Assembly (NCBI RefSeq): GCF_010093815.1
Contig: NW_022985549.1
Location: 3,306,804 to 3,370,803 of the forward strand
Length of the DNA stretch: 64,000 bases
Source: Pseudovirgaria hyperparasitica
Lineage: Eukaryota > Ascomycota > Dothideomycetes > Acrospermales > Acrospermaceae
Direction of reading: 5' to 3'
This document shows, in pieces, positions 1-64,000 of the stretch (position 1 is its first letter; each line of letters opens with the position of its first letter). The notes under the pieces were generated by a model that saw only the letters and a program-made list of their open reading frames with translations, was not told the DNA's origin and ran no database searches. The position numbers and the translations under genes are program-made.

Positions 1-1538
1 CTATGACTGACATCTTGCGACTCAGATCAACACTACAGTATTGATTGTGCACAGGGGGGGAAGCTGACTCTATCTTGGAAGCAGGACACTGCCAGAGAAC
101 AATACAGAACACAAGCCAGATAAACCATAGTTTTGATTGCAAGTACGTATCTTTTCAGCTCAACCCAATCTTCTTCTGTGATGTACTCTAGACTCATTTC
201 CAACCTAGAGACGCGTAACCTATCATTTAGTCGAATTTGACAGGGAAATAGAATTAGCCAGAGAAACCAATGTAATAGTAAAAAGGTAGTATACACTGAT
301 AACCACAAGTAGAAAATTCATTTTATCTACAATCTAGCACTTCCTGGGTTCCCAAGCAGTCAAGTGCTGTATCACGTCCCACCCACAACCTCACATCCTT
401 TCCCAGTTTTTTACTTCTTTACACTCTGAAAAGGACCAGGAAAATCACTCCCACACATATCTCAGCATGGGAAGGAATGCAATGAACACGTAGGAGTCAT
501 ACCTGTGTTGGCAACGTCTCGTCCCCACTGTCGCACTAATTCCTCTGATGAACACCAACTTCAGAATCTTACGAAAACTATTTCGAACATGTCTCGCATT
601 CTAGCATCAAGCGCTAATGGAGGCGTCTTGAAGACTCATATATGCTACACGTACGTCACCCCTGAGCAGAGAGGAAAGTATTGGAAAATTGAGTGCGTCG
701 GAATTGAGCGGCTTTGTGGCGCAGGTTGAGGGAATGACGGAAGATCGAGTATGCAATAGTAAAAGCGAATGACTGGCCTAGAGGTCATTGATCAGCGTAT
801 CCGTGTCTTGCCGAGAGTATAAGTTTGCAACATGATACATAAGAACCAGACGAAATGCACAGTCTAAGGTCGCATGTTTTTCTTTAGCTTGCTTAATTTG
901 CATTCTGCTCTATCTGGGCACAAGTAAGACATGCACTATGCCCACCCCCTCAGTCTTTTCACAGGAACTTTCGAAAACAGCGGCGACAGACCCTCGTGTA
1001 CAGTATAAGTCATATGTAGGCCTTCCAAGACCAGCCACCTGCACCAGCACCACAGGTTCGAGATCAGAAGAATACACGGACACAAATACAAGCAATACAA
1101 CAGGCCATAAAGAGCTCGAACTCCCCCGAAACACCGAGCCACCGTATTTGAGTGACAATAATGCAAAAGTGAGTGAAATGTATCGACCACAAGAAACATT
1201 CTCAAGCGAGTGACGGGAACATCAAGGATATCCTTCAAGGCTACTCAACATGTATGCAGGAAGTAAAGAAATCAAGTGTGTTGCAGATTGCAATCACGAC
1301 AGCCAGTGTCGGAGAGCAATATTTCCCGCCGTGACAGTCGTTATATTCGGTCTCGTCTCAAGGACCATATGCAAATCGAAATCTGCTTGGGAAACATACG
1401 AGATCGAAATACGCTCGCTCAAGTGATAAGTTCGATCTGTGGTTATCGTTTACTGCCAATGAACAGATGGAAGAAGTCTGCGCTCCTGTGAGAGCTATGC
1501 TACGGTATGGCTCACGAGAACGCTGAGCTGAGTTGCTT
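1..1538. other. Intergenic, no supported gene
   Basis: Several short open frames occur here. The longest minus-strand one (33-308) is hydrophobic but opens with TTG, and the plus-strand frame at 938-1213 has a real ATG but no recognisable domain or splice partner. The stretch holds the 3' flank of the PUF gene. I see no RNA gene or repeat. Confidence 0.5.
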
Positions 1539-4500
1539 TTAGCGCTGGATCGTATTAGTTCACAACTTTTGAATCATGAGAGGAGCCAACTTACACGTCC
1601 CCTACGCCCAGTGGCTATAGGTTGCTGGGGTTGCTGTTGTATATATGGATTTTGATACTGTTGATACATTGGGTTCATCATTGGGTTGTATCCTGCCTGA
1701 GAGAAACCTCCATTGGGCTGAACCATCGATGCTGGCATGCCTGGTGCTCCGAAGCCGTTATTGACTCGAAAATTGCCCATAGTGGGAGCAGTAGCACCGA
1801 AGCCGTTCATATGTGGGAATCCACCTCGAGCAGCTAGCATAGCCTGCTGATATTGTAGTTGCTGGGGGGTTGATTGCATTGCATTTTGAGCAAACATTGG
1901 ATTCCCATTCATCTGGAACTGGTCGACGCCATTGGAGTCCATGCTGCCAGTACGCTGGAGGCCAACATTGGTATCATAGGACATCTGTGCCATTCCCGGA
2001 AAGAACTGGCGGTTGGCGTCGTTCCCACCAGGTGCTTGGACATGTTCTGCCTGTCTTGAGCCGGGTCGCGAGCCCTCAGCGCCCCTGGCTGCAGAATGAT
2101 CGCGCGTACCTCGAGTAGATAGGTTCACCTCGTCCATCAAACGCTTGTAGCCTTGTGCAGGTTGTGCTTTGATGCGAATGAGAACAGTACGAACATTCTG
2201 TACTACATCCGGTCGGATCTTCTCGTCAAAAAATGGTGTTGTCAGTACCTTGAAGATCAAAGTGGCGCCACATGCTTGGTCGCTAAGAATGTCCTCCAAG
2301 ACTTGATCGTTTTGTGAGAAGAATAATGCTTTCAAGATGGTATCACGGGCTTCAGGCTCATTTCGTTGGTTGATAATCTTCAGAACAGTCAGATATGCGA
2401 CCTTGTGAGTGCAAAGATGTACGAGGTGTGGAACCAGTCGAGGCGCGAGGACTGTCCGTCGTCGTGGGAAAGTACAGGTATCAAGAAACCAGGTCAATAA
2501 CAGAGCACCATTAGCATTGGTAGCCAATTGTACACTGTGCAGCGCGATAGCAGCGGCGATCATCCTCTGCTGATCTTTAGTGGCATAGTGACTTTCAAGG
2601 CAAGCGCGCATTGCTCTTGCGCCGAAACGACCTTGAGCAAGCTCCCACAAACGACTGAGCATAACATCAAAGATGAATTGGTTGAGAGGGAACGAGTATC
2701 TCAGGCAGCCCTGCATGACGTAGTTTCCAAACTGATCCAGAAAAAGCGTCACGCCGTAATTCCGAAGACTGTCGACGACCATTTTCATAAGCTCAGGAGT
2801 TCGGGCGACGTCAATGATCTTTTGCGCCGCCCAAGTGCCATTTTTGTGAATTCCGATTTCAGCTAGGTGTGGTGCGATCTCGCGCAACATAGCTTCTTTC
2901 GTGCTCTCAGAGCAATACTCAAATAGCTTCTGGACCACTGTGTTGCCCAAGTAATCGGAGGACAGCTCGGCAATTTCAGGCAGCATATTCATGGCCACCT
3001 CTTCGATTTCGGGCTGAGAGCAGGACTGATTGTCGATTCGCTTGCGTATTTCGCGGAGTCGGGGAGCATCGTGAATACGGTTATGATTTGGTTCTGTACC
3101 GGGAGAGATTTCCTTGATCTGCTCATCATTCTGGATAGCTGTATCGACTGCAACGGCGATTCGTGTCTGTTCCTCGTCGTTCGCTCCAAGGTCCTTCACT
3201 ATGTCGATAATATCGTCTCGAATATCGGGAAGCTTAGGAGTCGTTAGCGGAGCGGCTGTTGCGTCTAAATTGATTCGGTCAACCTGGCCTTGGACAGTGA
3301 TATTGCCATTATTAGAGGTAACATTATCAGCTTGCCCTTGAGCCTGTGGATCAGGAGATGGAGATGGGTATACACCGTTGTTGCCAGGTGTGACAGATGC
3401 ACTCTGAACCTTGGCATAGCCAATCCGGACAGGACCAGCGCCAGGGAATATCTCTTTCCCATTGAGCTGTTGCTTCGCTCGAATAGCACTCTCAAGGTTC
3501 TCGAAGTTGACGAACCCACAATTCTTGTGCGTAAGAACCCTTGTGGATTCGATGGAACCATAATTGCTGAAGATGACATTCAGAGATGATACGGTGGTAG
3601 ATGAAGGGATGTTTCCGAGCCAAAGTGCTCTAGTGGGACCTTCCAGGTTGGTTTCGTCACCAACAAGCTCAGGCTTCCCACCCAGTTGCATACCATGCAC
3701 AGCTTCAGCAAGACCGGTATATTCCACGTCTTCGGAAAAATCACCAGCATTCATGCTGTTTTCGAGCCTCGAGGAAGTTGGCAAGTAATTGCGCATAAGG
3801 CGAGTCGGAGTGTCTAAAATGCCAGCAGTCCTAGCACGAGGTCGGTTTTGGCTGGCAAAATTGGCAAACGCTTGCACTTCGAGGTTGTGCTGTCTGACTG
3901 CCTCATTTAAGGCCATTGCCTCGGCAGCTGGAGTCATTTGTCCGCTGTAACCGCCATATTCCATCTCCTCGAGCTCGTCGTCTGCGTACTTCTCCTTCGC
4001 GTTGACAGAATATGATCGAAAACGGCTATTTTGAAGATTAGCACTAGCTGAACGTTGCTGCTCTAGAAGCATCTCAATATCAGAAGGCGCTAGAGTAGGC
4101 CTAAGTTGCTGTGGGGTTTCGGCAAGGCCGAGATAATCTAATGTCTTCACGTCGTTGTCGACCATCGAATCTCTGGAGAAGTGAGATTGGGCTGGAGACG
4201 TTGGTGCGTTCGAGGACTGAATGCTGTGCAGAGTGCTTGAACGATTGCGTGCACTTGTATACATATTGAGACCTAGCGCGGACCCAAATGGACTCGGATT
4301 GTTTGTCATGAGATTGGGCCTTTGAGGCATGGAACCTGATCTCAGTCTGGCCAAGTATGCATTCACATCTTTCGTGTTGGGAGCTAGATTCTGGAGGAAA
4401 ACTGAGGTCTCGGTGGGAGTCCCTGGCCCCTGCTGAAATGGACTCGTAGAGGGTGTCGGACGAGAAGTCTTAGGGGGGAGTGTAGGGTAGGCTGAGAGCC

Positions 4501-5023
4501 CGGGGATGTTTCCGCCAGGCGAAAATCGAGATGGCAGAGTTCCCGCACGAGTACGCTGACGAGCCGGTTGTGGCACATGGCCATCTGAGATTGATGTGGC
4601 ATTGAAGTCTGGGAAGCTGTCGGTGTTTGGAGATTCTGGAATCGTCTCACGTAGAGGAGTAGAATGTCCACTGGTTGGAGGACCCCATATCTGTGGGCCT
4701 AAACCTTCTTGCGCTTGGATCTCACGAGCACTCGCAGCTAGTCAGCAGAAGCGACTAGAAGGAATGAATATAGAGACTTACCGTTTGGAGAACAAGCGAC
4801 TACCATATTCATGAGATGGGGAGCCAGCCCCTAATCTCATGCTAGGAGCTGTGCTGCCAAGGCTAGTGTTGCTCCCGCTACTCATTTGAAACCGAGTGGA
4901 ACTCCCAATAGAAGGGTCTGTGGGTGACGTGCTACCAGTCGAGGTCCCTGAGCGAGGTTGGGAGCCAAGCTGGGGAATATAGTTGAGGTTGATGGGTTGC
5001 TCAGAACGCGACGTTGGAGCCAT
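1539..5023 (-). CDS. RRM-PUF RNA-binding protein, Jsn1/Puf1-Puf2 type
   Basis: Predicted mRNA-binding post-transcriptional regulator of the Jsn1/Puf1-Puf2 class, which combines an RRM with a Pumilio-type repeat array and acts in the cytoplasm on 3'UTRs. The model has three exons, 5023-4782, 4730-1595 and 1544-1539, with introns of 51 and 50 nt, giving 1127 residues. The start is the ATG at 5023. The junction after RLFSKR restores the frame into REIQAQEGLGPQIWGPP, a stretch I recognise from fungal homologues. The last exon is only CGC-TAA, giving a C-terminal GRRGRR. The RRM is near residues 442-515 (LWLGNIP, CGFVNF) and PUF repeats span about 650-950 (YLGNTVVQKLFEY, GTWAAQKIIDVA, FGNYVMQGCL). 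The tail is rich in N, Q, G and M. The intron 1 acceptor is GAG, which is unusual; the TAG seven bases upstream breaks the frame. The family call is firm and the exact target is unknown. Confidence 0.93.
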
Positions 5024-8000
5024 TACGAATTATCAGATCTTCTTGATTGTATGGGGTGATGGTCTCTGTATGAGTGGTCGCGGACCGACGCTGGCTTTCC
5101 CAGTCGTGGAAGTGTTTCGAAAGAGCGACGATTCGTGCCGAGTCCACGTTGGGTGAATGGTAGACGATGAAGTCTTCAAGAGAGTGTTGAAGTGTTAGCA
5201 CCGGACAAGGCTGTTTGTAATGATGCAGGACCCGTTTTAGTCTATGCTGAGATGACAAGAACAAAATTGGAGATCAGGTTTGTCTCAAGAAGTCTTCTTC
5301 AAAGGGAGTTCCATTCATGAAGCGTAGTCTCGAGCGATAAAAATCTTGTGGAGACAGAAGAGTACTGAGGATCAAGCTGCCTTTTAGCTCGAGATTCAAT
5401 TGTCCGATAGTTATTGTCGGCGCACTGGAGAGTAAAGTCGTAACGCACGAGGATGAGGATCGAGATCTTTAGGGAGAGCAGGACGTGGTGTAGGGACGGG
5501 AGCCAATAAACAGGCCAGATTGCGGCCTGGAGAAGCAGACGAGGGATTACAAAAATGTGATTAGGAAGTGTGTAGAAGACTGAACCGGACAGGAACAGAG
5601 ATGGAAGCGCAAGGTCAAAGAGGCGGAAGTGGTGTGTGCGAAGGATGGAGGATAAGGAGGACGGAGGTGTCGGAAAAGGTTGTGGTGAGAGCTTGTTTCA
5701 CACTTCTAGGTAGGATGGAGTGCTGCGTAATGGAGGTCACGTGTGCTCGCGGCCCCTAAAAATAAGACGACGCTGCAGCCAGTTTCGAGGGTCGAGGAAA
5801 TGAGAGAAGGCCAGAAGGTGAAGATTATTCACATTCAGGAAGATGAACGCAGGTAATTAAGTGGACCGCTGTCGCACCTCGTTCGCTTGAGGGTTGGCTC
5901 TTGAAGGGCAAACTGGAAGCATGTACGTTTCGCAGCCAGACAAGCACGTTCGTTCAACACAATTAATAACATCCAAAGTTCCAGGTCTGCGGGCTTCGAC
6001 ATTCTATGACCTGGCCTGTTCTGAGGGCCAGAACCATAAAGAATATGGTATTATCATATTATGGTACATATCACCTACAGCATGGCGTCGCCTTGCTCAC
6101 TGACTACTGCACACTGCGCCTCCACCTTTGGCCTTGCAGCAAAAGATACCTGAAACAAGCTAACATCACCCGCCACTGGTCCGGTCAGAAACGAACTTGG
6201 AAACACGCTCTGTTACCGCCCTAGCACTGAATCTAGCCTCCTTGAAGCCAACCGTTGTTGATACCCCGGCTTTTATAAAGCCTACTTGATCCCTCTTTCC
6301 CCATACCACCGAGTAGATCACTATTCTGATGATGCTCGTTATAAATGCCCATAGGGGAAAAAATTGTGCATTCGGTATACCATTCCTCGTGTCCTCTACA
6401 ACCAAGCCCTATTACACGGACCTGGTGAGGTACGATGGGATCTGTAGAAAAACGGACCAGTGACACGTCATATTGGTAATCATACGATATAATGATCGTT
6501 CGACAGAATTTCTAGCTGCGCGCTACTACAGTAACATCATCAGATGGCTTTAACAGAGTATTATCAGTCGCCATCACCGCGTTGTCACCGATGACATCTC
6601 GTCCCAGCCTACTGGTCCGACGTTCTCCGTGCTCATGTTCATGCTTTATCATAAACGGACGCATTGATTGTGTACATCCTGCCGAGGCCTATTCCTATGT
6701 ATGTCCACGGGCTTTTATGTTGAACAATTGTAGACGAGTGAGAACAATGCAAGGTCATTATTGGATCGAACATTCTATGATGCTTGATCTTCATGAACCT
6801 TGAAGGCGTTTCGGACTATCTGGGATGTGCTTTTTGTACGACCAGCCAAAGGCCGAATAGACGCTGGTGCCATAATTACTGATGCGAGCACTTGTTCTTC
6901 CTCCTCTTTCGCTTATAACATGCATGGTCGGACCAGGGAGGTTGAGCATCGGTTTGTAAGCTTTGCAGATTTGTAATATAGAAATGTATTGCCTCTGTAC
7001 GAGTTCAATGGATGGGGTAATCGCATATTCTATACTGGCAACCAACGAACAGGACTTCTCCAGTACGCGTCCCTCAAGCGTGCACCATTACTCGAGAGTG
7101 TGACAGATCACGCGCAAGAGACTACGACTGCGACGTCAATATCTTTATTGTTTCAATCACAGAGTTAGACGGTTCACGCGACGCTGATTCGAGGCTGCTC
7201 TCTACTCCGGAAGAACCTCAGACACGCGAACTACACAGCTTGCGCCAGCGCCGTACAAGAGTAAGGTCATTTTAAACAAATACTCATCTGCCTACTCGTT
7301 GCAAGATCTAACCACCTATTCATTCTTGCTACGCTAGCCTAAAACTCTCCCCATTCTGCAGAGTTATGGAGCCCTTTCTGCTTTCCATCTTGCCTACCGT
7401 CCACAATCTCTCCGTAAAGAAACGGTAAAATTGAATCAACCTTGAATACTCGATACCCGTATGTTCAGGCACCAGACCATATGGACTATACATGCGAATC
7501 CTAGCCCGCTCATGACCTCAAATGGTAGCCTCGTCATGGCATGGCTCGCTTGCTCAAGACCACAAATCAAGACTTTGAAATGGGTATTTAGGGGTGCGCA
7601 TGCGGGAATACGAGAGACCTTGGTGTACTAAGTTGGTTAGAGTCTGTTAAGGTAATGATGTTATTGGAGTGATACTAGGAGCAAATGACAGCTAGGGAGT
7701 GAGTCGTGGCCTGTATACATAGCGCGAGTTCGCTGAAATTTTCGTGATTGTTATATTGAATATGACGAACATCACGTCGATATCGATGACGAGTGTCATG
7801 CGCCGTGTAAGTGTTCACTTGTTTTTATGATCTCAATGTCGTGCATTAGCCCCGTCAAGGTATGTCAGTAACGAATAAGTCCTTAAAGACAAATTTTCGG
7901 ATACGGATTTGCTTCCACGAATGAAGCCAAATTATTTGTCGACGACTTTGGTCGTGCACAGCTGTGTAGTGAGACTTAAGCTCAGTCTTCACCCCTTATA

Positions 8001-8061
8001 GACATCTTCTCATTGGTCTGTCTTATCGTAGGCTGTAAATGTGAATTCTGCCTGATATTAG
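5024..8061. other. Long intergenic region, no supported gene
   Basis: About 3 kb between the PUF start and the first repeat element. It contains the PUF promoter and 5'UTR side. The short frames at 5568, 6166, 6233, 6582 and 6791 start with non-ATG codons or show no recognisable domain. I see no RNA gene. Confidence 0.5.
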
Positions 8062-8164
8062 GAGGGTTTCTCAAGCGTCCAGCTGTATTATATGTACTAT
8101 ACGAGTCGGTTATTATACCATATATCTAAGCCGTCTTACTAAGTAATATAGAATAAACTTAAAG

Positions 8165-8471
8165 CACGTGTATATCCGTAGCCCATAAGGTTAAGAATAG
8201 TCAAAAACACGTGTAATTAGTGTTGTTTTGAAGCCTGCGAGGTCAAAATCAGTCAAAATCAATCAAAAACACGTGTAATAAGTGTTGTTTTGAAGCCTGC
8301 GAGGCTAAAATCAGTCAAAATCAGTCAAAAACACGTGTAATAAGTGTTGTTTTGAAGCCTGCGAGGTCAAAATCAGTCAAAATCAGTCAAAACCAGTTAA
8401 AATCAATCAACAACACGTGTGATCAGTGTTGTTTTAAAGCCTATAAGGTCAAAATTAGGTAAAAACACGTA
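8165..8471 (+). repeat. Minisatellite of about 62 bp with a CACGTG in most units
   Basis: Within copy 1 the hexamer CACGTG recurs at 8165, 8208, 8270, 8332 and 8414, with a decayed CACGTA at 8466. Unit lengths are 43, 62, 62, 82 and 52 bp; the 82-bp unit has an extra 20 bp of the AATCAGTCAA-type filler. Each unit then carries GTGTTGTTTTGAAGCCTGCG followed by repeats of the form TCAAAATCAG. CACGTG is the palindromic E-box bound by bHLH factors such as Cbf1/Pho4 types. Whether these copies bind anything is unknown. Confidence 0.85.
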
Positions 8472-8475
8472 TAAT

Positions 8476-8528
8476 AGAGAGAGGGAGGAGGGGGAAGAGA
8501 GGGAGAGAGGGAGAGAGTGAGAGAGAAG
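8476..8528 (+). repeat. Purine-only GA/GGA low-complexity tract
   Basis: A run of about 53 bases made almost entirely of G and A (GAGAGAGGGAGG-like), directly after the minisatellite and inside the TIR element. Copy 2 lacks it, so it was expanded or lost after the copies diverged. Confidence 0.8.
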
Positions 8529-8908
8529 AATAAGAGGCGGATAGAAGGGTACCGGATATTACTTCGGCTAAACAATTGACTACATGATTACTCAGTAAGT
8601 CTTTGTTTTGAACGTTTAGAACACTAGGACACTTGAGAAACCCTCGATATTAGTCAGGCATGAAGGTTTCTGCCTTACGATTGCGGCGAACAAACTCACC
8701 TCCGCATGGGCAGCGGTGGCGTATAACTCCTATCGTCTATGCTTCAAGGCCGTTCTTCATCTATCCTTTCGTCGTATGCGCCTTCCAGTCTGTCGGTAAA
8801 CACTTATCGCCTGCGGCTAAGCTCCGAGCAATCGTTGTGTTAATGGCATAAGTATACCTAGTACTAGTTTCACAACCCTCTTAACACCTGCTTTTACCAA
8901 CCACCGCG

Positions 8909-11062
8909 ATGAGTACGCAGGAGCAAGACGAAGAGTGCCAGACCTTGTCTCATGATGAGTCTGATGGATCTGAGACTGAGGATGCGGCGGAACCAGCGAT
9001 GGTATTACTGCGTGCACGCCGTTCGAACGCCGGTAATCGCATGTCCAACTTGCTCGCTTTGGCTGAAGCAGAGGATGACGAGACACGTGTTATATATGGC
9101 GATGAAAGTTGGCAAGAAACTGCCGACGATATGGAATTTGGTGGGGCGGAGGCTGAAGCACCTGATGACGTATCGTTAGAATCGTCTTCGGATGACAATG
9201 ATGAGGACGATCAAGAAGACGACGAAGCTGGGGAGAAAGAACTGAAGAGACAAGAACGGACGGAGAAAACGAAGAAGCGGAAACAGATCGCGAATCCTTT
9301 TGCAGATGCGGCACGAAAGAAGGCCAAACTGAATGCTGCTCCGAAAGTCTTCATGCATGCCCCTCGACCGAAAAAGAAGTCTGAACGCGACTCGTGGCTA
9401 CCAACACCGGATGAGGGGCCTGTCCGAGCTTCATCGAGGAAGCAGACAATGAAAAACAAGAAAGATACTCATGCGCGTCTAATACTAAAAGAGAAAACCC
9501 GCGAGCGAGTGGTTGAACTTATGCAGGCAGCCAATAGGCGCAAAGAAGCTTTTAAGCCTCTATCACAGGAAGAGAAGCTGCGTATGGCGGCGAGGATCGA
9601 AAAGGAGAACAGTAAGAGTCTCAATCGATGGGAGGAGTCCGAGAATAGAAGAGCCGCGGAACAGCAAGCTCGACTTGATGCCTTAAGAAATCGCAAAATT
9701 GATGGCCCGTACATCCGATATTGGAGCGGGCCAGCCATATGGCAAGATGATAAGCTTGTCGCCACTGGTAAGAAAGCCAGGCTGGTTCAAGAGCTCGACG
9801 GTACAGGAGAATCGCTCTCTGTGCAAAAGGTGGAAGCGAAGGAGGCGTCCAAAGTCGTGATACTGCCTGATGTACCACTCTTACCACCACACTCGACTGA
9901 ACAAGTGGATAGACAGCTTCTATTGAGAACTCATAGAGCAGATGGAGTACAATACTCTCAATCTACCCCCTCTCAAATAGCCGACACTCAGTCTATACAG
10001 GTTGATGGAGACACTCCAGGGATTTCTACATCCGTACAAGCAACGGTTCAAGTTACAGAAGAAATCTGTGTACCTCAACAAACATCAGAAGTGAAAGAAA
10101 CGAGAGAATCTGAAACATCTCAGGCTCAGACTCGACATCATACAGAGACTGCACCAGAGCCAAAGCTGGCTCGCCCATCAAGTTCAGAACAGGTCATAGA
10201 ACAGCCGAATAATTCTTTGCTAGAAACCGATGAAAGTTGCTCGAGGAAGGCAGAAACGCCCCCGGTGCTAGACACCGAAATGTCCAACACAGAACCACTA
10301 TCGACAACCACTGACGAACCCACTATACCGATGCCGACAACCATCATGTTTGCTCCACCCGGAGCAAATAATGGTTTCCTAGATGGCATACTTGATTGGG
10401 CTTCTTTACACAATCAGAACAACTCAGTACCCGACCCAGCTTTTTCAGCAGCTGCCCAACCACCTCCTCCCGCTAGTCAACCAATTCGGAATACGCAACA
10501 GTCACAGGACCCAACAACATCTATACAGCCCCCTGGGACAACAGTCCTCCCTTCCGCAGTCGTTATTCCGCCAATTCATGTCCACACACCTACCACTCTA
10601 CCTCCTGTCATCCGCCGCGCAACTCGTAATCTCATCATGCTCAGCCATTACGAAACCCTGATGCCGTCTCAAAAAGAACATATCTACAAAATCCTTCTTG
10701 CCCCTCAGGCAAAACCAAGTCGTTACCTCACCAAGCGTGTTGACAAAAACTTCTACCCACCTACTATTATGTGTGCCGTTACCGCACAGATTGCTCGCTA
10801 TCGTGATCCTGTCACCGGTCTTGCATACCGTGACAAGAATGCATATAGACGGATCAAGCGTCTTGTCGGAGGGAGTTTCGCGTGGAGTGCAGCTTTGGAG
10901 GCTTTCGTGGGCGGGAGAGGAGATAGGGCTAGGGGTGTACCTGAGAGGTTCTGGAATGCCGCATATGAGAAACCAAAGGCGAAGAAAGCTGATGAGGCGA
11001 AGCCAGATATCCCGATGGAGGGTATTGCTCTTAAGAGGGAGGAGGGGATCGTTGCAACATGA
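8909..11062 (+). CDS. SWC2: SWR1 complex subunit Swc2/Vps72 (YL1 family)
   Basis: Subunit of the SWR1 remodeller that binds H2A.Z-H2B and nucleosome-free DNA and so directs H2A.Z deposition; nuclear. The single-exon frame of 717 residues starts at ATG 8909. The N-terminal third is the YL1 region: RARRSNAGNRMSNLLA, then an acidic stretch rich in D and E (about 75-110), then basic segments with KKRKQIANPF and RKQTMKNKKDTHARL. A conserved block follows around 265-285 (GPYIRYWSGPAIW). The middle is low-complexity, rich in S, T and P. The YL1 C-terminal domain is near residues 610-670 (PPTIMCAVTAQIARYRDPVT, then LAYRDKNAYRRIK). The gene is flanked on both sides by copies of the same TIR element. 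Confidence 0.95.
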   Translation: MSTQEQDEECQTLSHDESDGSETEDAAEPAMVLLRARRSNAGNRMSNLLALAEAEDDETRVIYGDESWQETADDMEFGGAEAEAPDDVSLESSSDDNDEDDQEDDEAGEKELKRQERTEKTKKRKQIANPFADAARKKAKLNAAPKVFMHAPRPKKKSERDSWLPTPDEGPVRASSRKQTMKNKKDTHARLILKEKTRERVVELMQAANRRKEAFKPLSQEEKLRMAARIEKENSKSLNRWEESENRRAAEQQARLDALRNRKIDGPYIRYWSGPAIWQDDKLVATGKKARLVQELDGTGESLSVQKVEAKEASKVVILPDVPLLPPHSTEQVDRQLLLRTHRADGVQYSQSTPSQIADTQSIQVDGDTPGISTSVQATVQVTEEICVPQQTSEVKETRESETSQAQTRHHTETAPEPKLARPSSSEQVIEQPNNSLLETDESCSRKAETPPVLDTEMSNTEPLSTTTDEPTIPMPTTIMFAPPGANNGFLDGILDWASLHNQNNSVPDPAFSAAAQPPPPASQPIRNTQQSQDPTTSIQPPGTTVLPSAVVIPPIHVHTPTTLPPVIRRATRNLIMLSHYETLMPSQKEHIYKILLAPQAKPSRYLTKRVDKNFYPPTIMCAVTAQIARYRDPVTGLAYRDKNAYRRIKRLVGGSFAWSAALEAFVGGRGDRARGVPERFWNAAYEKPKAKKADEAKPDIPMEGIALKREEGIVAT

Positions 11063-11774
11063 AGAATTGCCACTAGATTACCATTTTGAGGCACGCTTTG
11101 AGATTGTGCTATACATAGCAATATAGCATTCTCTTATTCGTGAAATTTCGTTGGAACTCCCTACTTGCAATATAATTATCTATTGGCTCGTCAGATTGGC
11201 AAGATCTACTAGTGTCCTCCATGATGTGATAATATAACGTGTCAGAAGAATCGAGAGATGTGAGCTACTGGATGAGTACATACCTCAGGACATGCAAGTG
11301 ATCGAAATATATAACAGAACAGAAGTAGCTGGAAAAGACCACACAGTTTGCTACATATGTGAAGAAACATATACACCCTATATGTATCGGTATTTTCGAT
11401 ATCGATGTCAACATCGAAGTATAGATAGTTAATCTATCTGATATCATGCCATTTTCAACGTCACAATGCCACTAAATTAAGCTCGAACATAGATTTTGGT
11501 CAGGAAGAGTCATACACCTCTCTCAATTTCAGAGTCTTATTGAGTAGTAAAAACTGTAGACCTAAATTCAATGTTTAGGAATTACGACCTTGCAAAGATA
11601 ACATCTCTTCACACTTCGATACTCTAGATCCTACTAGTTGTCCGAGAAAGCAATACCCCGGAAATAGTGCAATAGATATCCAATACGCAAATTCGTGTAG
11701 TATGGTAACGAGCTGGATCGAAGAAATCCTACGAAGCTACATAAGCTAGACGACACTTATTTCATTGCATACTA
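11063..11774. other. Intergenic, AT-rich, nothing recognised
   Basis: The 3' flank of SWC2 up to the second TIR element. It contains short ATATAT and TATGTATCGG-like stretches but no supported gene, RNA or repeat family. Confidence 0.5.
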
Positions 11775-12104
11775 GAGGGTTTCTCAAGCGTCCATTTATA
11801 TTATGTGTATTATACCATACATCTAAGCCACCTTACTAAGTAATATAGAATAAGCTTAAAGCACATGTATATCCGTTGCCCACGAGGTTTAAAATCGTCA
11901 AAACCAGTTAAAAACACGTGCATGAGTGTTGGTATTAAGCCTGCGAGGTTAAAACCAGTCAAATACGCATATAAGTAGTGTTTAGAATAACAGGCGGATA
12001 AAAGAGTAGTCGGAGGATGCCGGAGATTAAATTATTGACTACACGATTACTTAGTAAATCTTTGTTTAGAACATTAACGTACACTGGACGCTTGAGAAAC
12101 CCTC
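11775..12104. mobile_element. Non-autonomous TIR element (MITE-like), copy 2
   Basis: A 330-bp relative of the element at 8062-8645 in the same orientation. The ends are perfect inverse repeats, GAGGGTTTCTCAAGCGTCC and GGACGCTTGAGAAACCCTC. The internal blocks ACTAAGTAATATAGAATAA and GCCTGCGAGGT are shared with copy 1, but the minisatellite has shrunk to about one unit and the GA tract is absent. Flanks CATACTA and CACACTA suggest a decayed target duplication offset by one base. There is no coding capacity. Confidence 0.87.
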
Positions 12105-12686
12105 ACACTATGCTACAGCCCTCAATAATCTTTCAGGCAAAGCAGCATGTGAAGCGTGTTTCCTCATAACATTGATATAAGCCAACAGCAATACTTGCAG
12201 GTGGCCAGGATTATTCGGCATTCGCCCCATTCGTCTCCACTGGATGTTCAGCCGCACACGCTACTTATCACGTACAGCCCATTCAATAAGCTTAGTTCGA
12301 TTGCCTGGCAGATCACCAATGAAGGGCCTTCTTGACTCTCTATAATTTGTAGATCCGAAGCACCTTGCCTTTTGAGACATGACCCTACAACAAAGGTCAT
12401 CCTTCGCGCCTCGACCATAATTTCCAAGGCCCTTGCAGTACCAGTGTTTTCAAAGGGTGTTTCTTTTTCTTGCCATGGCCAATGAACCGAGTGCGCTCGC
12501 CTGAATGATCGGGTGATTCAGCTCATCACAATCTCATGTTATTGCCATTGGGGGGAAAGGGATGTAGTTGTTGGACCATGGTCGGGCGGCGAACTCTTTA
12601 TATCCTCTCCAGTAGTCCTACCTCGCATAGACTTCGTACGCTTGTTGTTTCTAGGGGTCCTGTGATCACTGTGTACCTACTTTAAC
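12105..12686. other. Intergenic, promoter side of the 12.7-kb gene
   Basis: About 580 bp between the second TIR element and the secreted-protein gene. No frame or RNA is supported. It presumably holds that gene's promoter. Confidence 0.5.
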
Positions 12687-14373
12687 ATGCAAGTGATAGC
12701 GGTAGTGCGGATCGTGGCTGCGGCAGCCGCATTTGCATTCGCAAACGTAAACCCAAATGTAATCATACCCACTCGTATGTAGCGACCTGCCATCAACCTC
12801 AACTCTATATAAACAAGCTAACATAAACCATCCAGCACGACCATCACATATTCTACCACCACGCGGCTGGCACAACGAATCCACGTCTTCTCGGCCAACA
12901 AGACTCCCCGGCTGCAACGAAAACTGCACCGTCTTCGAGCCCGCCTTCCAAGGCTACACCTGGACCCGTGTGGACGCCTCCTTGATCGTCTATACGCCCT
13001 ACTACACAACCTATACCGTCTACCTCGACCCGTCAGGAATCTCCTATTCATCCGAGCTTGTTACCGCAGACACGCTGTACACAAATGCACACGGCACGCT
13101 TATCTGCCCCAATGCCATCACGCTCTGGGACGACGCGCATGCTACGCCTACAGTAACGACACTCGCGTATCCTACGAGTCATTTCTCGTATGGCAGTGAG
13201 TATTCCTGGTACGGCACATTCGCCACGACCAGGTCTCCCGGGAAGAGCCTTTGCACGACCATCACCAGTCCGATCGGAATCGATGGGGACAGTTGGGCCA
13301 CCCCGACGGTCACGCTGCGCTCGCATCCGCCCTACCAATCACCTATGGTCGATGCAGAGTTGCCACCTGGAAATGGGACTGTGCTGGGCGCGGTGTATAC
13401 GTGCATGCCGGCTTCCAAACAACCTGAATCTGAATTCTTGAAAGACGAGTTCCCGGATGACGCGGCTCTCCAGGTGTGTGCTATAGGCTGGAACGGTGGA
13501 TATTGGGGCGCTGGGGCGTTGTTCACACAGAGTGTCGTCACGGATGCGGAAGTCGGGGTGACGATGATGGTGGCGCCCGTGCCCGTTGCAAAGCCGACGT
13601 TGCCAGGCATGGTGGATGTTACTGGAGTGCCGATCGAAGGACAACACTATCCGGTGCAGTCACAAGATGCGACGCCTGGATTCCTCACAATACCACCAGA
13701 CTCCGCACATCCCACGGGCGCAACACTGAAGCTGCCAGCGCCAGGCTCCAGTACAGTAGTTCTGGTGGCCCCAAAATCGTCGCCGGAGAGTATTCCGCTG
13801 ACGATCGCGGTCAATGCATACACTCTGCCGGTCTTGAGTTCCAACAGCTACGCGTACGACAGCGTTATCATCACCGAAGTGACCATTATCTCTGGGACCT
13901 TCACTTCTCGGACGACACTTCCATCGTCAAACCCAACGATCCGTCACTCTTTGACTCTGACACAATACGACCCACTTCCATCGCAAACAGCTGGTCTGAT
14001 CGATGGTAGCGTGGTGTTTACCTTGATCTCTGTAACAATGATAGTGTCGATTGCAACAAATTGCTTGCCTGGGTTAGGCGCCACGGAGACGATTACGGGG
14101 GTTGTAGGCACAGGAGTGTCAACACATACGGTAGTGATGACGATGAATGAGGAGGGGCAGGACGTGTTGATTGTTGATGAGAGTCAGATTGTTGTTATGC
14201 CTACCGGCGCGTTGGTAGATGGGGGAAACAAGTCCTCGGGGATGGCAGTGGAGACGGTAGGTATAGGGCAGGCGGGGGGTCGAGAAGGTGAGGGAAATCG
14301 CATAAAACAGGACTGGGACGTACGGTTGTTGGCAACCGTAGCTACTGTTTTCCTATTCATATTTAGCATATAG
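12687..14373 (+). CDS. Secreted, probably GPI-anchored orphan protein
   Basis: I do not recognise a family. The model has two exons, 12687-12774 and 12836-14373, with a 61-nt intron (donor GTATGT, branch GCTAAC at 12817, acceptor CCAG), giving 541 residues. Exon 1 encodes a classical signal peptide, MQVIAVVRIVAAAAAFAFA, which supports the start. The mature part begins with a Cys pair (GCNENCTVF) and has a Thr/Val/Tyr-rich body with scattered N-glycosylation sites (NGT, NKS). The last 20 residues are hydrophobic after a small-residue, polar stretch (GGNKSSG), as in GPI-anchor signals. It probably resides at the cell surface or wall. One caution is that a TATATAAA motif lies inside the proposed intron, so an alternative downstream transcript is possible. 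It is convergent with the oxidoreductase gene, 73 bp away. Confidence 0.75.
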
Positions 14374-14446
14374 TGATACCCAATCTACAAGAGAAGCATG
14401 ATCCAATGCATTTTAACGCATTCGTTCGATCTTTCCAGCATGTACT

Positions 14447-15891
14447 TCACTGCACCTCGAGTACGACGCCATGAGCAGCCTTCAGTCTGTCAACGAACTC
14501 TTCGCCTAAGCAAGCGGTCGTCAGCAAACCTCCACCAAGCCTTCTCGCCTCACATGGTTGGCCACTCTTCTCTTCGGGTCGTGCCAATACCATAGCTGCT
14601 TCAGCAAGCAAGATACCAGTGAACGCATACATGCTGCCTTCGTAATATAACCTTGCCGAAGTCTTCTTCGAGGCGTCTGGGTCCGCCTCTCCAATAGTCC
14701 TGTATTCTATGAACTCTCGTCGCCCTGCTTGATCGAGATCTGGGCCATCGCCAGGTGACAGAAAGACAAACTTTCGCAGCAGCCAGCGGATCGGCGGCAT
14801 TATGAGAAAGAGCGGAGCTGCCATAAAGGCGTAGTGAAATATTGCTGCGTTGATGAGTCCAGTACTCCTCATCCATTCCTTGAAAAAGAAATTCGGACCA
14901 TAAGAGGTGGATGGAGGAGAGAGGGACGACAGCAAGCCCCATGAGCGATTCACTACGGCGGTATCCACGCTTGCACCTGGCGAGTCTGTCATAATTCCCA
15001 TACCAGGGATATTGGCTACACCTAGGAGTTTTTCGTACAACGATTGCTGGGCATGGAGAGGCGCATTCCGATTCGATGACGACGGTGAAGTTGGACACAG
15101 GGCGAATGGGTGCATGCTCTTGATCAAGTAGCTGATAGAAAAGGTTTCGAAGACCGCAAGAATTGAGCTCAGAGTGCCGCCAGAAGCGCTTGCTTTGGCG
15201 TTGTATAAGACGTGAGTTACATTGCGGGTTGACGATGAAAACCTGCTACGGATCTGATTGCAGACAATGTAAGTGAGCAGGTCTGCGGGAACAGACTCAA
15301 TGCCGCACTGCGGAATGATCTATTACATGTCAATAATGCCATGAGAGTGATATGTTCGAGCGCGACTTACGATTGCTCCAGTACTCTGTGCTAAACGGTG
15401 GTATCGCTGAATCATCTGCCGAAACCACGGCGACTCCCCAGTGCTACACAGTATCAATTAGGAACAGTCTTTCAAAGAATGCAGTTAGAATCACATACCA
15501 ATCCAGATAATGAGTTCCGTTACTGGCACAAGCTTCGACCATTGGTTCTCCCATTTTTGAGTAAGGTCCGACTGTTGTGACCACGAGACGTGTTTTGCGC
15601 ACAAGTGCATGGAGATCATCTTTCTGATGAGCCGTGACCTCGATCGCTTCAAAAAAAATAAGCTCAGCTAGACTGATTGGTGCTTAAAGTAGACAAACAT
15701 GGTGGGTTTCGGTCACGGTTGAGCTCTTCCAGCTTCTTGACCACTCCCTGGAGTTTGTCGGCGCTGCGGCCAGCGACAGCCCAGTTTAGGTTGGTGGGAA
15801 GGTGCATCGTGATGTGTTCAGCGCAGAGTTTGCCAGTGTACCCACTTGCGCCATAGAGGACCAGTTCATATGGCCGATTGTCCACGACCAT
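14447..15891 (-). CDS. Saccharopine dehydrogenase-like oxidoreductase (SCCPDH / trans-acting enoyl reductase type)
   Basis: NAD(P)-dependent oxidoreductase-fold protein of the SCCPDH-like family. Family members are often lipid-droplet or membrane associated and their substrate is usually undefined. Four exons, 15891-15699, 15646-15499, 15443-15371 and 15319-14447, with introns of 52, 55 and 51 nt, give 428 residues. The N-terminal Rossmann motif GASGYTG is at residues 14-20. Across the junctions the frame yields family blocks: NPPSIEVTAHQ, VGPYSKMGEPMVEACASNGT, HYLDCTGESPWF and TGAIIIPQCGIESVPADLL. A hydrophobic segment (AAIFHYAFMAAPLFLIM) lies in the C-terminal half. It lacks the lysine-pathway signature of true saccharopine dehydrogenase as far as I can judge, so I do not assign a LYS gene. 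Confidence 0.9.
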
Positions 15892-16519
15892 GGTAAGAGT
15901 CGTGATGTGCGTAGGAAATCAATGGACTGGGAGATAGGGAGGTGTCGAAGCTCGGTAGCCGCTTTAGCAGTGCATACCTGTTACTGTTGCTGTCAAGTGA
16001 GCCGTATGACTAGAATGATAAACTATCGCTCAAAAAGAAGCAAACTGGAAATTAGGACGAAACGACATTGATGGGGATCTCCCCTCTATGTAATTATCTT
16101 GACGTGCGTAATGTACTGGAAGCAGGGAAGTTCAACCGGCGGCCGAGGCAGTTGACCCCCGCACTTAAGGCTTGTGCATCGCCATACATGGAATGGGAGC
16201 GCATCAGAGGCTAGATACGAAATGTAGGATATCTAAGATTGTGATGGGTATTGGAACTTAATTATATGAGATGTAATAACTGGCCACCGCTGTTTGGTAC
16301 AACACGAGACTGTTCAGCATTACTCAACTCTGTGCCTAGCGTAGTTAGTTGGAAGCCTAATGTACAGACGCCACGCTGTGGATTGAGCGACCGAGGTTTC
16401 GCCGACCGCCAAGCCCACAAACGCACCACACCTCAAACGAATTCGAAAACACCACAAGCTCATCCGTCCAATATCCAACCCGTAGACTTCGTCGAGAACC
16501 CAACGCAACCTACGGCACC
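15892..16519. other. Divergent promoter region
   Basis: A 628-bp interval between the divergently transcribed oxidoreductase and eL43 genes. No separate gene is supported. It presumably contains both promoters. Confidence 0.5.
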
Positions 16520-17041
16520 ATGACAAAACGCACAAAGAGTATACTCTGATCTCTCTATAGTCACACTCAATTCTAACAAGTATCACAGAGGTCGGTGTTA
16601 CTGGCAAGTACGGCACTAGGTATGTCGAATTGCGACCCCATCCTCGACGTTGACCTTCCAAGTTCGAGCATGAGACCTGGGAAATCGTAATCCAATATGC
16701 TTGGTGAATTTGACTAATTATGGTGTCAAGATATGGTGCTTCGCTCCGTAAGCAAGTCAAGAAGATGGAAATATCGCAACACGCACGATACACCTGCACA
16801 TTCTGCGGAAAGACCACAGTCAAACGACACTCCGTCGGTATTTGGAACTGCAAGGCGTGCGGCAAGACAATCGCAGGAGGAGCCTGGAACGTATCGTAAG
16901 TCCCCTCGAGGGGAGATTGCCACCGCGAGACTACTCTAGAAACCTGGACTTGAACTGACACCACATCCTACATTCAGGACCGCAGCCGCTGCTGCTACGC
17001 GATCAACGATTCGACGTCTGAGAGAAATTGCGGAGGTTTAA
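16520..17041 (+). CDS. RPL43: 60S ribosomal protein eL43 (L37a)
   Basis: Structural zinc-ribbon protein of the large cytosolic ribosomal subunit. Four small exons, 16520-16538, 16589-16619, 16731-16895 and 16978-17041, with introns of 50, 111 and 82 nt, give exactly 92 residues, the usual length. The protein starts [20 protein letters not shown]. The zinc ribbon is visible as CTFCGK and CKACGK, and it ends REIAEV. The first exon encodes only six codons plus one base. Because the coding part is fragmented, the longest uninterrupted frame here is an antisense frame (16320-16964 minus) that I reject. The intron 2 acceptor is AAG rather than CAG/TAG. Confidence 0.97.
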
Positions 17042-18281
17042 GGGGATTGTTTGTTGTGTGTGCATTGCATGAGTTTCCTCCTGGTCCACTTTCTCGAATG
17101 GTCAATCGTCGGCGCTTTATATGTCGGTAGAGCCTTTAAAAAGAAAACGACGTTCCGGAGCGTCTCATATCGAGCACGCGAATAGTACAAAATGACTTCA
17201 CAATCACGTGGCCTTTATCCTACATGGCGTGGAATGCAGAGCATCGCTTTCCGAACGAATTGTGAAGTCTTTCAACTCAGGCTCTAACGCCCATCCTAGT
17301 GACATCCTATCAATTTGCAAGATACAGCTCGAAAACATGACATGACGAAGCGTGTAGCAGAGTCTACGTGCTCAAATATTGACGGTAGAACGCGCCTAGA
17401 ATTCAAAATGATGGTCAAGGTCTCTAGAAACATTCCAGAGTGAACGCCAGGAACAAGACAGAGTTACTACCCAGCAGTCTTTGCGTTTCGGGACGTCAGG
17501 ATGCTCAACAGCGTACAGTTTCCGCAATGCCATCCAGTTGCTAAGTGTGTCGACATGTGTCCAATCAACCTTGCCATCAATAATGGCTTTAAATGATCCA
17601 ACCATCACACAGAAGCTGTGAAGCATTGGGGTTGCTCTCTGGAACAGGCATATTCGCAAAGAACAGAGCCATCAACTTAGCTGTCAATCCGGAACACGAA
17701 TGCCTTGCATTTTAGATTTCCAAGTGCACAGTATCGTTTGTTGCCTCGCCATTCCAGGACGATAGGACGATTATCTGCGCAGCATTCGGCTGATGATTCT
17801 GTGTTCGACTTATCCTCTTACCAGGTTATCCGAATTTCGCGTGATTTACTCACACATGAGCAAAGTAAGCACATTATGAGAACCTCAATTGTCTTGGCTT
17901 GGCTGAATCTTAAGGGACGGCGATTTCCGTAGACGCGATCAAGGATGCCAGACAGGGTGCGGCTGTCAACCGATCCATAGCGCCTGAGAAAAGTTATATA
18001 GGACTATCGCCCACTTTCAAGAGCATTAAATCCTCATAGTCCGTACCATAGCTCAAGGCAACAACGTTCAGGTGAGTCTCGTGCACTTAGGAATGATTTT
18101 AGGCATGACAGGTCACGCGTGTTGGCAGGTGTAGCACTTAGCCAATAGCGGCTTTTCCTCGGAGCTATTTACCAAGAGTACTAAAGGCCGCTGTCTGGTC
18201 CAGCCGCAGGTGTGCATCATACCTCGAAATCCCCCATGAGCTCCTCTTTGTTTTCTTCTGCCCTGTTGCCTTTTCAACGCT
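17042..18281. other. Intergenic, nothing recognised
   Basis: About 1.2 kb between eL43 and the RING-PHD gene. A minus-strand frame at 17396-17659 reads like protein but starts with TTG and has no visible domain, so I leave it out. The promoter of the RING-PHD gene must lie at the right end. Confidence 0.45.
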
Positions 18282-20278
18282 ATGGCACAAACTTGTATAG
18301 TTTGTTTGAGCGAACTGGAGTTGTCCGACTCAGATCCAGCAATCAAAACGGAACCCGATGACCTTGATAGCACTCCTACCACTTCTGGACACACCGCCCT
18401 CACATCCAAAGGCAAAGAGCCTGAACAACCTCCAACTCCCGAGGACGACGATCAACTTCTTGCACACTTGCTACCATGTGGTCATAACTTGCATAATGAA
18501 TGCTTGAAACCGTGGGTGGAACGGGCAAACAGTTGTCCGATCTGCAGAGCGAGCTTCAACAAGGTCGAGTTATGTGCCCAGATAGGAGGTAAGCTCGGTG
18601 TATCCCCGTTTGAAATCACACCAGATGGATTAGTACTGATGATTCCACAGGAAGCGTGATAGCATCTTACGATGTGGCTGACAAGAGGCAAGAGCCCACT
18701 CTAGACCCAGGTCTCCTCATACAGGACGAATTAGATCCTGATGAAACACATCAAGACCCTTGTACGGTTTGCGAGGAATATAACAATGGTCGAGAGAGCG
18801 AATTACTGTGCTGTGATGGCTGCAATAACACCTGCCATCCATTCTGCGCAGGCCTAAGTCGCATCCCGGCTGGACCCTGGTATTGTCAGGATTGCTTCGA
18901 AGATCCGGCAACTCTATTCACCTCTCGTAATCGAATTTCGGGGCCGAACATTCGCAACGGTCGGCAGCACCGTCGACGGCAGAGTAATCCTGAACAAGAG
19001 TGGGCACGCGTGTGGCAATCAATCAGGAGTAGCACAGGTATCGATCTCGATTTTCCCTTCGAAACCCCTGATGAACAACAGCTCAATGCGGCCCGTCGCG
19101 CAAGAGATGATCTAGAGCAGCGAGCTCGTGTGGCTGCCGAACAAGGTGCCGGCGATCGCTTTAGGCGAGCCGCCGAAACACTTCTGGACGCTCGTGCACA
19201 ACGCAATAAGACACCCCCGAAGCCAGAACCTGAATCACAAGACGAGATCCGCGCGTGGAATGCATTTGAAAAAGCGAAGGTCGTTCGTGCTGGAGGCCCT
19301 TCGGCGTCCAACAGGCGAAAGCGCAAGTCTCGAAGTGGTACCCCAGAAGAAGAGGCTATGGCTCCTGAGCCTGAACGAACTCTCAAAAGACCACGTACAC
19401 GGAAGACCCAGAATACAGGCGAAGCCTCTACATCAATACCAAGTGCACTGAATATAACAAATGGAACTCCGGGTACAGTTGGAACTGTGTCTGCACCATA
19501 TCCTGAGCCTGTACTTGCAGTAGCACCTGTGGCGGAAACTCCAATTGTTCATCCTGGACCAAGTCATTCACGAATCGAGCGCGCAACAACTGTAACACAA
19601 CCGAGCTTCTTGCAGTCCTTATTAAAAGAAGTCGAAGTCAATGCCTCGGCTGATGATGGTCAGCTGAATCAAATCGAGCTAGCACCATTCATCGATCGTG
19701 CCTCGTCACCTCAATCCCCTCAACTCTCTTCGCCTGGCGCATCACCTCCACTCTCTGCTCAAGCCACCCCCCGGGCAGGAACCCCCCCACCACTAGCACT
19801 CAGTAGAGATTCCCCCCCTCTAGCCTCGAACGTCATTCCTATATACCCTGCAGCACCTGAATTCCCGCCCTTCTCACCGGCTGACCCTGATGCTATCAGT
19901 GGGAACGAACGGAAAGACCGTCACAATCGACCCTCTCGTCGATCGCCAGAAACCAGTCCCCATAGGTCGCATGACGCTTCACCAACCCGACCCAATATGT
20001 CTTACTCAACGAAATCCGAGATACAACGGATGGTCACAGCAGCGTTGAAGCCACGATACCGCAAGCACGAAGTCACTAAAGATGAATACACTGACATCAA
20101 TAGAGATGTATCTCGCCTCCTGTATGATAAGGTCGGCGGCGCGGTCGGCCTGGCAGATGCTGCTACGAGAGAAAGATGGCAGAAGCTTGCGGAGGACGAG
20201 GTAGACGTTGCTGTAAAGACCTTACGAGAGACCAATCCCATAGTCAAGGAGTCGCCTTACATCATCGCAGGATCTTGA
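18282..20278 (+). CDS. RING-PHD-SRI protein, Asr1/PHRF1-like candidate E3 ligase
   Basis: Probably a nuclear ubiquitin ligase acting on RNA polymerase II, by analogy with yeast Asr1 and animal PHRF1, which share RING, PHD and C-terminal CTD-binding regions. Two exons, 18282-18588 and 18651-20278, with a 62-nt intron, give 644 residues. [13 protein letters not shown] at residues 5-13, then [15 protein letters not shown] and CPICRASF by about 98. PHD finger near 145-195: [28 protein letters not shown]. The middle is disordered with an NLS-like [10 protein letters not shown]. The C-terminus (about 565-620) has [19 protein letters not shown], which resembles the SRI helical bundle that binds the phosphorylated Pol II CTD. 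The SRI-like match is from memory and not aligned. Confidence 0.9.
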
Positions 20279-20859
20279 GCAGGCCGATCGTTTGAATAGG
20301 TATCAACCTTGTAGCTGGCTGCTGGCTACTTTCGAGCAAGTTCGTACTCGGAGGCTAAGCTGAGCGTCCTCTGCTGCGTCACGCATCTCGCGTCGCGCTT
20401 TATAGATACCCAACCGTCCCGGCGTTCTCAATGTTTGTCATATAGCGGGTGTTTATGGGCAAAATGGTTATCTGGGCTCTGGGTAAGGCACATTGGAATA
20501 TGTGATTGAAGTGGTGAGTTGCATTGCAAACTGTCTTTGCTAAATACACTTCAGCTTATTATATTGAATAGCAGTGCAATGTATGAATATGAGCTACGTT
20601 TATCTACGATCGCGTACAATTCTGGATCGTTAGCAGCACCCTTACCACATGCGAAGAATCTTACGTCCTTACAATCATTTTCCTTGATATATTCCTCGTG
20701 CCTATCTACCTTTCCAGCGCCGCCTCCTGGCTTGCACCCATTCCCGCTAGTCTGCTATATGTCTCCCGAGGCTAAAATTAAGTCCCCGCGCACTACGGTC
20801 GTCCACGTCTCCACCGCAAGGTCGACCACAACGCGAAAATATGGTCCAACAAATATAAG
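20279..20859. other. Intergenic, AT-rich
   Basis: The 3' flank of the RING-PHD gene, grading into AT-rich sequence. The apparent 181-codon frame at 20519-21064 begins with TTG and runs through the antisense of the tRNA, so it is not a gene. Confidence 0.5.
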
Positions 20860-20869
20860 TGCAAAAAGA
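20860..20869 (-). terminator. Pol III terminator of the tRNA
   Basis: On the minus strand the tRNA 3' end is followed by TCTTTTTGC, giving a run of five T residues, the standard RNA polymerase III stop. Confidence 0.85.
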
Positions 20870-20953
20870 CTCTTCCGGGAAGGCTCGAACTTCCAACCTC
20901 CTGATAAACTGCTGTTAACAGTCAGACGCGCTAGCCAATTGCGCCACAGAAGA
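20870..20953 (-). tRNA. tRNA-Asn (anticodon GTT) with a 10-nt intron
   Basis: On the minus strand all four arms fold. The acceptor stem is TCTTCTG with CGGAAGA (one wobble pair). The D stem is GCGC/GCGC with a GG-containing loop. The anticodon stem is TCTGA/TCAGG. The T stem is GGAAG/CTTCC with loop TTCGAGC, which is also the B box. The anticodon stem closes only if ACAGCAGTTT (906-915 of the 20-kb block) is removed after position 37, the universal site for eukaryotic nuclear tRNA introns. The mature length is 74 nt with discriminator G. T33 followed by GTT gives asparagine. CCA is not encoded. Confidence 0.93.
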
Positions 20954-21801
20954 TTTATTGGCGATTTTGTTCTCGAGTTAATTTATAAACTTCTAAAATG
21001 CTATCATCTTATCGTGGATAATAAACGGCTACTGAAGCGAAAACTATTACTATCGTCCAATTAGGCGAGATGTCATATAACTTAATTACTAGTGCAATTT
21101 TCTTTATTGAATTTCTAGCACTTTTAACGTAATGCATATAAGCTATTATCTAGTATAGCTGTTTCTCTTCTTAGTGCCTAGTAGTAAGTACAATGCTACT
21201 ATCATGTTAAGATTTCCTTTATTACTATCTTTTTATGAGCTCATGCCACGGAGACTCGTAGTATCACTACCTTATGAATATACGTACTACCTATGGTGTG
21301 GTATGCCGCAATCCGATTTTGCATTCTCATATCCTGTCGCGGGCTGGCAAAGTTCAACAGTCTCAATTGGCCACGAATGCAATTGTGCCCCTGCTAGGTG
21401 ATATGTTCCGGCGACCATGTTGCCAGCAAGCTCACTTTTCAGATAGGGATTATGCGATTCGACGTGCACCTTTGATTTACCCATCCTTGCCACAATGATT
21501 CTCTTACGGTGGCTTATATGTTCGTGTTACGAATGGTCGCTTCTTCCACGTATTCATCACACGGTTGAAAGAACATGATTATGTGACCGAGATAGCTGGC
21601 GAGACAGCTCACGTCATGAGATTTTCGTAAATCACCACTTTCCACCCTAGCAACGAAGTCTTATTATTTTCGTTCGTCCACGCAGCGATTCGATACGTTA
21701 CAATACTACGATCAATGGGAGAGAAAAAACAGACTAAGCGTGGAACGGAATGTATTATCGATATTAGAAGCAGCCTGTATCGCTCCACAGAAGGCAGCCC
21801 A
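20954..21801. other. AT-rich intergenic region
   Basis: AT-rich sequence between the tRNA and the acyltransferase gene. TpA is abundant around 20980-21240, which fits decayed repeat DNA. No gene is supported. Confidence 0.5.
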
Positions 21802-23446
21802 TTAGTCTCTCACGTTTTCTGATACCATCCCGAATTGCGGTTTACTCACACTTCCATACTTCGCTTGCCACGCAAAGAAGTACAGAAGCGCTGCCAAAGG
21901 CTGTCCAACTAAGCAGAAACTAATCCAGAAGATCGCGTTGCCTAACACCTTCCATACGCTGCCTTTCAATCTATTCAGTGGATCTGTCAGGATGATCAGT
22001 GGAACCTGGAATAGCATGCCCGCGAACGCAACGCCGATAATATTATGAGTTGGTACGCCAACGAGAAGCTCGTGTAACGCTCCAGAGAAAAGGAAGACGA
22101 GAAGTTGAGCGACGGTAGGCGGTACACCGCGACCTACAAGCGGTGCGTAAATGTGTCGCTTCATGAAATGTGTGACAGGCTTATTCCAAGTCGTCCAATA
22201 CGTGCGAATACTCGTGACATTCCACCAATCGCCGTAAAATTCGCGATCACCAAATCGCATGACTTCCGCCAGCCCATTCAGGAACGATTGGAAGAGCGCG
22301 AAAAAGCCAGCGAGCCAGCAGAATAAGGAAATTGTAGAAAGCTTCATTGTGCGCTCGATAATGGATGTTAGATCGAGACCAGAAATGCCACCAAGAGAGT
22401 TTTGTAGGAGAGGGACAGCGTATTGGGCACTGGCGATCCAAATTGCAATGGAGAGCACTGTGGCTTCTACGCAGTGACGGAAAACGTAGCCCCAACGAGT
22501 GTGCTTCGTGCGTGGGTAGACCGGCTGGTAAACGAGTGTGGGCGCCCACCAGAAGTAGCAGAGGTTACTCATAGATATATTTCTTGGATAAGGGCATGAC
22601 CTGTACATATCCGGAAGAGGGGCTTCCTGACTCGGGTGCAGCATCGCATCTCGTAGGTCACGATTTGTGAAGGCGTACGAGCACGTCTTGAGCCATACGA
22701 TGACGGCATGGAGCTCGCACAGGGTGCCGATGCCTGGGTGATGGATGTAGAAGTATACGACAGTTGTGGCGATTATGAGATTGAGGGTCGCATTTGTGCT
22801 ATGCGCAAATGCTATTATGTTCCAGTATGTGTGAAAACTGCGCTGTACGCGCTCTTGTTGCTCAGGGGTCTTTTCCGCGCGTTTCACTTTCGCTATGGCA
22901 CCTTTGGCTTGTTGAGCGGCAGCCAACTCGATGATATATGCAATGAAGAGGTGGAAAGGGACAAGAAGGTAGAGAATAGAACCATAGATGACGTCCTGGC
23001 GTCGGTAGTCGTGGCAATGAATACAAATCAGGACGCCGTACTAAGAGATGTTAGTGAACATGTCATCAGAATGGAGGCAGCTTAACACACCTTTTTGAAG
23101 TTTTCAATCATTAAACGTATATTAGATATTACTGGATTTCACATCAATGTATATTCTTGATCCATGAACGTGGATACGAACACAAGACGAGCACCATCAG
23201 GTTCCTGAAGCCAACGAAGCTAGGTGTTCGTTCTGCGTCGTGGCTCAAACATGATGGCCTTGATTTAGAATGCACGGCAAAGACGTGCTTATATTTCTGC
23301 TCCTTGAGGCCGGATGAGCTCGACGGTCGTGATGTTTCTGAGATAGGACACTTGTCATCTGTGGTGGATGTGTGGAAATGCTGCTGCAGATCGAGGTTAG
23401 GTAGATCATTATTGGTGGGAAGAGCTTCATCAATCAGGGTAGCCAT
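21802..23446 (-). CDS. DGAT1/ACAT-type acyltransferase (MBOAT family)
   Basis: ER multipass enzyme that transfers acyl-CoA to diacylglycerol, or to sterol in ACAT relatives, making neutral lipid for lipid droplets. Three exons, 23446-23182, 23131-23091 and 23040-21802, with two 50-nt introns, give 514 residues. The small middle exon carries ISNIRLMIENFKK, bridging MVLVLL and YGVLICIH. The N-terminal block HSKSRPSCLSHDAE and the substrate-binding motif FYGDWWN (about residue 370) are diagnostic. The catalytic histidine is in HELLVG (about 424). Multiple hydrophobic segments are present. I favour DGAT1 over sterol acyltransferase by overall feel, not by test. The start could move upstream if another exon exists. 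The gene is divergent from PFS2. Confidence 0.92.
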
Positions 23447-24118
23447 CACGCTACAGCAACATGTATACGAGTAGTAGAGTCGTTCCAGGTAGGTTGCCAG
23501 GCGGGGTCAAGGTAAGCAAGCTCTGTCGTGGTTGGAACGGCGCTTATTGATGACGCAGTCAAGTTATGAAGGCATACCGACGTTGGGCGTTTGTTGGATA
23601 TGAACGTGGTCTCAGTGATCAGTAGCGCGGATGAACTAGGAATCAGAGAAGATGGAGAGGTAGTTGGGTGAGATAGCATTGCTACATAGTCTGGAAAAGT
23701 AATTGAATGCTGAGGGGGTGTAGAAATGGACCATACTGAAATCGTTGACCGGCGCTGCGAGTTGGGCCGGTGGGCATGGAAGATATGCCCACATCTGTGG
23801 CGTCATTGTGGCTGATGCTGATGACCGCTAGCTCGATATAGTTAGCTCATCAGGGCTCTCCACTCCATTCTCGCATGCCATCGTCGCTCGTGCCCGTACT
23901 GTTGCGAAATATCTTATCCATCCTCAATTGCAGTACTCCCTCGATTACCGTAGAGGGACCTTTCCATCCTCAATCGCAGTACTCCCTCGGATACTGTAGG
24001 ACGACTTTTCCAAAACTTGTCGAACTGAACCCACGAACGGAATCTGCCCTGCGTCGAGGCCTTCCTCTTACCACCCTCATCTGAGCTTTATGTGGCCATC
24101 ATACACTCCCCGGTGACA
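23447..24118. promoter_or_regulatory. Shared divergent promoter region, DGAT1-like / PFS2
   Basis: A 672-bp interval between two divergent start codons. It holds a 46-bp imperfect tandem duplication (listed separately) about 110-200 bp before the PFS2 start. No gene is supported; a minus-strand frame at 23446-23679 has no family resemblance and is out of frame with the acyltransferase start. Confidence 0.5.
23917..24008 (+). repeat. 46-bp imperfect tandem duplication
   Basis: Two head-to-tail copies (23917-23962 and 23963-24008) start with TCCATCCTCAATTGCAGTAC and TCCATCCTCAATCGCAGTAC. They stay nearly identical through ACTCCCTCG and diverge toward their ends. They lie in the presumed PFS2 promoter or 5'UTR. 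Confidence 0.85.
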
Positions 24119-26207
24119 ATGGATCGCGACAACGCCTTCCCGCAGCCCTACGAGGCAGGGAGGCCGCGCCCTAAACGTGAGACTGCCTTTTTGATCTTGT
24201 ATTCCTCAATATGAACAGAATGTGGTGCCCGAAGGCTAGTTCCAGAGTATCTGTTATTCCTGAAAGTCCTGGGTACTAGCCATGAAGATGTGCGATTATC
24301 AGTTCTTAACGTGCTTTTACTGCTATCATACGTTGTAGTCTAAAGAGCACTCACTCATAAATTTACAGGCCCAGTCACTGACTATGGCTCAACGATGGTG
24401 CAATGGATGCGAAATCGGAGACCAAATCACAAGGGAGGATCCGTATTGGAGATGGAAAGACCTAGCGCAAGCTATATAATCGATGTCTGTAATGCTGTCG
24501 AACCACCCTTGTGTATGTCAATTGACGGCAAAACAGATGCTCCCGCCTGCTGCGCGACCTACCAATGCTGCCGCAACCATTCCCGTCAGACACCTCCACT
24601 CCTCGCTAAACAAAATCAAACATCCAGTGAATGTGGTTCGTTGGACACCAGAAGGAAGACGTCTACTCACAGGATCTACCAGTGGTGAATTCACATTGTG
24701 GAACGGCATGGGGTTCAACTTCGAGACCATCATGCAAGCACACGATGCAGCGATACTTGGGGCAGATTGGTCTAGCAGTGGAGAATGGCTAGTTTCCGGC
24801 GACAAAGCTGGAGTGGTGAAATACTGGCAACCAAACTTCAACAATGTCAAGGCCATCCAGGCTCATAATGAGCCCATCCGTGACATGGCGTTTGCTCCCA
24901 CGGACGTTAAATTTGTCACGGCTTCGGACGATGCTTCACTCAAAATATGGGACTTTGCTGCAGGTGCCGAAGAATCTACCCTTACTGGACACAATTGGGA
25001 AACTCGCTGTGTGGATTGGCACCCTAGAAAGGGCCTGTTGGTATCTGGATCAAAAGACCACCAAGTAAAGCTCTGGGATCCTCGAAGTGGAAGATGTTTG
25101 ACAACACTACACGGACATAAGAATTCGCTCCAGAAGACAAAGTTTGAGCCTGTCCAAGGAGACCTTCTTGCCACCTGCGCTCGAGACCACACAGCTCGGA
25201 TCTTTGATCTGCGGATGATGAGAGATGTGCTTCTGCTCAAGGGTCACGAAAAGGACATTATTACCCTTACGTGGCATCCCGTACATAAGAACCTCTTATC
25301 CACTGGTGGCTTTGATGGAGCACTCTTCCACTATCTGCTAGACGAGCAGAACCTACCAGATGGCGCTCCTCCAACCACATCGGTGTATGAAAGTGCAGAT
25401 CCTACGAATGCACCGGCTCAGACAATATACCCCGCTCACAGAATTGAACACGCACACGAATATGCCATTTGGACACTTGATTGGCACCCCTTGGGTCACA
25501 TCCTCGCATCAGGCTCCAACGACAAGATCACCCGTTTCTGGACGCGTGCCAGACCAGGCGAAAGCCACTATCTCAACGATACGTATCACATTGGGCGAAG
25601 CGCAGCCGAAGCTATGGGTACATGGAGCCGAGCAGATGGCCGCCGACAGATGCGTGAGGAAGAAGAACAAGAGGAAGAGGATGAAGCAGATGGTCTAGAG
25701 GACCAAAACGCGTTGTCGCGACCACCACTTGTTCCAGGCCTGCCAGGTATATCTCTCAACCCAGAAGGACATACCGCGACGTCCTTTCTTCCAGGAATCG
25801 GAAACACACCTGCTCCGCTGATACCGCTTCCTGGTGCTATGCCGCCTCTACTTCCAGGCATGGATCCAAATAAGATCGACATGTCCAAGCTGCATGAGAT
25901 GTTTGGCGGGCAGTTCCCTCCGCCTCCTATCCCCCCTCCTAACGGTGCACCGCCTGGCTTCCCACCTCCACCTGGCGGTCTATCTTTCCCAGGCTTTCCA
26001 GGAGGCCCACCGCCACCTCCGCATATGCTTCCACCTGGCTTCATGCCTCCTGGTTTCCCACCACCCATCCCGCCATCACAGCAAGTGCCGATCCCTCCGC
26101 AAAATGGTGGATGGGATGCTAATGGTAGGAGGCGTGCGCCATTACCAAGCCAACAGGATAGTCTCATGGAGGAGATGAAGAGAGGTAACTATAGGAAGGC
26201 GAGATGA
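24119..26207 (+). CDS. PFS2: Polyadenylation factor subunit 2 (WDR33-like WD40 protein)
   Basis: WD40 scaffold of the cleavage and polyadenylation factor; the WDR33/Pfs2 family helps recognise the poly(A) signal and is nuclear. Three exons, 24119-24176, 24369-24484 and 24537-26207, with introns of 192 and 52 nt, give 614 residues. Exon junctions rebuild the family N-terminus, [20 protein letters not shown] then [13 protein letters not shown]. About seven WD repeats follow ([67 protein letters not shown]). The C-terminal 150 residues are Pro/Gly-rich and end NYRKAR, as in filamentous fungal orthologues. The first intron is longer than its neighbours' introns. Confidence 0.95.
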
Positions 26208-26833
26208 GTGTTCTTCCTCGGGTATGCATCAGCGCTGGCGTTCATATAGGGATAATATACATCCATCCTTTTAAATACCATGGCTTCGAACATATGAGTC
26301 CATAAGACTCCGAGTTCGTGGTTTTGCTAATCTACAAGTCTGAAACAGTGGGGTCAGTGTGTGTTTGTTCCGTGGACGCTTAGTAGTGTATATGTATTAG
26401 CGGTATCGACAATCGAACTATTATAGATGTCAAAGCTCCTGATACAAGCTAAGACTATCGAACTTCGTGCCAGCCATATACATCTGGCTGTATCCGGGAA
26501 ACAAGAGGACGTCGAGTACATGCTTCATGAACTAATGTACCTTGGCTGTACATTTACTCTGCTTCACCATGACGTTGTGACTGCCCGAAATCGTTTCCTT
26601 CATGTCATGATTACTGTTATAGCCGCTTTCATCTTGCAGACAGCAGATTTCACGGCCCTAGCTCTAATGATCATTGCAAGATCAGCCGTTTTATCATCTC
26701 AAAATCATATACGACACAACTATATTCGATACGTGCTCCGAATGCTGCAGCAATCGGACACGAAGCTCATATATAGCTACTTCTTCCATCCCTAGACCCT
26801 GTCATCATTTGAAGATGTCGTAAGATACTCGCA
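26208..26833. other. Intergenic, nothing firm
   Basis: Contains an ATG-initiated frame at 26427-26795 (122 codons) with no recognisable domain; I do not call it. Confidence 0.4.
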
Positions 26834-27010
26834 TTAACGAGCGGAAAGATTCTTTCCTGGTTTTTCAGTCAAAGACACCTTCTCATCATTGCCCTGGATT
26901 GTGAGTTCGTATGCTTCGTCGGTGCTTGAACCCCTGACACCGAAATGTTGCGCAAGCAACAACGTCAAAATCAGTAGAGTTACCCAAACCAATATTTGCC
27001 ACATGGACAT
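26834..27010 (-). CDS. Possible 58-residue single-pass microprotein
   Basis: I do not recognise a family. A minus-strand frame starts ATGTCCATG at 27010 and ends TAA at 26834. The N-terminus MSMWQILVWVTLLILTLLLA is a strong transmembrane or uncleaved signal-anchor segment. It is followed by a polar, charged tail (SSTDEAYELTIQ, then GNDEKVSLTEKPGKN). The architecture of one clean hydrophobic helix then an acidic tail is typical of fungal membrane microproteins. It is short and intronless, so chance cannot be excluded. Confidence 0.35.
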   Translation of the reverse strand: MSMWQILVWVTLLILTLLLAQHFGVRGSSTDEAYELTIQGNDEKVSLTEKPGKNLSAR

Positions 27011-28049
27011 TCTTTTTCTAAAGGAACGGTATTATCTCTGGCCAAGCTTTAACACCTGACTATGTTCCCTGGCATCAAATGACCTTTGTATGAAAATGTT
27101 TTGTTACCTCTCACTCAGTATTTACTCGATCTGTGAGCTGGCGCAGTTGGTTTTATCGATAGTATATGGAAAATTAATCTTAAATGATCCACCACTCGAC
27201 TAGAAATCAGCTTGTTGCCAGTCAGAGACTTGTCGAGCTTCACTCTAAACATCGTTGAGCGTTGTTGAGTCGTCGTAAACACCTTCTTGAACTTCCTAGG
27301 GATAGAATTTTCGAATATATTTCAAGCCAAGAGCTACATAGGAACCATACGTATGCTTATACAAGTGTCCTATGCTGCGAGAGAAACCAGTATCCACATA
27401 GTGGTCTTCAGCAGTCACTCTTTGGTCGCTTATAGACTTGTCCTAACAGCGCTTTTCGAGGAATGCTGGGGGGGTTGTATTCTACTGGTAACATTCTTAT
27501 GACAGTATCGATGAGTGCGGCAATCTAGGCCGTTTATCGTTTCTGATATACCATTGTAGGAGGGCTTGTATAATATTGAGGATTTCCGAAGTAGATCTGC
27601 ACCGGTAATGGTAGGATATCACAGACGAGGTGGATAGGAGCCGTCAGCTGAATCATGCTACAGCGAGGAGGTACAACGATAGGCAGAATGCTGTATGGGA
27701 TGCGAGGTAAACTTTTCTCGCTATGTATGCTGATTTCGAGCTTTGTATCCGCGGACCGCCGCCCTATACATGTCACCACCACAAACACTAAACTTATGTT
27801 TTCTGAACAGCAACAAGTTCGGCATGGCCATCAACATATGATGATGATATATGCCATGCATTCGGATTTGTCTTTTCTCCTGATGGAACAATTGCATCAC
27901 GTGGTGGGCATGTCATTGGTCAAAGTGTCTGGCTGAGGCCCACAACACAATATCGTGTCTCGATCATTAGGTGCAAACATTATGAGACAAGACCATCTAC
28001 ACCTCCAGTATATTACAGTAAAGTAGCTTATACTTAAAGCCTCCATAAT
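27011..28049. other. Intergenic, one weak candidate frame
   Basis: An ATG frame at 27655-27936 includes a signal-like stretch (LFSLCMLISSFVSA). A second plus frame (about 27812-28028) has an open run with ICHAFGFVFSPDGTIASRGG after a plausible acceptor CAG. I could not find a splice that joins them in phase, so no gene is called. Confidence 0.35.
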
Positions 28050-29006
28050 ATGCCTATCAGTCTCCAATACCACGTAGCAGACGTTTTCACCTCTACTGTG
28101 TTCGCGGGAAACCAGCTCGCCATCATCCATCTTCCAAATAGCTCGACTTTAAGTGAAGTTCAGAAGCAACAGATCGCGATCGAATTCAATTACTCTGAGT
28201 CTATATTCATCCGCAAGGCCGACGTCCTAGACCTTGAATCTGAGGGCAGCGACGCACCAGTAGCTTACGAAGTCGACATCTTCACTCCCCAATCTGAGAT
28301 CCCATTCGCTGGCCACCCAATCATCGGTGTCGCATGCCATGTCTTTGAGAAGCTCCTCACAGACAAGACTACTGCCACCCTCATCGCAAAAGCCGGCCTG
28401 ATCACTATATCTTACGACCACAGCAAGGGTGTTGCCCAGGCATCGGTGCCACACAATTACCACCTACATCGCAACTCATCTTCACTCGCACAAGTGGAAT
28501 CTCGCCTACGCACTGTTCAGTCAGGTCTCAATCAGCAACTCAAGGTGCATCGCATGGCTCTCGTGTCAATTGTCAAAGGAATGACCTTCCTCCTCGTCGA
28601 ACTTGAGTCTGTGGAAGTACTGTCCACCATTAGGGTCACGTCTGCAGACCCGGTCTCTCCTGAAGACCTGGATGACTGCTGGACGCCCACACTCATTGGC
28701 TCACTGTTCTACGTAATGCCGAAGAGAGGGAATGATGGAGTGTTAAGGGCTCGACAGAGGATGATTGCGCTGAGGCTGGAGGACCCGGCGACAGGCAGTG
28801 CGAGTAGTGCACTGGCGTGTTATTTGAGTCTGCAAATAGGAGGAGAAGGGCAGAGATATAAGTTCGAACTAGAACAGGGTGTAGAGATGGGGAGGAGGAG
28901 TGTGATTGGGGTCGAGGTTGAATTGGATGGAGAGGGGAAGCAGGTGAAGGAAGTCGTGCTCAAAGGTCAAGCAAAGCATGTTATGAAGGGAGAGTTGGTG
29001 GTGTGA
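28050..29006 (+). CDS. PhzF-like isomerase/epimerase
   Basis: Member of the phenazine-biosynthesis PhzF-like fold (diaminopimelate-epimerase-like). In fungi these are cytosolic enzymes of unknown substrate; there is no phenazine pathway here. The single-exon frame of 318 residues starts at ATG 28050. Motifs are in the expected order: GNQLAII near residue 20, NYSES with the candidate catalytic Glu50, FTPQSEIPFAGHPIIG near 78-93, EDPATGSASSALACYL near 245-260, and an E-Q-G-x-x-M-G-R motif near 278. The length is slightly above the family's usual 280-300. A low-similarity patch around 150-200 is still in frame, and I see no intron. Confidence 0.93.
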   Translation: MPISLQYHVADVFTSTVFAGNQLAIIHLPNSSTLSEVQKQQIAIEFNYSESIFIRKADVLDLESEGSDAPVAYEVDIFTPQSEIPFAGHPIIGVACHVFEKLLTDKTTATLIAKAGLITISYDHSKGVAQASVPHNYHLHRNSSSLAQVESRLRTVQSGLNQQLKVHRMALVSIVKGMTFLLVELESVEVLSTIRVTSADPVSPEDLDDCWTPTLIGSLFYVMPKRGNDGVLRARQRMIALRLEDPATGSASSALACYLSLQIGGEGQRYKFELEQGVEMGRRSVIGVEVELDGEGKQVKEVVLKGQAKHVMKGELVV

Positions 29007-29840
29007 AGAATAACATTGAGGACGAAACCCCGTAACCATGTACTCGTTTGTTCTCGACATGCACTAGCGGGTGGCGCATTTGTCATGAGATCTATTTTCA
29101 ATGCAAACTTTTGGGCTTGCTGAGAGCGATACGGATGTTACGACTTAAGCAAATGGCCACACTTGTCAATACTTTCTTCCCTCCGGTGTTCAGTTGTAGA
29201 TGTCCTTGTCAAGGGCAGACAAGCCTACCTCAATACTAGCAACTCCTATATTAAAGCTGATACTAGACTTTCAAGGATACTAGTAGGATACGATGGGCCT
29301 AAACATCGCGCTGAAGGTGGACAGTACGTCGGTGAGGGAGAGATATTATGTATGGAAGACTCGAACTAGATATCTGATGGAAATACATTGAAGACGGTTT
29401 GTTCAACGTTGACTGTTGTACCCCTCTTCACTCCTCAATTAGGTTATCCGTTCAGACAAACGTCTAAGGTACTATCTGCTTATCTCAACGTCGCCTTGTT
29501 GTCGACAGGACAGGCTTTGTGAAAGCAGGAGCAGATAAAATGTTAAAGAGTGAAGTTGATCGGATAGTACATCTTATAGTACAATATGATATCATTATAT
29601 CACATACATGATTGCGCTAGTAATGACACGACCATTGCTATGACACTTAGTAAAATTTATGCTCACTTCGAATACATTAAACTTATCCGACGTGAATCCT
29701 TCATATCTTCCGTCGCCCAACACTCCTAGTCCTATGTGCATCATATCACAACTTCTGTTTCATGTAAAAACCATAAATAGCATTGTATATCCATACTAAA
29801 CCGGTTTTTCACAGACTTGGATTTGGTAGATGTATCAGGT
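29007..29840. other. Intergenic, AT-rich, nothing recognised
   Basis: The convergent interval between the PhzF-like gene and the small Ser/Arg-rich protein gene. No gene, RNA or repeat is supported. Confidence 0.5.
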
Positions 29841-30277
29841 CTAGCGAGAAAGTGTCGAAGTACCCTTCTGTTCTTTCTGTGGCGGACTTGCTGATAAGCC
29901 TCTGAATGTACTGGGTATATGCGTCAGCTCACATTTCTCATGTACCATCCGCATGTATCTTTCATGTACACATAGGCTGTTACTTACCTGTTGAACCAAG
30001 TTCCAAACATTCCACCTTTCGGCCTTGAGTCCGCGAAACTTGCTCTTCTCGCCTCGACATTCGGATTATCAATTGGTCGTTTGAGCGCGGCGAAATTCTC
30101 CCATGCGTTCGAGCCGCGGCGAGAGAAGCGATTCGGTGGTGAGGAGATGAGGATCTCGTTCTGGGCAGACGAGAGTGAACTGCGACGGTCCTGGCGAGGT
30201 TCTGCAGAGGAAGAGATAGGTTCGGAAGGAAGGCGGTGGGTTTGAGAGGAATATTTCTGATGAATTGGAGACGGCAT
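29841..30277 (-). CDS. Small Ser/Arg-rich protein, fungal-specific type
   Basis: A short protein resembling a widespread but uncharacterised fungal family with a RRASF-G-x-x-x-W-N signature. Exon 1 is 30277-29988, from ATG MPSPIHQKYSSQ to FGTWFN. A GTAAGT donor at 29987 leads to an acceptor at 29911 or 29902; both keep the same frame and end GLSASPPQKEQKGTSTLSR (119 or 116 residues). Signature blocks are RRGSNAWENFAALKR, NPNVEARRASFADSRPKGG and MFGTWFNR. It is rich in Ser and Arg, likely disordered, with several RRxS sites that could be phosphorylated by basophilic kinases (inference). No enzymatic domain is visible. The second exon is less certain than the first. Confidence 0.7.
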
Positions 30278-31603
30278 CTTGTGTGTGATAGATGATTAGA
30301 AGGATATTGTTGACAAAGTGTTGATTTATGGGGTGGACAGAAAAATGATCGACCCGAACACCGTCTCAGGCCATATCTATATAACCCCCAATTTGCGAAA
30401 CCTCCGCCACGGTGCACCAGCAGCAATACACGATCAATCATGACATGGACGACTCCCGTCCAAAATATTTAGGATCGTCCAATGGCCGTTTAGCCATTGT
30501 GCCAAGTGACATCACTATTGGTTCTTTCCCCATACTTTCCCCGCACTATCCCTGTTCTTGACTGGTGGAGCAGTTCCAGTATACGGACCGTTGACGTTGA
30601 CGAACTGCTTCGGAGCGCCTCCTATTGGTCGATCGTTGCGCGAAGCACTCTGGTGTGGAATCTGATCGTGCTTGCAATCTCCATTGAGGTGGACTTGGTA
30701 GTTATTGCTCTGATAGCCGAGTCAAGGTTGGACTAAGAAAATTGGTCAGAAAACAGAAAACTAGAATTAGGTACATGTAGATATTGGGAAACCATTGATA
30801 GCCTATGTTCATAGGGCGAATGTAAGTGTCTGTTCAGATATATTCTGTGATAATTGGAAAGAGAGCCAGTATAGTGTGCTCAGACAAGATTTCTGAACAG
30901 TCCCTGCGCCGGCACAAATAAGTATAATACATACAAGTGTTCTTCTCAACATCTACATCGAGATGTCGTGTGCTCATTGGCTACGCATCATTCCTTGTAC
31001 ATTCGCGACTAGTGTGATTAGAATGTACCAGCATAACAGCATCATGCCTCACTTTCAAGAGGCACCGTATTATCATATTTCTATCAGGGCCCGCACACCG
31101 AACTTCTCGAAAACCCAATTTTTATAGCCCATTCACTTGTGTATATGGACTAAATGTGGGTGCATACTACTCAAGAATATTATAATTGAAGGGGCCGCCG
31201 ATGACGGAAGGCATCAAATAGCCTGGAAGGCCAGATTCTGGTCAGGTCTGGTGAGGAACGCCGGAGGGACTTTCATGACGCACTGCGACGGAACGTGATC
31301 GTATAGTCAGTCTGGATTATGTATTGATTACTGAGCTGCACATGCTCCCTGACGATGTCGGCTTGTCAGCTTCAAATCTGATGTGAGCGCTAGCTCGAGA
31401 TAGACTTTTTGGTTTTCATTCCAGATCTGGAGTTCTCTGGCTCTTCATACGAATCAATCATCGTGGAGAAAAAGGCTGGGTGTCTGCAGCATCCGGATTG
31501 AGCGACGTCTCTTCGCCCATCCAATTCAAACCTTCCAAACGCCATGCTAACAAAAACGCTCACATCAGATCAAATCCTTGTCTACCACATCACTTCATCT
31601 AAA
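30278..31603. other. Intergenic, nothing recognised
   Basis: The interval between the small Ser/Arg-rich gene (its promoter side) and the 3' end of the kelch gene. The plus frame at 30497-30736 shows no family resemblance. Confidence 0.5.
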
Positions 31604-33812
31604 TCAATCCTTCGCATCCCGCTCCTCCACAATTTTCGATTCCTTATTATCCATAAATCCTTTTTCGTCCGACCCACCGCCTGCTTGTGCCGATGCCCTC
31701 CGCTTGACGTCCTGCAACTCCGAGAAGTTTGGAAACAATCTATCCTGTGGCGGCGCGGTTTCCGCAATATCCATCTCATCCTTGTTTGCTAGTTTCTTCT
31801 CGTTCTCCGCCGACATCTCATACGCCACGAACGCCTGCGCAGAGAGTTCCACGCGGGGCTCGTCGGCACCCATCTCGAACTTGGAGTCCTCGCCAGAGGC
31901 TTCGTTGACCTCCGTGTTTGCGCCTGGGAACTCAGACTTCTCGGCACTGCCAAGCTCGATGGCAGAGTCGGGGGCCGCGGATGATTTGTGATTCCGCCTG
32001 TATAGGAAGCATGCGAGTGCTGCGACAAGGGAGATGCCAGCGAGAGAGCCGACGACTGCTCCAGCAATGGTGCTGGGTTTAGGTTTGCTACTCGGGCTGC
32101 TGGTTGGTTCGATCTGCCGAGTATACGTCATGACAGCTTCGAGAGCGGCGTTGTCATAGCCGCCTTCGGGGGAGGTGAGGGTTGCGCCACCATCACCGGT
32201 ACCGCCAATGGTGCTGACGATGAGGGAGGATACATTGTATGCAGGGTCGTCGGCGACAAAGATGGATCCTGTCGGCGATTAGTGAGATTGGCGAATGGCT
32301 GTTGCATGTGCATACCCCAGAGCATAGTGGAAAGGTCGAAGATGGCGACGCCGCGCTGCTCCCAATCGCAGAAGTCGTATGTGCTGTTTAGACTGCCACT
32401 GACGGTGAGGAGTTGTCGGTTGCCTACCACGGAGCATGTGTGGCCCCAGCGAGGACTATCACCCCCACTGATCTTGGTCCAGGTGAACGAAGGTATGGAT
32501 AGAGCCCAGATACCATCGTAGAGCGTGATATTAGAGCCCATTGGATTGCGACCACCGTAGATGTAACTACATGTATCAGTAGAGGTACAGGTTGTTGCGG
32601 AAGTAGAGGCACGGACAGGTTATGAGACGAATTGTCGGGGGCAGATAGTGCAACTACGCAGCTATCGATCATTGGCGGAGGTACTTCACCAGTTGTCGAT
32701 TGAGAGTACCAAGTGCCGTTGCTTTGCGGGTTGTGTAGGTAGGATGAGAGATCGAATATGTCGACCGAATCAAAGGTAGCCTGCTTGGGTATTAAGTCAT
32801 GTCGTAAGATGTCATAATTTGGAGCGGGAAAGTCAAACGTACCATAGTCTGCTCACGGAACAGTCCAACTCCGCCAGCTTCTCTGTAAGCTCCGCCCAGT
32901 GAAACCAGAACACCATCTTCTCCGACATTTGGAAGATATTGGAGTAAACCGCCCACCCGCGGGTACGAGTCCGGTAGACCGGGAGTGGATATGTTTGCAA
33001 GTGTTTGGTTATTGAGGTGAATAATGACCATTCCTGGGAGATTATATGTGTTGTTGCCAAGATACTGTGAGGCGTAGTATGATCCGATGTCTACCTGACC
33101 GTTCAGATAGAACCCCATACTCTTGTCAGTCGCTTCTGCAGACGCTCCATAGTTCGGTCTGTCGTCTAGCGAGTTCGAATATGGTAACCACTCATTTGTG
33201 GCTGTATCATAAGACCAGAGAGGCGTTGCATCACTCTGAATCTGTTTCCAATTAGGGAAAGAGTTATTTCCCATAAAGGTTGTGCCGCCATACACGTATA
33301 TCTTGTTATCGCCGTCTGGACCGGCGAACATACTGCCACGGATGACGCCTATATCCGGCGTAAAATCTCCTGCAGGATTGGTCTCTTTCTTCCATGCTGT
33401 TTCGGTGATATTTGTGTACCAATTCCATGTCTCGTTCATACCCACAGTGATTAGGCTTGGATCTGAGTGCCGTGTTAGAGGGCAAAGTGTCCCCAGGCTT
33501 ACTTGCACTTACTGATACCAAGTTGACTAGGCACGGAGGTACCATTCTGAGAGAAGTTGAGCCCCCCTAGTCTATAGGTCTGTATGCCACCATCGATGTA
33601 AAGAACGCCATTCTTAACCGTGGCTAGAAACATGCATTAGATGACTGATTGGTAGGAACAGCTCCTGTACGCGTACATTGATGCTGGAATCTCGAGCAGA
33701 AGTTGACGATAGGATCTATTGGGTTACTAGAGTTCTGTGCCGTGCAGAGCGCCACTAAAATGGGTAACGTAACGAAGACTAGCAGTGACATTCTGCAGTC
33801 CAAGACCTGCAT
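31604..33812 (-). CDS. Type I membrane kelch-repeat protein
   Basis: Surface or secretory-pathway protein with a luminal kelch propeller, one transmembrane helix and a cytosolic acidic tail; the ligand is unknown. Six exons, 33812-33677, 33623-33513, 33462-32843, 32780-32617, 32566-32316 and 32268-31604, with introns of 53, 50, 62, 50 and 47 nt, give 648 residues with phase kept at every junction. The signal peptide is MSLLVFVTLPILVALCTAQ (from the second ATG; the first ATG adds seven residues). Kelch-like elements include LYIDGGIQTY, KIYVYGGTTF, GVLVSLGGAYRE, YIYGGRNPMG and SPRWGHTCSVVGNRQLLTVS. Many N-glycosylation sites are present. The helix is STIAGAVVGSLAGISLVAAL followed by ACFLYRR. 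This layout recurs in filamentous ascomycetes. Confidence 0.9.
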
Positions 33813-35580
33813 AGCGGGCGTCGTCCTTTAGCGCTTCCGGAGACGGAACCCGTTTCGCGAAGCCGTGTCGGAAAAAGCCTAAGCACTGGTATTCGGGCAA
33901 CACCTTGACATGTCTATAGAAAGGCACGCCTTGCAAGGTCGGTCCGCGATGACAACAGAAATGAAGTTGTTATAGTACACAAAAGGTCCAGCTCTCAGTC
34001 AGGTCTAGGAGACGAAGGCGGGGGCTCGCTTTTTGACTACCAGTTGTGCACGATTTATGTGAGCCAGCTTTATCGAGTTTACGCCAGTAGTATAGTTCTG
34101 TGGCGGGTTTTACAGCGGGCACGTCCATCGTAAACGTGTGGAGGGTGTTCACGCGAAGCCAGTAATAATCCTGATAAGTGGAACAACCTGGCCCATGGAC
34201 GGGACGAGGTGCTACCTCTGCATGATCAGGCTAGGATTAATGAAGCAACATGCCGCTCAGCTCGACTGTTCTGGGACAGATATGGTGACGACTGGGAACA
34301 AATACGAGTTTATTTGCTTTTTACAGTCGGCTTGGGAAAAATATGTGCTTACTGAGCAGTCTGATTTCCGGGATCAACCATCCTGGCTCCGCTGCTGGTG
34401 GACCTTATCGCTGACAGCGCGAACATGAACAGGTTTTCCCTAGCTCTCTTCTCGAACGTTAGCCGATGACAGCTCTACGTTGAGGCGGTGGGGACATTTA
34501 TCTGTCGCAAGTGATCAATGTTTGTTTAGTCTTACAGCAATTTTGAATGTCAGCTCGCTAGGTGGAGTCGCGAAGTGGTGGTCTGCTGGCTCTGGCGTGG
34601 GAGTTGAATTGACTAGTGTGGTAGGAAAAGCTAAGACTTCTTCCACCTTGTCCGATGGTGGCCGTGTTCGTGATGACTGGTCTAGTCGTGTGAAGAATGA
34701 AGACAGCTTATACGTCTGCACTTGATCTGAATAGATGTCTCGGACAAGACCAACTGATTGGGTGACTCCGACACCTCGGCGCGGGTTGCCGTGTCTTGCT
34801 TGTAGTCAATACAGGTGCAACAGCGACGATGCAGGATGTCATGTGAGGCTGATAGTAATTCGGGATTGACTCCGCCATCAAGCCGGCATATGTGGTACGA
34901 ATGACATGGAGCGGTTTGGTGCTTTAAATACTGATGGGAAACAGTGTCCGTGGCAACAATGCATTGTTGAAGGGCAGAGGCAGACAGCGAGAAGGGAGCC
35001 CGATGATGGAAAAACAGGTGTCTGAAGAAGTGCATGAATCTCGCTAAATTTCAAGATGTTGAGAAGGCGGTGACGATTTCGCTACCCAATTTTCATGGAT
35101 CTAATTAATTACGTAGCATGATTAGTTGGCTATGTTTAGCTTAGACCTGGGGCGTGCGGGGTTCAGCCATGGATAATTAGCCAAGACTCAGCTAAATCTA
35201 GCTGAGGCGGCGGAGGGTAGTCATTGTACTCCGCTAATTCATTATTAGGGAGTCAGCCATATTTAGTCGAGGTGGCTATAGTGGCTATGCAGTAATTAGA
35301 GATTGTGCGAGCAATGTTTGGCCCTCGCACACATCTCCGTGGTATCCATTAGTGTAAGATCCATCAGTCTTAGTAATTAGTGGCGCGCAATTGTCACGAC
35401 ATTCAATTAATTATTACCCGAAACAGCTGTATCTCTGTTTGCGGTTCATGTAACCTATTATTACTTCCTTCTCGTTGACCTAACCCTCTATCAACGTCTA
35501 ATCCGTCTATCATCTCAGGTACCTTATAAGATCTGAATACAACAAATGAAAGATATGTAGGTATGCCCTTATGACATTGC
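33813..35580. other. Intergenic, decayed sequence, no gene
   Basis: About 1.8 kb. Around 35040-35400 the sequence repeats AT-rich TTAGC/TAATTAG words and contains a short hairpin (TGTGCGAG at 35304, CTCGCACA at 35324), possibly a decayed transposable element. No coding frame is supported. Confidence 0.45.
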
Positions 35581-37403
35581 TCATGACGCAAAAAGCAATT
35601 TGCCCAAGTTCAGCCGCCCAGACGCTACGCCACCTGCGACAGCGACAGCACTCAGTAAACTCAACACAACCGTAGTGTTACTTATCATGGTTTCTTCATG
35701 CACCCTTCCGATTCTCGACTCCTTCTCTTCTGGTAGCGCATTCACGCCGTCTCCTTCCGCAACATAGTCTTTCCAGTCAACCTTGGATAACATGTTCTGG
35801 TACTCCAGCACTGTTCCATACCAATTGTTGGTGATCCGCCCACTCTCGTTTTTATACCAGGATTTACACCCGGGATCGTTGAAACTCGTTCTTTTCAGGA
35901 TTTCCTGTGCCTTGTTGTTGAACTCGGCTACTCGCTCTTGTTTGGGATACAGAGCAAGCTTTCTGCCGGATTGGCGAGCCTTTAGAACACGCCCAACCAG
36001 CTCATTCAGATACCTCGACTGCGCTTCAATCATGAGAATGATACTATTGTGCCCCAGATTGGTGTTGGGGCCGTAGAATATACCAAAGTTTGGCGCATCC
36101 TCGACTGTCACGCCTTGGAACGCAGTCGCCCCGTCCTTCCAGATATCGGAGAATGGCCGTCCATTCTTTCCATATATGTCGATCGGGTACATGAACTGTA
36201 CAGTCTTGAACCCAGTGGCACAAACAAGAAGATCGAACTCTTGTTCTTCACCCCCGTCGACTACGACTCCCTTCTCTGAGATTCGTTCAATTTTCCGGGT
36301 TTCAAGCGAGCAGTTGTCTCTCGCCAGAGCCGGGTAGTAGTCGTCACTGATTATGATCCGCTTGCAGCCTGGCGCATACTCGGGAGTAAGTTTCTTCCAC
36401 ATCTCTGGTTGATCCGGAAATTCTCGTCGCATAGACTTCTCGCATTCCGATCTGAACAATTGAGACATTTCTGACTCTTTGTCCGTCACTGCTTCGTGAC
36501 TACTCTCTCGAAAGTCCATCATCGCCGAGCGCACACGCTGAAGGACTCCCGGAACGTATTTATAGACAGCCTTCATATATGCTGGCGTCGCTTCGTCCAA
36601 ACGCGGCACGACCCAATTTGGAGTTCGTTGGTAGACTGTTACCTGAGACGCGACTTTCGCAATCTCAGGAATGATCTGGACAGATGTGGCACCTTTGACT
36701 CGTCAGTTATAGACACAACATATGCGACAGTCACGGTGACTTACCATTACCTATCACGCCTATTCTCTTTCCTTCCAGGTCGTACGTCCAATCCCATCGC
36801 GCTGAATGCATCATCTTGCCTTTGAAGCCGTCAAGTCCGGGGATGTTCGGCATTTGTGGTGCGTTTAGTTGCCCTACCGCTGACACCAAAAAGTCGGTCG
36901 TCAACGCGTACGTCGCGCTGTACTCGCCATCTTTCCCACCATCCACACTGACATGCACCTTCCACTTCTTTTGCTCTTCATCCCAGCGGGCCGACTCGAC
37001 AGAGCTGTTGAACCTGATGTGCTTAAGAAGGGAGTATTTCTCTGCAACTCCGATAATGTATTCCTGTTTCTTGTCAACCATTACATTCTGGTGCATAACC
37101 AAAAGAGATACCCACAAGAAGCTCCTCTTGGCCTGGATACAATCTTGACCAGTTGGGATTCTGCTCGAAGCTATAGCTATACAATATGCTAAAGACATCA
37201 CAGCAACAGCCGGGATACTTATTATCACGCCAAGTTCCGCCGATTCCACCACTCCGCTCAAGGATCACAAAGTTCCTGCAGTTGTTGCGCTTGATGAGGT
37301 CGATTGCCATGCACAATCCGGAGATGCCAGCCCCGATAATCGTCACAAAAGGCGAGCTATAGTCATTGTTACCGACCGGTAACTGTGGCCATGGTTTGGA
37401 CAT
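35581..37403 (-). CDS. Baeyer-Villiger-type flavin monooxygenase
   Basis: FAD- and NADPH-dependent class B monooxygenase that oxygenates ketones or other soft nucleophiles; substrate unknown. Three exons, 37403-37116, 37063-36745 and 36692-35581, with two 52-nt introns, give 572 residues. The first Rossmann motif is GAGISG near residue 24, followed by GGIGGTWRDNKYPG. The Baeyer-Villiger fingerprint FxGxxxHxxxW is present as FKGKMMHSARW near 185. The second Rossmann motif GNGATS spans intron 2. A terminal hydrophobic segment (TVVLSLLSAVAVAGGVASG) suggests membrane anchoring, less usual for this class. There is no tailoring enzyme, PKS or NRPS in the window, so it is not evidently part of a metabolite cluster. 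Confidence 0.93.
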
Positions 37404-38644
37404 TCTCGCCGGAGGGTCAACACGGATGCCAGGGGATCAGTGGCGTGAACGTCGAGGGGAACGGGTCTGTTGCCTCGAATGTTTGCAACACGCAGTATAG
37501 CTACGGCGGAAAAGCGATTAGACACGTCAGCTGCGGGAATTCTTGCGAATAACAAACGCCCTGCGAGCGTCATTTGTACAAATCGCAAGGTCGGTTATCT
37601 GATCCCGGTCTCCCCCTCACCACTGGCCATCCCCTCGGTTGTCACTATATCCGTGTAGTTCAACTAATATGTACTGAATGCACCACATACCACCATGTGG
37701 ATCAAACGCGTGGCGAACCGTTCTGATGGGCTGGCCAAAAATGAAGATTATCACTGCAACTACTGCGTTTGGTATCACAACATGAGTGGGCTGATGGCCA
37801 ATCTGGTAGAGCAATGATTCAGACGACCGCCTAGTGGACGGCACCGTGGCCTTTGCCGCGCACGGCTGTTGTTGCGTTAAAGAAAGTATCATCGAACGAC
37901 AACCTTAATTAGCGCATCCAAAATCCTTTCTAGGTAGTGATCTTTAGCATTGAAATCTTGGTAATGCTAAAACTAATGCCGCGTATCTCCGCTGTAGTAG
38001 TGACATCCTTCTGGGTATGCAATCCCTAGACAATCTGTTGGATTTGGAGACCTCGTGGAAGCTTTGCATATTGCACATTGCATGAACGGCCGGGGAATTT
38101 TGCCCGATGCCATTCTATATTGCGCTCGCTATATAGGCAGGCTGCTGGATAGAGTTCAACTTCATTTCATTAATTGACGAGAATAGTATCATTTTCTAAT
38201 TGGTACATAGTCGCAATTTAAGACACGCTAAAGCTACGACTCGGCCAATCGGTAGCAGTCGGTTTGCTGGTAGATCAATCACATGAATGCCCTCCCTCGG
38301 CCCTCCACTTCCTATGGTATACACATATAGATATAGATATATATTCTTCTACAGGACGGTTGCTTAGCTCTAGCACCGTATACTCCTATGGTGATTGTTT
38401 TTAATGTTTCGGATCTTTCGGGGTTTCTCAGGGTGATATCTGATACAACCTAAAGCACTACCTGAGCCGCTCCTGTCGAAGGTCCGCCTTCTGCCCACGC
38501 TGCCATATTATTATTCCTTATCTATATTTTAAGTGGACTAGATACTATTTACTCATTTTCATATATTATGATAGTAACGATATATAGTATACTCTGACTA
38601 ACCGCGACTATTTTTCTATAATTTTCTCTTTCATTTCCTCTTCC
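37404..38644. other. Intergenic, entry to the AT-rich island
   Basis: Normal composition near the monooxygenase promoter gives way after about 38150 to AT-rich, TpA-rich sequence. No gene is supported. Confidence 0.5.
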
Positions 38645-39871
38645 TTAAGCATCAAGATTTACTAGAGGTGGTCTAGCGGGTAACCATTCTAATTTTCCGC
38701 CCCCGATATCATTTAGATTTAGTCCGACACCCGTGGTATATAAGATAGATAGAATACAGTAGAATACTATATAGTATTAGTAGCCGCTGTATATATGCCT
38801 TATAGAACACTTGAAACTTACTAAAACTATTTGTGTTTGTAGATGCGTCGTCGGCTGAAGCCTGCGAGAGTTGCAGAGTATCTTGCCAGTAATCAGTTTG
38901 ATCTTCAGCTATATTAATCTATTAGTATATGTAATATTACTATAGAGTCATCTAAGCTTACTTGGGGGGTACCGTGTCTTTAGTAGTATCTTTAGAAATG
39001 TACAACCTAAAGCCATTTCGATGATATTATCCAATGGAATGTCCTCCGGGTGATAGCCTGTCGCATATTCCTCGGGGCTTACGTTAGAGGGCCTCACGCC
39101 ACGAGGGCCATCCTCGGCATCATATATATTTGGAGGGCGACTGAAAAGATAGTCGGGAGGGTCGGCGTAATTATCCCCACACCATGTGACCAATTTTACA
39201 TGAGACCTTCTTACACGTGGTTCGTCATGAAATATCAGCTCTCGGTGCCAATCATCGCAACGAGGCGGCGGACCTTCCTTTATCGAATAAGATCCGGTTA
39301 TCGGATCAAACCAAAGTTCAACCTCAGAGTCAGAGTCAAAATCAGAGTCAGAGGTGAGTAGTTCATCGGGAACGCGTCCTCCGGAAAAACGTCTTATCTC
39401 CTCAAGGGTGGACGGCCTCCAGCGGTTGGTATCACAAAAGATAATAAGATCTGCTGCATTCCACCTGACCTCTCTTAGTCCGGCGACCTGGCCTAAAACT
39501 CCGAGAACTGCGTTTCGGATTTCGAGATGGCGACTTCTGTCTGGGTCCATATGTTCGGGAACTCTGGCTCGGTATACAGGATCTAATGGACTAAAGATCA
39601 GATTCCATGCCTCCCGAAGGTATTTCGGGGGTCCATCATCTCTTAACATGCTCTTGAAAGCTAGTCTAGCCATCCGTTGGGTCTCGACGAGACTAGGTCG
39701 GTATGTAAAGCGAGTGCATGAGATTGGATCAAAGCCATAAGTTCTAGGTACTTGCGAAGTACGAAAAGAACTAGTAGAAGGAACCCCCGGCCGTGGAACA
39801 CGTACAGCCGCTAGCGAATAAGAAGTAAAGAGTGTTATAAGAAGCGTTCGTAAAAGCATAAGAGAATGCAT
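38645..39871 (-). CDS. Secreted four-cysteine M35-like protein, paralogue A (active site lost)
   Basis: Uncharacterised secreted protein, one of three paralogues here. Three exons, 39871-38962, 38908-38822 and 38766-38645, with introns of 53 and 55 nt, both phase 1 with TACTAATA-type branches, give 372 residues. Without exons 2-3 the frame stops just after the zincin-like helix. The signal peptide is MHSLMLLRTLLITLFTSYSLA. Four cysteines sit in the family pattern: SCTRF, IIFCDTNRW, PPRCDDW, TWCGDN. The segment at the HExxH position reads FLKILLKTRY, so both zinc histidines are Lys. Exon 2 encodes TDYWQDTLQLSQASADDAST, aligning with the post-HExxH helix of the sister copies. Predicted non-catalytic. 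Family placement with M35 is inferred through copy C. Confidence 0.8.
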
Positions 39872-42281
39872 TTTACTTCCAGAGATTGATCATAAAAGCT
39901 CTTTTTTTTTAGCATGAAAGAGCTTACCGCGATGTTATAAAATGCCTGGTAATCAATCAGTTCACCATGTCACTAGAAAACCATCAATCGCGCATGGTTC
40001 GCCTTGGTATTCTATATATATGTATGGATAAGTTTTTCTTAAGTCTGAGCCAGCGTATTAGGTGCGTATTAATAATATATATTAGACAGGAGGAGTGAAT
40101 TGCCCGAGTGGGATCGCTCTAGTCGTGATCAAGGATGTTTGCTATGTACATAGCGTGGACTGCTACTATTCATAGTACCAATACTGTGGATCGGATTCGA
40201 CTTACCCGAAGTCAACGTTAAACGAGGCCCATTCCCTGATTCACATTACCCCACTTTCAATCGCCCTCTTACCTAAGCCAATTGCTAAGATCCGACATTA
40301 ATATCTCTATACTTGCTCTTTGTCTCTTGCTTGTATCTATGTATCTAACCTTTGCTTCCGGAGGGATAGCACGGAAGGCTTGAGGGTCTAACCTCTCCCG
40401 CAATATCGTGTGCAAGACCACCAAGTCCTGGATCATTGGTATGCTAGAAGTGCTAGTCTTCCAACATGGTGATTACGGCCCGCTTCGTTCATCAGTTCAA
40501 CGGCCAGCTTCTTCTACTTACCTCTTGGAATCGAGCTTGGGTATGTCGAGGCCGGAGATATTAATGAGAGAAAGAAACGAACTCTTGTTGACAGCGGGTT
40601 GTGGTGGTAACTAGTGGCTGCGTTTGAATCGAAGTAATATTCTGTATGATGCAATGGGGTGTGCTTAGTAGGCGATATGCATACTAGTCTAATAGTTTAA
40701 TAAAGACTACATTCATCAGCTGTCCTTGGTTACTATAGACCTTACTAATAACTCTTGTTAGCTAACTCCAGAAGCCTAGACTTGGACTCCTACAAACTTA
40801 ATCAAAGCTACATTATCGATGCACTTTTCATTGATCATCATGGAAGCCAAGCTAGAAGAAAGCTTTGGGTTTGAGAGGCTCGAAAATCAGGCGACAGTCT
40901 TTGGCCGGTGTACATCGGTAGATTTACGAACTCTAGAAGATTAGCTTACTAATGCTTTAGACAAAGAGATCGATCATCAAGTCGTAAGCAATGCTTTGAA
41001 ATGAAATGATGTTCTTCTCCCGCCCCCATTTCATTACAATGGAATAAATAGCAATTTAAACATGGGCTTGAGTTTTAACAATCGTGGGCATGTCCGTTGA
41101 CGAAGTAGAGTCTATACCGCGTCACTTGAAGAAGTTAATCAAGGTGCTCATATCCTTCATTGAGGGATTTTCCGTCATTTTGAATTGGGACGGAAGTGAA
41201 CTCACCGGGCCGATTTAGTCGACAGTCGCGGCTTGCCTTCAAACCTCGAAGTCTTTTTACCATGGGTATCCTAGCAGGGCCTGTAGGTATTCTCTCATAA
41301 TCCACTGTCTAGATCCACGTTATCGATGTATTCAAGAGGCGTCCTTTAGAGATCATAGTCGCCTACATTATCTTACATCAAACCTCATTCATACCTATGT
41401 AAAGACTATCTTTGGATAATATCAAATTAAGCTTGTGGAATTCATGGTATATATAGAAGTGACCTAGCTTGATCGCCCCTTCGAGTACGCCCGAAGAGCT
41501 AAGAGTTAGCTCTATACTTCTATAGTATTTATATTCTTATCTTACTCATGTTATTAAACAGTAGATTAGTAAATAAGAGATATATATTAAAAGATAGAGA
41601 GAGGGAGCTCCTTTTAAGCTATGGATCTCTTTCAATGTAAAAATTTCTAGGGATATAAATGTCTGTATATCGTTAAGAGGGACGTCTATTTTACTACTAT
41701 CTTTTGCCTATAACATATGTCTATAACGTTCTTTAGTATTACTCTTAGTACGCGTCTATATATTAGTTCTTCTATCTCTTACTAATGAAATCTTATATTA
41801 ATATATTTCTAATACTAAGATCGAATAAATTCTCTAAATATAATATTATTATTCTAAGAAAAGCTTCTATTAATCGATCTTTTAGTTAAAGAGATAGACT
41901 ATAATATAGGTCTAAATATTATTAAACCTTCTTAAGTATCGTATGTTATCTAGGTAGTTTAGGAAATACTTTTTAGATACAAATACACATATATCTAATA
42001 TTTTCTTTAAGAGAGAGATATTAAATAATTAAGGATTATAGATTTCTAGAAACTTTTAAAAAAGAGGATTAGTACGCGTAAGTAATGTGTTAAGAGTAGT
42101 ACTAAGATATTCATCCTTGCGTGATTTCTAGGTTGTTCCTGAGGTAAATTTTAAGATTTTCACTCAAAGACTAGTATGCCACCATTGTCTACACCTAGAT
42201 AACCTAGACTATTCATGCATCGCTTTCTCTTCTTTATAGCACTCATGTACCTGTCCACTACTACTCCGTTCTAATTCTACA
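39872..42281. other. Gene-poor AT-rich interval with RIP-like composition
   Basis: 2.4 kb with no supported gene. From about 41450 to 42110 the sequence is extremely AT-rich, dominated by TA, AT and TT dinucleotides, with TG and CA rare. This is what RIP of old repeats leaves. No transposon frame survives. Confidence 0.55.
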
Positions 42282-43370
42282 ATGAGAATATTCTCTTCTA
42301 TGCTCCTTTTCGGAGTGTTTTTTACGTCTTCTCTAGCGGCTGGAACTTATGCCTTACATAAAACATGCACTGATGAGTATCCACGTCTACGGTACATACT
42401 CTTAGAAGCTCAGGGTATGGCTCGGTTAGCCACAGAAAGCATAGAAAACTGGGATGAAATGTCGGATGAGCTTAAGCATGGCTTTGAGTTCATTTTCGAG
42501 AGACGAAGTTTTAATGATGGCATCCAAGATGAGGAGAGTAAAGAGGAGGAAAGTCCAGGACCTCGCGTAACCGAAACCCCGCGGATGTTTAGAACAATGG
42601 TATCACAGATTTTTAAACGTGTCGACGATTTTCAGGAAACTGATTGGGAGTCGGGAGAGATTCATATATACTGCAACGAGGATCGATGGAGGGAACTACA
42701 GGACGATGAACAGTACGATGATAGGATAAGGCGACATTTTCCCAATGGCAGCATCCCGGTCAACCTACGCAACTCTAACCGTCTACCTAATGATCGGCTC
42801 TGGATTGATCGTGAGAACGGTTATTGGCACAGGGGTCCACCAGAGTGCTCCCATAGTAGCACCCTTTTTGGAAGATACGAGGACACACCGTCTAGGGGCC
42901 CATACGGGATCACCATAACATGGTGCGCAAAAAATTGGCCCCACGGCCAACGATTTCTCATTGATCTCCTTTTGGAACAGGAAGATTTCTCTACTACTAC
43001 GATTGATAACATACTTTCACAGCATTTAAGTCCTGTGTTCTTATATGGGCTACTACTTACGCCGCGATTTGACCGTAAGTCATGCTTTCCTTCTTTCCAT
43101 TATTCATAGTCCTTCTTCTCATATCCTAGCCGTACTAATAACACATTAGTACGTGAAATGACTGCTGGCTGGGCAGGTAGTAAAAGGTTATCGGCGGAAG
43201 AGGCCCTTATCAATATTGGAAGCCATGGTAGGTTATAGTACTCACTGGGCAAGAGTGTTGACTAATGCATCATAGTATTATTTGGTCTTTTGTCCTTTTT
43301 GAACGAGTTACATGTTTTTATTGATGAAAAGCATGCCAGACTAGGGTATCTAGTGGAAAAACATGATTAG
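42282..43370 (+). CDS. Secreted four-cysteine M35-like protein, paralogue B (active site lost)
   Basis: Second member of the local family. Three exons, 42282-43074, 43150-43227 and 43276-43370, with introns of 75 and 48 nt, both phase 1 and at the same protein positions as in paralogue A, give 321 residues. The signal peptide is MRIFSSMLLFGVFFTSSLAA. Cysteines: KTCTDE, IHIYCNEDRW, PPECSHS, ITWCAKNW. The equivalent of HExxH reads FLYGLLLTPRF, so no zinc ligand remains. Exons 2-3 encode REMTAGWAGSKRLSAEEALI then VLFGLLSFLNELHVF, matching the helices after the active site in paralogue C. Unlike A, it lies on the plus strand. The middle is acidic (EESKEEESPG). Function unknown; a pseudo-protease, possibly an effector, is the best inference. 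Confidence 0.82.
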
Positions 43371-46079
43371 GTTGTATAAGAAGACATGCCGCATGGTTCT
43401 AAAAGTTTATTTAATTCTTAGCCACATAGTAGCATTATTGCTTCCCTAACTTTTCTATTCTCGTAGTGCGAGATTAACAGGGACACCTTTCCTCGCACGT
43501 AGTGTTATGTAGACTTGTAAAACCTAGGTAGACTACGAAACGGGAGTAAAAGAGGCACCTAGACGTGATATACCTACGTGAGCCCCAAAGCTTACATATA
43601 GAAATCCTGGTCAAGTGATAAATCTAGGCCATAAGTATGTTGAATATGCCTAGAGATTATTCTAGAAGGGATCTGGTTAGGATGCATACGAAACTACACA
43701 TAGGCAGTTAATCATACAAGTGCTGTAAACCGTGAACGGAGAACGCTTTCTGTCGTAGAGCAAGAGACTAATTATTACGTGAGAGTGTCACACAGACCAG
43801 AGCTCATAAGGGTCTGGATGAAAGCAAGCTTGCAAAATACACTTTCAGCTTTGTTGGATACATCTTACGGTGCATAAAGTACAGGTGGTCATTGCCGGCG
43901 TCTGGGTGGTCTGAGAAGTAAAGGTAATTAACCGCCGTTCCGAAATTGGGAGGTTGCGCACTTTTTCAAGCATCCATCATGCGATCGCCAATTTAGATGT
44001 CACCCTCCTCTTTTTACGCTCATAATTTCACTTTCTCCAATGTGCTAATTTGAATACGACCTGCGACCAGCCTATTGATATTTACAATCGATAGCAGAAC
44101 AACTGTGCATCATGCACGCCTATCTACGGAACGATTCAAGGAAGTGACGACAATGCTGCTTAACGGAGAGGCCGTGCCCATGATTTGTGTCCGAGTTCGA
44201 TAATGTAAAGCCCGATGAACTAAAAATAAAGGTGGAAGTACGAAGACACCCCACTGGTTGAGCGAGAGCCGTGCTGTGCAGGAGCGAGAACTTATCAGAA
44301 CGGTCCAATCACATCCGTGAAATCCTGTCATATTCACAGTCGCCTTGCGAAGGGATGATCACTCTGGAGTGAAAGTAGCAGCGCTGACGTTGACCCTGCA
44401 CCGCTCTACTAAGTCTACTCTGTTGAGCGAGTAACGTCACTCCGGAGCAACGCTCTTTTCGTTCCTTGTCTAACACTTTAAGGATCACAGCTGTGGACAA
44501 AGACGGCAGCACCGAGAAAGTTTCAGGCAGTTTAGACCAAGGCATGGCTACTAATAAGAGATGCACAATGCCAATTTCCCCGATAGATTCAGACGAGTTC
44601 TACATAACCACGACATACAGCGAGCTCTGGGGAGACAGGCCCAAGCCCTGACGTCTCCCCGATTCGCTCTGGTCGGAACAAATGTTAGAGGACAACAGGA
44701 ACAATACAAGGACCCGACGACAGAAGCTAGACGTCGGCACTCAGTACGTTCACATCATTCCAGAAGGCTGAGCCGCGGAGCTGGGGTACAGGTATGTTTC
44801 AGCCAATAACAAGAAGGGCCACACAACTACGGTAAGCTGTCTTATGCTAAACTCATCTGCTTGGGTAGAAATGATGCGTTGTTCCATGGCTAGAGTTAAG
44901 GAACATATGTATTAGCAGGGACTGAACATATACAAATCTAGGGATTGATGACAGCTAATACTACGATGCAACACAAAAGGCTGTCCTTATCCTTTTTACT
45001 TAATTAGGCACGCCTGCCATCTGTTATGAGTATCTAGACCTCGACTATGATGGTTCCGTGGAATTACACAACGCATAGAAGAGACAGGCGCATGATCTGG
45101 TCACGGGCTTAAAATTGATTCTGATGCATCTTTCGCAGCATGCTCAAATGGCATAGTATAACTCACTCTGAGAGTCGTATCGAGATACAAAGGTCTTAAT
45201 AGATTATATGACTTGTAGCATAGAGCGATCTTGCTTCTGTGTGTCTAGAGTCAGGTGGGAGTCCTGCAAATCTTGAATCAGCGCAATCTACTGGTGACTC
45301 TGTTGGGACTGCTGATGGTGTCAACCACGGTTGTATGATCTATTTCCATGATCTATCTCTATGATATAATAGTAGTTATAAAGAGCATCATAACTTGATA
45401 CGGAGACTTGAAGTACCCCTGCTGGAGTCTTAAGCTTGGTCTGTATGTTGCCCCCATGGGATAGCTGATAGGTACGGAGTTAGGTGTGCATTAGGCTGGG
45501 TACCGTAGTACTTGCGGCACCGGCATCAAATATGTGCCTGAAAAGCTGTGGCGGATCAAAGTAGAAGTTGATATTCACGTTACATATAGATAAGAAGGGT
45601 CCTAATGACCCATCGTCGCCCAAAGAGGTGTTTTTCGAAGATAAATGACGTCGAACGGATCGTCTAATCTGCGGCTGAATCGTGTTCATGATAGCCTACT
45701 TGCACGTTTTGAAAACCTTTTGACACAGTTTCATCACGCCCACTTCTCCGCCGCGTGAGAATCGATTGGGTCTATGCATAATGTAAAGTCGCTGTACAGG
45801 ATATACGTGGCTACGTCCATGGGTTTATCCCACTCTTTCTCGTTTTGGAAGCATTAACGATAGATGTTTGTCGGAGTCGGCTGGTCAAGTGTAGGTAAAA
45901 TGCTTAGACGTGGTATCGAAGAAGGTCAGGGTCGAGACGATGACGACAGGCCCGTGGCTGGACATGCGTACATCCAAGTATCCGGTGTGGCTCTGCATAA
46001 GTTGAACAGGGCGTGCTGGATGTTGTGGAGCCGACTGCTCTAGTGACTGCCCAGTATCCGTAGTTTTCCTAGAACCTGA
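43371..46079. other. Gene-poor interval, no supported gene
   Basis: 2.7 kb between paralogues B and C. Short frames at 44110, 44466, 44561 and 45480 show neither the IYC-x-x-x-RW motif nor a signal peptide, so I do not see relics of a further family member, though I could not search exhaustively. Confidence 0.45.
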
Positions 46080-46985
46080 CTATCTTGGGGGGTTTCCCGT
46101 TTCGGCAACTAATCGTGGTCCATCTCTCCCGGACATTATACCCTTTCCTTGATCTCTCTCACGAGTACTCAATACATATCCATACTCGTATAATAGTACT
46201 ATCGCGCCGAAGTATGCAGAGCTATCCGCATTTGAAATCGCCTCGGCACTTGTTTTCTCAACGATATGTTTCCACCCAAACGCCGGCTCTATGTTTTGTA
46301 AAAGAAACGGGCGTGTATGTAGTATATCGTGGAGTAGAGCATAGCTAAGAAAGGCTACGATAAAGTCTATCGGAAACTTATTACCTAGATTCCCAGTCCC
46401 TGTCATACCCATGTACTGCACAATAGAAGACTGCCGTCTCGGATTAGGGGGACATAACGTAATAGCTGCCCGGTTTCGGGGCGTACGGAACGGGGCTTGG
46501 TGGTGAAGACGTATGTATGTATTTCCTCTTCTTCCGTCACGACAGGTCGGTCGGCCTCGAGTCTCCAAGTGGCTCTCCGGATCTACCCATAAGTCTCTGT
46601 CCGGAGAGTCCGGCTGTGGCCTCCAACGCTCCTCGTTATCACAGTAGATATGCAAGTCTGCTTCATCGAAGGCTTTAGGTCTCATCCTTCCTATATCTTC
46701 CATTATAGATCCTATTCGGTTTCTTGTCTCTATGGTGTTGTCCTTATAGATAGCTGTAAATGAGCGGGCAAGGTCTTCGTTGAGGCCACGAATATCTCGT
46801 AGATGTTGTGCGCTTAATGTGGCCATGCGTATAGCCTCAGTCATCCCAACTACCACTTGTTGAGTTTCTTCTTTTCGGTTCGGTTGCTGGCATGATGAAT
46901 GAAAAGCGTACGAATTGGCTGCGAAAGCCTTAAGCGGGAGTAATGCCCCGTATAATAACGTTGGTACCGTAAGAAGTAAGAGCAT
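46080..46985 (-). CDS. Secreted four-cysteine M35-like protein, paralogue C (HDILH variant)
   Basis: Third and most protease-like member, 301 residues, a single exon from ATG 46985 to TAG 46080. The signal peptide is MLLLLTVPTLLYGALLPLKA. Cysteines: HSSCQQ, LHIYCDNEERW, RPTCRDG, ITLCPPN. The zincin-like helix reads ALLHDILHTRPF: both histidines of HExxH are present but the catalytic Glu is Asp. Downstream, AEAISNADSSAYFGAIV resembles the NADSY-x-x-F segment of M35 peptidases, but the aspzincin GTxxDxxYG box is not recognisable (NIEPAFGW stands there). Activity is therefore doubtful. It lacks both introns found in A and B, so the introns were lost here or gained in the A/B ancestor. Confidence 0.82.
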   Translation of the reverse strand: MLLLLTVPTLLYGALLPLKAFAANSYAFHSSCQQPNRKEETQQVVVGMTEAIRMATLSAQHLRDIRGLNEDLARSFTAIYKDNTIETRNRIGSIMEDIGRMRPKAFDEADLHIYCDNEERWRPQPDSPDRDLWVDPESHLETRGRPTCRDGRRGNTYIRLHHQAPFRTPRNRAAITLCPPNPRRQSSIVQYMGMTGTGNLGNKFPIDFIVAFLSYALLHDILHTRPFLLQNIEPAFGWKHIVEKTSAEAISNADSSAYFGAIVLLYEYGYVLSTRERDQGKGIMSGRDGPRLVAETGNPPR

Positions 46986-47529
46986 AGTGAAGTGAGAGAT
47001 ATAGAATGGTATCTATGAGAAGTTATACTAAAGATATCTTCTAATATATATTATTCTAATTCAAACTTCACATGCTCTCTAATATGAGAATATCTCGTGA
47101 TCATTAATATTACATACTTATCCCTACTAAGTAGCTACGAAAATCCCGCATAAGTCCATCCCTACACCCCAAATAAGTTTAGCCTATCAAGTATGCGGCC
47201 TTTACAGTATATATAGTAATGCGAATAACGTAGAAAACAACTCAATAGAAAATAACCTAAGCTTATTAGTAGTCGAAACCGTGTAGATTAAAGCGGCGTG
47301 AGGCTATTCATAGCACCTAAGAGTTATCAAACGACCTATCACAGCATGTGCGTACGTTTGTAGGAACTGCCCCTGCATACCGTCCCTTTCTACTCATAAA
47401 AGTTAATGCGACGCAATCAAATTTGAATATCACCAACCCCCTGGTGTAAATACTTAGAAGGATAGACCTCCATGGCTTCTAATTACGTAGTACAGACTGA
47501 GGCATACGAAACGCTCTCCATCTCAATCC
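46986..47529. other. Intergenic, AT-rich right edge of the island
   Basis: AT-rich upstream region of paralogue C, joining the 3' flank of the DUF3445 gene. No gene is supported. Confidence 0.5.
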
Positions 47530-49153
47530 TCAAAACCCCTGCTGCCTCTTCCATTTCTCCTTCCACCCCTCGAACCACGGACTCTCCTCCAACGTATGCA
47601 CCTCCCATCCTTGCTCAATCTTGCCATTCCTGGCCTGTTCTGCGCTCCACTCCCTTAGCGCCGGACACACGACATGCTCGACATGCCATGAATTTTTATA
47701 CTTCATAAGGCTCTCTTTGCCCTCTTCTAGCACCTTCAAGAGCAACAGCGGCACGCGCGGCTCGTCTCTTAGCGCCTCAATTGGGGTAAATAATGCTTTG
47801 AAATTGAATACTATGCCTGCGGATAGGGGGAGACGGCGGAGGGTCTGCCAGTCCACGCGAAGGTGGCAGCGCGAGAGAGTGATTGTGGGGTCTTGGATAT
47901 CGCGGTAGATTTCGTGAGGGTCGCCGGGAGGCATGTAGAGAGGAGTATCGACTTCTAGGCCCCAAGAACCCCGTTGAATCGGCCTGTCCGTGGGTTTCCT
48001 AGCGAAGTACCTGCATCACATGAGTTTCATGTCGCTCAAGAATGTCTCAAGGAAGGGTGCGAGACCCAAGGAGACAATGCATACCGATCCATAGAAAACT
48101 GCATCTTCTCCTTATAATCCGGAATCGGCTGATGAATTTCATCCAGACGAAGCCCGATTTTACTCGCTACGTTCCAGCCGAGACTGGAGCAAATGACCCC
48201 AGCGCGGAAATAGTAGTGACCAGTTTCGGGATCTCGGAGTGTAATAGCGAAATCCTCCGGGACGTGGTTCAACAAGACATGCAAGGGGTGCTCAGATCTC
48301 AGATCAGCCTTAGTACGAAGGATGTCGTTGTGAAAAGTCATGTTTAGCACATCGAGACTGAAGTAGTGCGGGTAACGCGCACATAGAAATTGTAACACCA
48401 TCTCCATGAGCTCTTTGCATGCGAGTTCAGAGCCAGGGAGGTAGTCTAGTACGTTCTTACCGTGCTCCGCGACGAGTTTCTGACGCTGAGATATTTTGGA
48501 CGCGTATTCGTGTTCGAGTTCGATCCACCAGTTGTTCTCCATTTTCATTAGGGCTGTGAACTGTCAGTGTTTACCACTTTGCTTGAGATTGTTGACAAAC
48601 ACATAGTTTGATGATACGGCCATCGAAACGGGCGATAAGGTCTTGGAAGTGCCTTGTCGATGTCGAACTCTGGGTACGGAGCCGGGAGTGAGACGCCGCT
48701 GAGCGTAGCATAGTCTGGAAAGTCACCGAGGGCTTTGATCTCGTCGGAAGAGAATCCTGTCGGTGTGCAAATGACCTCGTTCGTGTCCCAGATAGAGGTC
48801 TCGAGAGGAACACATGTCGTGTTCGATGCGACGTCCTTCAGAGCGACAATCCCGGCGATGGGCTTCTTCAAGTTGACGAGGAGTTCGTTTCCTATCTGGC
48901 CTAACGTCTCCCGACGCTGTGGCGGGAACACGTTTTTATACGACAGTTCTTGAGTACTGAAGGCTTTCTCAGGCCTAATAGATCGAGGCGGGGTGTTCGC
49001 ACCGGAGGTCCGTCGTTTGTAGAACTGTAGACGTAGTAGAATGATCCCTCTTCGTTTTCTGTTGAAGCCTAGATACGACAGGGAAATTACTAGGAAACAT
49101 GCAAACAGTAGGAGTGATGATGATCCAAACGTCCTGTCGAGTTGCAGGTGCAT
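47530..49153 (-). CDS. DUF3445 protein (HODM alpha-subunit-like), membrane-anchored
   Basis: Member of the DUF3445 family, related to heme-dependent oxidative N-demethylase; the reaction in fungi is not established. Three exons, 49153-48601, 48553-48085 and 48010-47530, with introns of 47 and 74 nt, give 500 residues. The start is the first ATG (MHLQLDRTFGSSS), followed by a transmembrane helix (LLLFACFLVISLSYLGF) and a basic stop, so it is probably ER or membrane anchored. Family blocks are FRWPYHQTMSLMKMENNWW across intron 1, RDPETGHYYFRAGVICSSLG, RPIQRGSWGLEVDTPLY, LRVDWQTLRRLP and EEGKESLMKYKNSWH. It lies next to the AT-rich island but has normal composition. Confidence 0.9.
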
Positions 49154-50048
49154 GATGTGTATACGTATACAAATTGGATGAACAGGCAAGACCCGAGGAA
49201 TGTATTCCTGAAAGTATGACTGTGTGAGCGATGCCGCTAACGACACTCGGGATGCTGTATTCTGAAATGTTGTATACGACCCTACCAGTCGAGGCTGTAA
49301 ACACGATTCTTAGCAGTAATGGATACGCGGTTGTGACCGCAAGAGAACGGATAACTGCGAGTGGACACTGAGAGTTATGTCAGTATTAGGTCCATAATAT
49401 ATATTATTGAGCTGCAGGCCCAGATAATCCTGATCGAGTTAAGCTGCAGGGAATGAGAGCGAATGAGCCAGGCGGGGTGGATGGACTTGCTATACAAGGC
49501 AAGAGATGTCTCAACGAAGTGAGAGGTATTGGTGGCCTGATTTCAAACTATAGATGTGGCATTGGCAGGTGTAGCAAGAGAATATTCAGAGGAATGCATC
49601 TTTGTTATTCACATAAAGACCCATGGACCATTGTGATGTCGTTTGCCAGGACCATTGACTACTTGTGCGTCGTTATCGTTGCCCAGGCCTGTGGTGTAAT
49701 CCACATTGAGCCCTGGTCACACTTGGCCTAATCAGGCTAGTAAACCTAGGGTGCACTAAGCTGCAACAGGTCAACGAGTCCTGATTTGAATATGTGTAAG
49801 TTGGTGTGCCTTGATTTCCCCTTTTATGGCTTCTGATACCTAGTATTTGTCTTGTTGAACTTCGGGAAATTTCTTCTCCTGGCATAATCTCCCGTCATGT
49901 CAAACATACAAGCCTATCAGGCTGTGACGACGCTTTACACCGTGACCTGGATACGAATGACATGGCTCGTCATCACTTCCTGTATATGGTTAAATAATCC
50001 AGATGCTGGGGTGTATCATGGAAGAGTCATGTTCGTAATCAAGCTTCG
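49154..50048. other. Intergenic, nothing recognised
   Basis: The interval between the DUF3445 start and the polymerase 3' end. The short frames at 49453 and 49673 have no recognisable domain. Confidence 0.5.
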
Positions 50049-52169
50049 TTAATTCGTGCACCTCTCCCATGGCTCTCGGTACTCGAGTCCCAGTCCCTCA
50101 AACACCTTTCGTTCGGCGTCCTGCCAGCTCCCGCTGACTCCCTCCGGTCCTTCGAGTGGTACCAGTAGCCCACTGCCGCGGTCTCTAACACCACTGCTAT
50201 CGAATTTCCAGTTTTTCACATTCTTGGCGTACCGTCTTACATCCCTTTGGAACGTGGTGCCCCCGCTCCAGCCCATGATGGCGCAGCCCACCGTCCTCCA
50301 TGGCGAGATAATGATATCCACTCGTCGATGTATGTTTGGATTCCTGACATTCCCTGGATTGGCTTCCAGGTCTTCTGCCTTTGTAGACCATTGAGGATGT
50401 TGCCAAACGACAAGTGCTTTGTCCAGAGAATCAAAACCATGCCCGCCGCCAGCACCACTCGCTTTGAATGGTAGAGTTGACTGTTCTCGTAGGCTGTTGT
50501 TCTCGCTGTGGATCAGCGTGTGCGTAATCCATTCTTCTCTTTCTAAGCTGAGCACAATGTCCCTTGCAAGACCTTGCGTGGCCTTGAGGGAGCGGTGCGA
50601 AACAATGACATCCACGTCGCCACTTGCGGATTTTCCTCGCCGATATCCTCCCACAATAACGACTTCAATCCCAGGATCGCGGACTTTGATCGCATGCGTT
50701 CGTATCACTGACACTATAGACTCAACTTCAGACCTTGGAATCGGGTCCAGAAACTCGTCATAGTACTTGACACCAATCTGCTGCACTCGATGCAAATCCT
50801 TCCAGCCGTAGTCGATCACATCGTCCAGATCCTGCCAGCACCGGTCATAGTAAAATTGATGTGCCGTCTGCGCGCCAACGCCCCAGATGTTGTAGAATAA
50901 ATTAAGCTTGACCAAATGCTCATCAGTGGACATTCTCTCTGCCTCCTGGACCCTGCCCGTGTTTTTCCATTCGACCCAGATGTTTGCCAGTTTTGTCTCA
51001 CAGCCCGGCAGCCGTGTTATTTCACGAGGAGTCGTAATCTCATATGGGTATGCAGCTACCGCAGCAATACTAGTCGAGTATGCGCGGACACCAATCTCAT
51101 CCATAATAAGAATTCGTTCAAGCCGAATTTGTTTCAACACTTCTATGAATGCTTGGTTTGGTGGATTAGGGGGCGTAACACGTTGACAAGCATATCGCAG
51201 ACCGCTCTTGACCCAATCTGGCTCCATGGGTATGTCGCTTTCACCGCCTTCATGCTCTGCTGTAGTTTCCAGGGGAAGCTGGCTTGTCTGATGGTGAATC
51301 CTCTTATCAGACATCGCATGCCGTGTCCCAAAGCCGCGACGTTCAGGCAGTGTAGGAACTTGCGGTGTATGTCCTCCAGCATCAGCATTCGCCCGCTCTA
51401 AGATATTTGATGCGAGGTAAGAAGTGGGAATATTCCCTACCCCTCTCACGCTGTGTTCGCAGCCTGGACCGAGTTCACCATCCCTTTGCGTTGCCGACTT
51501 CTGAGGATGAAGTGCACTGACAACCTGTGGTGCTTGTACAGGCCTGCCTTGGTATATCATGTATTCTCGAAGTGATAATAATTTTTGTGCAGTAATGCAA
51601 TCCTCGAGCCAATTCAACTTTATGACCGTGATTGTGTTCATAGGGAACGTACACATGTCCACCAACTCAAGCGCAGGAGGTACTGACAGACTGGGTATAG
51701 AGGAATCATCATGAGGCAAGATGCTTTCCATCCCAAAGTGGGTATCGCTAACAGTAGACTCATTGTCAGTAGTGGAGTGGCCGTCGTTTGGGTCAACTTC
51801 AGCAACGACCAATCCGTCATCGAGTCGTCTACGCTTGGCTAGAGGCTGTACAGTATGAACCGTATCGTCGATTTCTGTTGCAGCTGGCTGAGAGACGGTT
51901 TCCTCAGTCCAAAGCTGAAGCCATCTCAACTCCAGTTTAGCGCGAACTTTCTTCTCTAAGTTAGCGAATGCAAGTCGTGTTTCTTTGATATCGTAGGTCA
52001 AGGTGGCGCCATATTGCAAAAATTTGCTCTCGATATCGTAAAGTGCAGTCTCATCCATATGAACAGGCAGTACGTAAATGGGAGGTAGGTCCGAGAGGTC
52101 CAATCTCGTCGCGGGCGGTGCAGTCGCTTCAGAGTCTGGTGATGTTTGAGTCGAGTTAGGCGATGTCAT
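50049..52169 (-). CDS. X-family DNA polymerase (Pol4 / Pol lambda-mu type) with N-terminal BRCT-like region
   Basis: Gap-filling polymerase of non-homologous end joining and base excision repair; nuclear. Single exon, 706 residues from the first in-frame ATG at 52169 (the frame is open ten codons further upstream, but only from TTG). The N-terminal 200 residues look BRCT-like. The 8-kDa/HhH region has ITRLPGCETKLANIWVEW near 375 and the thumb motif FYNIWGVGAQTAHQFY near 425. The nucleotidyltransferase motif GGYRRGKSASGDVDVIVSH near 505-523 supplies two catalytic aspartates, and RRVDIIIS near 620 the third. The C-terminal thumb has GWSGGTTFQRDVRRYA. All key residues are intact. Confidence 0.94.
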   Translation of the reverse strand: MTSPNSTQTSPDSEATAPPATRLDLSDLPPIYVLPVHMDETALYDIESKFLQYGATLTYDIKETRLAFANLEKKVRAKLELRWLQLWTEETVSQPAATEIDDTVHTVQPLAKRRRLDDGLVVAEVDPNDGHSTTDNESTVSDTHFGMESILPHDDSSIPSLSVPPALELVDMCTFPMNTITVIKLNWLEDCITAQKLLSLREYMIYQGRPVQAPQVVSALHPQKSATQRDGELGPGCEHSVRGVGNIPTSYLASNILERANADAGGHTPQVPTLPERRGFGTRHAMSDKRIHHQTSQLPLETTAEHEGGESDIPMEPDWVKSGLRYACQRVTPPNPPNQAFIEVLKQIRLERILIMDEIGVRAYSTSIAAVAAYPYEITTPREITRLPGCETKLANIWVEWKNTGRVQEAERMSTDEHLVKLNLFYNIWGVGAQTAHQFYYDRCWQDLDDVIDYGWKDLHRVQQIGVKYYDEFLDPIPRSEVESIVSVIRTHAIKVRDPGIEVVIVGGYRRGKSASGDVDVIVSHRSLKATQGLARDIVLSLEREEWITHTLIHSENNSLREQSTLPFKASGAGGGHGFDSLDKALVVWQHPQWSTKAEDLEANPGNVRNPNIHRRVDIIISPWRTVGCAIMGWSGGTTFQRDVRRYAKNVKNWKFDSSGVRDRGSGLLVPLEGPEGVSGSWQDAERKVFEGLGLEYREPWERCTN

Positions 52170-53877
52170 GTCTGCGAATTCAGAAGATATGCGGGGCAAG
52201 TGTCAAATGGCTTGACATTGTGTAAACAATCCTAGGATGTTAAATTGGGCCTGTGGAGCGCGCGCGCGTTGATCGCTACGTGTTTTCGAATGAGTATCGT
52301 GAGTTATAATCTGACAAACCACAGTATGTGCATGTATCGCGATGTCTCGTACTGTGCACATAACTGATGTGCGAGATGGTTGCATTGATGGTTGTTCCAG
52401 GTTGGCCATGGATCAGCTTGGGACTTGACACAGAAATACGCTAGGCCGAACGTGGTAAGCTGGAAGAGCCATTGGTTTCTGACGGACTCACGGACGATCT
52501 TAGGCGCGGTAGACTCGGGGACTATGAGAGGTCTCTACCTGAGAATGTAGTTAACAAACATGAAGAGAAACCTATAATTAATAATAATTCACTAGTTCTT
52601 GGCTTTGTTTCCATGTATCTGGGACAATCGGATCTGCCCGTCCCTCGGCTTGTATCGTACAATGCGTCGTTAATGGCACAGTCTCTACATGGTCCTACAA
52701 AGCTCTTAGTATGTACATCTATGTTTTGAGCACCTTATCTATAACACTTTCTCTGTTATGAGCTTGATTGAGTATCTGTTTTGGGTTACGGGGGTTACAA
52801 ATAGCTTCCTCGACCGTTCTCCCAGCTTATATGCGAGGTTGTCACTTCCCGACCGCGAAATTTAACCACATCGTATTCTGACATTGGCAATAAGAAACAC
52901 TCCAGGCGCACCTACATGAGGGTAGCTGTTAGTTGTAGGTGTTGATAACTTGAAGGCAGGTTGCTTAGCATCACGCGTTGAGTCAACGACCTGTGTAGGT
53001 AGGTAGGCAGCAGTACATATTCGAGGGACAAGAAGATAAATTGCGAGATCACGTGTCGTCGCGAAATGTCCGCGTTATTAGTCACGTCACAATTCTAGCA
53101 CTACATACGAGCTACGGAAACACCCTTGATCATGACGACTACACGTATTCCGTCATGCCACTTGCTACCCCAGATTATACTTTGATGGGGATCCGACAGC
53201 CACCAAGGTACGCTACTGTGTCTGGAGCCCTGAGTAAGGATTTCTGCAGTAATTGAGATCATCATGATCCGTCGACTATGCACGATCGTTCGCCAATGAC
53301 TGCGAGATCTCGACGCTCGACGCTTTGTGGGTCTGCCCCATGGCTTTGGCAACAGACCCTACCTGTCTCGCGCCATCAGCTTCAAAGCAGGCGCGCCTAT
53401 GAGTCTGCTTCCGTTTGAGGCTACTTTATTGGTCAATACGTGCGACAAACGAAAGACTCTACCATGATAACTCAATGGACACTACCAACACTCCTTTCCA
53501 GACCTTGGCCGATGTTATGCGAGATGTGCTAGATTGCAGGAACAATGACAGGGGTTCATGTCAAACAGCGATCAGATTGGTCCAGGGCTCCCAAGACCCA
53601 GCCGCATAATGCATTTCGTGTGCAACGGTGATGCGTTGATTGAAGACCATCTGAATTTATGAGATATCGATAGCATCATCAATTCAACAGATCGAAGATC
53701 CGTCCAAGTTGACAACGGTCTAGGCATCGAACCACTATGCTTTTTACATTCGAGATTTCAAATATAAGTACTGGCATTTCGACTGACCATGTCAAACCTA
53801 TACCATTTCAACCCAACAATTACAATCTTCCACGATACAACAATTTCAGAGCCAAGCAACCAACGCTTAACACCAAT
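52170..53877. other. Intergenic, nothing recognised
   Basis: 1.7 kb between the polymerase and the small KGG-type gene, including both divergent promoters. Short frames at 52472, 53041 and 53415 have no recognisable family. Confidence 0.5.
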
Positions 53878-54236
53878 ATGTCTGACTACAAGCCCACAGG
53901 TAAGTCCCAACCACCATCTTTCATTCCCGTGGTCATCCCAGTGTCCCTCAAACTCCATGTACATCAACATCATCTTCCACTGAAGTAACACCCAACATAG
54001 AGCACGACGGTCTCCGTCAAGATGGCCAGCCTGACAAGCGCGTTGGAACAGGCCAGTTTGCCGGCGGCAAAGTTGACCCCGTTGAAGCTGGCAAAGCGGG
54101 CGGCCACTCTTCTGGTGGTACCGGCGACAGCAGCGATTCCACCACGTCTTCCGGTGCTGGAGGTGGTGGCAAGGGCCAGTTCGCCGGCGGGAAGGTGGAT
54201 CCCGTTGAAGCAGGGAGGAAAGGTGGAAAATCGTAG
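53878..54236 (+). CDS. Small KGG-type repeat protein, fungal stress/conidiation-like
   Basis: An 85-residue hydrophilic protein in two exons, 53878-53899 and 54001-54236, with a 101-nt intron. Exon 1 encodes only MSDYKPT plus one base. The protein carries EHDGLRQDGQPDKRVG and two copies of GQFAGGKVDPVEAG, each followed by KAGG or RKGG, separated by a Ser/Thr/Gly linker. Similar small proteins are common in filamentous ascomycetes and resemble Con-10/KGG stress proteins in size and Gly/Lys/Asp composition. A role in stress or sporulation is only an inference. It is cytosolic by default, with no signal peptide. The ORF is too short and split to stand out without splicing. Confidence 0.85.
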
Positions 54237-55177
54237 ATATGGGCGTGCATCAAAAAGGTTGAAGTGGAACTCTATAAAGTGGGACACCCATTGCGTAATG
54301 CCAGATTTACGCCGCATTTGTAACGACAAAATATACAAGCTCTCTCGTTCTGTGGCTCAGGACTCTTTGTGAATCACAATTTGATTTGTATCATCAACTT
54401 CCTATTGTTTGTGTTGAATGTTCACGCCTGTCACCCTTGGCACGATCTGCCTCATAACCTGAATTCGATGCACTCACATAAGCCGGACGTAATGACAATT
54501 CATAGCAGTGATACTAGTCTTGCAGTTGCCTCTCCACAATCTACTCGGCTGTGTGTGCGGCTGACCTTATTACCACGTGGATATTACAAATCTACCTTAC
54601 TTATGTCCGAACTATAACGTTAAGGTCGGACTTTGATTGATGAGCTGTACAGGATCTTGAGCGCGGCAATGAGGGCGCAGCTAAATAAATAAATAAAAAG
54701 TCAAAATAAGGACCTTTTGCCCTAGATACAAGATTACAGTTTCAACTGTTCAAGTTTTACATGCATATATGTTGGTGGCCAGGCTGATGTTTGATTTGAT
54801 ACTTGGCGCTCGCTTTCGCGTAGCAGCACGAATGGCACTCGTTGAACTCTGTCATCCTGTCATCCGGAGAGCGTGGTTGATTTAAATATTCAGTTCACAG
54901 TAGAACGCAAACTTGGCAAATCCAGCCTCTTCTGCGGGTTGAGCGCTCAGCCTCACGCTCCAACCGCCTGATAGCTTCTTGGCCTGTATCGACGGCCTTT
55001 CAGCCGTATATTCCTTCGCTACAGCAGAGCTCATCTACTACCAATCTACAATGGCGCCTAAGCTTCGAATGTAAGCAGTCCATGGCGCATACAAATCTCA
55101 TATAGACCGCGTGTCCTGCCACGAATGCCCTCTAAACCATCCTCCGGTCTTTCTGTCCCACGTCACTTCGTTCCCCC
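54237..55177. other. Intergenic, nothing recognised
   Basis: The interval before the PAN-like gene. Short frames at 54369 and 55125 are unsupported; the latter overlaps the real gene in another frame. Confidence 0.5.
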
Positions 55178-55930
55178 ATGGAAGTCGCATATTCAGGCCT
55201 CGAGGTTGACCCTAAACACAGTGGTCTTGAAATCAACCGGGTGCCATACTCTGACCTCACACCGCCGAGCGCTAGCTACTACCAAGCCAACCCACTCCAC
55301 AATGTCTCACCGGTCGAATCTGGATTACCCGACAAACGATCTTTCCTGTCAAGACACTATAAAGCTATTCCCTTCACTCTCATGGCAATCATCGTGGCTC
55401 TGTGCGTCGGCGGCGGCGTCGGCGCAGCGCTCGCAGTCAACAACGCGCGGACCGCCTGTCATGCATCCCAAACATCACAACCAGAGACGTCGCCTCCATC
55501 AGCAGACTCCGCGTCGCCATCTCCCACCCTCAGCATCGCGCCCTACGACCTGCAGCTCGGGCCACAGATAACGGCTCTACCACTGCCTGCAGCGCAAAAC
55601 TTCACTTACATCGCATTGCAAGACAAGACGACCTACGATGTCATCTACGGCGGTAATATTGAGGACTGGACGCACCATGTTGCGGAGACTATCACGCCAA
55701 GCTTTGAAGCTTGTGTGGAGACGTGTGCGAATTCGAATGAGCTCGTAGCTGCGCTAGGCGATGGAGACGGGAGAGATGGGTGGAAGGGACCGAATGCATG
55801 TCGGGCGGTCGTGTGGGTTCCGGGGGCGACAGGCGTTAATCCGATGAACTGTTTTTTGAAAGGCGTGATGGGGGAGATCACGGGTAAGGCAGGGCAGGGC
55901 CCGCAATGGATTGCTGTGAGGAGGGGATAG
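55178..55930 (+). CDS. Single-pass membrane protein with PAN/apple-like ectodomain
   Basis: A 250-residue type II membrane protein of a layout common in Dothideomycetes. The cytosolic N-terminus has YSGLEVDPKHSGLEINR, then a basic residue pair and one helix (IPFTLMAIIVALCVGGGVGA), then a Ser/Pro linker and an ectodomain. The ectodomain cysteines, FEACVETCAN, NACRAVVWVP and NCFLKG, follow the PAN/apple pattern, in which disulfides frame a carbohydrate- or protein-binding surface. It is a single exon from ATG 55178. The partner is unknown. It is convergent with the acinus-like gene, whose stop is 169 bp away. Confidence 0.82.
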   Translation: MEVAYSGLEVDPKHSGLEINRVPYSDLTPPSASYYQANPLHNVSPVESGLPDKRSFLSRHYKAIPFTLMAIIVALCVGGGVGAALAVNNARTACHASQTSQPETSPPSADSASPSPTLSIAPYDLQLGPQITALPLPAAQNFTYIALQDKTTYDVIYGGNIEDWTHHVAETITPSFEACVETCANSNELVAALGDGDGRDGWKGPNACRAVVWVPGATGVNPMNCFLKGVMGEITGKAGQGPQWIAVRRG

Positions 55931-56098
55931 ATGGGGTAAAGAAGAAGATGATGGCCGGGTGATGGGACAAGTGAGAGGCAGGTACTGGCGAAATAAGCAT
56001 CTCAGCCTCCATGATCGCTATAGACATAGCCTTCAGCGAAGGTCATGGCAGCAATGCGTGCCATTTCAAACCGACTTTCGAACAGCCGTCCATTTATC

Positions 56099-58057
56099 TT
56101 AACCACCCCTGCCCCTTAATCTCCCGCGTCCTCTTCCACCCAAACCCCACGTCTTCCCTCCCCCACCATTAAAGAGCGGCCCATTGTCCACTATACGGCC
56201 ATCTTCATCAAACACAAGCTTCCGCAACTCTTCACCCGATTTGATCCGCCCATCCCAGTCTCGACTCGTGTCATGCCTAATCTCCTCAAGACGCGCCGAA
56301 GCCGTCTTGTCTTCGACGCTCAGAAAGTATAAGAACGGCTTTGCCTTTGTTTTTGAAAACATTTGGTCCAATGTCTGGAACGGCCTTTGAGTGGCAGGGT
56401 TCTCAACGCGCGGCGGAGGCACGCGTGCCGGGCCTGGCTCTTGTACGAGACCACGACGAGAAGGATGGATAGTAGATTCGCTGTATTCGCCTGTGCGGTG
56501 CGGTTCGTAGTCGCTTGACCGTCCTGATTCGAAGTCACTCGGTCGCCTCTGCTCATAGTCATTGCGAGGGCCGGTCGGCGGGTTGAAGTCATTCGGATGC
56601 ATAAGTCGGCGACCGGGGAGTGGCGCACCAGAAGTTCCGGCTTCACCAAAAAAAGCTTTGTCATTGCGGTACGTGACCTCCCAGCGACGGGCCATACGGC
56701 CGTGTTCCCTGGCTGCGATTTCCTCAGTTTCGATCCAGTTTTCGACAGCTTCCTCGGGTACGAAGTCTACGAAAAGGGGCTTGCGAGTCTTCTCTGCCGG
56801 CCAAACGATTTCATGCAATGCAGCTCTGACCCGAGATGCAGCGTTCATGGATGTAAAGATGGCGAAGGCGTGCGTCCGGATTGGATCGAGGTAGAAGGCC
56901 TGGAGTAGAGTGCTATTTGGGGATGACCCAGGAGGTGTAGCAAGCGCTATGAGGTGACTACGTAGCACTTGAGGTTGGAGAGGACGCGTGAAATTTCGAA
57001 TATAAATGGCAGTGCTTGCTGGGTGGAGCGCGCGTGTGACTTCTCGCGATTGTGTATTGACGGTGGTCTTCCTATCCGCCGCCTCAACAGATTTTGTTGA
57101 GAACAAAGTCTTGTAGCGAGCATTATTAGGAATGACTTTCGTGGGAGATGCAGTTGCTCTGTTGCTCTCTGCTGAAATTTCTTTCGGATTTGGTTCATCT
57201 TTCAAAGGCTCCGAGGAGGCAGTATCTCCCGCCTGTGACAAGGGTTTCTCAATTGAAGTGCCACCTGCAGTCTCCTCCTCAACTTCCGATGCATCCATGT
57301 CCATGTCAGCGTCGCTGTTATATGATGCCGCGCTTATAGCGGGTTCCTGGGTACTGACTCCTTCGTCGTTCACCGGCTCGGGTCGAGCTGAGGCCTCAGA
57401 GTTCAAGGCGTTTAGCACTTGGGTCTTTCTAGCGTCTACTACGTCGACATCACTGTCCTCTTTCAAATGAACAGCCCCGCCTAGCTCTTCATCGATCCTT
57501 TGTTTCTTCTTTGTCGCCTCTGCTGTTCCAATCGGAGGCGTCGCACTTCGTCTCTTCCGCTTGCGAGTCTCCTCTGCGAGTTCTTCTGTGTTGAGTCTCG
57601 AAAGCGTTGGAGCTACTGAGGGCTGCGTCGCCCTGTCGACTGCATTTTCGGCTACGTCTTGTTCTAACGGAGATTCCTTAGACGTGACCACGGGTGTATG
57701 TGGTAAAGAGGGGGCAGAGGTTGAGACACGCGGGTCGATTATGGCAACATCAATCGATGGTGTATTTAACTTTGACTGGGTAGTCTCCACAGGATCCTCC
57801 TTGTCCGTAGTCGGTGCTTCTGCCGTTTCAGCAGGACTTGGATCGCTATGTAAGGTTTCAGGCGACTCCTCTTTGTTGATCTCTAATGGTAGGGCTTGTT
57901 GTGACGCTTGCGAATTGTCGGACTCTGCGTTTTGGCGATCCCACTGCTCCAACGCCTCAACAATTTGATGCTTCAGCTTCAGGCCTGTGGGAGGTATGTT
58001 TCGCGCTTTGAGCACCTGCCTGAGCTCTGCTACAGTGCATTTACTATAGTCCGCCAT
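56099..58057 (-). CDS. Acinus-like SAP / RSB-motif RNA-processing protein
   Basis: Likely fungal counterpart of acinus, a nuclear scaffold of the ASAP/PSAP complex that links RNA splicing and the exon junction complex. Single exon, 652 residues. SAP domain at residues 5-38 (CTVAELRQVLKARNIPPTG). The central region is acidic and disordered. An RRM-like domain spans about 350-435 (AIYIRNFTRPL, AFAIFTSMNAASRVRAAL, KPLFVDFVPEE). Near 560-590, KTKAKPFLYFLSVEDKTASA matches the RNPS1-SAP18-binding (RSB) motif of acinus, and the C-terminus is an RG-rich tail (GGRGRGRLRGRGG). The order of domains supports the call more than any single motif. Confidence 0.88.
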   Translation of the reverse strand: MADYSKCTVAELRQVLKARNIPPTGLKLKHQIVEALEQWDRQNAESDNSQASQQALPLEINKEESPETLHSDPSPAETAEAPTTDKEDPVETTQSKLNTPSIDVAIIDPRVSTSAPSLPHTPVVTSKESPLEQDVAENAVDRATQPSVAPTLSRLNTEELAEETRKRKRRSATPPIGTAEATKKKQRIDEELGGAVHLKEDSDVDVVDARKTQVLNALNSEASARPEPVNDEGVSTQEPAISAASYNSDADMDMDASEVEEETAGGTSIEKPLSQAGDTASSEPLKDEPNPKEISAESNRATASPTKVIPNNARYKTLFSTKSVEAADRKTTVNTQSREVTRALHPASTAIYIRNFTRPLQPQVLRSHLIALATPPGSSPNSTLLQAFYLDPIRTHAFAIFTSMNAASRVRAALHEIVWPAEKTRKPLFVDFVPEEAVENWIETEEIAAREHGRMARRWEVTYRNDKAFFGEAGTSGAPLPGRRLMHPNDFNPPTGPRNDYEQRRPSDFESGRSSDYEPHRTGEYSESTIHPSRRGLVQEPGPARVPPPRVENPATQRPFQTLDQMFSKTKAKPFLYFLSVEDKTASARLEEIRHDTSRDWDGRIKSGEELRKLVFDEDGRIVDNGPLFNGGGGKTWGLGGRGRGRLRGRGG

Positions 58058-58860
58058 GATACATGCGCGCTAGCATAGGTGTTATACCCAGGATTTGGTA
58101 GACAAGGGAAGTTGATTCGACTAATTTCAAGACACGCCCGTGCAGTGAGAGTATGTGACTGGTCGGGCAGTCCGTAGTGGACTGTGTTGACTCAGAGTAT
58201 ATTATGCTGTCTACGTAGTAGAGCATACGAAAGCTAAAGTCCGGTATGATGGTATGGTGTGGTGAAGATTGTTTGCGAATCTGTAAATGCCCATGGATTC
58301 AAGCTCCGTGAAGCAAGGTCTGTGCGCAATACACGTGATGATGTAAGATTGTACTAAATCTGCGCTTCATTTAATTAGTAGCTAGATAGTATTGTAAAAG
58401 ACCATTCTCTAAACCCTTGGACTGCGTAACCGCACCCTATTGCTGTTCTACTATTACTACTTCTCGAAAACCCATAAATCGGTACGCGCCAGCGACAGCG
58501 GTCATAAAGCTCCTTAGCAGAGCTACTGGAGAATGCTATTCCTGTGTCTGAAGGGAAATCTCAAAGGCAAAGGGGAGTTCTTTGAAAGCGTGTACTGACA
58601 GACGAGGGTATATGATACCAGCGCCATAGTTAGAACTGGGGTTCAATAGATAATTGATGGGATGTGGATGTGTATCTACCTGTATAGTTGGATCCGTGAG
58701 TTTATTATTTACGTGGTAACCGAAATGTTCATAGTAGTTGACATGCGCATTTCAAGCACCTATGGATAAAGGCTGTAGGATTAAGCCATGATGCCGCTAA
58801 TTACTTCGATTCAGCTTCTCAATAACGTCGAAAGCAATGTAAATAGCCATGCTACAGTTA
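58058..58860. other. Intergenic, nothing recognised
   Basis: About 800 bp between the acinus-like start and the LAM gene 3' end. No gene or RNA is supported. Confidence 0.5.
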
Positions 58861-61800
58861 TTACTCCGGTTCCATGAGCGTAGGCCCCGTTCTGCGACCA
58901 CTCGCCTTCTCCTCTACTTTCTTCTTTTGATTTTTCTGCTCGCTAACTGCCAGTCGTAGCGTATCAAGTCTTTCCTGGGTCACCTTGATAGCCTCATTCA
59001 TCTGAAGCTCGCTCATATGCTCGTCTACGAGCTGTGTCTGCACGTTGAAGATCCTTTGTTTGTTCCTGATCGTGCTCCCGTCCACAAAAGCTGCTGCGCG
59101 ATCCATTGCAACCCGCTCTTCCAGCCATGTCCATAGCTCACTTTCTTCCTTTTGCCACATCTCTTCGTACGCTGCGATGCGATGAGCGTGACTGACGCTT
59201 CTTACGCCGAGTCCTGTACTCGGTTGTCGGAACCACATCCAAAGCACGAGTCCGGTGATAAACATGAGAAGTACAGGACCATTGGTCAACGTCCCCACGA
59301 TGTCTAGTACTGGACTCAGTATGCCATGAAGTGGTTCGAAGGGACCCCAAGACGACCGAGTCTGCACCAGTCGGTCCAAAGCATTGTCATTCGTTCCAGG
59401 ACCAGCATTGTCCGTCGAGTCAAAATTCCTCTCCCGCTTTCGGCCTTTGATCTTACCTCGTGGCCCAGCTCTGCCCGGCGCTTTGGCCGTAACAGCAGCT
59501 CGGAGCGCAGCGACCAGATCCTTCGCGTACTGTGTCTGGCCATCATTTGTGCCCTTCTCGATGGGACCTTTTGAGATTAGTATGCACGAAACGGCGAAGA
59601 TAATTGGTACCAACCTTTGAGCCAACTCTTAGCTGACCACTCAATGGTACAGGTCATGATAAGTCTCGTGGCATTGGCTGGGCCCCACATCAAACAATAC
59701 CTCGTCTTGACTAAGAAGGAATTACCTGAAGGAACATCAGGATTCTGCGTGGAGCAGTCTACTGTCACTACCTTTTCCAGATCATACTGTTCTAGAGTCT
59801 GGTTGATGATACACTTGGTCTGTTTTGGCCCAATAGACCCGCCTAGCGGCTTGATGAAGGAGTACCCAAATGTCTTTCTGTCTTCACCAAGACCCTTTTT
59901 ATCATCATCCATCTGCAGATCTCGAGATTTCTGATCCTCAATCAACCACTTCTTCATGAACACTCCTGATGCTGGACCGAACATCATGGAATATACTTTC
60001 CCTAGGGGAGCTGGGATTGTCGTGTCGATCAACTGAGTGTCGTAATGTGCAGCTTGATCGCCGCATTCGGTAGGACTATGTGTTGCAGCTCCAGGGAAAT
60101 CGTTTGCGGTGACGGCGCCAGATACGACAGACTCCGCGGTGTCGGTAACCTTTGCCGTGCCGTTTTGGATAGTTGTGCCAGGAATAGCGGCAGATGTTTT
60201 CCTGCTGACTGTTGGTTCAAAGCCTGTATCGCTATCCGCAATACTTCCTTCTCCCGCTTCTGTGAAGCTGCCAAGGCCATCTTGATCTTCAGCATCCTCG
60301 TCATAAAACTCTTCATCTGTTTCTTCGGCGGATCCTTCGTCGGAGCCAACCATAGATTCTGCTCGCTCGGTACGGTCACCTGTTCCGGGACCATCGAGAG
60401 TAGTGCCATTGGCAGAACTCTTCAGATTTGGATGGCTGATACCCCATATGTCAACAATAAGGTCATACGTCGTGTCTCTCGTCACGAAGCTGGCGAAAAC
60501 ATTGCGTGCGTGCAATGTCTGTATTACGATTGCATTCGGAAAGACTATGGCTGTGTTCTTCTTTTCCACGGACACAACTTCATCAAAGCTGATGACCAAA
60601 TTGGTCACCCATCCTAGAATGTTGCTTGAGAAGCAGACGTGTCCTTCAGAGATATATAGCCTTCCTTGAAGTAGTATGTCACGCTGTAAGGCTGCACTGT
60701 AATCCTCAATTAAATATTCGTCTTCAGGCACGCTACGAAACAGTTGATGAAAATCCCGATTTCGCTTCGCATTCTGTACAGCGTATCTTTTGCCTTGCGT
60801 GCCGAATGTGCTGTTAGGGTTCGCAAGGGTGGCAGTACTTGCACCGATAGCAGCCGCAATAGTGTTTCCTTGGGTCGTAGCCGAACTACCCCGATGTCGC
60901 TGTCGTCGGCCACCACTAAGTCGACTTCGAACACTTCCGCTCCGAGCAAGAGTTGCCAAGTCTGGTCCCACTGACTGAGTGCGCGGTGGCGTGTTCACAC
61001 CCGTAAGACTCGCGATAGACCGAGGGCGTTCGGCAGGCTCAGATGGCGGCGGTGGGGACTTCTCGGAGGCATATGCTGCAGACACCGCTTGAGCTGCGGC
61101 TGAACCTTCTGCCTTGGCGGAAGCATGTTCTTCTTGAGCGGCCGTCTGGCTGAAGTCAGAGTTAGAACCTTTTTTTCTTGCAGGCATTGTGAAGGGCTTT
61201 GGAGAATCTACAATGCCCAGGTGACTCAAGCTGAGATTCCCAGACCCCAGGGTTTCGACGGCTAATTCCTTTTTCTCGGTCACGCTGTCAGAACTGCCGT
61301 CTCGTTGAGAGCTACCAATGATGACTTCTTCACCTCCAGCCTCACCGGGAGTGTCAATGGTCGCAGCAGCGGGACCGCTCCCGGATTTATTTGATTTGCC
61401 AGTGGGAATTGAGGTGTTTGCAATTGTGGTGGTTAGCTGATTTGCGGCGTTTTGAGCTGCGGAAAATACAGACGAGAAGAAGCCACCAGACTGCGAGGAA
61501 ACTGAGACAGTGCCACCGGGTGTTTTGGTTTCTTCGATAGTTGGTGTTAATGGTATTGATTGGGAAAGTTTACTTGGAGGGTTGGTTGTTGATCTTGCAC
61601 GTCTATGCGATATCATTTGTCCAGAAGGGGATATGACGATGTCTGGATTTGGAGCTGAAGAAACAGTATGAAGCTCGGGAAGGATATGTCGGGTTTCAGT
61701 GGGTGTTGGGGGTGTTATGAGTGTTTCCGGAGGGATTTCTATGGTCTTCGGTGGCGTAGCTGGCGCATTGGTAGCAGTTCGGCTCAGGCTTGTGCTGCTT

Positions 61801-63207
61801 CCAGTCGTCCCCAGGGATTTCGATTTGGTATGAAGAGCAGGAATCGGTGGCACTGGTGGTAGTGCTTCGGTGGGATCGGACGGGGCGGCTAGATCCTCAG
61901 AGGCTTTAGAGCCACGCCTTGAACCTGCACCCTTCTTGCTCCCGAAGATGCCTCCGAAGCCACCTCCGCTAGTACCGGATTTGACCGATTCGGTGTCACT
62001 GCCTGGTTTCTGCGCAGTACCTTTCCTGGTGGGAACGAAAGCGTCTCTTAATTTCCCGGCCGGGGACGGACTACGGTGCGCCCTCGAGGGAGCATCGAGG
62101 GTTTTGGCGTGACGTGGAGCCAGATTGTCTTCTGAGGGCGCCCGCACCTCGAAATGGGTGGCAGATACGGTACTGAAGGTTTCGGTTGTTATCAAGGGAG
62201 AGGACAAGGTCAGATAGCCTCGGTGTGAGTGACGTGGGGTAAGCGATGGTCGATTTGGAGGACTGGTTGGGATTAAAGGTCAGTTGAATATAGAACTACC
62301 GGCGGCGTGAGACAAGAATGAAAAGGGAGTTGGCGGGAAATGGTGATGACCAAGGATAGGATGAGATATAGGCCGCCAGCGGTAGAGAAGCGCTCGGTGC
62401 ATAGATGGCGAGGAAAGGATATGGTGCAAGTAGAGAAATGGTGCAGGCAGTGGGCGATGACGATGGTCGTGTATGTGAGAGTGTGAGCGAGGAGTGTTGA
62501 AGATAAGGTGTTGATCCATGGCTCAGGTCGTTGTGGCAGCCCGGAACCTAGCTTGCACCATGTACGACTATTTTACCCCCCAGATCCTGGCGCGCGTCGG
62601 GCTTTGGGGACAGCTAGCGAGTCCCCCGGACGCCAACGACATGGAGCTAGGTTGAAGGACTGCTGCAGGCAACAAGAATGATACCAACAATAGGGCAAAT
62701 GATAGTAGTAAAAATGAAAGATGGAAGTACTCACGATTCTATATCTGAATCTTCTGTCAACAGACTGCTTGCGACACTTCCGTGAAGCTGCAAGGAATCT
62801 TCGCTTTCGTTCTTATTGCTGTTGCGGGAAGCGCTGAAGATGCTGTCGTCGAGAAAGATGATACTAGCCTGCGTCTTTCTATTGTTCTTACCATCGTCGT
62901 TGTCATCGTCTCTGCGATTCTTTTTGCGGTGACTTTTAACACGGCCTAGGACAGTAGATACTCGTCTGGCCGACTCGGAACTTCCTCGTCGGTCGATAGC
63001 ATCTTTGGCCTTCTCTTTTAACTTATCGACGGTTCCATCTACACTGCTCCGGAGGCCGCCCCTGCTTGATCGGTCGCCATCAATTGCGATGCTTGAGCCT
63101 GCAGAAGGCGGAGTATTATCATCGTCATTCTTCCGGCTGCGACGCTTGAAAACGTCCGACAATCTTCGGTCCGACGTAATGCTCGACGTCGGCTGAAGAG
63201 TGGCCAT
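58861..63207 (-). CDS. GRAM-VASt sterol transporter of the LAM/Ysp2 family
   Basis: ER-anchored protein that moves sterol at ER-plasma-membrane or other contact sites through its StART-like VASt domain. Three exons, 63207-62735, 62262-59615 and 59567-58861, with introns of 472 and 47 nt, give 1275 residues. Exon 1 (MATLQPTSSITSDRRLSDVF onward) ends SLLTEDSDIE. The splice continues SPPNRPSLTPRHSHRGYLTL, which fits family N-termini and the frame; without it exon 2 has no start codon. GRAM domain at about 655-770 (FHQLFRSVPEDEYLIEDYSA), VASt at about 900-1040 (IDTTIPAPLGKVYSMMFG, GYSFIKPLGGSIGPKQ), transmembrane helix at about 1135-1155 (LLMFITGLVLWMWF), then a coiled coil. The first intron is unusually long for this genome. 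Confidence 0.92.
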
Positions 63208-64000
63208 ACTGAGATGTTTTAGGCTCGCTGCGGACAAGGGTGGCTGGGTGTATAAATCCGGGGGAAGCGCGAACAGTCCATGCAGGGCAATGCTCGTGAT
63301 AGATTTGCGAGTGGTAACAGTATACCAGATAGATGGATAGTAGGGTCAGTGCTATGAGGCGTCGTCGCACGAGTGACCTCAGGAAGGAAGCAAGAGGTCG
63401 GCAGGGTGTGCACGCGTGTGACAAAGGTCTATTTATCGTGTTGATGACGCGTGTTACAGGCACTGGTCAATGGTTTGAAGCAGTACTGAAAATGAATGAA
63501 GATAGAGCGGGCGATACCTTAGGTAGTAGTGTAGGTACCTGGGTAGAGAGTCAGAGTCAAGGAGAGCAAGTAAGCTTAACGGCAGTGCGCGAAGTTATTG
63601 GAGATTATAGACGACCTGCAGGCGCATTACGATGCTGGAATGAAGTTAAACACATCCCGAGTCCATCCATGTTGACACTACAGAAATGACGATGACGCCC
63701 TGGACAGTCACTGACCGCGACGCTTGCAGCGGCGAAGGAACAATTGAGCCATTCATCACGAGCGCTGATAGAGGTGGTACACCATACACGGTACTGTTGC
63801 ACTGCCAGACTGAGAACAAAAATCGCACTGCGGGTCGCTCAAATGTCCCATGGACACAGTCATATGATAGATCAGACACTACTATTCATCTCCACCACTA
63901 CATCACATAAAGTAGACCCTCGTGCACGTTTGTTTCTATGGATGTGTTCGGACTGGGGTTAATTGATTAGTTCGCAGTTCCGGGTGACCCGCTGTTTCTC
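63208..64000. other. Upstream region of the LAM gene to window end
   Basis: Presumed promoter and upstream flank of the LAM gene. Frames at 63125-63463, 63333-63689 and 63686-63910 overlap each other and have no recognisable domain. Confidence 0.45.

What the first reader, a model, noticed from the sequence alone, without database searches (positions are those of the whole stretch)
38645..46985. Local family of three secreted M35-like proteins with eroded active sites
Three genes at 38.6, 42.3 and 46.1 kb share a signal peptide, four cysteines in equal order around a conserved I-[IH]-[IF]-[YF]-C-x(3,4)-R-W motif, and a C-terminal helix set. At the HExxH position the copies read HDILH, YGLLL and KILLK. 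Copy C also has NADSSAYF, like the NADSY segment of M35 peptidases. The sequence shows the homology and the lost residues; a non-catalytic role (binder, inhibitor or effector) is inference.
Basis: partly seen in the sequence, partly recalled or inferred. Interest (0 to 1): 0.78.

Follow-up and report, generated by a model that had tools for sequence, protein, structure and literature searches.

The report
Dead secreted proteases in a mycoparasite
Three neighbouring genes in the fungus Pseudovirgaria hyperparasitica encode apparently secreted proteins related to a zinc-cutting protease but without its cutting site, and they belong to a large, so far hidden family spread through the same genome.

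The parts
38645..39871 (-). copy A, whole gene (3 exons, 372 aa), M35-like protein, KILLK at the HExxH column
   Evidence: closest relative among the 29 modelled is L010 (C2:694476), 44% identity
38962..39871 (-). copy A exon 1 (N-terminus to just past the former HExxH helix)
38909..38961 (-). copy A intron 1 (GTAAGC...TAG)
38822..38908 (-). copy A exon 2 (DYWQDTLQLSQASADDASTNTNSF, counterpart of YGWxNVxxKxxxDALxNADSYA)
38767..38821 (-). copy A intron 2 (GTAAGT...TAG)
38648..38766 (-). copy A exon 3 (C-terminal helix and tail)
38978..38992 (-). KILLK, at the column that is HExxH in 11 of 29 relatives
42282..43370 (+). copy B, whole gene (3 exons, 321 aa), YGLLL at the HExxH column
42282..43074 (+). 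copy B exon 1; modelled by AlphaFold2 (pLDDT 85.1), aligned to deuterolysin residues 1-138
43075..43149 (+). copy B intron 1 (GTAAGT...TAG)
43150..43227 (+). copy B exon 2 (REMTAGWAGSKRLSAEEALINIGSH)
43228..43275 (+). copy B intron 2 (GTAGGT...TAG)
43276..43367 (+). copy B exon 3
43044..43058 (+). YGLLL at the HExxH column
46080..46985 (-). copy C, single exon (301 aa), deuterolysin fold in the predicted model
46317..46331 (-). HDILH: both zinc-ligand His kept, catalytic Glu position holds Asp
46293..46295 (-). Asn231, eight residues after the second His; 10 of 11 intact relatives have Asp here (candidate third zinc ligand)
46209..46232 (-). NADSSAYF segment, shared with M35

Best explanation
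The three genes encode secreted, probably disulphide-stabilised proteins with the M35 (deuterolysin, aspzincin) fold. They come from a lineage-specific family of some 40 loci in Pseudovirgaria hyperparasitica. A and B belong to a clade in which both zinc-ligand His and the catalytic Glu have been replaced in every member modelled, so the loss probably came before the clade radiated. The helix that carried HExxH is now lined with Ile, Met and Leu, the two former His positions are among the most variable sites, and new aromatic residues flank the fourth cysteine. They are therefore pseudoproteases that keep the scaffold and diversify its surface. I propose that they act outside the cell as binders (of host proteins, inhibitors or proteases) in the interaction with the rust or plant host, while intact paralogues may still cut. 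C is an independent loss that keeps two His; it could still hold a metal, Pra1-like, but is probably not a working protease. Shown: homology, loss of residues, predicted fold of C and in part of B, repeated change on the tree, open frames. Inferred: secretion (by eye), disulphides, folding of A, direction of change, binding function and target.
Against: The eroded clade compared directly with canonical M35 is not significant (probability 5.4, 28 columns), so its M35 ancestry rests on intact paralogues and on structure. None of the three proteins hits any Pfam model at E <= 10. Foldseek's 21 listed matches for B exon 1 hold no M35 structure; the match came from the second-look aligner. The B model drew on an alignment holding intact paralogues and lacks exons 2-3; A was not modelled. 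A versus L010 has omega 0.76, not significantly below 1 (2dlnL 2.9), so constraint there rests on the open frame and the scaffold, not on omega. In the ten-member clade the C-terminal models of L016 and L019 are poor, without the conserved segment, and L017 was taken without its first exon. No expression, secretion, binding or activity data. Whether other fungi have the family is poorly tested.
Confidence: 0.6

Rival explanations
1. Copy C (and possibly other copies that keep His residues) is a zinc-binding, non-cutting protein of zincophore type, working like Pra1 by holding zinc outside the cell.
Against: Pra1 has a third His ligand, which C lacks (Asn at +8); C matches no HRXXH model, and the genome has a separate Pra1-like gene at C20:413037. 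A and B have no His at either position.
Confidence: 0.17
2. The copies are decaying pseudogenes of an expanded protease family, on the way to loss and without function.
For: Omega of A versus L010 is not distinguishable from 1. Three of 42 family loci carry several in-frame stops, one of them in a stretch with a strong RIP-like signature; a few further matches show one stop at or outside the modelled exons. L013, L020 and L058 have frames that look incomplete, and the C-terminal models of L016 and L019 are poor.
Against: Open exon-1 frames and invariant Cys and Trp in the ten members of the clade (L017 without its first exon); 0 of 2000 neutral runs without stops; clade-specific conserved aromatics.
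Confidence: 0.13
3. C is still a working peptidase with Asp as general base and a shifted ligand set.
For: Both His kept; a Glu (E233) lies two residues past the +8 position (NIEPAFGW).
Against: Two of the four M35 catalytic residues are changed in C, counting the +8 position. All 139 M35 proteins of 79 Dothideomycetes in a published survey keep three ligands and the Glu (PMC12924839, section 14).
Confidence: 0.06
4. The three are unrelated small secreted proteins that resemble M35 by chance.
For: No Pfam or NCBIfam match for the three and no PDB-sequence match for C of note.
Against: Structure, profile comparison, shared intron positions and intact paralogues.
Confidence: 0.02

Closest known systems
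M35 deuterolysin / peptidyl-Lys metallopeptidase (aspzincins; Pfam PF02102, PF14521; structures 1EB6, 1G12)
   Same: Predicted fold of copy C over 172 of 177 residues of 1EB6; YG and NADSY segments; HExxH plus a downstream Asp in the intact paralogues.
   Different: A, B and C lack the complete catalytic set. In the profile alignment the first ~170 residues of the canonical proteins have no counterpart and the stretch between the second and fourth Cys is longer. The three fall below the family models.
Pra1 / Asp f 2 zincophore family (PF13933 HRXXH; 9N47)
   Different: Pra1 has three His ligands. A and B have none at these positions, C has two. The genome's own PF13933 gene lies elsewhere (C20:413037).
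Secreted M35 virulence factors of fungi (VdM35-1 and, from search listings only, FocM35_1, MrM35-4)
   Same: M35 proteins secreted by parasitic fungi (PMC9769895 passages; listing).
   Different: VdM35-1 has HEXXH and its cell-death effect is reported to depend on the two His (PMC9769895). In A and B these His are gone.
Pseudometallopeptidases in general (reviewed in PMC11266112)
   Same: Inactive homologues kept for binding roles (abstract start and passages).
   Different: M35 and deuterolysin do not occur in its main text (0 and 0). Ecm14 (M14) is the fungal case in the passages.

Membership tests
M35 active peptidase | HExxH with two zinc His and catalytic Glu | tested here: not met
   KILLK, YGLLL, HDILH at the aligned column; 11 of 29 modelled members meet it
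M35 active peptidase | third zinc ligand Asp downstream (GTxDxxYG) | tested here: not met
   C has Asn, B has Glu at +8; A has Asp at +8 but no His. No GTxDxxYG in the stretches printed there
M35 fold (non-catalytic member) | deuterolysin fold | tested here: met
M35 fold (non-catalytic member) | score over PF14521 or PF02102 cut-off | tested here: not met
   0 families at E <= 10 for A, B, C; paralogue C15:616438 scores 31.0 over the PF14521 cut-off of 30
M35 fold (non-catalytic member) | descent from M35 shown by sequence | tested here: met
   transitively: eroded-intact E 1.8e-40, intact-canonical E 1.8e-8; the direct comparison of the eroded clade is not significant
Pra1 / HRXXH zincophore | HRXXH family profile | tested here: not met
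   no Pfam hit; one separate family member in the genome
Pra1 / HRXXH zincophore | binds zinc without proteolysis | not testable with these tools
   needs purified protein
secreted effector | signal peptide and secretion | tested here: inconclusive
   hydrophobic N-terminus by eye; no predictor run
secreted effector | expression during parasitism and effect on the host | not testable with these tools
   no RNA or phenotype data here

The most novel reading that the evidence does not exclude
A parasite of rust fungi has turned a protease family that elsewhere numbers a few genes into some 40 secreted proteins. It switched off the catalytic site at least four to six times, and one switched-off lineage went on to radiate as a new kind of effector scaffold, a pseudo-aspzincin used against another fungus.
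Probability: 0.4. Interest if true: 0.78.

Novelty: new variant of a known kind. Interest (0 to 1): 0.64.

Why it matters
A survey by PF02102 would count three M35 genes here and call the genome ordinary. In 79 Dothideomycetes the published maximum is seven, and all 139 proteins keep their catalytic residues (PMC12924839). A hidden family more than ten times larger, with repeated loss of catalysis and a radiated inactive clade, would be a clear case of an enzyme fold turned into an interaction scaffold in a fungus that attacks fungi. Intact and inactive paralogues stand side by side in one genome, so when, how often and to what effect catalysis is dropped can be tested directly.

Tried and rejected
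Single-protein searches with copy C against 5.8 billion proteins (1488 candidates, none at E <= 10) and against the PDB by sequence (one match, E 2.1, unrelated), and all three against NCBIfam, gave nothing. A profile search with 22 members found one protein at E <= 0.1, from this same species; only 7997 word-sharing candidates were scored, so it does not show that the family is confined to it. The same profile against the PDB puts deuterolysin 1EB6 first, but only at E 0.023. Subtelomeric placement was tested and not supported: 11 of 40 loci lie within 150 kb of a contig end, 7.4 expected, 202 of 2000 random draws reach it; the two loci on contig 5 were left out because its length was not known.

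Omega as a clean test of constraint failed for A/L010 (0.76, not below 1). It gave 0.40-0.66 for three other pairs in which both members have lost HExxH (L032-L031, L035-L037, L016-L019) and 0.29 for one intact pair (L030-L034); the other two pairs of intact members and C-L005 came out near or past saturation. The contrast between lost and intact pairs is therefore only suggestive. Direct profile comparison of the eroded clade with canonical M35 failed.

Rows dropped or shortened: of 32 members read, three (L013, L020, L058) were left out of the tree and the counts because the frame in hand was incomplete; L020 shows HELTH in its model and L058 SMFLD in a second frame. Of the 29 used, L003 was cut by me to the M35-like part, L017 and L033 lack their N-termini, and L032 was cut at residue 330. 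Rows of alignment A1 for intron-bearing members run some residues into intron 1. Seven further loci with open frames were never read (C4:1042169, C7:493978, C12:1436866, C12:835288, C1:1336420, C1:608941, C5:467309), and three loci with several in-frame stops were not translated through.

Literature: the listings of searches for deuterolysin, M35, effector and zincin, pseudoprotease, pseudoenzyme, catalytically inactive deuterolysin, effector structure clusters with zincin, rust hyperparasites and Pseudovirgaria (11 papers) showed no title or abstract start reporting this family; supplements were not read and subscription journals are mostly not held.
Full report
What was given. A finding of three neighbouring genes with M35-like features and degenerate HExxH motifs. 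All three open frames are there, and the shared Cys, Trp and signal-like N-termini are real. The gene models used here have three exons in A and B and one in C. The splice choice for A and B was made with a profile built from six relatives that read through in one frame (C itself, L003-L007); 0 of 150 shuffles of the downstream DNA matched the gain in either gene. The end of exon 3 of one relative (L015) agrees with a deposited protein (P0001, EJ05DRAFT_500416), although that record skips exon 2.

Where it is. The window lies at G000:C1:3306804-3370803 of a 35.03-Mb genome in 59 contigs. P0001 and P0002 are named as proteins of Pseudovirgaria hyperparasitica, and their longest contigs (1656338 and 839468 bases) have exactly the lengths of contigs 8 and 19 of this genome. 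NCBI places it in Dothideomycetes, Acrospermales. That it parasitises rust fungi is taken from its name and from recall. One metatranscriptome paper reports a pectin-degrading transcript of it only in rust-diseased crabapple samples (PMC12542627, passages).

How large the family is. Searches with copies A, B, C and five relatives give 42 distinct loci with E <= 1e-3 in at least one of them, counted by me by place, on 14 contigs; two of these (C4:1400063, C2:1319263) reach that level only as queries that find other members. The tool calls such counts lower bounds. Three of the 42 have several in-frame stops in the match (C1:3380626, C5:506818, C11:108075); a few more matches show one stop at or outside the modelled exons. 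PF02102 passes its cut-off at three other genes, the canonical M35 genes. PF14521 passes at the same three, at C15:616438 (a relative of copy C, 31.0 bits, cut-off 30) and, with its neighbours, at C8:250232, and finds further relatives of C below the cut-off, through the YG...NADSY part. PF13933 (Pra1) finds one separate gene. In a published survey of 79 Dothideomycetes, M35 genes number 0 to 7 per genome, and all 139 keep the three ligands and the Glu (PMC12924839; abstract, sections 7 and 14 and passages). That survey required PF02102, so it would hardly have counted this family, and its main text does not name Pseudovirgaria.

Active site. I read 32 of the 42 loci; 29 gave usable models, three of them without the N-terminus. 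Eleven have HE[LF]xH, and ten of these have Asp eight residues after the second His; the eleventh (L034) has a different loop with an Asp further on. The other 18 have lost HExxH in many ways: REMIR, HELMR, HELTA, HTLLH, TQLTQ, IQFLR, YQLLL, HDILH, and the ten of the A/B clade, none with His. Only copy A among the 18 has Asp at +8. That the +8 Asp is the third ligand is inference from spacing (+11 in 1EB6, counted by me on the alignment; +9 in the Grifola enzyme, recalled).

Tree. With the five motif residues masked, a maximum-likelihood tree of the 29 proteins needs six changes between intact and lost; four are forced by well-supported branches, and none of 200 bootstrap trees needs only one. 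Parsimony does not give direction; loss is inferred because the intact state equals that of canonical M35. One placement with six losses is: the clade with A and B (with L038), C, L031/L032, L006, L035/L037 and L040. End branches are long (median 0.98), L006 very long, and 10 of 26 inner branches are open.

The inactive clade. A, B, L010, L011, L014-L019 form one group (98/99). In it the catalytic Glu column is Ile or Met in 9 of 10 and Gly in one. The two His columns rank 255 and 237 of 260 (1 = most conserved), while two Leu columns beside them rank 14. Cys1-4, Trp, Glu50 and Asp135 (numbers of copy C) are invariant in 10 of 10. The residue before Cys4 is Trp or Phe in 10 of 10 and in 0 of 19 others; Trp four after Cys4 occurs in 7 of 10 and 0 of 19. 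So the zinc site has gone from among the most constrained places to nearly the least, while the scaffold stayed and new conserved aromatics appeared. This is what a protein with a new, non-catalytic role would show. Relaxation alone explains the variable His columns but not the new conserved ones. Against this, the C-terminal part of L016 and L019 could not be modelled well.

Constraint. At 0.3 random substitutions per site, 0 of 2000 runs of A, of L010 and of B stayed free of stops (means of 8.0 to 8.8 stops). Pairwise codon fits give omega 0.76 for A-L010 (not distinct from 1), 0.66 for L016-L019, 0.54 for L035-L037 and 0.40 for L032-L031, all pairs in which both members have lost HExxH. The one intact pair clear of saturation, L030-L034, gives 0.29; L008-L030 (0.07), L003-L004 and C-L005 (0.07) are near or past it. 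This is only a hint of faster change in inactive pairs.

Profile comparison. Eleven intact paralogues against 22 canonical M35 proteins: hhalign probability 95.4, E 1.8e-8, with HExxH and the NAD segment aligned. Ten eroded against eleven intact: probability 100, E 1.8e-40. Eroded against canonical: probability 5.4 over 28 columns, not significant (set size). The link of A and B to M35 is therefore through their paralogues.

How it probably works. Secreted through a signal peptide (by eye), held by the conserved Cys, folded like deuterolysin, without the means to cut. The most likely use is binding through the diversified face around the old cleft, against host proteases, inhibitors or surface proteins, in a fungus that lives on other fungi. 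C may be a partial case that still holds a metal. Precedent for an M35-type fold kept without catalysis exists in Pra1 (PMC12663325, passages). In contrast, cell death by VdM35-1, which has HEXXH, is reported to need its two His (PMC9769895, passages), so A and B should not act in that way.

Limits. No expression, secretion or biochemical data; A not modelled; other species barely tested; the host role is a proposal.

Noticed in passing
41501-42000: AT-rich island (25% GC, TpA/ApT 1.32) just upstream of copy B, with the look of a RIP-hit repeat relic.
   Followed up: partly
L002 (G000:C1:3380626-3381480): A 39% identical relative of copy C about 28 kb further along the contig carries 9 TAG and 4 TAA in frame, in a stretch with a strong RIP-like signature (TpA/ApT 1.3-1.8). 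Described only.
   Followed up: partly
L003 (G000:C15:578212 region): This intact (HELMH) paralogue, a 515-aa frame, has some 20 APSLQNPE/APSLQSPE-type units over about 160 residues between the N-terminus and the M35-like domain.
   Followed up: no
L017, L016 and L019 (G000:C11:687193-691104): A second tight cluster: three inactive members within 4 kb, on the same strand.
   Followed up: partly
L015 (G000:C8:247464-248186) and P0001: The deposited protein for this locus joins exon 1 to exon 3 and skips the exon 2 that relatives suggest; copy C itself was not found in the protein database, so the family may be poorly annotated.
   Followed up: partly
G000:C20:413037-413842: The genome's single Pra1/Asp f 2-like (PF13933) gene, matched in two pieces, separate from this family.
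   Followed up: partly
L025 (G000:C8:250232): Another M35-like gene with HELTH and NADSLALFA about 2 kb from L015 (30.2 bits to PF14521 with its neighbours); not placed on the tree.
   Followed up: no
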